A DNA stretch of 64,000 nucleotides. It comes from Halogranum rubrum (GTDB taxonomy: Archaea > Halobacteriota > Halobacteria > Halobacteriales > Haloferacaceae). Below the pieces are notes generated by a model, which saw only the letters and a list, made by a program, of their open reading frames with translations, did no database searches and had not been told where the DNA came from. The stretch spans positions 583,058 to 647,057 of the forward strand of contig NZ_FOTC01000001.1 in the NCBI RefSeq assembly GCF_900114455.1, given 5' to 3'. Positions 1 to 64,000 of the stretch are shown piece after piece. How positions within the stretch are numbered: the first letter of the stretch is position 1; each line of letters starts with the position of its first letter. A program made the translations under genes and the position numbers.

Positions 1-486
1 GAGTCCGAAGACGTACTGGCCGACCAGTCCCATCCCGCGGGCCTGTCCGACCGAGTAGACGTACGCGATGAGCAGCGTCGTGAACGCCGCCAGCGCGCGG
101 GCCGTCGGCGAGTTGAAGCGGTCGGCGACGAAGTCAGGCGCGGTGTACTTCCCGAACCGCCGCATCTGTGCGGCGAGGAAGATGAGTAGCACGAAGTAGC
201 CGGTGGTCCAGCCGACGATGAACGCGAGACCGTAGAACCCCGAGAGGGCGACCAGTCCCGCCAGTCCGAGGTAGGATGCGGCCGACATCCAGTTGGCCCC
301 GATAGCCATCCCGTTCTCGATGTTTCCGATTCCCCGACCGGCGACCCACATCCCGTCGGCGTCGGCCACCTTGAAGATGTAGCCGATGACGAGGAACGAC
401 GCCATCATCAAGAAGACGATGATGGCGGGAATGAGTTTGAACGAGATGTCGAGTGCTTCGGCTTGCAGCGGGAGGAGTGGCGTCAT
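1..486 (-). CDS. Sodium:solute symporter large subunit (SSS family), partial
   Basis: The N-terminal 162 residues of a Na+-coupled symporter; the gene continues beyond base 1. The visible part has several hydrophobic spans and the SSS-type stretch GRGIGNIENGMAIGANWMSA followed by a YLGLAGLVALSGFYGL helix and the FGKYTAPDFVADRF loop, as in acetate/monocarboxylate permeases. The ATG overlaps the stop codon of the upstream small-subunit gene (ATGA), so the two are translationally coupled. Position directly after an acetyl-CoA synthetase and a DUF4212 gene suggests acetate or another short carboxylate as substrate; that is inference. Confidence 0.9.
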   Translation of the reverse strand, partial: MTPLLPLQAEALDISFKLIPAIIVFLMMASFLVIGYIFKVADADGMWVAGRGIGNIENGMAIGANWMSAASYLGLAGLVALSGFYGLAFIVGWTTGYFVLLIFLAAQMRRFGKYTAPDFVADRFNSPTARALAAFTTLLIAYVYSVGQARGMGLVGQYVFGL

Positions 487-935
487 TCGGCGACACCTCC
501 GTCGGTGGCCGCCGCGTCGGCCGATTCACTGCTCTCCGTGGGTGCAGGGGTGCTGGGGTCGATACCGTACTTCTCGTCGAGTTTGTCCCGCTGGCGGGCG
601 TAGATAGCCGCCAAGATGAGCGCACCCGTCGGTGCACAGAAGGCGACGAGGAAGTAGTGCCACGGGAAGCCCAGCACCGGCATCGTCGTCGTCATCACTT
701 CGGGGGCGACGAGCGTCGCCGTCACCGGCCCGAAGACGATGAGCGCCCAGACGATGAACCCGATCCAGACGACTTTGAGGTGGTCTCGCATGAACGCCGT
801 ACTCGGATTGAGGAGGTTCACCTCCTCGTCGAGATAGTTCGTGTTCTGATGTGCCTGTGCGGCCTGCGTGAGCGTGCCACCGTCGGGTTCGGCTGGCCTC
901 GCCCCGTCTCTCGTGTGCGTGTCTTTCTCTGCCAT
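483..935 (-). CDS. DUF4212 small subunit of sodium/solute symporter
   Basis: A 150-residue protein with a charged N-terminus, two transmembrane helices (roughly residues 54-78 and 88-113) and an acidic Ser/Ala/Asp-rich tail. The core around LKVVWIGFIVWALIVFGP and FPWHYFLVAFCAPTG matches what I know of the DUF4212 family, the small partner encoded next to certain SSS permeases. Its stop overlaps the start of the large subunit by an ATGA junction. It lies 61 nt after the acs1 stop and is probably cotranscribed with it. Confidence 0.88.
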   Translation of the reverse strand: MAEKDTHTRDGARPAEPDGGTLTQAAQAHQNTNYLDEEVNLLNPSTAFMRDHLKVVWIGFIVWALIVFGPVTATLVAPEVMTTTMPVLGFPWHYFLVAFCAPTGALILAAIYARQRDKLDEKYGIDPSTPAPTESSESADAAATDGGVAE

Positions 936-996
936 GTGTGAATGTGTGTGCTGTCGTGTCGGCGGTGTCGTGTGTCAAAAAGACGGTTCGTCTCGC

Positions 997-2988
997 TCAG
1001 TCGCCGCTCACTTTCGTGGCGATGTCCTTGACGACGTCGGGGTTCCGCAGCGTCGAGGTGTTGCCGAGTTCGTCGCCGTTGGCGATGTCTTCGAGCAGGC
1101 GACGCATGATCTTCCCAGAGCGCGTCTTCGGCAACTCTGGCGTGAAGACGACCTGTTCGGGTCGAGCGATGGGACCGATGGCATCGTCGACCCCGTCGAC
1201 GACGCGCTGGCGCATCTCGTCGCTCTCCTCGTAGCCGTCTTCGAGGATGACGTACGCGTAGACCGCTTCACCCTTCACGTCGTGGTTGCCGCCGACGACG
1301 GCCGCTTCGGCGACGCCTTCGACGCCGACGATGGCCGACTCGATCTCCATCGTCCCCAGCCGGTGACCGGAGACGTTGATGACGTCGTCGACGCGGCCGA
1401 GGACGGTGATGTAGCCGTCTTCGTCTATCTTCGCACCGTCTTCGGGGAAGTAGACCCAGTCGTCGGTGTCGTCGCTGTCGGTGTCGGAGTACTCCGCCCA
1501 GTACTCCTCGATGTAGCGTTCGTCGTTGTTGTAGAGCGTTCTGAGCATCCCCGGCCACGGTTTCTGGACGGTGAGATAGCCCGCACGACCCGGCTCTACC
1601 GTCTCACCTTTCGTGTCGACGATTTGGACGTCCAGTCCGGGGAGTGCCGGACCGGCCGACCCAGGCTTCATGTCCTTCACGCCGGGGAGCGTCGTCACCA
1701 TCATGCCGCCCGTCTCGGTCTGCCACCACGTGTCGACGATGGGGCACTCCTCGCCACCGATGTGCTTGTAGTACCACTTCCACGCGCGTGGGTTGATGGG
1801 TTCACCGACCGTTCCCAGTAGGCGGAGCGACGAGAGGTCGTGTTTCTCCGGGTAACTCGAACCCCACTTCATGAACGCCCGAATCGCCGTCGGCGCGGTG
1901 TACAGTTGGTCGGCCTCGTACTCTTCGATGATGTCCCAGAGACGGTCCTTGTCGGGGTAGTCGGGGGTTCCCTCGTACATCATCGTCGTCGTGCCGAGTG
2001 CGAGCGGCCCGTAGACGATGTAGGAGTGACCCGTAATCCAGCCGATGTCGGCCGAACAGAAGTAGGTGTCTTCGGGTTTGATGTCGAGGACTGCCTGCGA
2101 GGTCCACGAGACCCACGAGAGGTAGCCGCCGGTGGTGTGTTTGACACCTTTCGGCTCCCCGGTGGTTCCCGAGGTGTACATCAGGAACAGCATGTCCTCG
2201 GCATCACGCTGGACGGGTTCGACGTCTGCACCCTCGTTCTCGGCGACGAGGTCGGCGTAGTCGTACTGGTTCTCGCCCATCTCGTGGTCCGAGACGTCGC
2301 CGAGACGGTCGACGACGACCGTCTGTACGTCGTGGTCGACGCCCGCCAGTCCTTCGTCGGCCTTCTCCTTGTGCGGAAGCGGGTCACCGCGGCGGTAGTA
2401 GCCGTCACAGGTGACGAGATACTCCGAGTCGGCGGCGTTCATCCGCGTCGCGAGCGCGTCTGCGGAGAAGCCGGCGAAGACGACGGAGTGCGGTGCGCCG
2501 ATGCGGGCACACGCGAGCATGGCGATGGCCAGTTCCGGTACCATCGGCATGTACATCGTGACGACTTCGTCCTCTTCGACACCGAGGTCACGGAGCCCGG
2601 CCGCGAACTCGTTGACTTCGCGGTGGAGTTCTTCGTAGGTGTAGCTCCGGTTGTCCTCCTCTACCGGTTCGCCGACCCACTCGATGGCGACTTCGTCGCC
2701 GCGCTCGTCGAGATGTCGGTCGAGACAGTTGGTGGAGGCGTTGAGTGAGCCACCAGTGAACCACTCGTAGAACGGCGGGTTCGAGTCGTCGAGGACGGTG
2801 TCGTAGTCCTCGTCCCAATCCAGGAGGTCGGCCGCTCCCTCCCAGCACTCCGGCCAGTTCTCTTCGAACTCGTCGTAGATACCCGCATCCGAGACGTTCG
2901 CCTGCTCGACGAAGCTCTCGGGGGGTTCGAATCGCTCTTGCTCTGCGAGCCGTGCCTCGAGCTCGACGTCTGGATCACCATCTGTCAT
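997..2988 (-). CDS. acs: Acetyl-CoA synthetase (AMP-forming), copy 1
   Basis: 663 residues, the usual Acs length. It converts acetate, ATP and CoA to acetyl-CoA, AMP and PPi in the cytoplasm. Visible are the N-terminal ACAS motif (FVEQANVSD), the A3 phosphate loop TSGTTGEPKG near residue 270, the acetate-pocket motif DTWWQTETGG near 417 with the conserved Trp, and the acetylatable lysine in PKTRSGKIMRR near 624. All motifs look canonical. It is first in a row with the symporter pair and has a good TATA element upstream, so it should lead an acetate uptake/activation operon. Confidence 0.96.
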   Translation of the reverse strand: MTDGDPDVELEARLAEQERFEPPESFVEQANVSDAGIYDEFEENWPECWEGAADLLDWDEDYDTVLDDSNPPFYEWFTGGSLNASTNCLDRHLDERGDEVAIEWVGEPVEEDNRSYTYEELHREVNEFAAGLRDLGVEEDEVVTMYMPMVPELAIAMLACARIGAPHSVVFAGFSADALATRMNAADSEYLVTCDGYYRRGDPLPHKEKADEGLAGVDHDVQTVVVDRLGDVSDHEMGENQYDYADLVAENEGADVEPVQRDAEDMLFLMYTSGTTGEPKGVKHTTGGYLSWVSWTSQAVLDIKPEDTYFCSADIGWITGHSYIVYGPLALGTTTMMYEGTPDYPDKDRLWDIIEEYEADQLYTAPTAIRAFMKWGSSYPEKHDLSSLRLLGTVGEPINPRAWKWYYKHIGGEECPIVDTWWQTETGGMMVTTLPGVKDMKPGSAGPALPGLDVQIVDTKGETVEPGRAGYLTVQKPWPGMLRTLYNNDERYIEEYWAEYSDTDSDDTDDWVYFPEDGAKIDEDGYITVLGRVDDVINVSGHRLGTMEIESAIVGVEGVAEAAVVGGNHDVKGEAVYAYVILEDGYEESDEMRQRVVDGVDDAIGPIARPEQVVFTPELPKTRSGKIMRRLLEDIANGDELGNTSTLRNPDVVKDIATKVSGD

Positions 2989-3017
2989 GTGGTAGCTTCA
3001 CAACGACGAGTAAGCCC

Positions 3018-3025
3018 TATAAATA
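3018..3025 (-). promoter_or_regulatory. TATA element for acs/symporter operon
   Basis: Read on the minus strand the sequence is TATTTATA, about 30-37 nt before the acs ATG at 2988. Transcription would start some 26 nt downstream, leaving a leader of only a few bases, normal for haloarchaea. No clear operator repeat was seen beside it. Confidence 0.6.
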
Positions 3026-3235
3026 CCCCGTCTAACCTCCGAACAATCATTAAGAACGCCGTGTGCGACTGTCTCACGGCTCGTATCTACACGCTGTGTC
3101 TCACGGGGACGGACGATGGAGTGTCGCTGGAGTGAGAGAGTGGCTAAACAGTTAGTGTCGTCGCCGAGCCGACACCACAGTTCACGGCGTAGAGAGTCCG
3201 AAGAGAGAGAATGTATAGAAATTAACCATAAATGG

Positions 3236-4975
3236 CTAGCTGGTCTCAGAGAGCACTGCAGCCAACACCTTCTGTTGGGCTTTCCGCAGATGGTTGTGTA
3301 ACGTCGGCGAGGAGATGTCCATCGAGGCAGCCAACTCCTCGGCGGTACTCCCGCGCGGCCACTCGAAGTAGCCAGACAAGAACGCTGCACGGAGGACCGC
3401 CCGCTGTTTCTCGGTCAACTCTTCGTCGACGACGTGTTCGACGCGTGCCGTCGTCTGGACGGGTTCGTCGACGTCGCGTTTCGCGTGGAGATGGGAGTCT
3501 GGAAACGTGGTCGTGAACCGCTCGACGATGCCGCGAACGTCCGCGTGCCCGGAGAAGACACCCGTGATACGTGCGACTCCGTCTTCGACCGTGAGCGCTC
3601 TGACTGACCCGCCGGTTTCGACCATCGTCACCGCGAGTGCCGGTCCCGAGACGACGAGTTCGACGAGTGCTTCCTCGCCGTAATCGCGGACGAGTCGAGC
3701 GTCCTGTACCTGTTCGGCGTCGCCGACGACGTCGAGGACGTCTCGAACACTGGCCCCACTGATGGTGACGAAATGGAGGAGCGACCCCGAGGCAACCGGC
3801 ACGACGCCTTCGAGTTCGAAGCGGCAGTCGAGGCGACTCGATGCAGCGACGAGCATCGACTCGTGGGCGGTGCTCTGCATCGTGAGTTCGACACCCGTGT
3901 CGGCGAGCAGCAACTGTTTTCGCTCGACGGCGACGAGGGTCCGCCCGACCCGCCGGCCGACGTCGACGAGCGCACGCCGACTCGTGGCGTCGAACGCCCG
4001 GTCCGTCACACAGAGGTAGCCGTGGACGGTGTCGGCCGACTGGACCGCGACGACGCACAGCGCGTCTTCTCTGGACTCGTCGACGACGATGTCCGTCGAT
4101 TCGTCTCCTTCGTCGCGGGTGAGCGTCGCGAGAGCGTCCGTCTCGTCGAGTGCCGCTCGGAGCGTCGCCGCCGAGTGCGTCGCTCGCCCGGCGCGTTCGT
4201 GGGGGTTTCCGTTCTCGTCGCAGAACCAGACACCTGCGAAGCACGTCACCAACGCGGTACACGACGTGGTGACGACGTCTGCGTGCGTCGAGGCGTCTTC
4301 GAGGTGCTCGCCGAGCGTCTCGAAGCACCGGACGAGGTCGTCTGCGCGGTTCACGAACTGCCGGTCGGCGGGCTGTCTCTCCGTCTTCGTCGTTGTCGGG
4401 GCGGCTTCTCGCTCGTCGACGCCCGTGCACGCGTCGAGGATGTCGGTGTCACTCGGCGTCTCGAAGAACGACGCGAGACTGTCGAGGCTGTTCCATCCGC
4501 CGATCGCTTGGACGACTCGTGGGTGAACCGCTTCTTCGACGAGAAGCCGATACGCGAAACCCTGCCGGAGATCGCGTGAGGAGACGGATTGGAGGCGTTC
4601 GGTTGTCGTCCGGTCGCTGACCGCCGACACGAGCATCTGTATCCGCCGTGCACTCACGTCGAAGATGGGGGTGTCGGGGTCGATACCGTCACCGTTCGCG
4701 AACTTCTGCAGGTCGTGTGCGACGTCTCGTGGGACGTACGCTGTCCGGTTTTCGCCCGCTTCGTCGTCTTCGCGGACGTAGAGGAGATACCACGGTGTTC
4801 CGTCGCGTCGATACTCTCTGAGATCACCGAGTCGGACACGGGTAATCTCTGCCGGTCGGAGTCCGACGAGCCCCGCGAGCGACACCACGAGGTCCTCACG
4901 ATACGTCTCGGCGGCGTGTCGGACCTGATCGAACTCCACCGACGTGAGGTACGTCCGACTCGTGGTCTCTATCAT
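3236..4975 (-). CDS. Bat-type transcriptional regulator with inactive tyrosine-recombinase-like N-terminus
   Basis: 579 residues from the ATG at 4975; a GTG at 5002 would add nine. Residues 1-175 resemble the catalytic domain of tyrosine recombinases: GLRPAEI with box-I Arg40, RDLRQ with box-II Arg137, and GGW at 159-161. The box-II His is Arg134 and the nucleophilic Tyr is Phe (SFF, 169-171), so strand cleavage is not expected. The middle (about 210-350) looks GAF-like and contains several cysteines. The C-terminus has the bacterio-opsin-activator region and a final HTH_10 (about 521-575: LTEKQRAVLRAAF, TAEELAASMDISSPTLHNHL). Lying between two acs genes on the same strand, it probably controls acetate metabolism (inference). 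Confidence 0.85.
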   Translation of the reverse strand: MIETTSRTYLTSVEFDQVRHAAETYREDLVVSLAGLVGLRPAEITRVRLGDLREYRRDGTPWYLLYVREDDEAGENRTAYVPRDVAHDLQKFANGDGIDPDTPIFDVSARRIQMLVSAVSDRTTTERLQSVSSRDLRQGFAYRLLVEEAVHPRVVQAIGGWNSLDSLASFFETPSDTDILDACTGVDEREAAPTTTKTERQPADRQFVNRADDLVRCFETLGEHLEDASTHADVVTTSCTALVTCFAGVWFCDENGNPHERAGRATHSAATLRAALDETDALATLTRDEGDESTDIVVDESREDALCVVAVQSADTVHGYLCVTDRAFDATSRRALVDVGRRVGRTLVAVERKQLLLADTGVELTMQSTAHESMLVAASSRLDCRFELEGVVPVASGSLLHFVTISGASVRDVLDVVGDAEQVQDARLVRDYGEEALVELVVSGPALAVTMVETGGSVRALTVEDGVARITGVFSGHADVRGIVERFTTTFPDSHLHAKRDVDEPVQTTARVEHVVDEELTEKQRAVLRAAFLSGYFEWPRGSTAEELAASMDISSPTLHNHLRKAQQKVLAAVLSETS

Positions 4976-5116
4976 CTCTTGTTTCGCTTTTCTCCCAAAC
5001 ACCGAAAGCTCTTCGGCTCGGTGGAGAGACGTAGCGCTCTTCGAACTGAATTTTCGGCTGTGCGCTCGACTTCCGTTATCCGCAAAATCGGTTCGGCGTT
5101 CGCTCGGTTCGCGAAC

Positions 5117-7066
5117 TCAGTTGTCGACGAGGGTTTCGAGTTCACCGACGACTTCCGGGTTCCGCAGCGCACTCGTATCGCCCGGGTCTTCGCCGTTGGC
5201 GATGGCTTCGAGGTAGCGCCGGAGAATCTTCCCGGAGCGCGTCTTCGGCAACGCGGTGGTGAACGTCACCGTCGTCGGGACGGCGACGGGACCGATTGCC
5301 GCCTCGACGTTGTCACAGACGTGCTGTCGTAACTCGTCGTCGCCCACGACGTTGGCTTCGGGACTCACGTAGGCGTGGACCGCCGTCCCTTGCACCCCGT
5401 CGTCGCCGCCGACGACGGCCGCCTCGGCGACGCCCGTTGTCGCGACAATGGCCGACTCGATTTCGGTCGTTCCCAACCGCTGGCCGGCGACGGTGACCAC
5501 GTCGTCCAGTCGGCCGAGGATACTGACGTAGCCGTCGTCGTGTTGCACCGCACTGTCGCCTGTCAGGTAGCGCCAGTGCTCGCTGTCGTCCGTCGTGTGG
5601 GCTCTGTCCCACGCCGTACCGTCGCAGAGCGACTTCGGTTGTCCCGGCCACGGCTTCGTCACGACCAACTGGCCCGTCTCTCCTCTCGGGACTTCGTCGC
5701 CGAGACTGTCGTGGACGCCCACCTCGATACCCGGTAGTGGGCGGCCGACGATACTCGGACGCATCGCGTCGATGGCGGGCAGCGTCGACAGCATCATGCC
5801 GCCCGTCTCGGTCTGCCACCACGTGTCGACAATGGGGCACTCGCCGCCGCCGACGTGGTCGTAGAACCACCACCACGCCGTCTCGTCGATCGGTTCGCCG
5901 ACCGTGCCGAGCAACCGAAGCGACGAGAGGTCGTAGGCGTCGGGGTACTCCGCGCCCCACTTCATGAACGCGCGGACGGCCGTCGGTGCGGTGTAAAACA
6001 CGTCGACGGCGTTTCGCTCGATGATCTTCCAGAAGCGGGTCTTCTCGGGTTCGTCCGGCGTCCCCTCGTAGAGGACCGTCGTCGTGCCGAGTGCGAGTGG
6101 CCCGTAGACGACGTAGGAGTGGCCGGTGATCCACCCGATGTCGGCGGTACACCAGTGTGTGTCGCGCGCTTCGAGGTCGAGGACGGCGTGACTCGTCCAC
6201 GCGACGTGCGACAGATAGCCGCCGGTCGTGTGTCGGACCTGCGTCGGTTCGCCCGTCGTCCCCGACGTGTAGATGTAGAACAGAACGTCGTCGCTCGCTC
6301 GCTCGACGGGGTCGACCGTCTCACCGTCGTGAGCAGTCAGTATCTCACGGTACCGGTGTCTGTCTCCGAAGAACTGGTCACCGTCCAGGTGGTCGACGAC
6401 GATCTCTGTCGTCGAGTACGGGACCGAGAGACAGGCGTTGTCTGCTTTCCGGAGGAGGTCGACGGCGTTCCCGCGACGGTAGTAGCCGTCGCAGGTGACG
6501 AGCACGTCCGACTCCGCGCGTTCCATCCGCGTCGCCAGCGCGTCCGCGGAGAATCCGGCGAAGACGACAGAGTGTGGTGCGCCGATGCGGGCGCACGCGA
6601 GCATCGCGACGACCAACTCGGGAATCACCGGCATGAACAGCGTGACGACGTCGTCCGCTTCGACGCCGAGGTCACGGAGTCCGGCCGCGAAGGCGTTTAC
6701 GTCCTGGTAGAGTTCCTGGTACGTCTTGGCTCGCGTCTCGCCGAGTTTGCCCTCCCACTGTATCGCCGTCTGGTTCTTCCGCCCGGCTTCGATGTGGCGG
6801 TCCAGACAGTTCTCGCTGGCGTTGAGACGGCCGCCGGGGAACCAGCGGACGCCGTCACTATCGTCGTCGTCGAGCACGGTCTCTGGCTCGTGGGTCCACG
6901 TCAGCAAGTCGGCGGCACGACGCCAACACGTCGGCCACTCCGCGTCGAACGCATCGTACACCTTCGGGTCGGTCACGTTCGCCTGGTCAACGAACGCAGG
7001 TGGAGGGCTGAGGGCGTCGTCCGCCGGCAACTGACTCACCGCCGTGTCGTTCCTCCCGTCGGACAT
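5117..7066 (-). CDS. Acetyl-CoA synthetase paralogue, copy 2
   Basis: 649 residues from the ATG at 7066; longer in-frame starts to 7168 add an atypical 34-residue extension. It aligns with copy 1 throughout: FVDQANVTD, the DTWWQTETGG acetate-pocket motif and PKTRSGKILRR near the C-terminus. The A3 loop reads TSGTTGEPTQV near residue 267 where copy 1 has TSGTTGEPKGV, so the usual Lys-Gly is Thr-Gln. The acetate pocket Trp is kept. Likely an acetate or propionate:CoA ligase specialised or weakened relative to copy 1. It lies upstream of, and in the same direction as, the regulator gene, with 141 nt between them. Confidence 0.9.
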   Translation of the reverse strand: MSDGRNDTAVSQLPADDALSPPPAFVDQANVTDPKVYDAFDAEWPTCWRRAADLLTWTHEPETVLDDDDSDGVRWFPGGRLNASENCLDRHIEAGRKNQTAIQWEGKLGETRAKTYQELYQDVNAFAAGLRDLGVEADDVVTLFMPVIPELVVAMLACARIGAPHSVVFAGFSADALATRMERAESDVLVTCDGYYRRGNAVDLLRKADNACLSVPYSTTEIVVDHLDGDQFFGDRHRYREILTAHDGETVDPVERASDDVLFYIYTSGTTGEPTQVRHTTGGYLSHVAWTSHAVLDLEARDTHWCTADIGWITGHSYVVYGPLALGTTTVLYEGTPDEPEKTRFWKIIERNAVDVFYTAPTAVRAFMKWGAEYPDAYDLSSLRLLGTVGEPIDETAWWWFYDHVGGGECPIVDTWWQTETGGMMLSTLPAIDAMRPSIVGRPLPGIEVGVHDSLGDEVPRGETGQLVVTKPWPGQPKSLCDGTAWDRAHTTDDSEHWRYLTGDSAVQHDDGYVSILGRLDDVVTVAGQRLGTTEIESAIVATTGVAEAAVVGGDDGVQGTAVHAYVSPEANVVGDDELRQHVCDNVEAAIGPVAVPTTVTFTTALPKTRSGKILRRYLEAIANGEDPGDTSALRNPEVVGELETLVDN

Positions 7067-7239
7067 TCGTTCTGTCCTTTGGGAAGAGTTGTCAAAGATG
7101 TTTGCCCTGTCGGCACTCACTGCCGCGTCGGTTCCCGACGAAGAGCGTCGGCCGTCCCTCGCGTCCACGGGCCCATCTGTCGTCTTCGCGCACTGCTCGT
7201 GGTTTTACACTCTCGTCGATATCTCAACTGCCCATCAGA

Positions 7240-7247
7240 CTTAATAC
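7240..7247 (+). promoter_or_regulatory. TATA element for the GH97 gene
   Basis: CTTAATAC centred about 27 nt before the ATG at 7271, the spacing expected for a leaderless haloarchaeal transcript. The divergent acs2 gene starts 204 nt away, and I see no equally good TATA element on that side. Confidence 0.5.
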
Positions 7248-7270
7248 CACGTTCCTACACATCAATCATA

Positions 7271-10200
7271 ATGGTTGATGAAAGAAGTAATCACTCGTCA
7301 CCAAGTCTGAGCAGACGAACGTTCGTCAGCGGTCTCACGTCGCTCGCCGCGGCGTCGGCGTTCTCGCTCGACGTCGCCGCTGAGACCGCTTCGCAGGTCA
7401 CAGGTGGCGACGACACACCCACACAGACACTCTCCTCGCCGGACGGTAGCGTCGAGGTGACCGTCGACGTCGCCGACGGTGTCCCGACCTACCGGGTCGT
7501 CTACGAGGGTCGGACCGTCGTCGAGAACTCGACGCTCGGGTTCGAGTTCGCCGACCAAGCACCGTTCGGTGCGGACGTGACGGTCACGGGGACCGAACGG
7601 TCGAGTACGGACGAGACGTGGACACCCGTCTGGGACCAGTACGACGAGATACACGAACACTCCGAGGGACTCCGTCTCGGTCTCCGAGAGACCAGTGGAC
7701 CGCAGCGTGCGCTCACCCTAGAGTTCCGTGCGTTCGACGACGGTGTCGGCTTCCGCTCGGTCGTTCCCGAAGACAGCGGGTTCGGCGACTTCACTATCAC
7801 CTCGGAGCGTACCGAGTTCGCGTTCGCGGGCGACTACACCTCGTGGTGGATTCAGAACGACTTCAACAGCTACGAGTACGAGTACACCGAGTCGTCGCTG
7901 AGCGAGGTCGGCGAACTGAGTCCGTTCGGCGGCGCGCACACTCCCATCACAGCGAAGGCTGCCGAGGACTGTTACGTTAGTCTCCACGAGGCGAACCTCG
8001 TCGACTACGCGGCGATGGGCGTCGAACCCGTCTCCGCGGGGTCGACGACGTTCGAGTCGACGCTAGCACCGCTACCGGATGGGACGAAGGTGACCGCATC
8101 CGCACCTCACCGGACGCCGTGGCGGACGATTCAACTCGCGTCGTGTCCCGGCGACCTCGTCGAGTCGAGTCTCGTCCTCAACCTCAACGAGCCACACGAC
8201 CCCGAGGAGTTCCCGAAGGGAACAGATTGGATTACGCCGAAGAAGTTCCTCGGCGTCTGGTGGCTGATGATTACGGGTCGGGCAAACTGGGAGTACACCG
8301 GTCCGGAGTCGGGGAATCACGGCGCACAAACTGGTCGAATGAAGCGTTACATGGACTTCGCCAGCGAACACGGCATCCCGAGCGTGCTCGTCGAAGGCTG
8401 GAACGAGGGGTGGAGCACTTACCCGGGCGACGGCAGCGCGATGGACTTCGACGACACCTACCCCGACTTCGACATCAGCGAGGTCACGTCCTACGGCGCG
8501 CAACTTGACCCGCCCGTCGAGATGACCGCCCACAACGAGACGGCGGGCAACATCTCGAACTACGAGTCGCAGTTGGACGACTCGCCGAACCCCTTCGCCG
8601 ACTACGAGGACCTCGGGATTCGCTCCATCAAGACGGGCTACGTCGCCGACAGCGGCGTCACCATCGACGGGACGACGTACAACCACCACTGTCAACCGCT
8701 GGTGAACCACCACCACCTCGTCTACCGCGAGGCGGCGAAACACCGGCAGATGCTGGAGGTTCACGAACCCATCAAACCGACCGGCGAGCGTCGAACCTAT
8801 CCGAACGTGATGACGCGCGAGGGCGTGTACGGACAGGAGTACGACTCTTTCGGGACTATCAGCCCCTCGCATCACGTGACGTTCCCGTTCACCCGGATGC
8901 TCGGCGGTCCGGTGGAGTTCACGCCGGGCATCTTCGATATGGACTCCGGCTCGGGCGGTATCGAGACGACGCGCGCCAAGCAACTCGCCATGTACCCGAC
9001 GTACTTCAGCGGTCTCCACATGGTCGCAGACCTCCCGAGTTCGTACCTCACAGAGCAGAAGTCGACCGTCGGCATCGGCGAGGTTGCACAGGCCGAGTTC
9101 GGCGAGCGAGATGGTCTCGCTCGGGCAGCGACGTGGGCCGGGGCGCAGGGCGGCCGATACGTCGAGTTCGACCCCAACACCGTCGAGACGGGCGCGAGTC
9201 TCTCGTGGATGGTCACGGACGTCGCGGAGGCGGGCGAGTACGACCTACATCTGCGGTACGCGAGCGACAGCGAGAACAACGCCGTCCCCGCCGAGACACC
9301 GCGGACGGTGACCGTCTCTGTCGACGGCGAGACGAACACCCGACTCGAACTCTCACCGACCGACTACTGGGACGAGTGGGCGACGGTCGCGACGACGGTG
9401 TCGCTCGACGCGGGTGACAACGAAGTAACGCTGACGCTCACCGAAGACGACACGGGCGGATTCAACCTCGACGCCGCCGCGCTGACGCCGCGCGGCGAGT
9501 CCATGCCGGCGCCCGAGACAGACCCGATTCGCGGCCCGACTGTCCCCGCCTTCGAGTACATCGAAGATGTCCCGGCCGCAGGATGGGACGACACGCGGGT
9601 GCTCGACGCCGCCATCGGCGACTACATGGTCACGGCACGGAAGAAAGACGACACGTGGTACGTCGGCGCGATGACCGACGAGGACGGCCGCGCACTCGAC
9701 GTTCCGCTCGACTTCTTGGCTCCCGGCTCAGCCGCTTCGAGCAGCGGACGGGGGAAGGAGAAGAACGCGAACGGCCGCGGACCGAACGGACCGGCGTACG
9801 TCCTCGAACTCTACTCGGACGGCGTCGACGCCGCCTTCGACGAGAACCTCACGGACGTCCGTATCGACGAGGCGCTCGTCGACCCGAGCACGACGGTGCT
9901 GGCGTCGATGGTCGAGTCCGGCGGGACGGCGATGCGACTGCGCCGAGCGACGGGCGAGGACCGCGCCGACCTCCCGACCTACGAGCGACCGACGCAGGAC
10001 CTCTCAGTCACCGTCGACAGCGAGACGTTCGTTCAAGAGCAGTTCGTCACGGCGACTGGGTCCAACGACGGTGACTACGTCGGCGGGACGACGGTCGAAC
10101 TGGTCGTCGACGGTGAAGTCGCGTCGACGACGAACGTTCGTCTCCCCCCGAACAGCACCAATCAATCTGTCGCGCTGTCGTCGACGCTCGACGACCCGGG

Positions 10201-10963
10201 GACGTACGACGTGATCGTCCGAACCGCCGACGGGACGACGCTGGCGACGGAGATGGTGACGGTCGAACCGCCGGTGACCGTCGCCTCCATCACCGACCCG
10301 CAGGGAGACGACGACGGTCCAGGAGCGTACACCTATCCGACGAACGAGGCGTTCCGAGCGGGCGCGTTCGACCTCCGGTCGTTCACCGTCGCACAGACCC
10401 CGAGTCTCTCGGAGTTCACCTTCGAGGTCGGCAGCCTGTACAACGCCTTCGGCAGTAGTCGGGGGTTCTCGCCGCAGTTGTTCGTCCTCTGGCTTCGCGA
10501 CCCGAACAAAGCGGGCGGCAGCACGGAGAGTCTCGACGACCTCGGCGCGAACGTCTCCTTCGAGCGGCCGTGGCACTACCGCCTCGAACTCAGCGGGTTC
10601 ACGAAGAGTGCGGTCACGGCGAGCGGCGCGCCGCTTACGACGAGCGATGGGTCGGCAGTCGCCGTCAGAGAGAGCGTCGACATCGAAGCAGGGACCGTCA
10701 CGATGAGCGTCGACCGAGCGGCGTTCGACGGCGTCGACGTCGCCGAGTTGGAAGTCGTCCCAATGGTCCAATCCGAAGACCGCGGGACGCTCCGACCGGT
10801 CGCTGCGGAGAACGCCGGTTACGTCTTCGGCGGCGCGAAGGTCGATGCCGTCGACAACGCCCCGCTGGTGATGGACCTTGTCACGCCCGACGACGTCGCA
10901 CAGAGCGACGCGCTGGACTACACGAGCGAGCAGCGCGCGACGCTTCCCTTCCGCTCACTGTAG
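7271..10963 (+). CDS. Secreted GH97 glycoside hydrolase with nested carbohydrate-binding domain
   Basis: 1230 residues. The start at 7271 is chosen because it gives a Tat signal (SRRTFVSG, Arg15-Arg16, then a hydrophobic Ala-rich stretch) and suits the TATA box; the open frame extends upstream only as antisense of acs2. Residues about 55-290 are the GH97 N-terminal beta-sandwich. The catalytic barrel follows, with KPTGERRTYPN and TREGVYGQEY near 500-523 carrying family-conserved acidic residues. A CBM35-like beta domain (about 603-747) interrupts before the barrel resumes at PAFEYIEDVP (about 759) and ends in the GH97 C-terminal sheet. A CARDB-like domain (about 910-1000) and a glucodextranase C-terminal-like domain (about 1003-1230, ITDPQGDDDGPG) follow. 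Known GH97 enzymes are alpha-glucosidases or alpha-galactosidases; the substrate here is unknown. Confidence 0.9.
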   Translation: MVDERSNHSSPSLSRRTFVSGLTSLAAASAFSLDVAAETASQVTGGDDTPTQTLSSPDGSVEVTVDVADGVPTYRVVYEGRTVVENSTLGFEFADQAPFGADVTVTGTERSSTDETWTPVWDQYDEIHEHSEGLRLGLRETSGPQRALTLEFRAFDDGVGFRSVVPEDSGFGDFTITSERTEFAFAGDYTSWWIQNDFNSYEYEYTESSLSEVGELSPFGGAHTPITAKAAEDCYVSLHEANLVDYAAMGVEPVSAGSTTFESTLAPLPDGTKVTASAPHRTPWRTIQLASCPGDLVESSLVLNLNEPHDPEEFPKGTDWITPKKFLGVWWLMITGRANWEYTGPESGNHGAQTGRMKRYMDFASEHGIPSVLVEGWNEGWSTYPGDGSAMDFDDTYPDFDISEVTSYGAQLDPPVEMTAHNETAGNISNYESQLDDSPNPFADYEDLGIRSIKTGYVADSGVTIDGTTYNHHCQPLVNHHHLVYREAAKHRQMLEVHEPIKPTGERRTYPNVMTREGVYGQEYDSFGTISPSHHVTFPFTRMLGGPVEFTPGIFDMDSGSGGIETTRAKQLAMYPTYFSGLHMVADLPSSYLTEQKSTVGIGEVAQAEFGERDGLARAATWAGAQGGRYVEFDPNTVETGASLSWMVTDVAEAGEYDLHLRYASDSENNAVPAETPRTVTVSVDGETNTRLELSPTDYWDEWATVATTVSLDAGDNEVTLTLTEDDTGGFNLDAAALTPRGESMPAPETDPIRGPTVPAFEYIEDVPAAGWDDTRVLDAAIGDYMVTARKKDDTWYVGAMTDEDGRALDVPLDFLAPGSAASSSGRGKEKNANGRGPNGPAYVLELYSDGVDAAFDENLTDVRIDEALVDPSTTVLASMVESGGTAMRLRRATGEDRADLPTYERPTQDLSVTVDSETFVQEQFVTATGSNDGDYVGGTTVELVVDGEVASTTNVRLPPNSTNQSVALSSTLDDPGTYDVIVRTADGTTLATEMVTVEPPVTVASITDPQGDDDGPGAYTYPTNEAFRAGAFDLRSFTVAQTPSLSEFTFEVGSLYNAFGSSRGFSPQLFVLWLRDPNKAGGSTESLDDLGANVSFERPWHYRLELSGFTKSAVTASGAPLTTSDGSAVAVRESVDIEAGTVTMSVDRAAFDGVDVAELEVVPMVQSEDRGTLRPVAAENAGYVFGGAKVDAVDNAPLVMDLVTPDDVAQSDALDYTSEQRATLPFRSL

Positions 10964-12051
10964 TCACCAAAGGCCGAGGATGGCAGTGCGCTGACGTCGA
11001 CACCACCGCCAACCCGGCGGTTGGACCTCTTCGAGTCTATAATTCACAATAGTGATTGAATAGATCCGAGTGCTGACTGTTGTCTACTATTCGCATTTTC
11101 CTCCAAGTATGGACAGTACTATTCGCAAAATAGCGAACTAACACTCCAAAAATTGTCCTATACGGCATATATGGTGTACAGAAAGTCTTTTAATTGTGGG
11201 TTATCCCCTCTCTCCTTCTAACATTCACGAAGGGTGTTCAATACCCACGGAGTACTGCTATTCTCTCTTGATGTGTTCTCGACTATCGGTCACCTGTGTT
11301 TTCTCGAGGATCCAACGATATTTGTCAAAGCTGGTCTGCGCTTGTCCGCCGTCGCTCGAACTCGTCGGGAATCATCGACAGCGTGTCACCCGTTCCGAAG
11401 GGGAGTCGACCGAGGACCGAAGTGTACCTGAACATAGCCGCACGGAGTCCGACAAGGGAAACAGTAGACTGATTTCGTTCGAATCGACGAGTCTAAAACA
11501 TTACAATCGTAATATCGTAACACTTCTGCACCAACCCTTGATGACTCGACCCCTCGACCGGTAAAATAGCGTCTCTCACGCGGCCAAGTGTCCAACAATA
11601 TCTAATCACACGTCGACTCCGACAGTCGTGATACTCGTTGTCGTAGGCTATCCGTGTGAACGCGAGTTGTGTCTCAGTCGTTGGTACTCTCCTGTAAGAT
11701 GATAGTTGTGAGACGTATCTACGGCTGTCGAATTCGAACGGTCCGTGTCGGTTCTGCACTCTCGATCTGGTTTTCAACGGTGTCTCTCTCGGTCGGAAAG
11801 CCCACTCTTCTACTGGAGGCTGGTTTACGGCTGTAGCTCTCTGTACCAATCGACGACTGGGTCTGTACGTGCGTGAGGGCAGCGTACAGAGGTCGATTCG
11901 ACGCAGTGTCTTCTGCTTTCCAGCTGGCCGAGACGTGAGTCGTGTACGTAAAATTAGTTGTAGTAATCGTCTACAGCACCGGCGTCGTTCTCCTCGACAG
12001 TTCACTTCGATTCGACAGGTTGAGGCCCCTCCCTGTCGGAGCTATCGTAAC
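10964..12051. other. Gene-poor, AT-richer spacer with operator-like repeats
   Basis: No convincing gene in 1.09 kb. The open frames here lack acidic haloarchaeal composition and recognisable domains. An 11-bp direct repeat TACTATTCGCA occurs at 11085-11095 and 11117-11127, and the second copy overlaps a palindrome at 11122-11137. The part from about 11040 to 11600 is AT-richer than the flanking genes. Confidence 0.5.
11085..11137. promoter_or_regulatory. Putative operator: direct repeat plus palindrome
   Basis: Two copies of TACTATTCGCA start 32 nt apart, about three helical turns. The second runs into TTCGC-AAAATA-GCGAA, an inverted repeat of 5-bp arms. This looks like a regulator binding region, but no gene begins close by, so the target is unclear. 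Confidence 0.3.
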
Positions 12052-12609
12052 ATGTGGCCTTGGGGACACCTCGCCGTCGGATATCTGCTCTATTCGCTGT
12101 ATAGCCATCGACTGAAGAACCACCGTCCGACGAACGTAACCGCACTCGTCGTCGCGTTCGGGACACAGTTTCCCGACCTCGTCGACAAACCGCTGGCGTG
12201 GACGGTGTCACTGCTCCCGACGGGACGCTCGCTCGCACACTCGTTGTTGACAGCATCACTCGTCCTCGGTGTGGTACTCTTCGCGGTTCGTCGGTATCGG
12301 CGCGCGGAGGCCGAGACGTACACGTCGTTCGTCGTCGCGTTCGGTATCGGATACCTCTCTCATCTCGCCGCAGATGGACTGTATCCGCTTCTCGGAGGGG
12401 AGTTCGCGAACCTCGCGTATCTCGTCTGGCCACTACTCCCCCTCCCCGTGTACGACACCAACAAGAGCATCTTCGCTCACTTCCTCACGTTTCAGTTCGA
12501 TACGTTCGCACTGTTCGAGTTCGGCCTCGTCGCACTCGCGCTCGTCGTCTGGTGGGCCGACGGCGTCCCTGGCGTTCGACCGCTGATTCGGCCTCTCACG
12601 CAACGATAA
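12052..12609 (+). CDS. DUF457/YdjM-like membrane-bound hydrolase family protein
   Basis: 185 residues with about four transmembrane helices. The N-terminus MWPWGHLAVGYLLYSLYSH and the histidines in GTQFPDLVDKP, RSLAHSLL and GYLSHLAADGLYPL follow the pattern of the DUF457 (LexA-regulated, YdjM-like) family of putative metal-dependent membrane hydrolases. The ATG at 12052 is preferred because the longer reading upstream is basic and unlike the family. It stands alone, and the biological role is unknown. Confidence 0.75.
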   Translation: MWPWGHLAVGYLLYSLYSHRLKNHRPTNVTALVVAFGTQFPDLVDKPLAWTVSLLPTGRSLAHSLLTASLVLGVVLFAVRRYRRAEAETYTSFVVAFGIGYLSHLAADGLYPLLGGEFANLAYLVWPLLPLPVYDTNKSIFAHFLTFQFDTFALFEFGLVALALVVWWADGVPGVRPLIRPLTQR

Positions 12610-12918
12610 ATATCGTTTTGTTAATAGTGTCGGTTGGCGTGGAATATCCAACTGTGCCATCGAAGTGTGGTTGGTGTAGAGTATTGTCGGATTCATCCTG
12701 CGCCTAAAGGCGCAGGTATTCTCCTTGATTCTGTATGACCCCCAACGAGTAGACGAACCACCAACTGTTCTCTCCACATTCGAAGTTATTCCGTTCACAG
12801 TCTATCTTCGGATTCTGCACTATTCTGTATTTATTCACAGTATCTTTTGTATGGACGTTCAAAAAACACGTTCTACATCGTAAGACATTTAATTATCTTC
12901 CACAATCGCTTTCCCAGA
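12610..12918. other. Intergenic stretch with IS end and promoter of beta-helix gene
   Basis: Holds the solo IS end and, near 12889-12896, TTTAATTA about 27 nt before the ATG at 12919, which fits a TATA element for a leaderless transcript. Nothing else was recognised. Confidence 0.4.
12691..12726. mobile_element. Solo IS200/IS605-group end with perfect hairpin
   Basis: ATTCATCCTGCGCC-TAAA-GGCGCAGGTATTCTCC has an 8-bp perfect stem (12697-12704 with 12709-12716) and a TAAA loop. The pattern TTCATCC...TAAA...GGTATTCTCC is one I know from ends of IS200/IS605-group (IS1341-type) elements in archaea and cyanobacteria. No tnpB lies next to it, so it is a stranded end or a minimal non-autonomous derivative. 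Confidence 0.6.
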
Positions 12919-14391
12919 ATGCTCGACGAACCTGAGCTCGAAGATGAGCGAGCGACACCGGATACGAACGAAGCAGATGCGGATAATGAATCACTGCTAA
13001 ACCGACGGACGGTACTCAAGATGGGTGCCGCTGCGGCGGCCGCTGGACTCGGCTCTGCGGGCCTCACTGGTACCGCCGCGGCCGAGACTGAGCGCCACGG
13101 AATTCAGTTCGGCACGGTCGTCAACGCCGTCGACGATCTCGGCATGGACCCTAACGGAAATGAGCCAATCGACGACGCACTCCAGCAGACGATGGACGAC
13201 GAGGACACTCTCGTCGAGTTCCCGCCGGGGACGTACCTCGTCGAAGACGACCACGCCGAAGGAAGCCTCAACAACTGGGGTATCCGTGGACTCGGTGATG
13301 TGGCGTCGGACGTTCGGTTCGTCTCCGAGCCAGGGAGTTCGAAACATCTCATCCGCACGGGTGGCGGTGACGGTATCCTCATCGAGAACGTCGCACTCCA
13401 CTACGGCAACGACGAGCAAGGCAGTCTCGGACTGCTGTTGAAGGCCAACGACAACCTGCGCGTCCGATACGTCGAGTTCATGGGATTCAACCCGACGGCC
13501 GGTAACGGTGCCGTCGATAACCTGAGCCCGCAGATCATCGACGAGGACGGAACGGCAATCGTCGAAGGAGTTGTCCGCAAAGGACCGACCGACATCACTT
13601 CTCACGGTCACCTCGGCAACGACTCCAACGAGGGATGTATCTGGCTCGGTGAGAAGCACGTCGGCGAACTCATCATCCGGGACTCCCACATCGAGAACAC
13701 CGGAACGAACGCCATCTACGCACGCCGCTGTACGGGCGACGTGAAGGTCGAGAACTGCCTGTTCAAGAACAACAACCAGGCGTCGCTCCGCATCGGTGGC
13801 GACGGCTGTCACGTGAAAGACTGTGACTTCGTCGTCGACACCGACGACGTCCCTGACTCGAACGGTGGCGAACTCATCAACCCCCACAGCATCGTGTGGG
13901 AGACTGGCCCGCGCGGCGACAAAGGTGGCGCTATCGAGAACTGTAACTTTGTCTACCGGAACGCGCCGTCGAAGACGGCCGCGGCCGTCTGGGTCGACGG
14001 CTCTGCCGGCGAGATGGCCATCCGCAACAGTCGATTCGAGTTGGAAGCAGACGACGTCGCCGCAATCCGCATCGACGACCCGACCGATCCCCGTCTCGGT
14101 GAGACGGGTGCGCGACCGTGGGGTGTCGAAATCGACGGTGTTAGCGTCACTGGCTCGTCTTCGGGCTCCGATCCCGCGATTCGAGTCGACAACCGCGACG
14201 GCTCTGTCGTCCGTAACTCCTGTCTCCAACTGACAGGCGAGCGAGAGGGTATCGCGCTCCGCAACTCGGATGCGCGCGTCGTCGACACGAACATCAACGT
14301 CTCGGAACTGACTGGACTCCTCGACGAATCCGGCGTCTCCACGTCGAATCTCACCAACGAGGCTTCCTGTCCCGCCCCCGACCTGGGGTAA
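12919..14391 (+). CDS. Exported right-handed beta-helix protein (pectate-lyase-like fold)
   Basis: 490 residues from the ATG at 12919. After an acidic N-terminal tail comes a twin-arginine signal (LNRRTVLKMGAAAAAAGLGS), so it is folded before export. Residues about 65-480 show spaced short strands typical of parallel beta-helix proteins: repeated asparagine-ladder phrases such as IRDSHIENTG, VKVENCLFKNNN, HVKDCDF, AIENCNF and IRNSRFE. Proteins of this type include polysaccharide lyases and surface proteins; I cannot assign a catalytic site or substrate. The ATG suits the TATA-like element about 27 nt upstream. Confidence 0.8.
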   Translation: MLDEPELEDERATPDTNEADADNESLLNRRTVLKMGAAAAAAGLGSAGLTGTAAAETERHGIQFGTVVNAVDDLGMDPNGNEPIDDALQQTMDDEDTLVEFPPGTYLVEDDHAEGSLNNWGIRGLGDVASDVRFVSEPGSSKHLIRTGGGDGILIENVALHYGNDEQGSLGLLLKANDNLRVRYVEFMGFNPTAGNGAVDNLSPQIIDEDGTAIVEGVVRKGPTDITSHGHLGNDSNEGCIWLGEKHVGELIIRDSHIENTGTNAIYARRCTGDVKVENCLFKNNNQASLRIGGDGCHVKDCDFVVDTDDVPDSNGGELINPHSIVWETGPRGDKGGAIENCNFVYRNAPSKTAAAVWVDGSAGEMAIRNSRFELEADDVAAIRIDDPTDPRLGETGARPWGVEIDGVSVTGSSSGSDPAIRVDNRDGSVVRNSCLQLTGEREGIALRNSDARVVDTNINVSELTGLLDESGVSTSNLTNEASCPAPDLG

Positions 14392-14554
14392 TCCGGTTCG
14401 AGACTCAGCGTTTGGACAGGACGCCCCCAGTCCAAAGCTTCGTCACCGACCGTAAGCAGCCCCTACTGCGCGTAGTGAGCGCATACCCAAGGATGTGCTC
14501 GTCGAAGGGAGCGTAAGGCGGTGGCGACGGTGGCCACCCACAGAGAGGCGAACT

Positions 14555-14827
14555 ATGTCAGACACGCTATCATCGACGACGAACGGCCAAGACTGGGGAA
14601 CGCAAACGTACGACAACGTCCGCGTCGACATCACACCACAGGCCGACGACCACTACGACGTCGTCGTCACGCATCCCGACGGCGAACGAAGTCGACACGC
14701 CGTCGAACGAGTCGTGATCAACTCGGCGGCCGTTTTCTTCGACAGCCACATCTGGTTCGTGGACGCCAATCTCGACGTCGGCGTTCCGATCAGTGAACCC
14801 GGTGATACTCTCTGGGTCTGGCCATAG
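14555..14827 (+). CDS. Small haloarchaeal hypothetical protein
   Basis: 90 residues, acidic, beginning MSDTLSSTTNGQDWG. It has a strand-rich pattern (YDNVRVDITPQADDHYDVVVTH) and ends in WVWP. Not recognised. The composition and the placing of hydrophobic residues look like a real folded haloarchaeal protein, and the start at 14555 gives the acidic N-terminus usual in this genome. It lies between the beta-helix gene and the IS patch. Confidence 0.55.
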   Translation: MSDTLSSTTNGQDWGTQTYDNVRVDITPQADDHYDVVVTHPDGERSRHAVERVVINSAAVFFDSHIWFVDANLDVGVPISEPGDTLWVWP

Positions 14828-15323
14828 CAGAAGCAAGCGACATGGCAGTAGTGAACGGTTCGTCCCCACGGCTCGTGAGGGGTCTAATTATGCTTGTATA
14901 TTACGGCGAAAGTACTATCCAGAATCCACCCTGAGCGTCAGGTCCGGGAAAACGCCCCGGTGAGAGGGCGTTCAGGTTCCGGAATGCCAACTACACCCCA
15001 CTTCCGCGGGTGTGCCGTTCGTGGAAGTCGAGTGCAGTACGGTGTTCGTTCTGAACTGGCCTATAGATAATGGCTACGTAGTGCTTCAGGTTGGTAGCCG
15101 AGGTGGAACGATGTCGCCATCAAACAGACGATTCACACGGCTACCGAATCTCTCTGAGTACCTGATTTAGCTGGAAAATAGGGTGCTAAGCCCCCCTTCC
15201 TCAAGGAGTGAACGGAACGAAGTGAAGTGAGCGAGTAGGGAGGGGATACAGCACCCGCACGAATTTCAAACACGCCAATCAGCACTATCAATATACCACA
15301 CTTCGTACCAATTGACACGTCGC
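14828..15323. other. Structured intergenic region upstream of tnpB
   Basis: No gene seen. The stretch is dense in hairpins: AACGCCC/GGGCGTT at 14951-14957 and 14966-14972, ACACCC/GGGTGT at 14993-14998 and 15008-15013, and the orphan right-end-like module at 15181-15256. This looks like the left part of the tnpB element, or of an older non-autonomous element, rather than host sequence. Confidence 0.45.
15181..15256 (+). repeat. Orphan copy of tnpB right-end (omega-RNA-like) module
   Basis: This 76-nt block is bounded by a 7-bp inverted repeat (GGGTGCT/AGCACCC). It contains the same ordered blocks as the tnpB 3' end at 16570-16625: AAGCCCC, then TCCTCAAGGA, a variable inner stem, then GAGTAGGG and GGGG. 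In the tnpB copy these blocks encode the protein C-terminus; here there is no reading frame. It may be a left-over element end, a MITE, or a stand-alone guide-RNA-like gene. Confidence 0.5.
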
Positions 15324-16610
15324 ATGATGTACAGCCCTCGCTTCCGCTTGTTCCCGAATACGGAGCAACGCGAAGCGATGGACTGGCAACGAAACACCGT
15401 GCGACAACTTTACAACCACGCACTCAACGAATTCAACCAGATACCTGGAGACGCAGGAACGCTCCGGCAACGCGTCTGGATGGTTAGAGACACGCTCCCC
15501 GCGCTCAAAGACTGGTGGCCAGCACTCAAACGGGTCTACTCAACGGTCTTGCAAAAAGCCGTTGAGCGCATCCGTGATAACATCCAGAACCTCAGGAAGC
15601 TCAAGGCCAAGGGCTACAATGTGGGGTCGTTGAACTGGAAGAAACCGCGTGAGTACCGGAGTTTCACGTACCGACAATCAGGCTTCGAACTCGACAAGAA
15701 GAGTGGCCCGAACGGACGCGGACTCCTAATCCTCAAGAAACTCAAAGGCGAAACCCGTGAGATACCGATTCGCCTTCACCGAGACCTTCCTGACCACGAA
15801 CAAATCAAAGAAGTCACGCTCAAGAAAGAACCCACTGGCGCGTGGTACGTCAGCTTCTGCATCGAGACCGACAAACCCGAGAGATCTGCCGTCGAAGATA
15901 TCGAACCCGGAGACTCCGTAGGTCTTGACCTCGGGGTTCTCAACTTCATCCATGACTCTAAGGGACGGTCGATAGGACGACTTGACTTGCCCAATGAACG
16001 AGAGCGGATCGAACGTGAGCAACGCTCGCTCTCCCGCAAAGAGTATCAGTCCAAGAATTGGGGGAAACAGCGTCGGAGGGTCGCGGAAGTCCACGCCCGG
16101 ATGTCGAATAAGAAGCGTGATTACAAGCACAAGCTCGCGCACTTCTACACGACAGAGTACGACGCCGTGTTTGTTGAGGACCTCAACGTCAAGGGAATGC
16201 TCGAATCCTCAGAGAACGCGCGGAACAAGGCCGAGGTGGGATGGCGCAACCTCATCACGATTTTCAAGCACCACGGCAAGAAAAACGGGTGTCACGTGGT
16301 TACTGTCAGACCTGAGAAGACGACGTTGGAGTGTGCGTCGTGTGGCACATCGGTGTACAAGCCGTTGTGGGTGCGTGAGCATTCATGTCCATCGTGTGGG
16401 TTCGAACTCGATAGAGATTGGAATGCGTCGTTGAACGTTCTCTCACGAGGACTACAACTAGGAGTGGTTCACTCCGAAGAAACGCCTGTGGAGACTGCGA
16501 CCGCTGTGTCTACTGACGGAGGCTCTCAAGCCGTCGTGGTGGATGCAAGTCGCGTCGTAGAAACAGGAAGCCCCGTCCTCAAGGAAGCAACGCGAAGCGT
16601 TGCTGAGTAG
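15324..16610 (+). CDS. tnpB: RNA-guided endonuclease TnpB (IS200/IS605 family)
   Basis: 428 residues from the first ATG at 15324; a TTG at 15312 is less likely. It has an N-terminal helical DNA/RNA-binding region, then the RuvC-like nuclease: Asp in GLDLGVLNF near residue 202, Glu in VFVEDLNVKGM near 284, and Asp in DRDWNASLNVL near 362. A CxxC...CxxC zinc ribbon (CASCG, CPSCG, about 337-358) lies between the last two. All catalytic residues are present, so the protein should be active as an omega-RNA-guided nickase/nuclease. The 3' coding end doubles as the structured right end of the element. Confidence 0.92.
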   Translation: MMYSPRFRLFPNTEQREAMDWQRNTVRQLYNHALNEFNQIPGDAGTLRQRVWMVRDTLPALKDWWPALKRVYSTVLQKAVERIRDNIQNLRKLKAKGYNVGSLNWKKPREYRSFTYRQSGFELDKKSGPNGRGLLILKKLKGETREIPIRLHRDLPDHEQIKEVTLKKEPTGAWYVSFCIETDKPERSAVEDIEPGDSVGLDLGVLNFIHDSKGRSIGRLDLPNERERIEREQRSLSRKEYQSKNWGKQRRRVAEVHARMSNKKRDYKHKLAHFYTTEYDAVFVEDLNVKGMLESSENARNKAEVGWRNLITIFKHHGKKNGCHVVTVRPEKTTLECASCGTSVYKPLWVREHSCPSCGFELDRDWNASLNVLSRGLQLGVVHSEETPVETATAVSTDGGSQAVVVDASRVVETGSPVLKEATRSVAE

Positions 16611-16625
16611 GGTGGGGTAGTTCAC
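16450..16625 (+). ncRNA. Predicted omega-RNA / sense-overlapping transcript of tnpB
   Basis: Inferred, not directly visible as a gene. TnpB proteins bind an RNA derived from the 3' end of their own gene and the element right end; in Halobacterium such sense-overlapping transcripts are known for IS1341-type elements. Here the end folds well: a perfect 7-bp hairpin GCAACGC-GAA-GCGTTGC at 16587-16603 nested in a longer pairing of CCCCGTCCTCA with TGAGTAGGGTGGGG. The guide would begin just after 16625. The 5' limit given is a guess. Confidence 0.4.
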
Positions 16626-17153
16626 CGCGGGGAAGACGTTGACACCGAGACAACCGATCTGTTGGGTAGTGATTTCAGACGACTGCTTGAAGCCCCATAC
16701 GTGTGGTTACTGTGCAAGACTATTTCCCTCTTCGATAACCACCGACGAAGCACAATCTCAATAACTGTATAAGTAACTCAAAACATCCATTATTTTGGAT
16801 TCTTTCCCAAAATAGTAGAAAATATTGGTCTGGTAGTAATGTAAGTAACAACTAGCCTACCGGTAGAAGAAGTACACAACAACGGTCTTTTTAGATTTGT
16901 ACAATTCTACCGTTGGCGGTGTGGTTTCGTTGAGTCACTACTTGGCATCGAATCTCGCCTTACCCCGCGTTTGAGAATCCACTGACGTCGTTCATCACCA
17001 GAACCGAGAGGTCTAGTCGGCGGTAAGCCGAGAGCCTCTGGTGACATCTGCAAGCACGAGTTGTCAAACGTAGGATTGAGTAGGGCGGTTCACAGATCCG
17101 TACCGAATCAGTGTTTCTCGCTCAATAAGACGTCCCTCTCTTGCTACTAGCTG
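16626..17153. other. AT-rich spacer after the tnpB element
   Basis: No gene recognised. It includes AT-rich DNA (about 16720-16920) and an inverted repeat TCACCAGA/TCTGGTGA at 16994-17001 and 17037-17044 whose loop contains CGGC/GCCG, giving a structured 51-nt block about 110 nt beyond the stop of the binding-protein gene on the minus strand. This could be a transcript end or another element end. Confidence 0.35.
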
Positions 17154-18443
17154 TCACTGTTTCAGTGGGTTCGTGTTAAAGCGATCTTTGTAGAGTTTGG
17201 TGACTTTTTCCTGTGCTGCGCCATCCGAATACGCGCTTGGTAACGAGTAGCCGTCGGGCTTGTCCTTCTCCTTCCAAGCGAGCACCTTCTTTAGCTCTGC
17301 TTTGTCCATCGGCTGCATGTCGATTTGAGGGTCCCAACTGTCTTTGCCCGACTCCGCAACGGACATCTTCTTCCAGTCGTACGGCGTCTCGCCATCAAAG
17401 ATTGCTGTGTTGTATTCAGCAGCGTCAACGACTGGTAATCGGTCGACTTTGTCACGCCACTCTTTCGGCTCTTTGACACAAACTGGTGCGTTAAATGACA
17501 TCATCCGTTCCGCTGGCCGTAACGTATGACCATTTATGAAATCATGGCACTTCGCGACAGACCAGCCACCTTGCCACGGACCCATTCCAGAGACCGTTGC
17601 CGTCATTGACCCGTCCTCAATTCTCGCGAGTCCAGGTTCACTAGCATCAATACCGACGACTGGAATATCGATGTTGTTCTCATTGAGAATAGTCAACCCA
17701 CCGATTGCGACACCGTCGTTTTGACCGAAGAAGCCCTCAATCTTGTCACCGAACTGTGAGACGAGATCTGACATCGCATTTCGAGCGTCTGACCGGATCC
17801 AGTTCCCCTGTAAGCGTGGCCCCAGTCGTTCGATATCCGGATACTCCTTCATCGCCAATTGAACACCAACATTTCGCCCGATATTCGGTGCCGTCCCACG
17901 GTTTCCTTCAATGTGAACGAACCCGCCTTCACCATCCATGGATTCGAACAATATCTTCGCAGCAGTGTATGCGTGGTTAACGTAATGTGGTGCGAAGAAC
18001 TGGACGTACTCGTCGCCTGCGTCCTGTGGTGTGTACCAGTTCGCAATCATGGCTGCCAAAACTGTTGGTACACCTGATTGGACGCACGTCTCCGCCAGTG
18101 AGATCGAGGCGGCGTTCGTGTACGTCTGTCCCATAATCATGTCCGTTCTACTAGAAATTGCAGTGTCGAACTGCTCTTGTTGGGTTTTGACGTTCCCATC
18201 GTTTGTCTGAACCTTCGATTCGTACCCAAATGCTTCTGCTGCTTCGACGTATCCTTTTTTCCACGACAGCCAGTAAGAGTTCTGCAGATTAGAGATTGAG
18301 GCTAAGGACGTCTTTTCACTATCGCTGCCACTTGCAAGACTACCAGTACAGCCTGCAAGTCCGGTCAGTGTGCCTATCGACCCAGCTGTGGCCGTTCTCT
18401 TGAGAAAGGCCCGTCTTGAGTGGTTGGTGCTATCTGTTGGCAT
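17154..18443 (-). CDS. ABC transporter substrate-binding lipoprotein (ribose-type), copy A
   Basis: 429 residues. Tat-type lipoprotein signal: SRRAFLKR at 9-16, then lipobox LAGC with Cys32. The mature part is a two-lobed periplasmic-binding-protein-like fold of the ribose/galactose class (NSYWLSWKKGYVEAAEAFGY at the N-lobe, FGQNDGVAIGG for the hinge region). By eye most positions are identical to the binding protein at 22321-23646, including the C-terminus NPLK. There is no permease or ATPase beside this copy, so it may feed the 22-26 kb transporter. Confidence 0.9.
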   Translation of the reverse strand: MPTDSTNHSRRAFLKRTATAGSIGTLTGLAGCTGSLASGSDSEKTSLASISNLQNSYWLSWKKGYVEAAEAFGYESKVQTNDGNVKTQQEQFDTAISSRTDMIMGQTYTNAASISLAETCVQSGVPTVLAAMIANWYTPQDAGDEYVQFFAPHYVNHAYTAAKILFESMDGEGGFVHIEGNRGTAPNIGRNVGVQLAMKEYPDIERLGPRLQGNWIRSDARNAMSDLVSQFGDKIEGFFGQNDGVAIGGLTILNENNIDIPVVGIDASEPGLARIEDGSMTATVSGMGPWQGGWSVAKCHDFINGHTLRPAERMMSFNAPVCVKEPKEWRDKVDRLPVVDAAEYNTAIFDGETPYDWKKMSVAESGKDSWDPQIDMQPMDKAELKKVLAWKEKDKPDGYSLPSAYSDGAAQEKVTKLYKDRFNTNPLKQ

Positions 18444-18469
18444 ATGAACTCACCGTGACTTTTTCTCGA

Positions 18470-18482
18470 GAGTATATATAAG
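18470..18482 (-). promoter_or_regulatory. TATA element for binding-protein copy A
   Basis: The minus strand reads AACTTATATATAC followed after a short gap by CTCGAGAAAA. Nearly the same arrangement (AACTTATTTATAC, then CTCGAAAA) precedes copy B at 22321. The shared promoter text points to duplication with the gene and probably a common regulator. Confidence 0.6.
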
Positions 18483-19051
18483 TTTTGTCTCCTTCACGAT
18501 TATTGGTCGTAGTATATGTTGAGTGGATGAACGGTTTAGAGTACGTAACGGACACAGTGCTATCACAGAGACAACGTCGCCGAGGGAAGAGCACAGTTGG
18601 TCAGGCAACCTATTCGCCTAACCCAGAACTCGGTTGATAGTCGATCTGTCGAGTGAGAGTTGAGTCATCCTCAGATTGCTGTAAAAACAGCCGGCTAGGA
18701 GAGATTCTACTCTCGCGAATTTTAAATATGGGTGAGTCTCGAATGCCGGTCATGTAGGGCAGCGTGAGAGTCGAACAGTACTCTCTAATCTTATCTGCCG
18801 ACATCGAATTTCACACCGAGGAAGTAACACAGAGAGAAGCATCTGGCGTTACGCTCCTATGCTTGTAACGGGAAACAGAGTACGGGGGTCAGACTTTCCG
18901 TTAGAGGTTATACTGGTTGAGTAGTCGCACTGACCCGAACATCTGTTCGGGGTTTTAACAAAATCGAAGAATGTCTACCATTGCAGGTGAAGACGAGAGT
19001 CACCGATTCCCAGACCGGTTGTGTTACAATAGTAGTACTGTAATCACGTGG
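18483..19051. other. Spacer between binding protein A and iclR
   Basis: No gene that I can support. A TATA-like TTTTAAATATG lies near 18719, but no plausible coding region follows on either strand. Confidence 0.35.
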
Positions 19052-19819
19052 TCACGAAAGCGAATACTCCAACTCGAATTCGTTTGCGACGCCGAGCACG
19101 ATATTGGGGAGTTCCTCTGAAAACCACTCACCAGTGAGACGGTTCGCCGGACTAGCAACGCTGAACGCACCAATGACTTCGTCGTTCGGACCAGTAACGG
19201 GAACACCAACTGCTTTGATACCCTTGAGTTGCTCCTCGCGGTTAAACGAGTATCCACGCTCCCGAATCTGGTCGAGTTCGTCCAACAGAGTGTCGGAGTC
19301 GGTAATCGTGTTCTCGGTTTTCGCTGGGAGTTCCCATCGGTCGATAATCTCCTCGACTCTCTCGTCCGATAGCGTGGAAAGCAGTGCTTTTCCCGCCGCT
19401 GTCTGATGAAGATAGAACTGCTTGCCGAGAGTCGAGTACTGCCAGACAGCGTGTTTCCCCGAGTACGTGTGAAGATAGACGCCGCGACCATTCTCTTCGA
19501 CGACGAAGACGGCACGACATTTGCTCTCTTCGGCTAGTTGTTCCGTGTAGCCCTTCGAAATCCGGTAGGCTTTCTTCCGGTTCTGAACGTAGTTTCCGAG
19601 TTCCAGCAGGTGGAGTCCGAGGTGGTAGATATCGCCTTCCTTGACGACGTATCCGTTCGCCTTCAGCGTCGTAAGATGGCTATGGATAGTACTTGGTGCT
19701 CGTTCTAGGTCTTCTGCGAGTTCTGTGACACGGGCTCCGTCTAAGTCCTTTAGTCGATCGAGAATTTCCAATGTCGTCTCCGATGATTTCAGCGTCCGTC
19801 GACCGTCGTTTGTGCTCAT
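19052..19819 (-). CDS. IclR-family transcriptional regulator
   Basis: 255 residues from the ATG at 19819; an upstream in-frame start would add 13 residues across the promoter. The N-terminal winged helix (about 10-70) has TTLEILDRLKDLDGARVTELAEDL and RAPSTIHSHLTTLKANGYV as the recognition segment. The effector domain follows (about 80-250: YHLGLHLLELG, GKALLSTLSDERVEEII, AVGVPVTGPNDEVIGAFSV). IclR proteins usually govern catabolic genes nearby. Flanked by a binding-protein gene and the beta-keto acid cleavage/SDR divergon, it is the best candidate regulator of this island. Confidence 0.9.
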   Translation of the reverse strand: MSTNDGRRTLKSSETTLEILDRLKDLDGARVTELAEDLERAPSTIHSHLTTLKANGYVVKEGDIYHLGLHLLELGNYVQNRKKAYRISKGYTEQLAEESKCRAVFVVEENGRGVYLHTYSGKHAVWQYSTLGKQFYLHQTAAGKALLSTLSDERVEEIIDRWELPAKTENTITDSDTLLDELDQIRERGYSFNREEQLKGIKAVGVPVTGPNDEVIGAFSVASPANRLTGEWFSEELPNIVLGVANEFELEYSLS

Positions 19820-19821
19820 GG

Positions 19822-19852
19822 CATGGTGTAGCAAGCCATGGTATTTAATATT
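19822..19852 (-). promoter_or_regulatory. iclR promoter with overlapping inverted repeat
   Basis: On the minus strand a TATA-like TATTAAATAC (about 19842-19851) precedes the start codon. Between it and the ATG lies an inverted repeat CATGG-N9-CCATG (19823-19841 region), a reasonable autoregulatory operator that would cover the transcription start. Confidence 0.4.
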
Positions 19853-20257
19853 CCGCATTGTTGAATCTGCCCTTGTCCACCTACAGACGGGTGATTTTGA
19901 TTGGAAGAGAGACTACTGACGGCCTCTATAATTCGTATCGAAGAGTGAGGAACAAACGAGCTGAGTATATAATATCCACTGTTGCCGAATAGATACGCTG
20001 AGTCACGATCAGGAAGTAGAGGGTCTCTAAAGGGCATACAATCGGTATTTGCGCATCTCAAGATAAACTGTAGACATGTATTCTAGAATTTGTATGGTTC
20101 ATTCCTGTATGATAATAAATATTCATCACGATTGCTGGCACCGTGACATCTCTTCTCACCCTTCTGTTTGAGGCGTCTCTATGCCCAAAATCGGTACTTC
20201 TCACAACTTGTCACACATACTGTCTCTGTCGTTGCCATTTCCCAACCTCCGTTGGAT
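19853..20257. other. Spacer between iclR and the BKACE gene
   Basis: AT-rich in parts; no open frame with coding character was seen on either strand. Confidence 0.35.
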
Positions 20258-20290
20258 TCGCGAGCATCGAAAACTGAGTGATGCTCGCGA
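20258..20290. terminator. Strong hairpin downstream of the BKACE gene
   Basis: TCGCGAGCATC and GATGCTCGCGA pair perfectly (11 bp) around an 11-nt loop, about 40-72 nt past the stop codon at 20330 on the minus strand. There is no obvious T-run, so it may be an RNA 3'-end structure or a dyad operator rather than an intrinsic terminator. Confidence 0.35.
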
Positions 20291-20329
20291 CGGGTTCAGC
20301 GACAACGCGTAACCAACGATATCGCGGAC

Positions 20330-21184
20330 TTACAGCCCGAGGATTTCACGAGTCTCGGCTGGCGACGCGATAGGTCGATTAAGCTCGTCAGCAATCCGAG
20401 CGGTTCGTTCGACCAACTGGGCGTTGCTCTCAGCGAGTTCACCCTTCCGATAGTAGATGTTGTCTTCCATACCGACCCGAACGTGGCCCCCCATCGCGAT
20501 CGCCATCGTGGTTAGCGGCAGCTGATGCCGACCCAACGCGAGCGCCTGCCACTCGCTCGATTCAGGGAGGTTATCGGCGAAGTTGATGACGTTTCGTGGA
20601 AGTGCTGGTGTCCCGTTCTGCATACCGAAAATCGCCGTACACCAGTACGGCGGTTCGAGTAACTCTTCCTCGATGAGATGCTCCATCTCGGGAATGTGTC
20701 CCGGATTGAAAAGCTCCAGTTCTGGTTTCACGCCTGTGTCAAGCATCCGCTGAGCGTATTCCTCGTTTTGTTCCCGAGTATTCACTGCAGTTCGCGTCTG
20801 ACCGAAGTTGACTGGACCGAGGTCGACAGTCGCGAGGTCGGGTCGTGGTTCCGTCTGCAAGATGGGTGCGATGCGCTCCTCACGAGACCAGATGCCTCCA
20901 CCACCCGTGGTGAAATTGACGAGGATGTCGTCACAGTGTTCCTCTATGGCATCGCGGATTGCTTGGAACCGAGCGACGTCTTTCGTTCCTTCACCGTTCT
21001 CGTCGCGAGCGTGGATGTGAACCATCGATGCCCCTGCAGCTTCGCAAGCCGCGACATCTCGTGCTATCTCTTCAGGCTGTTCGGGAAGATTTGGGTTCGC
21101 CTCTTTCCCGTGGTGACCACCAGTCGTTGCGACACTGATTATCAACTTCTTCTCGAAGTAGTCGCTGTAACCTTGGTATGGCAT
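20330..21184 (-). CDS. Beta-keto acid cleavage enzyme (BKACE, DUF849 family)
   Basis: 284 residues, the family length. These enzymes condense a beta-keto acid with acetyl-CoA and split it to acetoacetate and a new acyl-CoA (founder: 3-keto-5-aminohexanoate cleavage enzyme). Visible are the zinc-binding VHIHARD (His56, His58), the early IISVATTGG segment, VNFTTGGGG and the later GHVRVGMEDN loop. A TATA-like CTATTAATAG lies just before the ATG at 21184 and the gene is divergent from an SDR that probably makes its keto-acid substrate. Substrate specificity cannot be read from sequence. Confidence 0.92.
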   Translation of the reverse strand: MPYQGYSDYFEKKLIISVATTGGHHGKEANPNLPEQPEEIARDVAACEAAGASMVHIHARDENGEGTKDVARFQAIRDAIEEHCDDILVNFTTGGGGIWSREERIAPILQTEPRPDLATVDLGPVNFGQTRTAVNTREQNEEYAQRMLDTGVKPELELFNPGHIPEMEHLIEEELLEPPYWCTAIFGMQNGTPALPRNVINFADNLPESSEWQALALGRHQLPLTTMAIAMGGHVRVGMEDNIYYRKGELAESNAQLVERTARIADELNRPIASPAETREILGL

Positions 21185-21353
21185 ACCTCTGAATGTCCTC
21201 TATCGTCTATTAATAGCTTTGGTTGTATAGGTTACAAGCTACACTCCTCGGTGGAAATCCCACGAGTGAACTACTCTCTGGAGCGATTTGCGCTCAAGTT
21301 GCTCTGGCTACCCTCACGTATACGCTACAAACGACCGTGAAGGTTACAGCAGA

Positions 21354-21362
21354 TTTTTATAC
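21354..21362 (+). promoter_or_regulatory. TATA element for SDR gene
   Basis: TTTTTATAC lies about 26 nt before the ATG at 21384. This spacing favours 21384 as a leaderless start over the in-frame ATG at 21369. Confidence 0.5.
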
Positions 21363-21383
21363 TGGCACATGCGATTCGTGAAC

Positions 21384-22160
21384 ATGGTGTTAGATAGCAC
21401 AGCAATTGTGACCGGAGGCGGCCGTGGTATCGGTCAAGCCATCTGTGTCAGATTAGCGCGGGAGGGTGCAGACATCGTCATCGCAGACCTCGACTCCGCA
21501 GAAATGCGTGAGACGAAGCGACTCGTCGAAAACGAAGGACAGCAGGCACTCGCTGTCGAAACTGACGTCACTGAGTTGGAGAGTGTCCAGCACACCGTCG
21601 AAACAGCGCTCGACGAGTTTGGCGGAGTCGGTATCCTCGTCAACAACGCAGGAATCGCTGGCCCGACGAGTCCATGTGAGGAGATTGAGCAAGATGCTTG
21701 GGACGCGACGACGAATGTCAACCTCCGTGGTCCGTTCTTCATGTGTCGTGAGGTGATACCCGTCATGAAAGAACAGGGCTACGGACGCGTCGTCAACATC
21801 GCTTCTGTGACGGGAAAGAAACCGTTGCTGAATCGAACACCGTACGCGGCGACGAAGATGGGTCTCATCGGATTCACTCGAACGCTCGCCGTCGAAGTCG
21901 GCGAACACGATATCAACGTGAATGCGATCTGTCCAGGGTCGGTCGACGGCCCCCGAATCAGAGGTGTGTTCGAGCAGCAAGCCGAGGCGACTGGACGGAC
22001 GTGCGACGAAGTACGAACTGAAGTGGAGAGTCAGAGCCCCCGAAACGAACTGGTAGACCGAGAGGATATCGCGAGTACGGCGGCTTATCTTTGTTCGGAC
22101 GACGCATCGCGTATCACAGGACAGGATATCAACGTTTCCGCCGGGAAGGTGATGTACTAG
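21384..22160 (+). CDS. Short-chain dehydrogenase/reductase
   Basis: 258 residues, classical SDR. The Rossmann motif TGGGRGIG is at the N-terminus, NNAGIAG mid-protein, and the catalytic Ser and YAATK follow (IASVTGK, PYAATKMG). The C-terminus ITGQDINVSAGKVMY is the usual SDR end. Divergent from the BKACE gene, so a role oxidising a beta-hydroxy acid to the beta-keto acid cleaved by BKACE is likely (inference). Confidence 0.9.
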   Translation: MVLDSTAIVTGGGRGIGQAICVRLAREGADIVIADLDSAEMRETKRLVENEGQQALAVETDVTELESVQHTVETALDEFGGVGILVNNAGIAGPTSPCEEIEQDAWDATTNVNLRGPFFMCREVIPVMKEQGYGRVVNIASVTGKKPLLNRTPYAATKMGLIGFTRTLAVEVGEHDINVNAICPGSVDGPRIRGVFEQQAEATGRTCDEVRTEVESQSPRNELVDREDIASTAAYLCSDDASRITGQDINVSAGKVMY

Positions 22161-22279
22161 ATGACTGCACTCTCGATTGGATACAGTCAGTCGAAGTGGA
22201 CTTCTTCGATTCGTAAGGGAGAGGGGCCAAGCCTCGCCTCTCATTGTACCACGACGAATAACCGTGAGGAATCCCCAAA

Positions 22280-22290
22280 CTTATTTATAC
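22280..22290 (+). promoter_or_regulatory. TATA element for the ABC importer operon
   Basis: CTTATTTATAC about 36 nt before the ATG at 22321, giving a leader near 10 nt. The flanking AAACTTATTTATAC...CTCGAAAA matches the promoter of binding-protein copy A. Confidence 0.6.
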
Positions 22291-22320
22291 CCCTACTCGA
22301 AAACAGAAAGACGAACTCAC

Positions 22321-23646
22321 ATGGCAATGGATAGCACCAGTCAATCGAGACGGCAGTTTCTAAAAGCGACAACCGCCGCTGGCTCAGCAGGTGCATTGAC
22401 CGGACTCGCAGGTTGCACCGGTGGTGGCGGGGGCGACGGTGCATCGTCGAATACTAGTTCGAGTGGAACCGGGAGTTCGGGGGAACAGACCTCGATGGGG
22501 TCGATAGCCAACCTACAGAACTCTTACTGGTTGTCGTGGAAGAAAGGCTACACTGAGGCTGCGAAAGCACTCGGCTACACTACGAACGTCCAGACGAACG
22601 AGGGTAACGTCACCACGCAGCAGCAACAGTTCGATACCGCAATCGCAAGCGAGACCGATACAATCGTCGGACAGACGTACACGAACGCTGCGGCGATTTC
22701 GTTGGCAGAGACGTGTGTCCAAGCTGGTGTCCCAACGATTCTCGCCGTGACGATTGCAGATTGGTACACGCCGCAAGACGCAGGCGACGAGTACGTCCAG
22801 TTCTTCGCACCGCACTTTGTCAATCACGCGTACACCGCCGCGAAGATCCTATTCGAGTCGATGGGTGGGAGCGGGGGGTTCGTCCACATCGAAGGAAACC
22901 GTGGAACGGCACCGAACATTGGCCGAAACAAAGGCGTCGAGTTGGCAATGGAAGAGTACCCGGATGTCGAACGGCTAGGCCCACGCCTACAGGGGAACTG
23001 GATTCGATCGGACTCCCGAAAGGCGATGTCGGACAAGGTTTCGCAGTTCGGTGACGACATCGAGGGTTTCTTCGGCCAGAACGACGCGGTCGCACTCGGC
23101 GGGCTCACGATTCTCGAGGAGAACGACATCGACGTCCCGGTGGTCGGCATCGACGCTGGCGAACCCGGGCTTGCAGCAATCCAAGAAGAACGAATGGTCG
23201 CCTCGGTCTCTGGGATGGGTCCGTGGCAGGCCGGGTGGTCACTCGTGAAGTGTCACGACTACCTCAACGGTCACAGTCTACAGCCTGCAGAACGGATGAT
23301 GTCGTTCAACGCTCCCGTCTGTGTCAAGAACACCGACGAGTGGACCGATACAATCGAGCGTCTCCCAGTCGTCGCGGCCGAGCAGTACGCCGAAGCTATC
23401 TTCGAAGGTGAAACACCATACGACTGGAAGAAGATGTCCGTTGCGGAGTCGGGCAAGGACAGTTGGGACCCTCAAATCGACATGCAGCCAATGAACCGAG
23501 CCGATATGGTAGAGGTGCTTGACTGGAGCGACTCCAACAAGCCGAACAACTACTCACTGCCGGAAGCGTACACCGACCAAGAGGCACAGAAGCAGATTAC
23601 CGACCTCTATAAGAATCGCTTCCAAAGCAACCCGCTCAAGTCCTAA
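22321..23646 (+). CDS. ABC transporter substrate-binding lipoprotein (ribose-type), copy B
   Basis: 441 residues from the ATG at 22321; an ATG at 22327 is possible. Tat lipoprotein signal SRRQFLKA with lipobox LAGC and Cys32, then a Gly/Ser-rich linker to about residue 60. The mature domain is a close duplicate of copy A (NSYWLSWKKGY, WYTPQDAGDEYVQFFAPH, PLKS end). First gene of a three-gene importer operon, 12 nt before the ATPase. The ligand is unknown; the neighbouring keto-acid pathway makes a non-sugar ligand as likely as a sugar. Confidence 0.93.
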   Translation: MAMDSTSQSRRQFLKATTAAGSAGALTGLAGCTGGGGGDGASSNTSSSGTGSSGEQTSMGSIANLQNSYWLSWKKGYTEAAKALGYTTNVQTNEGNVTTQQQQFDTAIASETDTIVGQTYTNAAAISLAETCVQAGVPTILAVTIADWYTPQDAGDEYVQFFAPHFVNHAYTAAKILFESMGGSGGFVHIEGNRGTAPNIGRNKGVELAMEEYPDVERLGPRLQGNWIRSDSRKAMSDKVSQFGDDIEGFFGQNDAVALGGLTILEENDIDVPVVGIDAGEPGLAAIQEERMVASVSGMGPWQAGWSLVKCHDYLNGHSLQPAERMMSFNAPVCVKNTDEWTDTIERLPVVAAEQYAEAIFEGETPYDWKKMSVAESGKDSWDPQIDMQPMNRADMVEVLDWSDSNKPNNYSLPEAYTDQEAQKQITDLYKNRFQSNPLKS

Positions 23647-23658
23647 TAGGATGAAACT

Positions 23659-25242
23659 ATGTCGAACACAGAGACAGTTCCTTCAGAGACAGAGGAACAG
23701 ATGAACGATGCTCTCACGGTCGATACGACCACACCCAGCTTTCGTGTCGAGGGCATCTCCAAATCGTTTAGACACGTACAGGCACTCTCGAACGTCTCGC
23801 TCGAAATCAACCGTGGTGAAGTCGTCGGACTCGTCGGCGAGAACGGTGCCGGAAAGAGCACGCTGTTGAACATCGTAACCGGTGTTCTCCAGCCAGACGG
23901 GGGGACGTTGTACGTCGACGGTGACCCGGTCGAGTTCACGAACCCACGCGATGCAGCAGACTACGGTGTCTCGCTCGTGCATCAAGAACAAGACGTCATC
24001 ACCAATTTCCGAGGGTACGAGAACCTCTACCTCGGTCGCGAGATCGAACGAGGCGGCGTCCTCGATCGAAACCAGATGAGGGAGGAGGCACAGGCTTTCG
24101 TCGAAGACCTCGGGCTCAAACTCGACGTCGACGAGTTCGTCTCGAACTACTCGTTCAACGAGCGGCAGATGCTGGAAATCGCGAAAGCATTCCACGTCTC
24201 CCAGAAATCGGATAATCCCGTCATCCTCCTCGACGAACCGACTGCGGGCCTCGAAGAGGCCGGTCGAGAGATTCTCTTTGACCTGGTCAACGACCTCCGC
24301 GACCGAGCGACGTTCGTGTTCGTTTCACACGAACTCGACGAAGTGTTAGATATCTCCGACCGAATTTACGTGCTCAAAGACGGCGAACTCGTCGACGAGA
24401 CCACTGCGAGTGCAGCAACGCAGGATAGTCTCCAACAGAGCATGGTCGGTCGCGAGACGGCAGACGAATACTACCGAGTCTCCGAACAGCGGACCGAGGA
24501 AGCACTCGGGACCGAGATGTTTCGTGTCGACGACCTCACCGTCGGTGAGGAGATCGGCCCACTGTCGTTCTCGGTCCGCAAAGGTGAGATATTCGGCATC
24601 GTCGGCGTCGAAGGGTCTGGAAAAGAGCGACTCGGACGAGCACTCGCCGGTGACCTCGGTATGACCGACGGGACGATTTCGGTTGACGGAACGCCGGTCA
24701 CCGAACCGTCCGTCTCCAAGATGGTCGACTCGGGTGTCGGTTACATTCCTAAGGACCGAAAGTCCGAGGGACTGCTGTTGTATCAACCCGTCCGAATCAA
24801 CGTCTCACTGGCGATGATTCGGAACATGAACGGGAAGTTCCCACTACTCAATCTCGATGCAGAAGACAAAGCGACAGAGCGGGTTATCGAGGAGTTGAAC
24901 GTCAAGACACCGGGCCCCGAAGCCCTCGTCCACGGCCTGAGTGGTGGGAATCAGCAGAAGGTCGTCATCGGTCGATGGCTCGCCCAGGAGACGCCGATTC
25001 TCGTGATGGACAACGTCACACGTGGCATCGACGTCGGTGCGAAAGAAGAGGTGTACCGTCTCTGTCGGGAACTGACTGACAGCGGGGTCTCCATCGTCTT
25101 CATCGGTGACGAGCTTCCAGAAGTGATCGGCATGTCGAATCGAATTGCGGTGATGAACAGTGGACAGTTCGTCGATGAGCCGTTCGATGCATCGGCTGGC
25201 AACAAACCGACCGAAGAAAAGCTGATACAGGAGATGATCTGA
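23659..25242 (+). CDS. Ribose-type ABC transporter, fused double ATPase
   Basis: 527 residues with two nucleotide-binding domains, as in RbsA/MglA. Domain 1 (about 30-250) has Walker A GENGAGKST and Walker B VILLDEPTAGL. Domain 2 (about 290-510) has the signature LSGGNQQKV, a degenerate Walker A GVEGSGKER, and a Walker B region reading ILVMDNVTRGIDVG, where the usual DEPT is DNVT, so the catalytic Glu is Asn. ATP hydrolysis is probably confined to the first site. It follows the binding protein by 12 nt and the permease follows it by 1 nt. Confidence 0.93.
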   Translation: MSNTETVPSETEEQMNDALTVDTTTPSFRVEGISKSFRHVQALSNVSLEINRGEVVGLVGENGAGKSTLLNIVTGVLQPDGGTLYVDGDPVEFTNPRDAADYGVSLVHQEQDVITNFRGYENLYLGREIERGGVLDRNQMREEAQAFVEDLGLKLDVDEFVSNYSFNERQMLEIAKAFHVSQKSDNPVILLDEPTAGLEEAGREILFDLVNDLRDRATFVFVSHELDEVLDISDRIYVLKDGELVDETTASAATQDSLQQSMVGRETADEYYRVSEQRTEEALGTEMFRVDDLTVGEEIGPLSFSVRKGEIFGIVGVEGSGKERLGRALAGDLGMTDGTISVDGTPVTEPSVSKMVDSGVGYIPKDRKSEGLLLYQPVRINVSLAMIRNMNGKFPLLNLDAEDKATERVIEELNVKTPGPEALVHGLSGGNQQKVVIGRWLAQETPILVMDNVTRGIDVGAKEEVYRLCRELTDSGVSIVFIGDELPEVIGMSNRIAVMNSGQFVDEPFDASAGNKPTEEKLIQEMI

Positions 25243-25243
25243 C

Positions 25244-26248
25244 ATGAGTGCAGACAACCAACAGGCGATTCGGCAGTGGCTCGATAGACAACGTGAACAG
25301 CGGACGATGCAAGATTGGATTACCGATGTCGGTCCGTTTGCGATGCTATTCATCCTCTCTGGGCTGTTCGCGGCGACGACGACGCAGTTTCTCACGTACG
25401 GGAACCTCGTCGACAACGTTGCGAAAAACAGCGCAGTCTTACTGCTGGTCGCTCTCGCGGGAACGTTCCCCATCCTCCAGCAGAGTATCGACCTCTCGGT
25501 AGAATCGACGGTTACGCTGACTGGCGTCCTAACCGTGGTCCTCATCTCTCAGTTCCAACTCGGGCTGTTAGCAATCCCGCTTGCAGTCGGTGCTGGTATG
25601 CTCGCTGGTCTCGTCAACGGCCTCGTCTTCACGAAGCTGAAGGTTCCGTCGTTCCTCGTGACGCTGGGGACACTGTCGATCCTGATGGGTTTCGCGCTCA
25701 TCATCACCGGTGGGTCAACCATCACGTTCCGTGATCAAGCGCTTCGGGGGATTGCCACCGGTACCTGGATCCCCGGGATTCCGAACCTCGTGATGTGGGG
25801 ACTGCTCATCTACGGCGGCACCGTCTTTCTCGCCTGGCGGACGAAGTTCGGACGCTACTGCTTCGCGCTCGGTGAGAACGAGCGCGTCGTCGAACTCTCG
25901 GGTGCAAAAGTTGACCGCTACAAGATCTACCCGTTCGTCCTCTCGGGACTGCTGTGTGGGACGGCGGGCGTCCTCTTGACGCTCCGCATCTCCTCGGCGT
26001 CGCCCAACATCGCTGGCGGACTGATGCTTCCCAGCATCGCTGCTGTCGTTATGGGCGGGACTGCACTCACCGGCGGTGTCGGTGGACCGCACCGAACTAT
26101 CCTCGGTGTGTTGGTCATCGCCGTCCTTCAGAACGGGATGAACCTACTGTCGATCAACCCGTTCGTCCAAGAGATCATCCTCGGCGTCGTGGTCGTCAGT
26201 GCAGTCGCACTGTCGATCGACCGAGAGAAGATCGACGTGGTCAAATAA
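25244..26248 (+). CDS. Ribose-type ABC transporter permease
   Basis: 334 residues with eight to ten hydrophobic segments and the family landmarks of the BPD_transp_2 class: SIDLSVESTVTLTGV, GLVNGLVFTKLKVPSFLVTLGT, ALGENERVVELSGAKVDRYK (the coupling loop) and GGTALTGGVGG near the end. Starts one base after the ATPase stop, so it is cotranscribed and probably coupled in translation. It would form a homodimer with the fused ATPase. Confidence 0.93.
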   Translation: MSADNQQAIRQWLDRQREQRTMQDWITDVGPFAMLFILSGLFAATTTQFLTYGNLVDNVAKNSAVLLLVALAGTFPILQQSIDLSVESTVTLTGVLTVVLISQFQLGLLAIPLAVGAGMLAGLVNGLVFTKLKVPSFLVTLGTLSILMGFALIITGGSTITFRDQALRGIATGTWIPGIPNLVMWGLLIYGGTVFLAWRTKFGRYCFALGENERVVELSGAKVDRYKIYPFVLSGLLCGTAGVLLTLRISSASPNIAGGLMLPSIAAVVMGGTALTGGVGGPHRTILGVLVIAVLQNGMNLLSINPFVQEIILGVVVVSAVALSIDREKIDVVK

Positions 26249-26746
26249 CATGGTCGCCCGAAACACCACAACTGGTGACACGGGTGCCCACATCAGACCA
26301 CCTCGTTCCATCCGATAGTGTGTCCCAGGCTCAGAGAGCCTTTAAACACGCACTGCTGGTACACCCGGTGACCGGGAGCGTCTCAGAGAAAGTCATTCGC
26401 CTCTCACCTCTCCTGACAACTGTCATTCACCGAGTGCTAACGTCGTCACACCGCTGGTGCCGACACATCTTTCCATTTAATCCAGTGGCTCTTCTCCTCC
26501 AACGCTGAGCCGTCTCGTTTGACACTCACCGTGGACCCAGATGGCGATTTGCGAAGGCAGATTACGACTGACCGACTCGCAGCGGTCCGAAATCAGAGTA
26601 CCTCGACTACAGCTTTCCCTCGAAAAGAAAGCTCGAGCGCCGTCACCGTTCGTGAAAATCAGGGCAACCGAGCCACCTGAGAAACGTCGGAATATGGATC
26701 AACGTCTTGTACCCCGTAGGCTGTGAGTTAGAGACGGTCGAACGCG
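26249..26746. other. Spacer after the ABC importer operon
   Basis: No gene supported. Short open frames here have no haloarchaeal composition or domain. Both flanking genes converge on it, so it should hold the two transcript ends. Confidence 0.4.
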
Positions 26747-27241
26747 TTACTTCGACTGGTTGCTGTAGATTCGCTCGTGGCTATGCGAGTAGATCTCGAC
26801 CAGGTTCCCGAACGGGTCTCGACAGTAGGTGAGCGTGTACTCGTCGTCCTCTTCGAATATCTGCCAGATCTCCGCGTAGTGGTCACCGCCGTTCTCGTCG
26901 ATACGTGTGGCAAGCCCTTCGACGTCCGGGTCGATGACGCACAGATGAAAGAGACCTGGCTGTGGAGGGTCCGGATCCGACTGCCCGCTCGTCGACTCGA
27001 ACTCGAACAGTTCGATGCCGATCTGGTTTCCTGTCGCGAGATGGGCAAAGCGCATCGATTCGAAGTCACCGAGCAAGTTCGCCGCCTGTCGGCCACCGTA
27101 TCCCTCGTTCGCGGTGATCGTATCGGGGCCTTTGATGTGGGTAAATCCGAGGACGTCTCGGTACCACTCAATCGCTTCTTCGAGGTCCGGAACTGTGAGT
27201 CCGACGTGGGCGAGGCCACGTGGATGCGGTTGCTTCGACAT
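26747..27241 (-). CDS. VOC/glyoxalase superfamily protein
   Basis: 164 residues from the ATG at 27241, which starts just before the first strand; longer starts add a basic leader. Two beta-alpha-beta-beta-beta modules: LAHVGLTVPDLEEAIEWYRDVLGF then GLFHLCVIDPDVEGLATRI. Possible metal ligands are the His in LAHVGL, Glu in GIELFEFE, His in LFHLCV and Glu in NLVEIYS, the usual H-E-H-E order. Could be an epimerase, lyase, or ring-cleaving dioxygenase; the exact reaction is unknown. The stop is followed by the convergent importer operon. Confidence 0.85.
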   Translation of the reverse strand: MSKQPHPRGLAHVGLTVPDLEEAIEWYRDVLGFTHIKGPDTITANEGYGGRQAANLLGDFESMRFAHLATGNQIGIELFEFESTSGQSDPDPPQPGLFHLCVIDPDVEGLATRIDENGGDHYAEIWQIFEEDDEYTLTYCRDPFGNLVEIYSHSHERIYSNQSK

Positions 27242-27341
27242 TGCGTGAGAGACAATGACTAGCCGTATGAAATAGTTTTCTCCGAGTCTCGTTACCTCTC
27301 TCCGCTCTCTCACCGAACTGCGTTGGGGTCGAAGCGACAGT

Positions 27342-28151
27342 CTACTCCGTCCAGGGCGTCCGATCTACTTTCTCCTCGGTCTCGGGGTTCACCGTCCTGA
27401 TTTGGTGGTCGATGGCGTCGATACGAGCGATATCCTCGTCGTTGAGATCCAGCGATAGCGCCTCGTAGTTGTCACGGATGTGGTCACCGGACGCTTTGGG
27501 AATCGCTGCGACGTTGTCGTGACTGAACAGCCACGCGAGGCTCACCTGTGCGACGCTGACGCCGTACTTGTCGGCGATGTCGCCGAGAACGGGTTCGTCG
27601 AAAACTTTCCCTTGTGCGAGTGGGGAGTATGCGACGAGATAGATGTCGGTTCTCTGAACGTACTCGACGAGTTCACGTTGGGGGAGGAGTGGATGCATCT
27701 CGACTTGCGTCGCGAGTATCGGTGCGTCCAGAATCTCACGCGCCTCATCCAGCAGGCTTGGTGTGAAATTACTCAACCCGACGTACCGTAGTTTCCCATC
27801 GTCGTAGAGGTCGTCGAACGCGCCGAGTGTCTCGACCGGGTCGTACGCGTTCGTCGGCCAGTGGACGTAGAGGAGGTCGACGGTGTCGAGTCCGAGTCGG
27901 TCCAGACTCTGCTCAGTCGAGTGTTTGAGGTCTTCCGCACCGAGGTTGTCGGGGAGCACCTTCGTCGCGACCGTCAACTCCTCTCGTGGGACGCTGCTTC
28001 GGGCGATGCCACGTCCGACGATGGTCTCGTTCTCGTACCACTGTGCAGTGTCGATGTGGCGGTATCCGATTTCGAGTGCCGTCTCAATCGTCTCTGGATC
28101 GGTTACGCCGACGGTTCCAAATCCCAGTCTGGGCAGTGCCGTGTGCGGCAT
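27342..28151 (-). CDS. Aldo/keto reductase
   Basis: 269 residues from the ATG at 28151 (MPHTALPRLGFGTVG). The catalytic tetrad is visible: Asp and Tyr in DTAQWYENE, Lys in VATKVLPDN and His in YVHWPTN. The C-terminal nucleotide-binding part (IPKASGDHIRDNYEAL) matches NADPH-binding AKRs. Likely reduces an aldehyde or ketone in the local catabolic pathway; the substrate is unknown. Same strand as the VOC gene, 100 nt upstream of it. Confidence 0.9.
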   Translation of the reverse strand: MPHTALPRLGFGTVGVTDPETIETALEIGYRHIDTAQWYENETIVGRGIARSSVPREELTVATKVLPDNLGAEDLKHSTEQSLDRLGLDTVDLLYVHWPTNAYDPVETLGAFDDLYDDGKLRYVGLSNFTPSLLDEAREILDAPILATQVEMHPLLPQRELVEYVQRTDIYLVAYSPLAQGKVFDEPVLGDIADKYGVSVAQVSLAWLFSHDNVAAIPKASGDHIRDNYEALSLDLNDEDIARIDAIDHQIRTVNPETEEKVDRTPWTE

Positions 28152-28226
28152 ACTCACATATTCTCGAACACTATCCAAAAGTGCGTCGCCGAAGCACAGC
28201 CTCCTCGACGTTGCTGATCCCTCGAA

Positions 28227-29300
28227 CTACGGTTCGACGAGTATCTTTACGTGCTCGCTGTCGGGATCAAGCAGGTCCTCGAACCCGTCCTCGACGATGT
28301 CGTCGAGTCGAATGCGTCCTGTAATCATCGCCTCTGGGTCGAACTCCCCCGATTCGAGATACTGAACCGCCATTCGGAACTCTCGGTCCGCGAGTGGTCC
28401 ACTGAGATAGCCGTTCGACCCGTTGATCGTTCGTTCGACGACGACGAGTTCGTTCGGAGTCAACCCAACATCGTCGTCGGAGATACCGACACAGGTGATC
28501 TGCCCACCTCGCTTTGTGCTCTCGATGGCTGCTCGAAACGTCGGCTCGATACCGACTGCCTCGAAGGCGACGTCGACGCCGCCGTTCGTCGACGCGTTGA
28601 TTACGTCGACGGAGTCATCCGCCATAGGGTCGAGCGTCGTCGTCGCACCGACCATCTCGGCGATTTCGCGTCGTTTGCGACGTGGTTCGGAGACGAATAC
28701 TTCCGTGGCGCCCCCTGCTGCCACCGCCTGCACGATCGAGATTCCGATGGGGCCGGCCCCGAAGACGGCGACGCTGTCGCCCGCCTGCATTCCCGAGCGG
28801 CGAACCGCGTGGAGACCGACACTGAGCGGTTCGACGAGTGCACCGTACTCTACCGGAATACCCGCAGGAAGCGGGACTACGTTTGCAGCCGGAACGACGG
28901 CCTGTTCGGAGAATCCACCACTCCGTGCCGAGAGTCCGATGTTCGCAACCGACTCACAGAGGTTGTGCCGTCCCTCGCTGCAGTAGCGACACTCGCCGCA
29001 GACGAGTGCTGGGTTGACCGTCACAGCATCTCCTTCGGCGACTTCGGATACGTCACTCCCGACTTCTACGACGGTTCCACTGAACTCGTGTCCGAGCGGA
29101 ACCGGCAAGGAAGCGTTCGTCAGTGGGTGGGTCGTCCCTTCGGCCGGTGTAAGGTCGGGGCCACCGGTGTACTCGTGCAGATCAGTCCCGCAGATTCCAG
29201 CCGCTACAACGTCGATGCGCACTTCGTTGCTGCCGAGCACTGCTTCATCGACTGACTCTACCCGCAGGTCTTCCGGACCGTAATAGTTTGCTACCCGCAT
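28227..29300 (-). CDS. Zinc-dependent alcohol dehydrogenase (butanediol/threonine dehydrogenase-like)
   Basis: 357 residues from the ATG at 29300 (MRVANYYGPEDLRVE). Medium-chain dehydrogenase with catalytic zinc ligands in CGTDLHEY and GHEFSG, a structural zinc site CGECRYCSEGRHNLC, and the NAD-binding VFGAGPIGISIVQA. Closest in overall look to (R,R)-butanediol and threonine dehydrogenases. It lies in the same strand block as the aldo/keto reductase and the aldehyde oxidoreductase, so alcohol-to-aldehyde-to-acid oxidation is a sensible reading. Confidence 0.9.
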   Translation of the reverse strand: MRVANYYGPEDLRVESVDEAVLGSNEVRIDVVAAGICGTDLHEYTGGPDLTPAEGTTHPLTNASLPVPLGHEFSGTVVEVGSDVSEVAEGDAVTVNPALVCGECRYCSEGRHNLCESVANIGLSARSGGFSEQAVVPAANVVPLPAGIPVEYGALVEPLSVGLHAVRRSGMQAGDSVAVFGAGPIGISIVQAVAAGGATEVFVSEPRRKRREIAEMVGATTTLDPMADDSVDVINASTNGGVDVAFEAVGIEPTFRAAIESTKRGGQITCVGISDDDVGLTPNELVVVERTINGSNGYLSGPLADREFRMAVQYLESGEFDPEAMITGRIRLDDIVEDGFEDLLDPDSEHVKILVEP

Positions 29301-29393
29301 GTCTATGACACACATAGGAACCCTCATAAACATTTGTTCGAGCAGGGTAGCTGGCTCACTCGCTTCGACGGAAAGAATGGCTGCCCTCGCAGT

Positions 29394-31073
29394 TCAGTCG
29401 GCCGTCGCGGGGTCGTCGCTGACGTGTTCGTTTGGTACTGTTCCATCCTCGTTCCAGTCACGCTGGGCGTAGTAGTCGTCGAGTGCGGCCTCGAAGTCCG
29501 GCAGATCGTACGGAAGCGTGTCGTCGGTGCGGTCGAACCCGCGTTGGTTGTTGAAGTGTCGTTCGAGTTCGACTACCGTCGACCCGACCGCAAGTAGTTC
29601 ATCATAGTCGGCGTCGAACAGTCCCTCGAACCGTTCCGGTGTCATGAAACTCCGTGAGAAGCGACAGACGATACCGCAGTCCTCTAGCGCCCGGGCGTTC
29701 TCCTGTTTCACGACGTGCGGTGCCTTCCCTTCGAGTCCCGTTGGATTCAGCGCCTCTTCTTGGGCGACGAGCGGATACTCCCAAGCGTACATAGTGGTGA
29801 ACATGTGGTCTGCACCGCGGTTTGCGACGGCGTACGAGAGGCCTTGGCCGTTCAGGGTGCGTCCGTCGTGGGCTGCGAAGTCTAATCCCTTGACCGTCCA
29901 GTTGTCGACACCGAGATCCTCGTGGAACCGGTCGATTCCTTCCGCGAGCAAGTCACCCTCGTCTTCGCGCTTCGCGATCTTCTCGACCGTTTCGTGGATG
30001 AGGGCGGTGTTCCCGAACTCGTCCTCGGAAGCGAGGTAGGCGGCGACCACGTTGCCGCAGGTGATGGTGTCCATCCCGTATCGGTCACAGAGTTCGTTCG
30101 ACTGCATCACGTCGACAATATCGTCGACGGCGCAGTTCGACCCGAAAGACATCACCGTCTCGTACTCGGGTCCCTCGGTTTCGACGCCGCGTTCCTCGTC
30201 TCTCGTCGGAAGCTTGCAGGCGAACGCGCAGGCCGAGCAGGTCCCACGTTTGTACTTCTTCTCACCGACGCGGTCGCCGTTGATACCGTTGACGCCCTCG
30301 AACTGGAGCTCCGAGAAGTACCGCGTCGGGAGTGCACCGACTTCGTTCGCGAGGTCGGTGACGCTCGTCGTCCCCTGCTCTTTCATGATGTGGTCGCTGG
30401 TCGCGGCGTCGCGGTGGACGTCCATCTGGATGGGTGGAATCTCGACTTGCGGCCGTGAGTCACCCGCGAACGTGACCGCTTTGACGTTCTTCGCACCGAG
30501 GACTGCCCCGAGACCTCCCCGGCCGAATGCACGACTCTCGGTCGTCATGATGGATGCGAAGCGAACTCGATTCTCGCCCGCCGGTCCGATACAGGCGACG
30601 TGTTCGGCCGAGAGTCCGTGAGTGTCTTCGATGTACGTGGTCGTCTCTGGTACGGTTGCACCGTCGAGGTCCGGAACGGGTTCAAACTCGACCCCTTCGT
30701 CGGTGACGTGGACGACGACGAGTTCGTCGCTCGTGCCGGTGAACTCGACGACACTGTAGCCAGTGTCCGCGAAGTTCCGCGACATGAACCCGCCGGCGTT
30801 CGACGAGAGTAGTCCCCCGGTGAGCGGCGAAAGACTCGTGCAGTTCATCCGGCCGGTGAAGCTCATGTTCGACGTTTGCATCGGACCCGTCGAGAAGAAC
30901 ACGCTGTTCTCCGCGCCAAACGGGTCGGCGTCGAACGGAATTCGGTCATGTGCGAGTCGAGTGGCGACGCCACGGCCGCCGATGAACGTCTCGAGGACGT
31001 CGTCGACACTGGTCTCTACTGTCTCGTGCGCCCCTACGTCGACTGTCAGTAGGGGCCCCTCAACGTGGAGCAT
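29394..31073 (-). CDS. Aldehyde ferredoxin oxidoreductase (tungsten-type)
   Basis: 559 residues from the ATG at 31073. Oxidises aldehydes to acids with ferredoxin as acceptor, using tungsto-bispterin and a 4Fe-4S cluster. Cluster ligands CSACAFAC lie near residues 280-290 with a further Cys near the C-terminus (EDCGIVC). N-terminal GGRGVATRL and the pterin-binding stretch KGLDFAAHDGRTLNGQGLSYA are present. Has its own TATA element (TTTTTAATA on the minus strand near 31100). Placed just upstream of the alcohol dehydrogenase, it can take the aldehyde that enzyme produces. Confidence 0.93.
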   Translation of the reverse strand: MLHVEGPLLTVDVGAHETVETSVDDVLETFIGGRGVATRLAHDRIPFDADPFGAENSVFFSTGPMQTSNMSFTGRMNCTSLSPLTGGLLSSNAGGFMSRNFADTGYSVVEFTGTSDELVVVHVTDEGVEFEPVPDLDGATVPETTTYIEDTHGLSAEHVACIGPAGENRVRFASIMTTESRAFGRGGLGAVLGAKNVKAVTFAGDSRPQVEIPPIQMDVHRDAATSDHIMKEQGTTSVTDLANEVGALPTRYFSELQFEGVNGINGDRVGEKKYKRGTCSACAFACKLPTRDEERGVETEGPEYETVMSFGSNCAVDDIVDVMQSNELCDRYGMDTITCGNVVAAYLASEDEFGNTALIHETVEKIAKREDEGDLLAEGIDRFHEDLGVDNWTVKGLDFAAHDGRTLNGQGLSYAVANRGADHMFTTMYAWEYPLVAQEEALNPTGLEGKAPHVVKQENARALEDCGIVCRFSRSFMTPERFEGLFDADYDELLAVGSTVVELERHFNNQRGFDRTDDTLPYDLPDFEAALDDYYAQRDWNEDGTVPNEHVSDDPATAD

Positions 31074-31097
31074 ACGTATGCACAACACTCACACGGT

Positions 31098-31110
31098 GTA
31101 TTAAAAATAC
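31098..31110 (-). promoter_or_regulatory. TATA element/palindrome for the aldehyde oxidoreductase gene
   Basis: GTATT-AAA-AATAC is a small palindrome about 25-37 nt before the ATG at 31073, in the TATA position. Besides TBP it could bind a regulator. Confidence 0.45.
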
Positions 31111-31141
31111 CTAGAAACTCGGTTGGTCGACACCCGACCCG

Positions 31142-31897
31142 CTACGCAGTGAATCCACCGTCCATCACGAGATTGTGACCGGTGACGAACGACGACTCTT
31201 CGCTCGCGAGGAACAGTGCGGCATCGGCTACCTCTTCGGGCTGACCCGCACGGCCGAGAGGTGTCTGGTCGAGGATGCCATCGGCCGTCTCGCCGTCTTC
31301 CATCGTCATTGCCGTCTCGATAAAGCCAGGGTTGAGCGCGTTGACACGGATGTCGTTCTCACCGTGTTCGACAGCGAGTTCACGCGTCAGATTGGTGACG
31401 CCACCCTTCGAGGTGCAGTAGAGCGACGAGTTCTCGAGTCCTCGAATCCCTGCGATAGAAGACATGTTGACGATGGTCCCTCCGTCTGCCTGGTCGAGCA
31501 TCTGTTCGACGGCAGCCTGACAGCCGAAGTAGACGCCCTTGAGGTTGATATCCATGAGCCACGCGAAGTCTTCCTCCGACGCTTCCTCGATCGGTAACTG
31601 GCGTTCCACACCGGCGTTGTTCACCATCACGTCGAGCGACCCGTACGCGTCGACGGTGGTCCGGACGGCCGCTTGGAGCGCGTCGACGTCTGTCACGTCG
31701 GTTTCGACGTACTGTGCGTCGCCGCCTGCTTCCTCAATAAGTTCGTGCGTCGGTTCACCACCGAGACGGGGGTCCTCGCGGACGTCCGCGACTGTTACAC
31801 TCGCACCTTCCTCTGCGAATCGTAGTGCGATAGCACGTCCGTTCCCTGACGACGCGCCCGTCACGAGCGCAGCCGTTCCACTGAGTCGTCCTGTCAT
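31142..31897 (-). CDS. Short-chain dehydrogenase/reductase
   Basis: 251 residues, classical SDR: cofactor motif TGASSGNGRAIA, NNAGVER, and the catalytic YCTSK. The third position of the glycine motif is Asn-Gly (SSGNG) rather than the common GIG, a minor variant. The C-terminus FVTGHNLVMDGGFTA is typical. It lies 68 nt upstream of the aldehyde oxidoreductase on the same strand and divergent from the amidohydrolase gene. Substrate not assignable; resembles 3-oxoacyl/glucose-type dehydrogenases. Confidence 0.9.
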   Translation of the reverse strand: MTGRLSGTAALVTGASSGNGRAIALRFAEEGASVTVADVREDPRLGGEPTHELIEEAGGDAQYVETDVTDVDALQAAVRTTVDAYGSLDVMVNNAGVERQLPIEEASEEDFAWLMDINLKGVYFGCQAAVEQMLDQADGGTIVNMSSIAGIRGLENSSLYCTSKGGVTNLTRELAVEHGENDIRVNALNPGFIETAMTMEDGETADGILDQTPLGRAGQPEEVADAALFLASEESSFVTGHNLVMDGGFTA

Positions 31898-32001
31898 AGC
31901 TGTGGTTGTCTTGCGTCACCGTGTCACATTAAGTGTTTCTCGCCCAGTGATGTCAACTTGGGCCCATTTTTGACGGCTCGCAGTGTTGTATCCATCCTAA
32001 A

Positions 32002-32009
32002 CTTTAATA
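32002..32009 (+). promoter_or_regulatory. TATA element for the amidohydrolase/DUF59 operon
   Basis: CTTTAATA lies about 28-35 nt before the ATG at 32037, so the message is leaderless or nearly so. Confidence 0.5.
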
Positions 32010-32036
32010 CACAACCTGAGAGAATCACTGGTAGGC

Positions 32037-33113
32037 ATGTTAGCCGACGGCACACTAGTGGTGGATTCCGTCTCCCACTGCTTCAACCACACGCCAGAGA
32101 ATCACAAGCATGCGAATGCGCAACGCTGGGACGACGAGACCTTCGACCTCGGCAACAAACTCTTGCCGGATAGTCATGTCCCGTCAGAGGAAGTGTTCTA
32201 CCGTGACCACTCACCGGAGGAACTCGCCCGGTTGCTCTTTCTCGAGAGCCAAATCGACTACACGGTGTACCACTCGCTGCCACTGGACGACTACTTCCAC
32301 GACGGCTACGTCTCCCGCGAGAAAGGGTTCACGTTCCGCGAACAGAACCCGAACCGTGTGGGGATGTACGTCGACATCAATCCGCTCGAAGACGACGCCG
32401 TCGAACAGGTCGAGCACTTCGTCAAGGAGAAAGACGTCGACGGTATCAAACTCTATCCAGCACGCTACCAGAACGGGCGGGACCTTTCGCTCCAACTGAA
32501 CGAGCGATCCGTCCAACCCATCCTGGATAAGGCCGACGAACTCGACGTCGACACTGTCGCCATCCACAAGTTCATCCCCTTCGCGAAGGCCCCGACCAAG
32601 TACTTCCGGATAGACGACGTTGAGGAGGCAGCGAACAAGTATCCGAACCTCAACTTCGAAGTCATCCACGTGGGGTTCTCGTTCCTCGAGGAGACCATCT
32701 GGGCGATGGCGAGCAACGACAACGTCTACGCAAACCTGGAGAATTCGGCGTGCTTGGTCAACACCCGTCCGCGGAAGTTCGCCAAGATCATGGGCGAACT
32801 GCTCTACTGGGTCGGATCCGACCGCGTTCTCTTCGCCAGCGGTGCGACGGCACTCCATCCACAACCCCCCATCGAAGGGATCTGGAACATGGAGATGCCG
32901 GAGGAACTGCAGGCACAGTACGACTACCCCGACATCACGAAAGAGGACAAGAAGAACATTCTCGGACGGAACGGACTCGAACTGCTTGGGAAAGACCCCG
33001 ACCAGGTCCGGCGCGACATCGAGGGCGACCGCTGGGCCAAGGCGCGTGAGGAACTCGACCAGTACCCGGCCAAACCGTGGTCGACCTACGAGGTGCCTGC
33101 TCCCGAGCCATGA
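32037..33113 (+). CDS. Amidohydrolase family protein (metal-dependent TIM barrel)
   Basis: 358 residues. The N-terminal VVDSVSHCFNHTPENHKH is in the place of the metal-binding Asp-x-His-x-His of amidohydrolase_2 proteins. Further candidates are His in VAIHKF, His in FEVIHVGFSF and Asp/Ser in RVLFASGATALHP near the C-terminus. The stop overlaps the start of a DUF59 protein (ATGA), a strong sign that they act together. Known relatives in this superfamily are hydrolases or decarboxylases; the reaction here is unknown. Confidence 0.85.
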   Translation: MLADGTLVVDSVSHCFNHTPENHKHANAQRWDDETFDLGNKLLPDSHVPSEEVFYRDHSPEELARLLFLESQIDYTVYHSLPLDDYFHDGYVSREKGFTFREQNPNRVGMYVDINPLEDDAVEQVEHFVKEKDVDGIKLYPARYQNGRDLSLQLNERSVQPILDKADELDVDTVAIHKFIPFAKAPTKYFRIDDVEEAANKYPNLNFEVIHVGFSFLEETIWAMASNDNVYANLENSACLVNTRPRKFAKIMGELLYWVGSDRVLFASGATALHPQPPIEGIWNMEMPEELQAQYDYPDITKEDKKNILGRNGLELLGKDPDQVRRDIEGDRWAKAREELDQYPAKPWSTYEVPAPEP

Positions 33114-33523
33114 GTACGACGAACCACGTCACGCCGGACCAGGAGTTCTCGAACGAACTCAAATCGCAGATCAAGACCGAACTCGGGAAGGTGTACGACC
33201 CGTGTAGCTGTATGAGCGACCATCCCATCAGTATCCTCGATCTCGGACTGGTCGAGAGTATCGACGTCGACGACGATGTCGTCAACATCGACCTCCTGTT
33301 GACGTCGCAACTCTGCACGTACTTCCTCGATATGAGCGACGAAGTGGTCGAACGGGTTGAAGCGCTGGACGGTGTCGACCGAGTCGAAGTCCATCAAGAC
33401 ACTAGTGGAGAGGTTTGGACGCAGGAACGTATGTCAGACGAGGAACGAACGGCGCGCCGTGAGCGCTTCCTCGGACGCATGGAGGAGGCAGACATCACTC
33501 CCTACGCCGAACAGTCGAAGTAA
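33110..33523 (+). CDS. MIP18/DUF59 family metal-sulfur cluster assembly protein
   Basis: 137 residues from the ATG at 33110, which overlaps the amidohydrolase stop. The DUF59 core is seen in LGKVYDPCSC, ILDLGLVESIDV and LLLTSQLCTYF, with Cys residues (Cys in DPCSC and QLC) at sites used in this family. The tail WTQERMSDEERTARRERF is a helical extension. Family members help assemble Fe-S clusters (SufT, PaaD, MIP18). Translational coupling suggests a dedicated maturation factor for the neighbouring amidohydrolase or its partner enzyme. Confidence 0.85.
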   Translation: MSTTNHVTPDQEFSNELKSQIKTELGKVYDPCSCMSDHPISILDLGLVESIDVDDDVVNIDLLLTSQLCTYFLDMSDEVVERVEALDGVDRVEVHQDTSGEVWTQERMSDEERTARRERFLGRMEEADITPYAEQSK

Positions 33524-33642
33524 CCGTAAGCGAATCGCTTCAGTCACGCGTCACCCATCTCGATGTCACGCCGTCGTGGCGGCCAGTTACCCGCCTCGAC
33601 ACCGCCTTCTGCAGTCGTCAGCAAAAAAGAGCCAAGCGACGC

Positions 33643-35718
33643 TTATCGTGCTGTCTTCACTTCTTCCAGTGACTCGGGGTTCTCGATACTGCTCATATCG
33701 CCGAGGTCTTCGTCCTGATACAGCGAGGAGATAGCACGACGGATAATCTTCCCCGACTGAGTCTTTGGGAACTCGTCGACGAATAGTACCTCGCGGGGGC
33801 GGAACGGCTTGCCCAACTCCTCGCCGACGAGCGTGCGCAGTTCGTCGCGCAACTCGTCGGTCTCGTCGACGCCGTCTTCGAGGACGACGTAGGCGACGAC
33901 GGCGGTTCCCGTCGTCTCGTCGGGGACGCCGACGGCGGCGGCTTGGTTCACCGACTCGTGTTCGATGAGTGCGCCTTCGACTTCGGCGGGGCCGACCTTC
34001 CGCCCGGCCACGTTGAGTGCGTCGTCGGCGCGGCCGTGGAGGAACCAGAAGCCGTCTTCGTCTTTCTGTGCCCAGTCGCCGTGGTCCCACATCGGCGGGT
34101 TCTCGAACGTCGACCAGTAGGTGTTCAGATACCGCTCGTCGCCTTCCCAGAGCGATTTGGTCATCGAGGGACAGGAGTCGCGGGCGACGAGGAAGCCGCG
34201 TTCGTGGGCGTCGGCGACCGATTCACCCTGGGCGTTCACGATGTCGATGTTCATACCCAGCCCCGGCCCACCGAGTGAGCAGGGTTTGAGCGGTTGGGTG
34301 GGCATCGGCATGAGGAAACAGCCGCAGATTTCGGTGCCGCCGGAGATGTTGATGATGGGCGCTTCGCTGCCACCGACCTTCTCGTAGAACCACATCCACG
34401 ACTCGGGGTCCCACGGTTCGCCCGTCGACCCCAGGAGGCGAAGACTGGAGAGGTCGTGTTTCTCGACCCACTCGTCGTCGTACTTGCGGAGCGCGCGAAT
34501 CGCCGTCGGAGAGATGCCGAAGGTGGTGAGTTTGTGACGCTCTATCATCTCCCAGAAGCGGTCCGGTTCGGGGTGGTCGGGCGCTCCTTCGTACATGAAG
34601 ATGGTGCCGCCGAAGGTGTGGTTTCCAATCAGCGTCCACGGCCCCATCATCCAGCCAATGTCCGAGACCCAGAAGAAGCGGTCGGAGGGTTTCTGGTCGA
34701 AGCCGAAGTGAATCTCCTTGGCCGTCTGCATCTGGACGCCCGCATGAGTGTGGACGATTCCCTTCGGTTTCCCGGTGGTGCCCGAGGAGTACAGCAGCAT
34801 CGACTCCTGGTCCGAAGGGAGTTCCTTCGTGTCGTAGGCGTCGTCCTGCGACTCGACGGCGTCGGCCCACCATTCGTCTCGTTCGTCGACCCACGGCACT
34901 TCCGTCTCGCTCTCCTCGTCACTCTGCTCGCGGGTCGCTTCGCTCCCCGCTCGCGTCTCCGAGGCGCGTTGCGCCTCGCGCGTCCCGAATCTGTCGAAGA
35001 CGACAGTGTGCTCGACGTGTCCTGCCTCTTCGATAGCGTCGTCAGCAGCGCCTTTCAGGAATATCTCGCCGCCGCGACGCTGGAAGCCGTCGCCGGTGAA
35101 GAGCACCGAACACTCCGAGTCTGCGATTCTGGTTGCAGTCGCGTCGACGCCGAACCCCGAGAAGATGGGGACGGCGACGGCGCCGACTTTGAAACACCCG
35201 TAGAGGATGGAGATTACTTCGGGAACCATCGGCATGTACAGCCCCACAGTGTCGCCAGTTTCGATACCGACGGACTCCAGATAGTTCGCCACCTTGTTGG
35301 CTTGGCGGTGGAGTTCGTGGTAGGTGACCTCCCGAACCTCGCCGTCCTCGCCCTCCCAGATACACGCGACCTTATTGCGCGTCTCGCTGTCGACGGCGGC
35401 GTGTCTGTCGAGGGTGTTGTGTGCGATGTTGATTTTTCCACCAGGATACCAGTCGGAGAACTGCGGACCCTCCGTATCGTCACGGACGGTGTCGTAGTCC
35501 TCGTAGAACTCGACGTCGAGGTAGTCGACGAGTTCGTCCCAGAACCACTCGACGCCGCTCTCGTCGACGCCCTCGACGTCCGTACACGTGCGTTCGATGA
35601 GTTCGTCGTAGTTCTCGATGCTGTGCTCTTGCATGAACTGCCAAACGTTCGTCGACTCGACGAACTCCTGGCTCGGTTCGTGTACTATCTGTCTCTCGTC
35701 GTGAGCTTCGGCTGGCAT
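33643..35718 (-). CDS. AMP-forming acyl-CoA synthetase, acetoacetyl-CoA-synthetase-like
   Basis: 691 residues from the ATG at 35718. A3 loop YSSGTTGKPKG and catalytic Lys in PKTQSGKIIRRA are intact. The acid pocket reads NISGGTEICG where acetyl-CoA synthetases have DTWWQTETGG; the SGGTE/D form is the one I associate with acetoacetyl-CoA synthetases and other larger-acid enzymes, so acetate is unlikely to be the main substrate. A charged segment of some 30 residues near 243-270 (REAQRASETRAGSEATREQS) is encoded by hairpin-rich DNA and looks like an insertion in the N-domain. Acetoacetate from the BKACE reaction is an attractive substrate. Confidence 0.85.
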   Translation of the reverse strand: MPAEAHDERQIVHEPSQEFVESTNVWQFMQEHSIENYDELIERTCTDVEGVDESGVEWFWDELVDYLDVEFYEDYDTVRDDTEGPQFSDWYPGGKINIAHNTLDRHAAVDSETRNKVACIWEGEDGEVREVTYHELHRQANKVANYLESVGIETGDTVGLYMPMVPEVISILYGCFKVGAVAVPIFSGFGVDATATRIADSECSVLFTGDGFQRRGGEIFLKGAADDAIEEAGHVEHTVVFDRFGTREAQRASETRAGSEATREQSDEESETEVPWVDERDEWWADAVESQDDAYDTKELPSDQESMLLYSSGTTGKPKGIVHTHAGVQMQTAKEIHFGFDQKPSDRFFWVSDIGWMMGPWTLIGNHTFGGTIFMYEGAPDHPEPDRFWEMIERHKLTTFGISPTAIRALRKYDDEWVEKHDLSSLRLLGSTGEPWDPESWMWFYEKVGGSEAPIINISGGTEICGCFLMPMPTQPLKPCSLGGPGLGMNIDIVNAQGESVADAHERGFLVARDSCPSMTKSLWEGDERYLNTYWSTFENPPMWDHGDWAQKDEDGFWFLHGRADDALNVAGRKVGPAEVEGALIEHESVNQAAAVGVPDETTGTAVVAYVVLEDGVDETDELRDELRTLVGEELGKPFRPREVLFVDEFPKTQSGKIIRRAISSLYQDEDLGDMSSIENPESLEEVKTAR
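34905..34985. repeat. Hairpin-rich in-frame insertion inside the acyl-CoA synthetase gene
   Basis: Contains GAGGCGC-GTT-GCGCCTC (7-bp stem, near 34960-34977) next to GCGGG-N-CCCGC-like arms around TCGCTTCGCT. The encoded residues are all polar or charged, and neighbouring acetyl-CoA synthetases in this window lack them. It resembles small palindromic repeat units that can insert in frame. Confidence 0.45.
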
Positions 35719-35796
35719 AGTTGCGCGTACCAATCGATGGTGGAGCAACCATCATAAACTATCGGGGAAGAGGCAGCGATTCGCAGTTTCTTAGGA

Positions 35797-36324
35797 CTAC
35801 TCGAATCGCCCAGTTTCCTTGTACTGCTGGCCGAGCTCAACGTAGTGCTCGTGGACGCGGGCAATCTCGTCGCGCTGGTCGTCCGTGAGGGGTTTGGTCT
35901 GTGCCGGGGCACCGTAGGCGAGGTGACCCTCCGGAATCGTCTGGTCCTGCAGGACGACTGCGCCAGCAGCGACGATACAGTTCGACTCTACCGTCGCCCC
36001 GCGGAGAACACAACTTTGCATCCCGACGAGCGAGTAATCCTCGACGGTTGCGTAGTCGACGACGACGTTGTGACCGATAGTCACCTCGTCACCGAGAACC
36101 GCTCCGTGGAGCATCGTGAACTCTTGGACGTTAGTTTCGGCCCCAACCACTGTGGTCCCATCGTCGCCGCGGAGGCACGTGAATGGCCAGAGACTAGCAC
36201 CTTCACTGACTACGACATCGCCGACGAGGTAGGACATCTCGGAGACGAAAGCCGAGTTCGCAACTGCTGGCGACTGCTCGCCAAGGGGTTTCTGCATGGT
36301 CCAGTTACCGAAGTCTCGGAGCAT
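35797..36324 (-). CDS. Gamma-carbonic-anhydrase-like hexapeptide-repeat protein
   Basis: 175 residues from the ATG at 36324. Left-handed beta-helix with hexapeptide pattern, then a C-terminal helix (DDQRDEIARVHEHYVELG). In gamma carbonic anhydrases and PaaY/CaiE three His bind zinc. Here TMLHG and IGHNV supply two, but the position of the third, usually VVxGH, reads VVVDY. Carbonic anhydrase activity is therefore doubtful; a PaaY-like thioesterase or acyltransferase role is possible. Four bases downstream of the DUF35 stop, so in one operon with the thiolase pair. Confidence 0.82.
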   Translation of the reverse strand: MLRDFGNWTMQKPLGEQSPAVANSAFVSEMSYLVGDVVVSEGASLWPFTCLRGDDGTTVVGAETNVQEFTMLHGAVLGDEVTIGHNVVVDYATVEDYSLVGMQSCVLRGATVESNCIVAAGAVVLQDQTIPEGHLAYGAPAQTKPLTDDQRDEIARVHEHYVELGQQYKETGRFE

Positions 36325-36328
36325 AGTG

Positions 36329-36712
36329 TTATCGCCGTGTTGGGTAGTCGAAGGCAAGGTGGCGCTCGCCAGCCTGAGACGTTGTGACTGTCGGTGAGAC
36401 CCTCACTCCAAGCGCGATGTCGTTGCCCTCTGCTAAGACTCGACCCGTCAACTGAACCGGACCGAAGTCGGCGATGGCGACGACCGGTGTCTCCCCGGCG
36501 AATTCGGCTGTCGTAACCTGAATCTCCGTGTACGTACTGACAGTGCCAGTGTCCGGCAGTGGTTTTTCGACCAGATGAGTGCTGCCACATTTGGGACACA
36601 CCCGTCGAGGTGGGAGTGATCCATGCCCAGACTCACACTCAAGATAGTAGCCTCGATCCGCGTCAACGGCGTCAAGTAAGTCATCGTAGCCAGCATTCTT
36701 CGAGTTCGTCAT
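36329..36712 (-). CDS. DUF35 OB-fold/zinc-ribbon partner of thiolase
   Basis: 127 residues. An N-terminal helix, a rubredoxin-like zinc ribbon with CPKCGS as the clear pair (the first knuckle reads CESGHGS, perhaps Cys/His), and an OB-fold (TVSTYTEIQVTT, GRVLAEGND). DUF35 proteins bridge thiolase and HMG-CoA synthase or otherwise present CoA substrates in archaea. The start overlaps the thiolase stop (ATGA), so the two proteins are very probably a complex. Confidence 0.88.
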   Translation of the reverse strand: MTNSKNAGYDDLLDAVDADRGYYLECESGHGSLPPRRVCPKCGSTHLVEKPLPDTGTVSTYTEIQVTTAEFAGETPVVAIADFGPVQLTGRVLAEGNDIALGVRVSPTVTTSQAGERHLAFDYPTRR

Positions 36713-37875
36713 TGAGTTACCTCCAGAACGTGGACAACCGCGCTTGCGACCGTCCCACCAGCGTTGTGAGCGACCGCGACAGAAGCGTCGTCGACGGCGT
36801 CGCTATTGACGTGGTCACCGCGGAGAAGCTTCGAAAGCTCGACGACCTGACTCACGCCCGTCGCACCGACGGGATGGCCCTTCGCCTTCAGCCCCCCAGA
36901 GAGATTGACCGGAAGTTCCCCATCGGCGGTCGTCTCCCCCTCAGCGGCCGCAGTGAGTGCTGTTCCCGTGTCGTAGAGTCCGAGTCCTTCGAGTGCGAGT
37001 ACCTCTGCGATGGTGAAGCAGTCGTGGACTTCGAGTAGGTCGACTGCGTCGGGAGTGATGTCGGCATCAGCATAGGCGTCACTTGCTGCCCGTTCTGTAG
37101 CGGGTGTCCGAACGAATGAGGACCGGTCCTGTAGCGCAAGCGTATCAGTTCCTTGGCCGGAACCGGCGATGGCGATTGGGGCGTTGACGTTATGTCGCTC
37201 AGCGTACCGCTCGCTGACGAGTACGACCGCACTGGCCCCGTCTGTGAGTGGACAAGCGTCGTAGAGTCCGAGTGGGTCTGCTACGGTCGGCGCGTCGATA
37301 ACGTCTGTGACTGTGATTTCTTGCTGGAACTGCGCGTAGTCATTGTCGAGTGCGTGGTCGTGATTCTTCACAGCGACGGCAGCGAGATCTTCACGGCTAC
37401 CGCCAAACTCGTCAAGATAGGCCCGAGCCATGAGTGCGTATGCACCCGGGAACGTTACGCCCGCGCGACGCTCGTAGAGATCGTCCGCGGCCATCGCGAG
37501 GCCTGCAGTAACCTGGTCGGTCGAGAGGTTGTTCATCCGTTCCATTCCACCGACGAGGACGACGTCAGCCGTACCTGCTCGGACTGCTTCGACACCACCA
37601 CGGAGTGCAACACCGCCGGATGCACAGGCGCTCTCGTATCGTGTCGCTGGGCCATTCATCCCTGCGGCCTCTGCCATGAGCGGTCCTTGATGCCCTTGTC
37701 GTTCGGCGACGGTCCCGACAAAGTTTCCATAACACAGTCGATCAATGTCGGTTCGGGGAACGCCCGAGTCAGCGATGGCTACGCGGACTGCTTCCGCGAA
37801 AAGGTCACGGCCGGTACGGCCTGGGTAGACACCGAACGCTGTGGAACCAACGCCCGCTATGCGGACTGATTGCAT
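36709..37875 (-). CDS. Thiolase (SCP2-type acetyl-CoA C-acyltransferase)
   Basis: 388 residues from the ATG at 37875 (MQSVRIAGVGSTAFGV). The active-site Cys sits in YESACASGGVALRGG; the His residues are in VHDCFTIAEV and GGLKAKGHPVGATG, and the C-terminal loop is VAHNAGGT, the form seen in SCP2-type thiolases with DUF35 partners. Catalyses acetoacetyl-CoA plus CoA to two acetyl-CoA or the reverse condensation. First gene of a three-gene operon with DUF35 and the hexapeptide protein. Confidence 0.92.
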   Translation of the reverse strand: MQSVRIAGVGSTAFGVYPGRTGRDLFAEAVRVAIADSGVPRTDIDRLCYGNFVGTVAERQGHQGPLMAEAAGMNGPATRYESACASGGVALRGGVEAVRAGTADVVLVGGMERMNNLSTDQVTAGLAMAADDLYERRAGVTFPGAYALMARAYLDEFGGSREDLAAVAVKNHDHALDNDYAQFQQEITVTDVIDAPTVADPLGLYDACPLTDGASAVVLVSERYAERHNVNAPIAIAGSGQGTDTLALQDRSSFVRTPATERAASDAYADADITPDAVDLLEVHDCFTIAEVLALEGLGLYDTGTALTAAAEGETTADGELPVNLSGGLKAKGHPVGATGVSQVVELSKLLRGDHVNSDAVDDASVAVAHNAGGTVASAVVHVLEVTQ

Positions 37876-38128
37876 ACGGCAAAGAGAGGTTGACCGTGGA
37901 TAGTAGGTGTTACGGTCGGACAGCGGCCTGTTCTGTGGCACTCGCCCGATTCGTGCTGATACTCGTCCGATTGGGAGGTCTGAGCGGGACTCGTGTGACG
38001 ACTAAACAACCCAACGCTAGTAACAGCAGTTGCACTCCTGTCGCGACACCGTATCGCTCTGCGACGAATTTGATAACGACGGATGCAACAGATAGTGACC
38101 TTTACCGATGGGAGCTCTCTGTGGATGA

Positions 38129-38138
38129 GTTAAAATAG
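38129..38138 (+). promoter_or_regulatory. TATA element for the UspA gene
   Basis: GTTAAAATAG centred about 26 nt before the ATG at 38160, predicting a leaderless message and fixing that start. Confidence 0.5.
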
Positions 38139-38159
38139 GATGTCTTCGTGTACTGCTGT

Positions 38160-38558
38160 ATGTACCAGATAGTGGTACCTGTCGACGACGACGTCGACCG
38201 CGCAGTTGCACAGGCACGATATGTAACCGAGTTACCTGGTGACCCGAACGAAGTCAGCGTCATCGTTGCGCACGCGTATCGTGATACAAACAGGACGACC
38301 GAGAAACCCGATGAGGAAAGCCAAGCGGTTATCGAGGCGATTAACTGTCTCCGTGATTCGGGCATGGCTGTAGAACAACGTGAACTGTACGTTCCGGTCG
38401 CAGAGAGTATACTCGACCTGACAGCCGACGTTGACGCGGATGCGATTGTGATGAGCGGACGGAAACGCAGCCCGACCGGGAAAGCCCTATTTGGGAGCGT
38501 TACGCAATCAGTCGTACTTGACGCAACGGTCCCGGTGACCGTCGTTAGTGTCGAGTAA
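38160..38558 (+). CDS. Universal stress protein (UspA family)
   Basis: 132 residues. The start MYQIVVPVDDDVDRA and the C-terminal nucleotide-binding pattern IVMSGRKRSPTGKALFGSVTQSVV are the UspA landmarks (G-2x-G-9x-G(S/T) type), followed by PVTVVSVE. Probably binds ATP and acts in stress signalling. It stands alone between the thiolase operon and a long spacer, with its own promoter. Confidence 0.9.
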   Translation: MYQIVVPVDDDVDRAVAQARYVTELPGDPNEVSVIVAHAYRDTNRTTEKPDEESQAVIEAINCLRDSGMAVEQRELYVPVAESILDLTADVDADAIVMSGRKRSPTGKALFGSVTQSVVLDATVPVTVVSVE

Positions 38559-39305
38559 GGTGGAGTAGCTGACTGTCTCAAGCGACTCGAAACAGAGCCG
38601 CTTGAGCAGGCTGCTCAGAACACTCACTAATCAGGAAGACTGTGAACTTCACCAGATTAAAACAGAATAATTTGGACGGTTTTTTCTGCAACTACCGACT
38701 GAAACTAGAATCGACGTGCCGACGTGGACGCCGGCGCTTCTCGGCAGATTTCTGGAAAAAAGGTCCGGCTTTGACTGCTCAACCCCGAATTGCTGGTGGT
38801 TAACGGGAGAATCGGGATTGTGCCATCAAGAGCCTCGTCGAACAGTCGCCGAAACCGATCTTGAAGACCAAGACGAGTCTCACGACGAGCTAAAAAATCG
38901 GCTAGACATGGACGCTACGGTAGTTTGTATCGACCAGCCAAGAAATATGTGCGGTTTGAGCCACGTACCGCGTGGTTTTCATGTAGCACGCTTCCTTCGG
39001 TTTCGCTCTCTGGACAACGTGACTGGCAGTGTTTGCCCGAGCAGGTTTGAGAGCGGGATAAACAACTAGCTCTTCGACCTGTTAGTTCCTTGTCTAGACA
39101 GTGCCGATAATCTCACTTATCAACAGACGAGGAGAGTACCCTCCCCCGCTATAGCTATTCACAGAATTATTTAACTAGTTCTATTCAGAATGCGCTACAC
39201 CGGCCGAGACAATTGGGATCCTTTCGACAGGTTCGTCGCTGGATGATGCTGGCCACGACTGTTTCGACGACAAGATACTTAGTGCCCCACAAATAGCCGT
39301 TCTGT
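38559..39305. other. Spacer with one unassigned open frame
   Basis: A 117-codon frame at 38716-39069 contains a stretch of acidic, haloarchaea-like residues (AETDLEDQDESHDELKNRLD) inside otherwise unlike sequence, so a decayed gene is possible. The rest is AT-rich and empty. A TATA-like ATACTTAG near 39268-39275 may serve the nucleotidyltransferase gene at 39306. Confidence 0.3.
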
Positions 39306-40502
39306 ATGACTATCTCCTCGGCCGTCGTTCTCGCAGCGGGTGAGGGAACGCGGCTTCGTCCCCTCACACGACATCGACCGAAGCCGATGCTCCCGGCAGC
39401 GAACCGTCCGATTCTGGAGTACGTCCTCGACGCACTGGTGGACGCCGGTATCGACGACCTGCACATCGTCGTCGGGTACAAGCGTGACCGCGTCCAGAAT
39501 CACTTCGGTGCGAGCTATCGCGGGCAAGCGATCACGTACCATCACCAGACGAAGCAACTCGGGAGCGGCCACGCTCTCTTGCAGGCCGAGGCCGGACTCG
39601 ACTCGGACTTCCTCGTCGTCAACGGTGATCAGATCGTCCACCAAGAGATGGTTCGCGCCGTCATCGAGGCGCATACGGTCAAAGACGTCGCGACGCTCGC
39701 CATCGTCGAGAGCGACCAGGCGTCCAGTTACGGGGCCGTCCGGATGGACGGTGACCGAGTGACCGAAATCGTCGAGAAGCCCATCGACGACACCTACCGC
39801 CTGCTGAACGCCGGTGTGTACGCCTTCGCCCCGTCCTTCTTCAGTGAAATCGAACAGACGCCGCGACAGCACGGCGAACTCGCACTGACCGACACACTCG
39901 GGACGCTCATCCACGAGGACCAACAGTGCGTCCGTGGCGTGCGCGCGACGGGCGTCTGGTGGGACGCGACGTACCCGTGGGACCTCCTGAGCGTCGCGCG
40001 CGCGCTGGTGACACGTGGGCTGGTCTCCGAACCCGAAACTGACGACGGCGTCTACGTCTCGCCGTCTGCCAGCGTCCACGACGATGCGACGCTGGAGGCA
40101 CCGGTCGTCGTCGGCCCCGACTGCGCAGTCGGCCCGCAGGCCGTCGTCGGTCCATACACGGCTCTCGGTCGAAACGTCACGATCAACGCTGGGGCCGTCG
40201 TCGACGGGTCGACGATAGACGCGGACTCGCGCGTCGGCCAGAACGCCACTGTCCGCGACTGCGTGACGGGTGAGTCCGTCCGAATCGGAGCCGGAACTGT
40301 CGTGAGTGGCGGCGTCGCCGACGTGCGTGTCGGTACCGACGTCCACGAACATTGCCGTCTCGGTGGCGTCGTCGCCGACCGGAGCGAAATCGGCGGCGGG
40401 TCGACGATTGCACCGGGTACGCTCGTCGGGTCGAACGTCACCGTCGAGGCGGGAACGGTACTCTCTCGGAACGTCGACGACGACGTGGAGGTCGTCAACT
40501 GA
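39306..40502 (+). CDS. GlmU-like bifunctional sugar-1-phosphate nucleotidylyltransferase/acetyltransferase
   Basis: 398 residues. Residues 1-230 are a nucleotidyltransferase with AAGEGTRLRPLT and the sugar/metal sites VVNGDQ and IVEKP. Residues about 250-398 are a left-handed beta-helix of hexapeptide repeats, the acetyl-CoA:amine acetyltransferase part in archaeal GlmU-type enzymes of about 400 residues. Makes UDP-GlcNAc from glucosamine-1-phosphate in principle. Its stop shares a base with the start of glmS (TGATG), so the two steps are coupled. No phosphoglucosamine mutase is in the window. Confidence 0.9.
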   Translation: MTISSAVVLAAGEGTRLRPLTRHRPKPMLPAANRPILEYVLDALVDAGIDDLHIVVGYKRDRVQNHFGASYRGQAITYHHQTKQLGSGHALLQAEAGLDSDFLVVNGDQIVHQEMVRAVIEAHTVKDVATLAIVESDQASSYGAVRMDGDRVTEIVEKPIDDTYRLLNAGVYAFAPSFFSEIEQTPRQHGELALTDTLGTLIHEDQQCVRGVRATGVWWDATYPWDLLSVARALVTRGLVSEPETDDGVYVSPSASVHDDATLEAPVVVGPDCAVGPQAVVGPYTALGRNVTINAGAVVDGSTIDADSRVGQNATVRDCVTGESVRIGAGTVVSGGVADVRVGTDVHEHCRLGGVVADRSEIGGGSTIAPGTLVGSNVTVEAGTVLSRNVDDDVEVVN

Positions 40503-42310
40503 TGTGTGGCATTATCGGCTGTGTCGGCCGCGGCGACCGGACGGTCGAAACGCTCCTCTCGGGGCTCTCGACGCTCGAATACCGCGGCTACGACTCTGCG
40601 GGCATCGCACTGGCGAACGGCTCGATCGACGTCGTCAAGAAACAGGGCGAACTCGACGCGCTCGAACAGGTCGTCGACACCACGACGCTCTCGGGGAGCG
40701 TCGGCATCGGCCACACGCGCTGGAGTACCCACGGCCCGCCCTCGGACCGTAACGCCCACCCTCATACGGACACCGAGGGGAACGTCGCCGTCGTCCACAA
40801 CGGCATCATCGAGAACTACCAAGAACTCCGCGACGAACTCGAACGCGAGGGTGTCGTCTTCACGAGCGACACCGACTCGGAAGTCGTCCCCCATCTCATG
40901 GCGCGGTCGCTGCACGAGGGGGCGTCCCCGCGAGACGCGTTTCGAGATGCAATTAGCCAGTTAGAGGGGAGCTACGCCATCGCCGCCGTCGTCGCCGGCG
41001 CGGACACCATCTTCGCCGTCCGACAGGACTCGCCGCTCGTCCTCGGCATCGACGACGACGCGTACTATCTGGCGAGTGACGTCCCCGCGTTCTTGGAGTA
41101 CACGCGCGACGTCGTCTACCTCGAAGACGGCCAGTTCGCCGAACTGCGAGCGGACGGCTGGACGGTCTTCGACCACGAGGGGACCGAGACGACCCCGACT
41201 GTCGACACCGTCGAGTGGAGCGCAGAACAGACGGGGAAGAGTGGCTACGACCACTTCATGCTCAAGGAGATCAACGAGCAGCCGACGGCACTCAGACAGT
41301 GTCTCAGCGGGCGCGTCGACGAGGTGAGCGGCGGCGTCACCGTCGACGAACTCGACGACCTCGACACGCCGAGTGCGGTTCAGTTCGTCGCCTGCGGGAC
41401 CTCGTACCACGCTGCCCTCTACGCGACGACGCTCCTCCACGAAGTGGGCATCCCGGCGAACGCCTACCTCGCCAGCGAGTACGCGACGACGCATCCACCG
41501 CTCCCGAACGACACGCTCGTCGTCGGCATCACCCAGAGCGGCGAGACGGCCGATACCCTGAGCGCCCTCCGGAACGCCGAGAGCCGTGGGGCGGAGACGC
41601 TCGCGCTGACCAACGTCGTCGGGTCGAGCGCCGCCCGCGAGTGTGACCACGCACTCTATCTCCGCGCCGGTCCCGAGATCGGGGTCGCCGCGACGAAGAC
41701 GTTCTCCTCGCAACTCGTCGGAGTGAACCTGCTCGTCGAGCGACTTCGCCCGAGTGGCAGTCCGACTGGAGAGCTTCGGTCGCTCATCGCCGGCCTTCGT
41801 GACCTCCCCGGACACGTCCAGCAGGTACTCGACGACTCGACGGCACTCGAACTCGTCGACGAACTGTTCGGCGCAGAGGCGTTCTTCTTCATCGGCCGCG
41901 GCCTCCACTATCCGGTCGCGCTCGAAGGCGCACTGAAGTTCAAGGAGATCACCTACGAGCACGCCGAAGGGTTCGCCGCCGGTGAGTTGAAACACGGTCC
42001 GCTCGCGTTAGTGACCGAGAACACGCCCGTCTTCGCCATCGTGACCGGCGACGACGAGGAGGCGCGAAAGACGCTCGGCAACATCAAAGAGGTCGAAGCG
42101 CGCGACGCGCCCGTCGTCGCCGTGACGGACGGGAAAGCCGAAGTCGAACGCTACGCCGACTACGTCCTGGAGATTCCCGAGACACACGAACGCACGAGTC
42201 CGGTGCTCGCGAACGTGCAACTGCAGTTGGTGGCTTACCACATGGCCGCCCGGTTGGGGCGGTCTATCGACAAGCCGCGGAATCTGGCGAAGAGTGTGAC
42301 GGTGGAGTAA
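40502..42310 (+). CDS. glmS: Glutamine--fructose-6-phosphate aminotransferase
   Basis: 602 residues, full length. Starts MCGIIGCVG, leaving Cys2 as the N-terminal nucleophile of the glutaminase domain (about 2-230). Two SIS isomerase domains follow (about 280-600: VACGTSYHAA, ITQSGETADTL, FIGRGLHYPVALEGALKFKEI, C-terminal NLAKSVTVE). Makes glucosamine-6-phosphate, the first committed step to UDP-GlcNAc, and so feeds the glycan locus downstream. Confidence 0.97.
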   Translation: MCGIIGCVGRGDRTVETLLSGLSTLEYRGYDSAGIALANGSIDVVKKQGELDALEQVVDTTTLSGSVGIGHTRWSTHGPPSDRNAHPHTDTEGNVAVVHNGIIENYQELRDELEREGVVFTSDTDSEVVPHLMARSLHEGASPRDAFRDAISQLEGSYAIAAVVAGADTIFAVRQDSPLVLGIDDDAYYLASDVPAFLEYTRDVVYLEDGQFAELRADGWTVFDHEGTETTPTVDTVEWSAEQTGKSGYDHFMLKEINEQPTALRQCLSGRVDEVSGGVTVDELDDLDTPSAVQFVACGTSYHAALYATTLLHEVGIPANAYLASEYATTHPPLPNDTLVVGITQSGETADTLSALRNAESRGAETLALTNVVGSSAARECDHALYLRAGPEIGVAATKTFSSQLVGVNLLVERLRPSGSPTGELRSLIAGLRDLPGHVQQVLDDSTALELVDELFGAEAFFFIGRGLHYPVALEGALKFKEITYEHAEGFAAGELKHGPLALVTENTPVFAIVTGDDEEARKTLGNIKEVEARDAPVVAVTDGKAEVERYADYVLEIPETHERTSPVLANVQLQLVAYHMAARLGRSIDKPRNLAKSVTVE

Positions 42311-42654
42311 GAGTCAGACGTTGTCAACGAGCAGTGGAGTCGTGGCGGCTCGCCAGAACGACGGCAGAACAACAATTGTCTATGTGCAGTCTCGACGTGT
42401 GAGCAAGAGGGCCACTGATCTCGGGAAAGACGATTCTCGTTACGGGTAGGACAGGATTCGTCGGGAGTCACGCCGCCGCAACGTGATCGTCGCCATATTC
42501 GCCGCTCGGTCCCCGATCAGGCAGTTATCGGTAGGGCCGGTCGCTCTGGCAATCGGGAGGCCCACAGTACCGATCACTCCTCGATTCGCTCGGCGCTAAA
42601 CACTCGGATGTTCGAATTCGCTTCTCCTATTTCGATGGATGCAGATAGTCACGT
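42311..42654. other. Spacer with gene debris
   Basis: Between glmS and the sulfatase relic. The only recognisable coding remnant is the Rossmann fragment at 42421-42486. The rest has no open frame of note. Confidence 0.4.
42421..42486 (+). pseudogene. Fragment of NAD-dependent sugar epimerase/dehydratase
   Basis: Reads GKTILVTGRTGFVGSHAAAT then stop. This is the N-terminal beta-alpha-beta Rossmann motif (TGxTGFVGSH) of nucleotide-sugar epimerases, with no start in frame and nothing recognisable after it. Short, so a chance match cannot be excluded, but its place in a glycan locus supports a relic. Confidence 0.45.
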
Positions 42655-42846
42655 CTAACTGAACGTCTCATCGGCCGGTTTAGAAAAATCCAGATCTTCG
42701 AGGTGTTGTTTTACTTGTTCGTATTTCACTCTATCAGCGGCGAGTGAATCGATGAACGGCGTTGTCTCCCTTTCGTCGCTGCTATAGCAGCTCACTCGAT
42801 CACGTCGGGCCGTGTCCAGAAGCAGAACGACAATATTCGGCTTCAC
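42655..42846 (-). pseudogene. Internally deleted sulfatase relic
   Basis: A 63-residue frame. Residues 1-38 (MKPNIVVLLLDTARRDRVSC, then TPFIDSLAAD) are the metal-binding N-terminus of a type-I sulfatase. The remainder (VKYEQVKQHLEDLDFSKPAD) resembles the C-terminal helix and tail of haloarchaeal sulfatases. The several hundred residues between are missing and the join keeps the frame. Almost certainly non-functional as a sulfatase. Confidence 0.6.
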
Positions 42847-42852
42847 TCTCGG

Positions 42853-44016
42853 TCAGTACCTCACGGTTGAGTTAGTCTTTTGGCCTTGTTCTTCAAGAAT
42901 CTCTCTCACTATCTCTTCGACTCGTTTCTTAAATCGATCGCGGCTGAACTGCTGTTCCGCATCTGGGAAACCTTGGCGAATCGACTCCTGTTCGTGAGGA
43001 TCTTCCAGCACGAACGCTATCTTCTCTACTGCTTCTTCCTCGCTCTCATAAAGGAGCCGTGCGTCGTTGTTTACAATCTCCTGCTGTCCTCCGCTTCGTG
43101 GAACGAACGGTATCTCACCGGCTAACATCATTTCGGCCACAGCCATCCCAAAGTGCTCGTAATCCTTCCCGTGAAGGCCGAATTTGTGGCCGGATAGGAG
43201 TTCAAACAACCGCTCGCGAGGAACCTTCCCTTCGTACAGTATGTACTCTCTCTCTTCAACTAAATCCTTGATGTGAGATGCATATTCATCAGAGTCAGCA
43301 GGACCGACGATATGGAGATGCGTCGAATAACCTCTCTCTCGAAGCCTATCGACAATTGTAATCAAGCGCTCGTAGTTCTTCGTCGCCTCTATCCGACCGA
43401 CCGCGACGAATCCATCCTCGCGGTCGTTCCACGGTTTCGCTGAGCGAAACTGGCTGTCGATCGGAGGATACAGGACTTCTGGTCGTATCCCATAAATGTT
43501 CTCTGTGACATCTGCAGTCCAATTCGAGTTTGCTAGCAGTTTAGACTGAGTCACATCTTCTTCCCGATACTGAGCTAGCCACTTACATACCTTATTGTAG
43601 AGACTGTAGACTGTGGTGTCCACTTCTTCTCCTGGAACAGACGAGCGGTCGAACTGTGGCACATGAACGTACTGCACTGCAGGTCCCGGTAAACTTAGTT
43701 CGTTTACCGTGCTTATGAGGACATCATACTCCTCGCGTACGCTCTTGACGTACCGGTTGATCAGTGCCACCTCCAACAAAACGAACCGCCTTCCTCGGTA
43801 TTTGTTCACCAGTTGTGGTATCGTCCCTAATTTCTTTACTGGTACGTCTTCGACAGACGTATCGGCATACTCGTTGAGGCTCTCTATATCCACGGAACTC
43901 GCGGTTAGAACCTCGACTTCGTGCTCTCTCTGTAGGGATTCGATTACGTTCATGCAGACGACTTGACCCCCTCCAAGTCGACTCAAATCAGCCTGCACGA
44001 CCCCTACTTTTGCCAT
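42853..44016 (-). CDS. Glycosyltransferase, GT4 family
   Basis: 387 residues, GT-B fold. N-domain starts AKVGVVQADLSRLGGGQVVC, the Gly-rich acceptor-side loop; the C-domain has FVAVGRIEATKNYERLI and the donor-binding EHFGMAVAEMMLAGEIPFV with the two acidic residues of the E-x7-E type. By overall look it is nearest to ALG11-like mannosyltransferases. Lower G+C than the flanking glmS gene. Starts 106 nt from the divergent glycosyltransferase gene. Confidence 0.88.
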   Translation of the reverse strand: MAKVGVVQADLSRLGGGQVVCMNVIESLQREHEVEVLTASSVDIESLNEYADTSVEDVPVKKLGTIPQLVNKYRGRRFVLLEVALINRYVKSVREEYDVLISTVNELSLPGPAVQYVHVPQFDRSSVPGEEVDTTVYSLYNKVCKWLAQYREEDVTQSKLLANSNWTADVTENIYGIRPEVLYPPIDSQFRSAKPWNDREDGFVAVGRIEATKNYERLITIVDRLRERGYSTHLHIVGPADSDEYASHIKDLVEEREYILYEGKVPRERLFELLSGHKFGLHGKDYEHFGMAVAEMMLAGEIPFVPRSGGQQEIVNNDARLLYESEEEAVEKIAFVLEDPHEQESIRQGFPDAEQQFSRDRFKKRVEEIVREILEEQGQKTNSTVRY

Positions 44017-44122
44017 ATTCCGTTGGATGTCCCATCTATTCTTAGTTGTGACGCTTGATTATCGCTTCCTCCACCCGGGTTGATGCGAATGCTCTTAGTT
44101 ACCGTCGGGTTATTCTATCTCA

Positions 44123-45268
44123 ATGACGGAGTCCGCCCGAACCGAGGACTGCTCGAAGTCTGTCTTACTCCTCCACAGTGAGGTCTCTCCGTATCGGCTC
44201 CCCCTCTTTAATGCTCTTGGTGAACAGTTCGACCTCCACGTCGCGTTCTGTACTCGCTCCGGGGGTAGTCGATATTGGGACGAGTCACTCGATTCGGGAT
44301 ACAATTTCAGCGGTGAGGTTCTCCGGAATCACAGTCTCGCACAGTTACTCTTGAATCCGACCGTCCTACAGGATCTCACACTTACCGACTACGACGTAGT
44401 AATTCTCGACGACGACCCAAGAATTACTCTCACCCGGTTGACCGTTGCGCTCGCTGCACGATACCACGGTATCCCAGTTATTGTTTGGTCTGGTAGAACG
44501 ACCCGCGGCTACTACGACCGTGTTAACCAGATCGGTAGCAGAGTATTATGGCCGCTAGATAAGTTGGTATACTCAAGCGTGGACCAATTTATTGCGTATA
44601 GCCAAGATACGGTTGAGTATCTCGAGTCTCACGGTATTCGATCGAACCAGATCTCTGTCGGGACACAAGTGATCGCAGACGACCTCACCGACCGAGTAGA
44701 CCCATCTCTCTATCGAGAAATCGAACGTAATTTCGATTCAGAGGATTGTGTCTTCTTCTTCTTGGGCTATCTCTCCGAACGGAAGGGTGTCCACGACCTG
44801 ATCCGAGCGTTCAAACGTATTGAAGACGAACATGCCCGACTAATTATCGGGGGTGCTGGAGAGGCAGAGGACGAACTACTCGAACTCAGTAAGAACGACG
44901 ACCGAATATCCTTCTCTGGATACCTCTCAGACAAAGACAAAGCCACATATCTCAAGCGCTCAGACGTGTTCGTCTTGCCTTCGTACAACGACCCATGGGG
45001 ACTGGTCGTGAACGAGGCGATGATGTTTGGACTTCCAGTTATCACTACTACTGATGTGGGGGCCCGTGAACTGGTCAACGACAACGGCTTGATTGTTGAA
45101 GCAGGAGATGTCTCTATGCTCCACCAGTCACTCGCAAACTTACTAGAGAACCAGGAGCTCCGTAACCAGATGGGGGAACGCTCTAGAGACACGATCCGGA
45201 ACTACGACCTAAAAATGGCTGTTGACACGTTTACCACGGCGACAAATGAACTATCCCAGTCTCCCTAG
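44123..45268 (+). CDS. Glycosyltransferase, GT4 family
   Basis: 381 residues. N-domain begins VLLLHSEVSPYRLPLFNALG, the common start of GT4 enzymes; the donor-binding half has FLGYLSERKGVHDLIRAF, LIIGGAGEAEDEL and PSYNDPWGLVVNEAMMFGLPVI. Adds a sugar from a nucleotide donor to a lipid-linked glycan at the cytoplasmic face; donor and linkage unknown. Convergent with the flippase gene, stops 20 nt apart. Confidence 0.88.
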   Translation: MTESARTEDCSKSVLLLHSEVSPYRLPLFNALGEQFDLHVAFCTRSGGSRYWDESLDSGYNFSGEVLRNHSLAQLLLNPTVLQDLTLTDYDVVILDDDPRITLTRLTVALAARYHGIPVIVWSGRTTRGYYDRVNQIGSRVLWPLDKLVYSSVDQFIAYSQDTVEYLESHGIRSNQISVGTQVIADDLTDRVDPSLYREIERNFDSEDCVFFFLGYLSERKGVHDLIRAFKRIEDEHARLIIGGAGEAEDELLELSKNDDRISFSGYLSDKDKATYLKRSDVFVLPSYNDPWGLVVNEAMMFGLPVITTTDVGARELVNDNGLIVEAGDVSMLHQSLANLLENQELRNQMGERSRDTIRNYDLKMAVDTFTTATNELSQSP

Positions 45269-45288
45269 TCTAAGACTTTGCCGAACGC

Positions 45289-46722
45289 TTATCTCGAAAT
45301 TTGCCGTAACATCTCAATCTCTTCTTCGCTAGCTTCGCCGAGACTGTAAACCGTTACTAGGTAAAATAGCCCTGTCACTGGAACTATTGCGAGTGTAGCT
45401 AGTATACTGTATGATGTCGTGAACCAGAGTGCGATATATCCGATAGCTATTGGTATGCATCCGAGGAGTACATTTCGAACGGTATAGGTCGGTATTTGCC
45501 AGCGGATCCCATTCCGTGAGACGAAGTATATGAATACAGGATAAAAACTAAAACTCAGCAGCGTTGCGAGGGCTGCACCCAAGTAGCCGTATCGCTGTAT
45601 TAGTGGAATATTCAGCACGATGTTCAGTACGACAGCAATCGTTGCTCCAGCTAACATCGTGAACGTCCTCTCTTTCGCTTCTAGACCTTTGTGACCAATA
45701 TTCGAGAGGCCCCATATGAAGGTTCCACTGGCAACGATCGGAATCACTAGGTAACCATTTGCGTACGATTCAGCAAGCATGAACTCTGCAACCGGCTCAC
45801 TCAGAACTGACAGATACACTACTGCCGGAACCCCTACGATCAAAAAATACCGCGTGTATGTTCGAACCATCTCGCTCAGTTCTTCGTGGTTCTCACCCGT
45901 CCAGGTGTTCATCACTATCGGGTGCACGGCCATAATGAACGGTCCGGAAACGAGACCTAAACTTCGGCTCGCTATCGTGTAGTTCGATGAATATATTCCG
46001 ACTTGCGTACTCCCACGAAGTATCTCTAAAATAAATCGATCACTAAAGTTCAATAGTTGGTGGGCCATCGCCCAACCGATAAGTGGAACACCGAATACGA
46101 ACATTCGCCGAACCAAATCCGTATCCGGTCGATACGTAATTCTCACACCCTCCATCTGAAACGCCATATACATCGTGACTGACCCTGTTGCCAGTACCGT
46201 TCCCCAGAGCCATCCCGTGATATCATCGAGAATGTAAATCGCGAGGCCAATAATTACGACGAACTGCAATACCGATCTGACTAGTTTCAACTTCGTCAAC
46301 GACGCCGACTGAAGCTTCGATTGATACACAGCCTGAGAGATTCGAAATGCACTCAGAGTTAGTGCCAGACAAATGACGGGGGCGTAGAATTTCTGGTACC
46401 CTGTGGGGAGAAATCCCTGAATGAAGTACACTATGATACCGAGGCCCACAACAAGAACAAACTCCCCTACGAGGACGGTGACAGTGTTTTCTATTAGGTT
46501 GTCTGTGTCCGTTTCCGGCTCATAGCGGAGTATCGCTTGTTCTAGCCATCCTGTACTGAATGTGCTGATAATGGTCACGAACACCATCGCGAGAGAGTAT
46601 TCCCCATATGACGCCGCCGTGAATGCGTGAGAGAAAATCGAGACGAGAGCTAGACCCAGAATGGCCGGGAAAACAGTTGATATTGCATATAAGCCCGCAT
46701 CGCGAAAGAAACGATCAGCCAT
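45289..46722 (-). CDS. Polysaccharide/oligosaccharide flippase (Wzx-like, MATE/MVF superfamily)
   Basis: 477 residues with about 12-14 transmembrane helices spread evenly along the length. N-terminus DAGLYAISTVFPAILGLALV and the later IVASGTFIWGLSNIGHKGLEAKERT region, where a helix pair repeats, match the Polysacc_synt family. Would move lipid-linked oligosaccharides from the inner to the outer membrane leaflet. Its gene is AT-richer than the flanking housekeeping-type genes and stands in a block of glycosyltransferases. Confidence 0.9.
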   Translation of the reverse strand: MADRFFRDAGLYAISTVFPAILGLALVSIFSHAFTAASYGEYSLAMVFVTIISTFSTGWLEQAILRYEPETDTDNLIENTVTVLVGEFVLVVGLGIIVYFIQGFLPTGYQKFYAPVICLALTLSAFRISQAVYQSKLQSASLTKLKLVRSVLQFVVIIGLAIYILDDITGWLWGTVLATGSVTMYMAFQMEGVRITYRPDTDLVRRMFVFGVPLIGWAMAHQLLNFSDRFILEILRGSTQVGIYSSNYTIASRSLGLVSGPFIMAVHPIVMNTWTGENHEELSEMVRTYTRYFLIVGVPAVVYLSVLSEPVAEFMLAESYANGYLVIPIVASGTFIWGLSNIGHKGLEAKERTFTMLAGATIAVVLNIVLNIPLIQRYGYLGAALATLLSFSFYPVFIYFVSRNGIRWQIPTYTVRNVLLGCIPIAIGYIALWFTTSYSILATLAIVPVTGLFYLVTVYSLGEASEEEIEMLRQISR

Positions 46723-47606
46723 TGTTCTCTCTCGTTCTTCCTCCCGTATAACGTCTCACTCTTTGTCTCTACTGGTTAACGAGAAACACGGTGTCTGAGA
46801 GACCGGCTTTCTCGCCTCGTTCAATAAAGACGACGAGAGCTGAGACATTGATTCTAGTCGGTTCAAACTTTGTGTGTATCAGTTTGTTGTTTCAGGATTA
46901 GCGGTAGCGTACAGCCGTACTGTTCGTCGTCAAGTTGGATCGAGACCTCGCTGACAGCGACGTGACCTAGTAGCTGACCACCTTTGGGTTGTAAATCAGG
47001 TCTTCCGAACTCTGTCGTGGACAGTAGATTTGACATGACCAAACTGAATAGTCTGAGAACCGGACAGTATCGGAAAGATCAATCAGGTGCAAGAAAATAC
47101 TAAGCTTCATCGACAGCCAGGTTAATGTATTATTTTTGATAAAGGTAGTTAATACCATCCGGACAATCGATGAAACGGGTGTTTGTCCCATAAATCATTC
47201 ATAAAATAGGAATGGCTAACGTTCAATCTATATCTGAACACCGCCTTGCATGGCATCGGCAAATAGCGGTAATACAACTACCTGGGCGGGCCACGCACCA
47301 TCTTTATTGGTAGGACCGCAGTTCAAACCCGTATCGTCACTCAAGTGTATAAACATCCGAGGGTTAGGTAACAAGCTCTGGGGTTGGTCTCCATCTATAG
47401 CACTGTGACGATGACAGTAAGCAGGATTCTCCTTAGCTAATACCCTCTGCGAGTATTCCTACTGCTGGGGGCCTACATCACATATATTCGGAGGAACACA
47501 ATCATCTTCCGGTATGCTTCGGTGCCTCAAGTCGGTTGGTACTGGGTTCAATTAAATTCCCATAGGATAGCCGGATTTATGAACATCTATATCAAGATAC
47601 GAATAG
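46723..47606. other. AT-rich spacer, no gene recognised
   Basis: No convincing reading frame on either strand over 880 bp. Base composition is well below the genome norm. A TATA-like GGATTTATG at 47572-47580 fits the gene starting at 47607. The rest may be decayed DNA from gene exchange in the glycan locus. Confidence 0.4.
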
Positions 47607-48914
47607 ATGCAAAAGCTTGCGATTCCTAATTTTGAAGGGATGTCAAAAAAATTTAGTTTCGCACTCTTTATCGCGGCACTAACGATTCTCCCTTTCTGGG
47701 GGATTGAGCTACTAGGGCAGCGAGCTGGTCTTGTTTGGAGAGGCGCAAATATTGATTTTGAGGCGTTCTATGTGGCCGCCCATCGCTTTTTGCAAGGGGT
47801 ATCAATCTATGACGTTGACGGTATTTCGATGTCGTTCATCCGCCAGAATCAAGTCTCACCTTGGCTTTATCCGCCGTCTCATATCATGTTCGTCCTACCA
47901 TTTGCTCTATTGCCCTTTGAGATTGCAGGCAATGTTTGGAATGCTGCTTGGATACTCGCTCTCTGGTTCGGAATTAACTTAATCCTGAGCGAATTCGGAT
48001 ACAAAACATCAGTAGGCGTTAAGAGCCTACTCTTGTTAGGTATCATCTCATTTAGCCCGGCAATCCATGCACTGAAACTTGGGCAGATTACTGGTTTCTT
48101 CGCTGCGGGAGTTGCATTACTCTTTGTTCTCCAAGAGCAAGCTGAACAGAACGGTGGTGTCCACTCAGAAAGTCCAAGTCGACCCGCCATTTTTGCGTTC
48201 ACCACCGTCGCAATAGTCCTCACGAAGCCGTTCTATGCGCCGCTTGCTGCCGGACTGTTATTATCAAAGCGGCGGTTGGCGGGAAGTGGCCTTACTTTCG
48301 TTGTTTTCGTTATCGCCTCAATAGTAATCGCTGCACCAGGCGATTTTCAACTCTACTACGAAGTTCTCCGTGGCGGAAAAGGCTGGGTCGATTTAGCAGA
48401 TCCGGTCGAAGCCTGGAACGAGGGATACTATGAACCATTTTACATTTTTGGCACGGCAAGTATTTACATCAAGATCGCGCTTACTGTGCTGCTTGCAGGA
48501 TTTCTAATCTTGGCTAGGGATGTTGAGAACCACCACGGTCACTACGTAATCGCCGCAGGTGTAGCCGCGGTCCCACTTGTTGGACCTGAACTATATAGCA
48601 CTGCGTTCATTCCACTCATCCCTGCAGTCGTGACACTAACGCTAGTTGAAAATGAGCGGAGCGACGGTGTGCCGTGGTTACCCGTCCTCAGCCTTGTTGG
48701 GATGCACTTGAGTACGTTTGCGCTCCGATTGACATGGGGCGTGCTAGATATTTTCGCGACACCAACAATGAAACCCCTTTTGACCCTGATGCAGACTGGC
48801 CTGTGGGCGAACGTTGCACTTCTTGCACTTGCCGTATTTCGAATTGCACAAGAAATGAATATGACCGAGAGAACTACGAAAGGAATAGTGAGCAATGATA
48901 AAACGAATCTATAG
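47607..48914 (+). CDS. GT87/DUF2029-like membrane glycosyltransferase
   Basis: 435 residues with about ten transmembrane segments. The first loop, NIDFEAFYVAAHRFLQGVSIYD, carries the acidic residues expected in GT-C enzymes, and PWLYPPSHIMFVLPFALLP follows, as in DUF2029/GT87 proteins (polyprenyl-phosphate-mannose-dependent alpha-mannosyltransferases). Acts at the outer face with a lipid-linked donor. Codon use is notably less GC-biased than in most of the window, which fits recent acquisition. Own promoter; no partner gene directly attached. Confidence 0.78.
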   Translation: MQKLAIPNFEGMSKKFSFALFIAALTILPFWGIELLGQRAGLVWRGANIDFEAFYVAAHRFLQGVSIYDVDGISMSFIRQNQVSPWLYPPSHIMFVLPFALLPFEIAGNVWNAAWILALWFGINLILSEFGYKTSVGVKSLLLLGIISFSPAIHALKLGQITGFFAAGVALLFVLQEQAEQNGGVHSESPSRPAIFAFTTVAIVLTKPFYAPLAAGLLLSKRRLAGSGLTFVVFVIASIVIAAPGDFQLYYEVLRGGKGWVDLADPVEAWNEGYYEPFYIFGTASIYIKIALTVLLAGFLILARDVENHHGHYVIAAGVAAVPLVGPELYSTAFIPLIPAVVTLTLVENERSDGVPWLPVLSLVGMHLSTFALRLTWGVLDIFATPTMKPLLTLMQTGLWANVALLALAVFRIAQEMNMTERTTKGIVSNDKTNL

Positions 48915-49070
48915 ATTCGCACCTGTATCACGCCGCTTTTGACAGATAGCCGGTCTTTCCGAATCCCGTAGATAGGAGAACGGTACCCCGAACTCATCAA
49001 TCGACCGTTGACGGACCATTAAACAGTACCGGAGAAATCAAACAGGAGAATGGTCTAACGTTGTTCTTCC

Positions 49071-50669
49071 TCACAAGGCGCTCCTGAATCTTTGATGGGC
49101 TGGTTCTATAGGAAGAGAAAACCCTGAGCTGTGACCTGCTAGAATCCCAGCTAAACACCAAATGGGAATGAATGCCGTTGGATAGTACAGTTGCAGGATG
49201 TCGAACGCTCCGAATGCGAAAGTACCGAGGAGCCCACATGCGAGTCCAACAGCGAGTAAATCGTCCTTTTTTACCCCGTAGTACAGTCCAGCAAGCACAA
49301 CTAGTGCTCCCGCCAGACTGTAGAGCGTGAATCCTGGAATCCCGGTCTCTGCGAGGAGTGTGACGTAGATACTGTGCGCGGGATAAGGGTATTCGGCACC
49401 TGGTGGGTAGGGGGCGTCGTAGCTCATCGCGACCAGTTGGTAGTTCGCCGCTCCGACGCCGAACAGGGGGTGGTTGAGAGACATCTGTATCCCGATGACG
49501 TATTGCTGGAGGCGGACGCCGAGGTTCGAGAGGTCGAAAAATGGAACGCTCACGTTCACGGAATTAGACCCATCCTGCATACCCGTGGGAGTGGAAGTTC
49601 CCCCAGTTGGTTCTGACCCACTCTGCGTGCCGGTGGGAGTCGAAGTACCCTCAGGTTGTTCTGACCCCCCGGTCTCGATGGTCGTTCCCTGTCCGGACGT
49701 CGTCGAGCGAATGAACGCCGGGAGGAGCGGTACTGCCGCACCGAGGACCGCCCGTTTGTCGGTCTTCATCGCGAGAAGCGAGACGAGGAGTCCGACGAGA
49801 GCGAGGATCATCCCGCCTCGTGCAGCGTCCGACATTGTTAGTTGAACGCCGAGACCTGCGAGGACAGCCGCGAATCCTAAGGCGATACTGACGTGTTTCT
49901 GCCGACGCATCATCACCGCTAGGGCCACGACTACTGGGAGGAGGAGAACGAGGTAGTTCGCGAACTCAAACGACATCGACATGAACCCGCTGATGTGCGT
50001 TCCGATCGGGACTTTGTGGGTGAGCAGAGAGAGGTACACGCCGTCCGAGTTTCCACCTTCTCCGAGCGTGGTCAGCCCAAAGTTAGCCGTATTGAGGAAC
50101 TGGCAGAAGGCGACCACTCCTTGACCGGCAGCAGCGAAGAGGAAGAGAGAGACGGCTTCGACGCCGGAGACGACCTCTCTCTGCACTGCCCGCCGAAAGA
50201 GTGCGTACGAGATGACACCCATGAGGGAGTACGCGGCGAACCAGACGCCGGCTATCTTAGCCGGGCCGACGCCGAAAACGACCGATACCGCCGCCCAGAT
50301 GGAGTACGCCGTCAGGAGAACCTCGACGTGGTCCCAGTCCCGCCAGTCGTAGAGCAAGTAGACTATCCCCGGGATAGCTACGATTTCGACGAGGACGATC
50401 GAGCCGACAGACGGCCCGGCGAACGCTGCGGGCCTCCCCAAGACTGGAACGTTCGCGGAGACCGTCGACGTGACCGCGAAGAGCGCGAGGAATCCGACGC
50501 GGTACTCCTTCGTGTAGAGAATGTACGCCCCACACGCGGACAACGTGAGTGCGAGGCTCACTAGTCCGGGAAGCGGGACCGGTGTTTGCTGGAGGAGCAC
50601 ACCGAGGAGGAGCGTCACCGGAAGGAGTAGAGAGGCGGAGACGATTCCGTGCCGGTAGGCCGTTCGCAT
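49071..50669 (-). CDS. O-antigen ligase/polymerase-like membrane protein (Wzy_C family)
   Basis: 532 residues from the ATG at 50669; longer frames add an unlikely 29-residue extension. About 12 transmembrane helices. The large outer loop holds the Wzy_C signature: NHPLFGVGAANYQL and, further on, YPAHSIYVTLLAETGIPGF. The loop also has a Gly/Ser/Thr/Pro-rich tandem repeat (units GTSTPTGTQSGSEPTG and GTSTPTGMQDGSNSV; DNA near 49561-49680). Proteins of this family polymerise or ligate lipid-linked glycans outside the cell. Confidence 0.87.
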   Translation of the reverse strand: MRTAYRHGIVSASLLLPVTLLLGVLLQQTPVPLPGLVSLALTLSACGAYILYTKEYRVGFLALFAVTSTVSANVPVLGRPAAFAGPSVGSIVLVEIVAIPGIVYLLYDWRDWDHVEVLLTAYSIWAAVSVVFGVGPAKIAGVWFAAYSLMGVISYALFRRAVQREVVSGVEAVSLFLFAAAGQGVVAFCQFLNTANFGLTTLGEGGNSDGVYLSLLTHKVPIGTHISGFMSMSFEFANYLVLLLPVVVALAVMMRRQKHVSIALGFAAVLAGLGVQLTMSDAARGGMILALVGLLVSLLAMKTDKRAVLGAAVPLLPAFIRSTTSGQGTTIETGGSEQPEGTSTPTGTQSGSEPTGGTSTPTGMQDGSNSVNVSVPFFDLSNLGVRLQQYVIGIQMSLNHPLFGVGAANYQLVAMSYDAPYPPGAEYPYPAHSIYVTLLAETGIPGFTLYSLAGALVVLAGLYYGVKKDDLLAVGLACGLLGTFAFGAFDILQLYYPTAFIPIWCLAGILAGHSSGFSLPIEPAHQRFRSAL

Positions 50670-50765
50670 TATCTCTCTTGTTACCCTTCCTCTACAAAAG
50701 TCGTTTGACACCTTGTTCGAGGAAGGCGAAGGGATTATGCACGACGCGAATGCCATGACTCTGTA

Positions 50766-51893
50766 ATGACTGTCGGCACCGACGCTCGCTCGCTCGCCGG
50801 GAACACGTCAGGTGTTGGCAACTACCTGCGGGGGGTTCTTACTTCGCGTTCGTTCGACATGGACGCTATCGGCTACCACGCGTCCCACGGAGAGGTTCCA
50901 TCCCTCGATGGCTCGTTCTCACCTTCCTCTTTGCCAGCACCTGCTCTCGCCGACCGCCTCCTCGGACCGGCGACGCCAGCCTGGTGGATGAACGTCACAC
51001 TACCGCGAGCGCTGCATGAGGATGACGTTTCGTGCTACTTCGGTCCGAACTTCCTCAAACCGATTACCTGTCCCGCGCCGAGCGTCGTCGTCGTCCACGA
51101 CCTCGTCCATCGCGTCCACTCTGAGACGCACACACTTGCCTACCGATGGTATCTTCGAGCATTTCTCCCGATATCTGTCCGGACCGCCGACCACGTCGTC
51201 ACCGTCTCGAAGAGTACTAAACGCGACCTTCAGCGGTTCCACGACGTTCCCGACGACCGAGTAAGTGTCGCGTATCCCGCAGCAGCAGACCGATTCAAAC
51301 CACGCGGCATCTCCAGCAGCGAGCGCGAGCGGCTTCGCAACAAGTACGGCCTCCCCGACGATTTCATTCTCTTCGTTGGCAATGTTGAACCACGAAAAAA
51401 CCTCTCGAACCTCGCTCGCGCGGTTCGCGCCCTCCCAGCGGATGTCCGCGTTCCCCTCGTCGTCGTCGGCCAAGATCACGTTCCTGACCCTGAGTTCGAC
51501 GATCTCCTCACAACGGAGTGGGCAACCGACTTGGTGCATCGCCCGGGCTACGTTCCGGACGACGACCTCCCGCTTCTCTACAATCTCGCGAGCGTGTTCG
51601 CGTACCCATCGGTCTACGAAGGATTCGGCATCCCGCCATTGGAGGCCATGCAATCCGGGACGCCCGTCGTGACTTCTGACCGGTCGTCACTTCCAGAGGT
51701 AGTCGGTGACGCTGGGATTACCGTCGATCCGACAGACCCCGACGCAATCGCGTCCGGAATTGACCGCGTGCTCCGCGACGAAGCGTTCGCTACACGGAGG
51801 CGAGAACGAGGACTCGAGCGGTCGACTCGGTTCTCGTGGGACGAGACGGCGAATACGATTCGTGATCGAATCGCCGAGGTGTCGGAGAACTAA
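50766..51893 (+). CDS. Glycosyltransferase, GT4 family
   Basis: 375 residues. N-domain VGTDARSLAGNTSGVGNYLRG with the glycine loop; mid part VVVHDLVHRVHSE; donor domain FILFVGNVEPRKNLSNLARAV and VYEGFGIPPLEAMQSGTPVVTSDRSSLPEVVGDAG, with the canonical E-x7-E. The nearest type I can name is the mannosyltransferase B-like GT4 group. Its stop overlaps the next glycosyltransferase start (TAATG), so they are expressed together. Confidence 0.92.
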   Translation: MTVGTDARSLAGNTSGVGNYLRGVLTSRSFDMDAIGYHASHGEVPSLDGSFSPSSLPAPALADRLLGPATPAWWMNVTLPRALHEDDVSCYFGPNFLKPITCPAPSVVVVHDLVHRVHSETHTLAYRWYLRAFLPISVRTADHVVTVSKSTKRDLQRFHDVPDDRVSVAYPAAADRFKPRGISSSERERLRNKYGLPDDFILFVGNVEPRKNLSNLARAVRALPADVRVPLVVVGQDHVPDPEFDDLLTTEWATDLVHRPGYVPDDDLPLLYNLASVFAYPSVYEGFGIPPLEAMQSGTPVVTSDRSSLPEVVGDAGITVDPTDPDAIASGIDRVLRDEAFATRRRERGLERSTRFSWDETANTIRDRIAEVSEN

Positions 51894-53089
51894 TGGCCCG
51901 CGTTCTCTCCCTGTGTTCGCGTCTTCCATATCCGTTGACAGGTGGTGCGAAACTACGGATGTTCTACACTGCTCGCGAGATGGCGCGAGAGCACGACGTC
52001 GAACTCCTCGTCATCGACGAAACCCCGGTCGACCAGTCGGCCGTCGAAGCGCTCGAGTGCGTCTTCGACGCGGTGCACGTCTTCGCGTATCCCGCTCACC
52101 GATTCTACATGAATACAATCCCTGGGGTCGTCTCCCGTCGCCCTCTACAGTCCCACTACTATCGGTTTGAGGCAGTCGACGAGTGGCTCGACGAGCACGA
52201 GAACTGCTTCGACCTTCTCTACTGTAACCATGTCCGTACGACCGAGTACGCCCGTGGTCGAGAGACGCCACACATCGTTGACCTCGTCGACGCGATTTCT
52301 CGAAACTACCGTGAAGCGTCGCGCGATTCGACCGGAATCTGGCGGTTCATCTACCCGGTTGAGTGGCGTCGCCTCAAGCGGTACGAACGACGTGTTGCGC
52401 AGTCTTTCGCCCACTCTTTCATTATCACCGACGAGGATCGCGAGTTCGTCACAGACGGCGAATCGTTCCCGACGCTCTCGGTCCTCCCGAACGGCGTGAA
52501 ACCCGAGCTACTCGACCACACGCCGAGTGGGTACGAACCCGTCGGGTGCGACCCTACCCTCGTCTTTCTCGGAAAGATGGATTACTTCCCGAACGAGGAC
52601 GCAGCAGCGTATTTTGCGACCGAGATCCTCCCCAGGATTCGTGTGGAGTACCCCGGGGTCGAGTTCCTCGTCGTCGGTTCGAGTCCGAGCGACCGCGTTC
52701 GAGCGCTTAGCGACGAACCGGGGGTGACAGTCACCGGATTCGTCGAAGACCCTCGCGACTACTTGGAGCGCGCCGACGTCGTCGTCACCCCGATGCGCCA
52801 CGGCGCTGGACTGCAGAACAAAGTTCTCGAGGCAATGGCGCTCGCCCGACCCGTCGTCACCACGTCCCTCGCACGTGAAGGCATCGATGCTGTCGACAAT
52901 GAACACCTCGTCGTCGCCGATGGTGCCCGTGCATTCGCAGACAAGACGACCGCATTACTCGATAGCTGCGTGGACCGTCGTCGGCTCGGTACAAATGCAC
53001 GTGACCTCGTCACTTCGAAGTACACGTGGAGTCGGGTCGGTCAGAACCTTCGAGAAGCGGTCGCCGGAGTTCTCGACCAGCCTACGTAG
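51893..53089 (+). CDS. Glycosyltransferase, GT4 (PEP-CTERM/EpsH1-associated type)
   Basis: 398 residues. Begins VLSLCSRLPYPLTGGAKLRMFY and has LVDLVDAISRNY, LSVLPNGV, VFLGKMDYFPNEDA, VTGFVEDPRDYL and GAGLQNKVLEAMALARPVV, a pattern I associate with the Stp1-like sugar transferase group seen with bacterial exopolysaccharide loci. Translationally coupled to the glycosyltransferase before it. Confidence 0.88.
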   Translation: MARVLSLCSRLPYPLTGGAKLRMFYTAREMAREHDVELLVIDETPVDQSAVEALECVFDAVHVFAYPAHRFYMNTIPGVVSRRPLQSHYYRFEAVDEWLDEHENCFDLLYCNHVRTTEYARGRETPHIVDLVDAISRNYREASRDSTGIWRFIYPVEWRRLKRYERRVAQSFAHSFIITDEDREFVTDGESFPTLSVLPNGVKPELLDHTPSGYEPVGCDPTLVFLGKMDYFPNEDAAAYFATEILPRIRVEYPGVEFLVVGSSPSDRVRALSDEPGVTVTGFVEDPRDYLERADVVVTPMRHGAGLQNKVLEAMALARPVVTTSLAREGIDAVDNEHLVVADGARAFADKTTALLDSCVDRRRLGTNARDLVTSKYTWSRVGQNLREAVAGVLDQPT

Positions 53090-53548
53090 TGCCCGTCTCT
53101 CACTTCGTGGTCTAAACGTGGCGTCGGCCGTCGTCGCGTTCAGCGCCGTCTCCACCTGCACGCCGTCGAAAGACCCGTTCAGCGCATACGAGCTCCGTCG
53201 AACCCGCCGAAACGTACTCGGCGTCAGTCGACAGTTCCATCGTCTACCTGCTAGCTGGTGACTTTTGTTGAATCTACAATAGAACAGGACAAACCAAAGT
53301 AGACGCGATAATCGAGATACACTTTCTGAAACTATCAAAGATCGACTGACAATTGCGCAGGCAACATACGGTGAACAGATTCTCCTGCTTCAATCGGGGT
53401 ACAGATTGTGGAATGAATCTCCTCCAATACTTAATGGACACAAAAAATAGCCTCATAAGTTAATTTTTATTTTGGAAATGCAGACTGTAGCAGTATCTAT
53501 ACCGAAGGAAAGACAGCATTTATATCGAATCGGTTTCCAGATAGGTCC
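53090..53548. other. Spacer before the sugar-phosphotransferase gene
   Basis: GC-rich to about 53260 with no supportable gene, then AT-rich. The part at 53519-53525 (TTTATAT) is a TATA element 26 nt before the ATG at 53549. Confidence 0.4.
53519..53525 (+). promoter_or_regulatory. TATA element for the sugar-phosphotransferase gene
   Basis: Centred 27 nt before the ATG at 53549, giving a leaderless message. Confidence 0.5.
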
Positions 53549-54982
53549 ATGTTCTCCGGAGGTACTTATCGTGCTGTCAGTGCCCTCGGAGCGGTAATGC
53601 TAATCGTCCTTTCTGTACTCGTCGGGAACCTCGAGGTCGTACAATCTGCTCCAACGGTGATCGTGCCCATCTTCAATCGGCTCCCAAAGACGGTTCTCTC
53701 CGGAAGAGACCTAAGAATCGCAATTCTGGTCTCCGTGGCAATCATGCTCGTCTCTCTGTGGCCGATGTTCAAACCTCGCCCACGACGACTCCTTGACACG
53801 ATTATGCTCACGCAGCGTCGAGTTCTTAGTGGAGGGCTCGCGCTTGCGACAGTCGGCTACTTTGACTACACGTACCGTCTCCCACGGTCAACGCTCGTCC
53901 TGACTGTCGCGACTCTGCTGTTTGTACTCCCGCTCTGGTTTGTCTTGATAAGTCATAAACCGGGGAATCAGGAGAAGCGAGGAGTCATCATCGGCGACGA
54001 CCCGACGCAGATGGATGCGATTCTTAACGAGGTCCACACTGAAATCATCGGATACGTCTCACCACCAAGTCCTTTTGACGTCCGCTATGACCCAGTGAAG
54101 ACACGTCCACTAACGACAGACGGGAGTGGCATCCTCTCGGATCAAATTGACAACCTCCCACACCGCGGTGGACTCTCTCGGCTTGAGGACATCCTTGTGG
54201 ATTACGACGTCGATACTGCATATTTCGCACTCAGAAGCACCGACCGAGGAGAGTTCTTTGGTGCGCTCAAGACGTGCCACGAACACGGCGTCACCGCCAA
54301 GGCGCACCGAAATCACATCGATAGCGTCCTCATCGACGCCGACAACGGTCAAGACATCGTCGAAGTCAATCTCGAACCGTGGGATTGGCAAGATTACGCT
54401 CTGAAGCGCACCTTTGACGTGACTTTTGCTGCCGTTGGATTGCTTCTCACAGCGCCATTGCTTGCTCTCATCGCAATCGCAATCAAATTAGATAGCCCCG
54501 GTCCGGTGTTGTACTCACAAGAGCGGACCGCAGAACTGGGTGGGACTTTCCAGATCTACAAGTTTCGCTCAATGCTCCCTGAGAGTGAATCCGTGAGCCC
54601 GGTTGACGACAAATCAAACAACCGTATCACTCGTGTGGGGCGCGTCCTCCGCCGTACTCACTTCGACGAAATTCCGCAGTTGTGGAGTATTTTCACAGGG
54701 AAGATGAGCGTCGTTGGACCGCGTGCAGCCTGGATCGACGAAGAGCCATTGTTAGAGAAAGAGGCAGAGATGTGGCGAAAGCGTTGGTTCGTCAAACCAG
54801 GACTTACTGGACTGGCGCAGATTAACAAGGTATCGAGTACGAAGCCGACAGAGAAACTCCGGTACGACTTAGCCTATATCCGCCGACAATCTCCGTGGTT
54901 AGATCTCAAAATTGTCATTCGACAACTGTGGCTTGTTCTCCTTGACGTCGTGGCCATGCTCAAGAGAAAGCTGATTAACTGA
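53549..54982 (+). CDS. Polyprenyl-phosphate sugar-phosphotransferase (bacterial sugar transferase family)
   Basis: 477 residues. About four transmembrane helices in residues 1-135, a soluble region (about 140-285), then the catalytic module: membrane helix VTFAAVGLLLTAPLLALIAIAIKL, DSPGPVLYSQERT, IYKFRSM, LRRTHFDEIPQLWSIFTGKMSVVGPR and KPGLTGLAQI, all hallmarks of WbaP/EpsE-like polyisoprenyl-phosphate hexose-1-phosphate transferases. In archaea the lipid is expected to be dolichyl phosphate. This is the initiating enzyme for glycan assembly in the locus. Confidence 0.93.
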   Translation: MFSGGTYRAVSALGAVMLIVLSVLVGNLEVVQSAPTVIVPIFNRLPKTVLSGRDLRIAILVSVAIMLVSLWPMFKPRPRRLLDTIMLTQRRVLSGGLALATVGYFDYTYRLPRSTLVLTVATLLFVLPLWFVLISHKPGNQEKRGVIIGDDPTQMDAILNEVHTEIIGYVSPPSPFDVRYDPVKTRPLTTDGSGILSDQIDNLPHRGGLSRLEDILVDYDVDTAYFALRSTDRGEFFGALKTCHEHGVTAKAHRNHIDSVLIDADNGQDIVEVNLEPWDWQDYALKRTFDVTFAAVGLLLTAPLLALIAIAIKLDSPGPVLYSQERTAELGGTFQIYKFRSMLPESESVSPVDDKSNNRITRVGRVLRRTHFDEIPQLWSIFTGKMSVVGPRAAWIDEEPLLEKEAEMWRKRWFVKPGLTGLAQINKVSSTKPTEKLRYDLAYIRRQSPWLDLKIVIRQLWLVLLDVVAMLKRKLIN

Positions 54983-54997
54983 CTAACCAATACCTCA

Positions 54998-55720
54998 CTA
55001 TACCGAAGAGCCTTCTCGAAGCTTCTTTTCGGCCTTCTCTCTATCCTCCGGATACCCGACGTCGACGCGCCAGCCGTCCATCCGAATCGCGTCGATGGTT
55101 CGTCCGCTCCGAATCAGCAGATCCACCGCTTCACTGATCTCGTACTCGCCACGGTTCGACGGTTGCACCAAGTGGCACGCGTGGAAGATGGCGGGCGAGA
55201 AGGTGTAGAAACCAGTCATCACGAGGTTCGTCGGCGGGTCTTCGGGTTTCTCGATGACGTCGGTAATCTCGCCGTAGTCGTTCGTGTCACAGACGCCGTA
55301 GCGACCGGCCTCCTCGTAGGGCACTTGTTCGACGAGGAACGCGGCGTCGGCGCGGTCCTCACGCTGTCGTTTCACCACGTCGGCGAGGTTCGCGTCGAAG
55401 ATGTTGTCGCCGAGGATGAGCATGAAGTCGTCGTCGATGTGTTCCTCGACGGTCAACAGCGCGTGTGCCAACCCGCTCTGCTCGCGCTGGTGGGCGTAGG
55501 TGATGGGGATGCCCTCGTACTCGTCGCCGTAGTAGCTGATGATGTCCTGTTTCCGGTAGCCGACGACGACGACGAACTCGTCGGCACCCAACTCGGCCAA
55601 CTGGTCGAAACAGTGCGTGAGAATCGGCTTTCCGTCCACCTCGACCATCCCCTTCGGCTTGTTCTCGGTGAGCGGACGAAGCCGAGTGCCTTCACCTGCT
55701 GCGAGCACGACAGCTTTCAT
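54998..55720 (-). CDS. aglF: UTP--glucose-1-phosphate uridylyltransferase-like, AglF family
   Basis: 240 residues from the ATG at 55720 (MKAVVLAAGEGTRLRPLTEN). Nucleotidyltransferase motifs GEGTRLRP, LILGDNIF and DVIEKPEDPP are intact, and length and sequence resemble AglF of the haloarchaeal N-glycosylation pathway. Provides nucleotide-activated sugar for the glycosyltransferases around it. Convergent with the phosphotransferase gene. Confidence 0.85.
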   Translation of the reverse strand: MKAVVLAAGEGTRLRPLTENKPKGMVEVDGKPILTHCFDQLAELGADEFVVVVGYRKQDIISYYGDEYEGIPITYAHQREQSGLAHALLTVEEHIDDDFMLILGDNIFDANLADVVKRQREDRADAAFLVEQVPYEEAGRYGVCDTNDYGEITDVIEKPEDPPTNLVMTGFYTFSPAIFHACHLVQPSNRGEYEISEAVDLLIRSGRTIDAIRMDGWRVDVGYPEDREKAEKKLREGSSV

Positions 55721-55803
55721 ACCTGCGTCCACTCTCGTGCGGTGATAAATACTCTCGGTCTCGTCGCTATACTGTCACGATAGCCGGCCACGTCACTCAC
55801 GGC

Positions 55804-58173
55804 TCACTGCCCACCGGGGCGCAGTTGCGCTCCGTCCGACACCGCTCTCTCGTCGACTGCGTACGTCTTCCCACCGATTTCGTACTCGCCGGTGTAGGGA
55901 ACCGTCACCGAGAACGTCCCGTCCGAGGCGACTTCGACGGTGTTCTCGTAGGTGAACGTCGTCTCACCGACGTCGACGCCGACCGACGCCGTCACCGTCT
56001 CGCTCTCGGCGTCACCGACCAGTGTCGCTCCCGGGACGAGCGTGAACACGCGAATTGGGCCCTCAACGTGTACGAGTCGGTAGTGAGACAGCGCGACGAT
56101 GTTTTGGCTCTCGCTGCCGTAGTTCGAAAACTGTGCGGCCATCTTCCCCCCAGCCACGCTCCCGTCGACGACGACGAATCCGACGCGGTCTCTGAGTCGT
56201 TCGTACTGTGCTGCCGCGTCGTCGGCCCGAAGCAGTCGGTCGTAGTTGTTCTGTGCGAACGCGTAGGATTTCGCCTCACCGTTGACGTGATAGTTGTACA
56301 TCCGGTTGATGCCCCACGAACTGAGGACGTAGTTCTCGGGATACGACCATCCCTTCTCGTCGGCGTACTCACGCATCCACGCGGCTGTTCGATACGCCGC
56401 CTCGTCGACGGTCAACTGGCTGAACTTCACCGGTATCTGGACGAAGCTGAGACTGCCGACGAGGGCGGTGAACCCGAGATACGACATCGCCTCTCGGCGA
56501 GAGGGCATCGCCAGCGTCACGTCCCGCTCGGAGTGGTCGCCGCGTCCACGTTGCGACCGGGGGCCACCCGACCCACCAGACCCACCCGACCCATCCTCGA
56601 ACAACGCAACTGGCTCTGCGAGGTCGACGACAGACGCCAGATGGACGAACCCGAGACCGGCGAAGACGGCGAGAAACACGGAGAACTCGCCGGCGAACCG
56701 GAGTTGGACGACCGCCAAGGCGAAGAACCACCACGCGTAGACGGCGAGCGCCAGCCACTGCGCGTCGCGGCGACGACCCGCCTGGAGCGTCGCCCACCCG
56801 ATGTATGGAAGCCCGAGGGCGAAGATGAACCCCAAGAGCAGAAGCGGACCGACGAGCGTCCCCATCTCCCCGCTCACGAGCGACGTCGTCTCGACGATGT
56901 TCCGACTCTCAAAGAGCGTGTTCAGCCCGCGGTCCAGCCCTTGCGTGAGTTCCGGAAGCACCGACGGCAGGCCGACGAGCAGGGCGAGCCCTGCAACGAG
57001 TTCGGCACCGAGGAGGGTGCGCGCCGACAGCCCTGCACGCTGTGCCCCCTCGGCGAGGACGAAGACCCCGACCGATCCGACGAGCAAGAGCATCGGAACC
57101 GACGCGACCACCGTCGAGTGCCAGTCGAGTGCCGTGTGTGCCCCCCAGACGAGCGCTGACGCGAGCACGAGACCAACGACGACCGGAACCCCTTCTCGGA
57201 GCGGCGACCGCTCTCGACTCACGGAGAGCGCCGCAGCGAGTGTGACGACGAACGCGAGCGGAACAACGAGGAGCGCACCGTTGTCCCACGCGAGGAGTTG
57301 GCCGGCGACGCCGGCACCGAGGACGCCCGCAAAGAGCCACGACCGTTCGTCGTGTTCGTCTTCTCCGAGGAGGTTCACGAGTGCCAGCGCGGTGAGAGCC
57401 AGCCAGAAGTAGTCGAAGGCGTGGTGGTCTGCGAACCCCAGCCCAGTTCGGTAGGCGTTGACGGGGATGAGCGCCAGCATCAGCACCGTCGCGAGACCGA
57501 CGCGTCGGTCGTCGGAGACCGAGGTGGCGACGCCGTAGAGGAGTACCCCGGTCAGGACAGCGGCGACGACGGGATACAGCGCGACGACGAGTCCAACTGC
57601 GTCGGTGCTCCCGCCGAGTAGTGAACTGACGACCCACAGCGTCGCGACGAGCAACGGTTCGCCCTTGGTCACGCCACTCGGGAGGTCTGTGAGCGCACCG
57701 AACTCGAACAGTCCCGCCGACGCCGTCGTCTGTTCGACCCAGTAGCGGTAGTAGTACGGGTCGTTGCCGAGAAGGACGATATCGCCACCACGGAAGACAG
57801 AGGGTGCGGAGAGAAACCGGACGAGCGCCACGACGAGCAGCGCCCCGAAGAGGAGAACGAGGGCGTCTCGGTCGATACGGTCTCGAACCTGGTCGAGACG
57901 CAGAGTGGTGCGTCGGGTCGCCGCTCCTGTCTCGTCTCGGCGCTCGCCGCGCAGCGCCGCCTGGACGGCGTCAGGGTCGGCGAGTCGGTACGCACTGTCT
58001 GTCTTCTCGACGATACCGGCCGAGACGACTTCACCGAACGTCCCCGAGTCGAGACTCGTCTCGTGAAACGTCCACGGGCCGCGCTCGTCGAGTTCAAGGA
58101 GTTCTCGAAGCGCTGGCTCGATGGCGGGCCGGTCTTCGAGGAGGGCGTTGGTTGCCGCACGGACGTCCGTCAT
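55804..58173 (-). CDS. STT3/AglB-like membrane glycosyltransferase with N-terminal winged-helix-like domain
   Basis: 789 residues from the ATG at 58173. Residues 1-100 are soluble and read like a winged helix (IEPALRELLELDERGPWTFH, then SAGIVEKTDSAYRLADPDAV). Membrane region about 108-560 with 12-13 helices: GNDPYYYRYWVEQ in the first outer loop and GFADHHAFDYF later match the acidic motifs of STT3 proteins. A GSGGSGGSGG linker precedes another hydrophobic span and a soluble outer domain. At the place of WWDYG it reads SSWGINRMYNY, so the sequon-binding motif is absent. It may transfer a glycan to something other than Asn sequons. Confidence 0.78.
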   Translation of the reverse strand: MTDVRAATNALLEDRPAIEPALRELLELDERGPWTFHETSLDSGTFGEVVSAGIVEKTDSAYRLADPDAVQAALRGERRDETGAATRRTTLRLDQVRDRIDRDALVLLFGALLVVALVRFLSAPSVFRGGDIVLLGNDPYYYRYWVEQTTASAGLFEFGALTDLPSGVTKGEPLLVATLWVVSSLLGGSTDAVGLVVALYPVVAAVLTGVLLYGVATSVSDDRRVGLATVLMLALIPVNAYRTGLGFADHHAFDYFWLALTALALVNLLGEDEHDERSWLFAGVLGAGVAGQLLAWDNGALLVVPLAFVVTLAAALSVSRERSPLREGVPVVVGLVLASALVWGAHTALDWHSTVVASVPMLLLVGSVGVFVLAEGAQRAGLSARTLLGAELVAGLALLVGLPSVLPELTQGLDRGLNTLFESRNIVETTSLVSGEMGTLVGPLLLLGFIFALGLPYIGWATLQAGRRRDAQWLALAVYAWWFFALAVVQLRFAGEFSVFLAVFAGLGFVHLASVVDLAEPVALFEDGSGGSGGSGGPRSQRGRGDHSERDVTLAMPSRREAMSYLGFTALVGSLSFVQIPVKFSQLTVDEAAYRTAAWMREYADEKGWSYPENYVLSSWGINRMYNYHVNGEAKSYAFAQNNYDRLLRADDAAAQYERLRDRVGFVVVDGSVAGGKMAAQFSNYGSESQNIVALSHYRLVHVEGPIRVFTLVPGATLVGDAESETVTASVGVDVGETTFTYENTVEVASDGTFSVTVPYTGEYEIGGKTYAVDERAVSDGAQLRPGGQ

Positions 58174-58452
58174 TTCGTAGCACTCACCGTGTGAGTCTCT
58201 AAAAGCCACCGGGACGCTCTCGGCCGCCGGTTCGTGCGAAACACAGCGGTAGTCTCCGACCAGCGTCTCTCACTGCGAAGACCGAACCTGTCGCACTCTC
58301 TCAGCGAGAACCTCGGTCACGAGAAATCGAGCGGTGGTCACAGTGCTCTGGATCCGGTCGGGGACGTGGACCCACCGTGTGGGGGGAGCAGCCATCTCTC
58401 GAGTTCTCGCGAATCGCACGGCCTAACCGTAGTCGGGCCCAACGAACCGTGA

Positions 58453-59364
58453 ATGGTGCTTGGCTACGCGTGTATGAACCACACACTCCGTGAGCGGGAG
58501 ACGCCGTTGCGTTGTAACCGCGGCATGCAGCGCAAGACGTGGCAGTCGAAGGGGCTTCCCTACGCCTCCGATCTGACGCTCAAGAACTTCCGGGACCTCC
58601 GGGAGATTCTCGCGTGGAACCGCGACAACGACATCTCGTTCTATCGGTGTACGTCGGACCTCGTGCCGTGGCACTCCCAGTACGACCTCGAGGAGCTTCC
58701 GGACTACGACGAGATTCGCGACGTCGCACGCGAGTGCGGCGAGTTCGTCGTCGACAACGGCATGCGCTTGACTTTCCACCCGGACCACTGGTGTAAACTC
58801 GCCAGCGAATCCGAGGAGACGGTCGAGAACTCGCTACGTACCCTCGAGAACCACGGCGAGTGGCTCGACCTGCTGGGACTGGACCGTTCGCCGTACTACG
58901 CCATCAACGTCCACATCGGCGCGCACTACGGTGACAAAGCCGCGACGGCGGAACGGTTTCGCGCCGCCGTCGAACGCCTCTCGCCCGCGGCCCGCGAACG
59001 CCTCACCGTCGAGAACGACGATACGGAGAGTTGCTGGTCGGTTCCGGAACTCGTCGCGGAGGTGTCCGACCCGCTCGACGTGCCGACGACGTTCGACTAC
59101 CACCACCACCAGTTCACCGACCGTGGCCTCAGTTACCGCGATGCCTTCGACCGCGCGAAGGTGACGTGGCCCGTCCGACCGATCAGCCACTACTCCGAGC
59201 CACAACGACTCCACGACGGCACGGACGCACGACCACAGGCGCACTCGGAGTACGTTGCCGACGTACCCGCGTGGCTCACCGACGAGTCGGACGTGATGCT
59301 CGAAGCCGGTGCGAAAGAGCGAGCGTTGCTGGCGCTTCGCTCCGACGCGCGGTCGACGGCCTGA
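58453..59364 (+). CDS. uvsE: UV damage endonuclease UvdE/UvsE
   Basis: 303 residues. TIM-barrel endonuclease that nicks 5' to UV photoproducts. Start LGYACMNHTLRE matches the family; metal-ligand motifs are in FHPDHWCKL, NVHIGAHYGDK, VENDDTESCW, FDYHHHQF, HYSEPQ and HSEYV, giving the His/Glu/Asp set for the metal cluster. Start at 58453 is the family-typical N-terminus. Not part of the glycan genes; stands alone. Confidence 0.93.
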   Translation: MVLGYACMNHTLRERETPLRCNRGMQRKTWQSKGLPYASDLTLKNFRDLREILAWNRDNDISFYRCTSDLVPWHSQYDLEELPDYDEIRDVARECGEFVVDNGMRLTFHPDHWCKLASESEETVENSLRTLENHGEWLDLLGLDRSPYYAINVHIGAHYGDKAATAERFRAAVERLSPAARERLTVENDDTESCWSVPELVAEVSDPLDVPTTFDYHHHQFTDRGLSYRDAFDRAKVTWPVRPISHYSEPQRLHDGTDARPQAHSEYVADVPAWLTDESDVMLEAGAKERALLALRSDARSTA

Positions 59365-59413
59365 GAAGCAAGGCCCGATTCCGACACCGGGGGCCAGCGA
59401 ACGTCCACGTAGC

Positions 59414-59753
59414 ATGTCGACGACTCTCGGCGAACACGACGGACGGTTCACCTGTAGCGGTTCGTGCGGTCGCAGACACGGTATCTCTCCCGACGACGCG
59501 GCGGTCGAGGCGTTTCGAGAGGCGATAACCGAACAGGAACACAGTAGACGTCGTTACCGTCGTCGGCACCGGTCGACGACCCGCCGGGCGAATGCATCGA
59601 GGGGACGACCCGCACAACGCGTTCCGATACGAGAGGGACCTGCACAACGCGTTCCGATACGAGTTCGAACCCGGTGGAGAGAGCGGGCCGCTCTCGGGAC
59701 TCGACGTTGTAGTCGAAGAGCGAGACCGTTCTCGACGGTCGAGAATTGGCTGA
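59414..59753 (+). pseudogene. Frameshifted small haloarchaeal gene with 30-nt internal repeat
   Basis: Opens with MSTTLGEHDGRFTCSGSCGR and stays acidic for about 35 codons (SPDDAAVEAFREAITEQEH), then turns to Arg-rich noise. The +1 frame becomes acidic and runs to a TGA at 59751-59753: GDDPHNAFRYERDLHNAFRY, then EFEPGGESGPLSGLDVVVEE. A one-base shift between about 59530 and 59560 would join both parts. The repeated DxHNAFRYE is a 30-nt tandem DNA repeat (59607-59633 and 59637-59663). Family not recognised. Confidence 0.5.
59607..59663. repeat. Tandem repeat, 30-nt period
   Basis: Two 27-nt copies of GACC(C/T)GCACAACGCG... ending TACGAG, one mismatch, separated by three bases. Encodes two copies of D(P/L)HNAFRYE in the +1 frame of the broken small gene. 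Confidence 0.8.
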
Positions 59754-59787
59754 ACCGGTTATATCCTCTCAGTGAGTAGGAATATGC

Positions 59788-60672
59788 ATGGGTGCGATCG
59801 ACGTCTCTCATCTGAGCAAACACTTCGGCGACGTCGTCGCCGTCGACGACCTCTCGTTCTCCGTCGAGGAGGGGGAGATTTTCGGCTATCTCGGACCGAA
59901 CGGTGCCGGAAAGACGACGACGATTCGTACCCTCCTCGGCTACCAGAAACCCACGGCCGGAACCGCACGCGTACTCGGCGCGGATATCCGAGACAGCGGC
60001 GCGTTGACGCGCACGAAAGCCCACATCGGCTACCTCCCGAGCAGCCCGAGTTTCGACGAGCGAGCGACGGGTGCCACGTATCTCGACTTTCACGCCTCGC
60101 TCAAGGGCGACGAGAGACGCGCGGAACTCCTCGATATGTTCGACCCGCCGCTCGGTCGAAAGATTGGAACCTACTCGACGGGGAACAAACAGATGCTCGG
60201 CATCGTCCAGACGTTCATGCACGACCCCGAGTTGGTCATCATGGACGAACCGACCGCCGGACTCGACCCGATAAAGCAAGAGCGGTTCAACCAGTTCCTC
60301 CGCGAGGAGCGCGACCGAGGGACGACCATCGTGTTCTCCTCGCACATCCTCGGCGAGGTCCGGCGCGTCTGTGACCGCGTCGGGTTCATCCGCGACGGCC
60401 ATCTCGTCACGCTCGAAGACATCGAGACGCTCCTCGAACGCGGCGGTAAACTCGTTCGCGTGAACACGGCGACGCCGCTCGACCCCGAGACGGCCGACCT
60501 GGGTGGCGTCGTGAACTTCGAGCAGGCCGACCGAGAGGCGCAGTTCACCTTCACCGGTGACTACAACGAACTGCTCGCGCTGCTCGCGGACTACGACGTC
60601 GTCGACCTCGACGTCGGAGAGCCACCGCTGGAGGACGTCTTCATGCACTACTACGGAGAGAGCGATGTTTGA
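59788..60672 (+). CDS. ABC-2 type transporter ATP-binding protein
   Basis: 294 residues. Walker A GPNGAGKTTT near residue 38, Walker B LVIMDEPTAGLDP, and H-loop VFSSHILGE. The signature reads YSTGNKQML rather than LSGGQ, a known variant in this subfamily. The C-terminal domain (about 215-294) is an accessory segment typical of DrrA/CcmA-like exporters. Leaderless start; overlaps the permease gene by 8 bp. Confidence 0.93.
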   Translation: MGAIDVSHLSKHFGDVVAVDDLSFSVEEGEIFGYLGPNGAGKTTTIRTLLGYQKPTAGTARVLGADIRDSGALTRTKAHIGYLPSSPSFDERATGATYLDFHASLKGDERRAELLDMFDPPLGRKIGTYSTGNKQMLGIVQTFMHDPELVIMDEPTAGLDPIKQERFNQFLREERDRGTTIVFSSHILGEVRRVCDRVGFIRDGHLVTLEDIETLLERGGKLVRVNTATPLDPETADLGGVVNFEQADREAQFTFTGDYNELLALLADYDVVDLDVGEPPLEDVFMHYYGESDV

Positions 60673-61459
60673 AATAACGCGCTACGAGGCACGTTCACGG
60701 GTGAAGGGTTCGCTCGTCCTCACGTTCGGAGTCGGTGTCTTCACTCTCCTCATCGTCGGACTGTTCCCGTCGATTGCGGCGTCGGGCGTCGACTTCGAGG
60801 CGTACGTCGAGAGCCTCCCACCAGCCTTCCAGGAGGGGTTCGGCGTCTCGGGCGCGGCACTCACCACCCTCGAGGGGTTCCTGTCGACGGAGGTGTACCA
60901 GTTCATCTGGCTGTTGATGTTGGGTCTCTATATTGCCTACACGGCGGGGAACACCGTCGCCGGCGACATCGAGAGCGGTCGACTGGACATCTTGCTCGCC
61001 GCACCCGTCTCGCGGACGACCGTCCTCGTCGAGAAGATTCTCTCGCTTTTAGTCCCCATCGTCCTGTTGAACCTCGTCGTCCCGCTGTTCGTCCTCGCTG
61101 GCGCGATACTCATCGACGAACCGCTCGACTTCGCCGCAATCGTCGTCGTTCACCTCCTCTCGATTCCGTACCTGCTCGTCTGTGCAGCGATTGGCGTCTT
61201 CCTCTCCGTCGCGCTGATGCGCGCCGATCTCGCCCAACGGGGAAGCCTCGCCGCTGTCTTCCTCCTCTTTCTCGTCGACACGGTGTCGGCGGGAACCGAC
61301 TACGAGTGGCTCGGGACGGCGAGTCCGACGCGCTACTTCGACCCCACCGAGATTCTCGTCGACGGTACCTACGACGTCGGCGGCGCGTTCGTCCTGCTCG
61401 TCGCTGCACTCGTCTTGCTGATCGTAAGCTGCAAACGCTTCCAAGAGGCCGAACTATGA
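60665..61459 (+). CDS. ABC-2 type transporter permease
   Basis: 264 residues from the ATG at 60665 (MFEITRYEARSRVKGS), which overlaps the ATPase gene. Six transmembrane helices: about 20-40, an outer loop with a paired helix (VESLPPAFQEGFGVSG), then the GDIESGRLDILLAAPVSRTTVLVEKIL coupling region characteristic of ABC-2 permeases. Exports an unknown substrate with the preceding ATPase. Its stop overlaps the micro-ORF start (ATGA). Confidence 0.9.
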   Translation: MFEITRYEARSRVKGSLVLTFGVGVFTLLIVGLFPSIAASGVDFEAYVESLPPAFQEGFGVSGAALTTLEGFLSTEVYQFIWLLMLGLYIAYTAGNTVAGDIESGRLDILLAAPVSRTTVLVEKILSLLVPIVLLNLVVPLFVLAGAILIDEPLDFAAIVVVHLLSIPYLLVCAAIGVFLSVALMRADLAQRGSLAAVFLLFLVDTVSAGTDYEWLGTASPTRYFDPTEILVDGTYDVGGAFVLLVAALVLLIVSCKRFQEAEL

Positions 61460-61545
61460 CCAGATACGCCCCTTTCCCCGTACTACCGACTCACCCGACT
61501 CGATTCGACGTCCGCACCACGGCCCACGAGGGAGACGTGCGATGA
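61456..61545 (+). CDS. Micro-ORF coupling the permease to the exported protein
   Basis: 29 codons, MTRYAPFPVLPTHPTRFDVR plus nine more. Its ATG overlaps the permease stop and its TGA overlaps the ATG of the next gene, both as ATGA. Exact fit at both ends with no gap suggests that ribosomes pass through it. Product unknown; it may serve only for translational coupling. It could also be a chance frame. Confidence 0.45.
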   Translation: MTRYAPFPVLPTHPTRFDVRTTAHEGDVR

Positions 61546-63125
61546 TACGTCGACTCGTCGTCGTCGTCCTCCTCCTCGTGAGTTCACTCGCCTCGGGGTC
61601 GACCGTCGCGGCCGTCGAAGGTACGCCGACGCTGGACGTCGCGCTGCCCGACCACATCGTCAGCGTCGGCGAAGAGACGACGCTTCAGTTCACCCTCTCG
61701 AACGACGCGGACCTCGATACCGCCTCGACGACAGACCCGACGCTGAACGAACGTGTCACGACGGCCCGCGGCGTGAGTATCACGGTCAAGTCCGGGGAAG
61801 CGCCCGTGACGGTCCAGACGGCACGGCAACAGATAGGTAGTCTACCGGATGGGACCGTCAGTACCGTCGCCGTCGACATCGCCGTCGACGACGACGCTCG
61901 ACCGGGTACGTACGACCTGCCGGTCGTCGTCCGGTACACGTACGAGGCGGAAATCGACGAAGACGGTTCCGTCGACGAGACGACGCGAACGAAGCGCACG
62001 ACGGTTCCACTCACCATCGAAGACGAGGCCCGGTTCCAGGTCCTCGGTGCGACGACCGACCTTCAGCCAGCCAGTACTGGCGTGGTCACGCTCACGATGG
62101 AGAACGTCGGGACGAAGCCCGCTGCGAACGCCCGCGTCGTCCTCACCTCGACGGCCGCGAGTCTCACTTTCGACGGGGCTCCGTCGGGCAGTCGCTACGT
62201 TGGGTCGTGGGAACCCGGTGAACAGCGGTCGGTGTCCTACGTCGTCACGGCGGGTGACGCCGTTCGCGCGCAACCCTACACGTTCGAGGTAGTCACGACG
62301 TTCAGTGACACCAGTGGCGACACGGTTTCGACCGACCCGGATGCAGTAGGTGTGACACCGCTCGGCCGTATTCCGTTCGGCGTCGACGACGTCCGGTCGA
62401 CGCTCGCGGTCGGTGACCGTGGGACAGTCAGTGGAACCATCGTCAACGACGGCTCCGAATCCGTGGACGACGCCGTCGTTCACATCACAACTCCCTCACG
62501 GGCGATTACGTTCGTCGAAGAGACGTACCCCGTCGGAACGCTGGACGCGGGCGAACGCGTCTCGTTCGAGTTCACCGGCGACGTCTCCAGGGTAGCCACG
62601 GCGGGACCGAGACTCTTCGACGTCGCCGTCAGCTACGAGACGGCGGGGAACAACGAGCGCACGAGCGACGCGTATCGGTTCTCGGCCGACGTCGCTCCGG
62701 AACGCGAGTATCTCGCGGTCGAACCCGTCAACGCGACGTTCGACGTCGACTCCAGCAACCGGTTCACGGTTCGGGTGACCAACACGGGAGACGAACCGCT
62801 CACCGACGTCGACGCGCACCTCCTCGCACAGGCTCCGCTCTCCAGTGACGCACCCGAGTCGTTCGTCCCCCGGCTAGAACCGGGTGAGTCGGCGCTGCTC
62901 AACTTCGAGTTGACCGTCTCGGAGGACGCCGTCGTGAACACCTACGCGGTGGCACTCAACGTCACGGCGGACACGGACGACCGGACTGTCGTCTCGGGTC
63001 CACACTCGGTCCCGGTCGTCGTCACCGAGTCCGAGTCGGCGAGCAGTGACCTCCTCGTACTCGGCGTGGGGACGCTCACTGTACTGGCCGTCCTCGCCGG
63101 TGGGTGGTGGTGGCTCCGACGGTAA
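61542..63125 (+). CDS. Exported COG1361-like protein with repeated beta-sandwich domains
   Basis: 527 residues. N-terminal Sec-type signal (MIRRLVVVVLLLVSSLASGS), then four beta-sandwich domains of the CARDB/NEW3 kind, recognisable by phrases such as VTLTMENVGTKPAANARVVL, VSGTIVNDGSESVDDAVV and FTVRVTNTGDEPLTDVDAHL. A C-terminal membrane helix (LLVLGVGTLTVLAVLAGGWW) with a short WLRR tail anchors it outside. Placed directly after an ABC-2 pair through a micro-ORF; probably the extracytoplasmic part of that transport system. Confidence 0.85.
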   Translation: MIRRLVVVVLLLVSSLASGSTVAAVEGTPTLDVALPDHIVSVGEETTLQFTLSNDADLDTASTTDPTLNERVTTARGVSITVKSGEAPVTVQTARQQIGSLPDGTVSTVAVDIAVDDDARPGTYDLPVVVRYTYEAEIDEDGSVDETTRTKRTTVPLTIEDEARFQVLGATTDLQPASTGVVTLTMENVGTKPAANARVVLTSTAASLTFDGAPSGSRYVGSWEPGEQRSVSYVVTAGDAVRAQPYTFEVVTTFSDTSGDTVSTDPDAVGVTPLGRIPFGVDDVRSTLAVGDRGTVSGTIVNDGSESVDDAVVHITTPSRAITFVEETYPVGTLDAGERVSFEFTGDVSRVATAGPRLFDVAVSYETAGNNERTSDAYRFSADVAPEREYLAVEPVNATFDVDSSNRFTVRVTNTGDEPLTDVDAHLLAQAPLSSDAPESFVPRLEPGESALLNFELTVSEDAVVNTYAVALNVTADTDDRTVVSGPHSVPVVVTESESASSDLLVLGVGTLTVLAVLAGGWWWLRR

Positions 63126-63185
63126 CTGTCGAAGGCTCCGGAAACGCTCCCTAGAGTTTTGCAGTGTGTCTTCGAGTCACAGACG

Positions 63186-64000
63186 ATGCACGTCGTCGTC
63201 CTCGACATCGATTCGTTGCGGCCGGACCACGTGAGTTCCTACGGGTACCAGTTGGAGACCACGCCCAACATCGACCGTCTCGCGGCGGACGGGACCGTCT
63301 TCTCGACTGCCTACGCGGCCAACTCTCCCTGTATGCCGTCGCGAGCGGCGTTCCTCTCGGGGCGTTACGGGCTGAGCAACGGCGTGACCACGCACGGTCC
63401 GAGGGGCCGCATCCTCCAGTCCCCACACGTCTTGGCGGATACGAAGTACACTCGCGCGTGGTGGACGCTTCCGGAACTGTTCTTCAACAAGCGCGTCCGG
63501 ACCGTCGGCGTCTCCTCGTTTCCGCGTCATCCCGCACCCTGGTTCTACCACCTCTGGCACGAGTTCCTCCATCCGCAGGAACCGGCCGGCAAGCGCGAGT
63601 CGTTCCAGACGCCGCGGGCCGAAACCGTCGCCGACCTCACTATCGACAGACTCCGAGAACACGCAGGCGACGACACGTTCCTGTACGCCCAGTTCTGGGA
63701 CCCGCACACGCCGTACAACCAACCTGGGTTGGGCGAGAGCAAATCCGCCGCGAATTACCCGCTTCCGCCGTATCCGACCGCGGCGACCATCGACGCCCAC
63801 CAGGAGTGGGACACGTGGCATTCGGCCTCACGACGGGGAATCGAAAGCCGCGCCGACCTCGCCGACCTGCTCGCGACGTACGACAACGAGATTCGCTACG
63901 TCGACGAACAGGTCGGGCGCATCGTCGACGTTCTCGAAGCAGAGGGACTCTACGACGACACCCTGCTCGTCGTCACGGCAGACCACGGTGAGGAGTTCGG
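63186..64000 (+). CDS. Type-I sulfatase family protein, partial at window end
   Basis: At least 271 residues; runs off the 3' edge. Metal-binding start VVLDIDSLRPDHVSSYGY, then the formylglycine motif in NSPCMPSRAAFLSGRYG (Cys-x-Pro-x-Arg), so it is a candidate cysteine-type sulfatase; WDPHTPYNQP and VVTADHGEEF add the C-side metal and phosphate/sulfate-binding residues. Alkaline-phosphatase superfamily; could also act on phosphonates or phosphoglycerol. Starts 60 nt after the previous gene. Confidence 0.9.
   Translation, partial: MHVVVLDIDSLRPDHVSSYGYQLETTPNIDRLAADGTVFSTAYAANSPCMPSRAAFLSGRYGLSNGVTTHGPRGRILQSPHVLADTKYTRAWWTLPELFFNKRVRTVGVSSFPRHPAPWFYHLWHEFLHPQEPAGKRESFQTPRAETVADLTIDRLREHAGDDTFLYAQFWDPHTPYNQPGLGESKSAANYPLPPYPTAATIDAHQEWDTWHSASRRGIESRADLADLLATYDNEIRYVDEQVGRIVDVLEAEGLYDDTLLVVTADHGEEF

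Follow-up and report, generated by a model that had tools for sequence, protein, structure and literature searches.

The window analysed here is a 64-kb stretch of Halogranum rubrum DNA. It holds an intact tnpB gene with a strong imperfect palindrome upstream and a similar palindrome at the 3' end of the gene, and comparison with related copies places all three within one transposable element. The features discussed below are as follows.

15166-15170, plus strand: target or transposon-adjacent motif TTTAG (TTAG conserved) in the left flank, outside the element; from Natrinema gelatinilyticum copies and 43 left ends
15171-16625, plus strand: complete TnpB-only IS200/IS605 (IS1341-type) element; borders drawn from copies inserted at unrelated sites
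15181-15256, plus strand: left-end imperfect palindrome, whole hairpin; fold z -3.5 and covariation over 43 left ends
15181-15187, plus strand: basal stem, 5' arm GGGTGCT; compensatory changes in 5/7 pairs
15188-15190, plus strand: AAG on the 5' side of the core hairpin, a candidate left guide (GL) for the TT of TTAG; AA at +18/+19
15193-15245, plus strand: core hairpin with internal loop CAAGGAG / GAGT, common to the right end; R2 match of 33.2 bits
15250-15256, plus strand: basal stem, 3' arm AGCACCC; covariation of left ends
15286-15296, plus strand: TATA-like stretch downstream of the hairpin, predicted tnpB promoter; A+T peak in 22 dereplicated relatives
15324-16610, plus strand: tnpB, 428 aa, intact frame; Pfam OrfB_IS605 (E 8e-19), TNB domain (E 2e-16) and HTH_OrfB_IS605 (E 2e-5)
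16568-16625, plus strand: right-end palindrome and TAGTTCAC, 3' end of the omega-RNA scaffold; R2 94.8 bits, AGTTCAC invariant in 20 right ends
16626-16645, plus strand: flank that the omega-RNA would carry as guide; 25% identity after TTCAC between copies, guide role from known TnpB biology (PMC10278001)

Similarity of the upstream palindrome to the tnpB 3' end

An earlier note on this DNA had described 15181-15256 as an omega-RNA-like module sharing its order of blocks with the neighbouring tnpB 3' end. That order (AAG.CCCC, TCCTCAAGGA, inner stem, GAGTAGGG, GGGG) is indeed present in both places. Local alignment of the two gives a score of 29, while the best of 11,583 other 66-nt segments, taken from both strands of the window, scores 23 and none reaches 29; the likeness is well above chance within the window. 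The module's predicted fold has an energy of -31.3 kcal/mol, with z = -3.5 relative to shuffled sequences.

The note had also pointed to a covariance model of haloarchaeal right ends as a check. Such a model (R2) ranks the module as the second-best site in the 64 kb, at 33.2 bits (E 5e-6), with the right end itself on top at 94.8 bits. The module thus carries the core of an omega-RNA 3' hairpin, and the match is confined to that hairpin, covering positions 29-72 of the 80 in the model. A left-end model and the right-end model each detect the opposite end within the window. Rfam, run over the whole window at gathering thresholds, gave no match, and a DNA search of the genome with 15181-15256 and its surroundings (14880-15330) returned only short partial matches besides itself.

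Conservation and borders of the element

Protein relatives of the TnpB were fetched with their flanks, and the hairpin was looked for by pattern search in 44 haloarchaeal tnpB loci (L013-L056). It stands approximately 55-110 bp upstream of the tnpB start in 40 of them, so that the module is not the orphan that had been supposed, and it is kept even in L045 and L046, whose TnpB proteins are only 46-48% identical to that of the window. Four loci gave no pattern match (L034, L047, L051 and L055). Two of these, L051 and L055, are fragments beginning inside the protein, and L047 has a variant hairpin when inspected by eye. In L034, a Halarchaeum rubridurum relative, the right end matches and no left-end hairpin is recognisable.

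The borders were drawn by comparing 11 Natrinema gelatinilyticum copies at unrelated places. The 20 nt before TTAG are only 26-27% identical among these copies; TTAGCT is then common to them, as is the sequence that follows up to the TTCAC of the right end, after which identity falls to 25% and the flanks are unrelated. Across 43 left ends TTA is invariant and G is present in at least 90%, and AGTTCAC is invariant in 20 right ends. The copies are therefore inserted 3' of a fixed short target, with unrelated flanks on both sides and no terminal inverted repeats, as IS200/IS605 elements are. Another feature of that family, a subterminal hairpin at each end, is present too. By homology, the element in the window comprises 15171-16625, inserted after TTTAG, with its left junction between TTTAG and CGCGGGG. 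Its empty site would read TTTAGCGCGGGGAAGACG; a search for the joined flanks in 40 related genomes matched only the window's own flanks.

Hairpin structure and position in tnpA-bearing relatives

Over the 43 left ends, 95.2% of cells are paired and nine pairs have changed on both sides; compensated pairs occur in the basal, the core and the inner stem alike. Slid controls are 41-55% paired. On five covariation measures the observed values exceed all slid controls and are reached by none of 500 shuffles, although related sequences may exceed such shuffles without any structure; taking the slid controls together with the number of compensated pairs, a real hairpin is hard to avoid. The 7-bp inverted repeat seen earlier (GGGTGCT at 15181-15187, AGCACCC at 15250-15256) is exact. 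It had been described as a terminal inverted repeat; it is not the terminus of a separate element, but lies 10 bp inside the left border and forms the base of the hairpin, a covarying stem in which five of the seven pairs show compensatory changes. The basal stem is absent from the right end.

In the core stem a wobble T-G pair is tolerated and is the commonest type, found in 32 of the 43 left ends. Conservation of the core loop (CAAGGAG/GAGTAGG) is almost as high in the left end as in the omega-RNA hairpin. Comparing the left and right stems of one element, by eye only, the stem bases differ freely while the loop motifs are common to both, which makes recognition by structure and loop likelier than recognition by stem sequence.

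The same hairpin occurs at the same place, upstream of tnpA, in 14 of the 30 sampled tnpA loci of the family, and these loci have a matching right end after tnpB wherever the locus reaches far enough. Since it precedes tnpA in tnpA-tnpB elements and tnpB in TnpB-only elements, the hairpin marks the left end of the element regardless of which gene follows it. A conserved AAG has its AA at +16/+17, counted from the cleavage point, in every one of the 14 tnpA-bearing elements. Among TnpB-only elements this AA starts mostly at +18 (27 elements, including that of the window, where it occupies +18/+19) or at +20 (seven elements). In IS608, the guide bases that pair with the target TT occupy +16/+17 (PMC5934647), and the AAG, which is conserved at both ends, may pair with the target in the same way. 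We also considered a fully Watson-Crick guide, CTAA:TTAG. Variants with CCAA and GAGAA keep the TTAG target, which argues for AA:TT alone as the general pairing.

Probable function of the left end and the element family in this genome

Very probably, 15181-15256 is the subterminal imperfect palindrome at the left end (IPL) of the element at 15171-16625, which is TnpB-only and of IS200/IS605 type. Descriptions of palindromes near both termini of haloarchaeal IS605-type elements go back to 2011 (PMC3119063). In IS200/IS605 elements TnpA binds hairpins at both ends (PMC5934647; PMC10278001), and TnpB in turn uses the 3' hairpin within its omega-RNA (PMC10278001). Most likely, the left end works as a hairpin of single-stranded DNA to which a TnpA binds in trans. 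The top strand, when single-stranded, would fold into the hairpin; a Y1 HUH TnpA, supplied by tnpA-bearing relatives with the same type of end, would bind it together with the similar right-end hairpin (IPR) and could so mobilise the element in trans; and pairing between the AAG beside the core stem and the TT in the TTAG target would place cleavage between TTAG and C. The IPR is used, in addition, as the 3' hairpin in the omega-RNA of TnpB, and it is because of this double use that the left end looks omega-RNA-like.

Several observations count against the IPL reading. There is no tnpA within 15171-16625, as an autonomous member would have. As TnpB-only members are common in haloarchaea (PMC3119063) and tnpA-bearing relatives have the same ends, we have filed the element as a non-autonomous TnpB-only member. 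Furthermore, the parts of the IS608 description drawn on here (PMC5934647) include no basal stem below the putative guide, such as the window hairpin has. To these are added the probably inactive state of the only Y1 transposase found in this genome, described below, and the lack of an empty-site match in the 40 related genomes.

The earlier note had proposed a second omega-RNA that the neighbouring TnpB could use in trans, its guide beginning at about 15257. The 33.2-bit match of the core hairpin to the right-end model speaks for this reading, which we nevertheless regard as highly improbable. The hairpin accompanies 40 of the 44 related tnpB genes and precedes tnpA in tnpA-tnpB elements. It lacks the surroundings of the right end, namely GAAACAGGAAG before the hairpin and TAGTTCAC after it, beside the guide. 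The 20 nt that follow it are internal to the element and common to copies at different sites (73% mean identity among the 11 Natrinema gelatinilyticum copies, against 25% after the right end), whereas the sequence after the right end varies with each site, as a guide would have to. The note's other suggestion, the end of a MITE, was correct in seeing the end of a mobile element and mistaken in making it a separate one: a MITE or PATE would be a non-coding element with two borders of its own, and this hairpin is the left end of the coding tnpB element itself. That the present element inserted into a separate MITE end, or into what was left of the right end of an older tnpB element, is almost certainly wrong; relics do exist nearby (17046-17093 keeps ATCTGCAAG and GAGTAGGGCGG-TTCAC), but the hairpin lies inside the element border and moves with the element to unrelated sites, and the copies share the hairpin and not the flank.

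A role at the RNA level, with TnpB binding the hairpin in its leader or in a read-through decoy and thereby limiting its own level or activity, would fit the near-equal conservation of the core loop in the left end and the omega-RNA hairpin, as well as the tolerated T-G pair. Across 22 dereplicated relatives, however, A+T content shows a TATA-like peak between the hairpin and the gene, at -37 to -32 relative to the tnpB ATG. Haloarchaeal promoter geometry would then put the start of the tnpB mRNA no more than about 10 nt from the ATG. In Haloferax volcanii 72% of protein-coding transcripts are leaderless (PMC4983044). Taken together, these points predict that the tnpB mRNA starts after the hairpin, which would probably be excluded from such a short-leader transcript; the placement of the hairpin also tracks the element end and not the tnpB gene. 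We consider an RNA role very unlikely, and give as little credence to its read-through form, in which the ends of the element would compete for TnpB as RNA and for TnpA as DNA. Very unlikely, too, is that the hairpin serves chiefly to block transcription, or to insulate, at the left edge of the element, beside or instead of a transposase site. The left end of IS200 has a role of this kind and the window hairpin is a strong one upstream of a predicted promoter, but a barrier leaves its loop-sequence and stem-plan match to the right end unexplained.

Read as an IPL, the left end places the element as an ordinary example of a known transposon type in salt-loving archaea. Like IS608/ISDra2-type IS200/IS605 elements, it has a subterminal left-end hairpin with a related hairpin at the right end, inserts 3' of a short target (TTAG/TTTAG) and has candidate AA guide bases, at +18/+19 where its tnpA-bearing relatives have them at +16/+17. 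Unlike that type, it has no tnpA, and its hairpin is longer, with a covarying 6-7-bp basal stem around an internal loop that holds the candidate guide, which is a minor structural detail. From the haloarchaeal IS1341-type elements and PATEs (PMC3119063), which are TnpB-only, with mutually similar near-terminal palindromes and a 4-5-bp targeting sequence, and which likewise have terminal-only or core-deleted derivatives in this genome, we found no difference of kind. Its right end has the 3' hairpin of the OMEGA omega-RNA, or sotRNA, of haloarchaeal tnpB (PMC12558985); the left end shares the core stem-loop of that RNA and lacks its 5' scaffold, TTCAC end and variable guide. The comparison fixes where a haloarchaeal TnpB-only element begins and ends (15171-16625, with target TTTAG) and explains the apparent 'second omega-RNA' upstream of tnpB, as both ends are built on one hairpin plan. 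Scans for omega-RNA that rely on the hairpin only will call such left ends, and TTCAC with a variable guide is needed to discriminate.

The only Y1 transposase found in the genome (L063:1982-2398, minus strand; G000:C6:384808) is identical to the cognate type at 43 of 129 positions. It reads HLY in place of HVH at the HUH motif and YVEGP in place of YVENQ, so that the YxxNQ motif is lost. With both motifs damaged it is probably inactive, and possibly dead or domesticated; no matching end motif was found in its surroundings. The window element may therefore now be stranded until a TnpA arrives.

Searched against this genome, the left-end model gave four strong full-length matches. The window element is one; another has a second, distant tnpB (C6:288820), and the remaining two, at C6:398052 and C6:434133, are non-coding derivatives. 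The distant tnpB (L071 / L105; G000:C6:288820-290393), about 23-27% identical to that of the window, has the same left- and right-end hairpin plan, and its element ends in GTTGAC, not GTTCAC. The derivative at G000:C6:398052 onward (L064 from about 1553) is core-deleted, its left-end hairpin lying within a few bases of right-end sequence (GATACAGCG-GCGTCATCGAAACAGGAAGC ... GGGGTAGTTCAC), and resembles the PATEs described in Haloquadratum. The other (L066:1113-1610, around G000:C6:434133-434610) is a non-coding element of about 0.45 kb with both a left- and a right-end hairpin, a PATE. Within the window, 17046-17093 is the decayed right end of another tnpB element (ATCTGCAAG ... TTGAGTAGGGCGGTTCAC), with no obvious gene.
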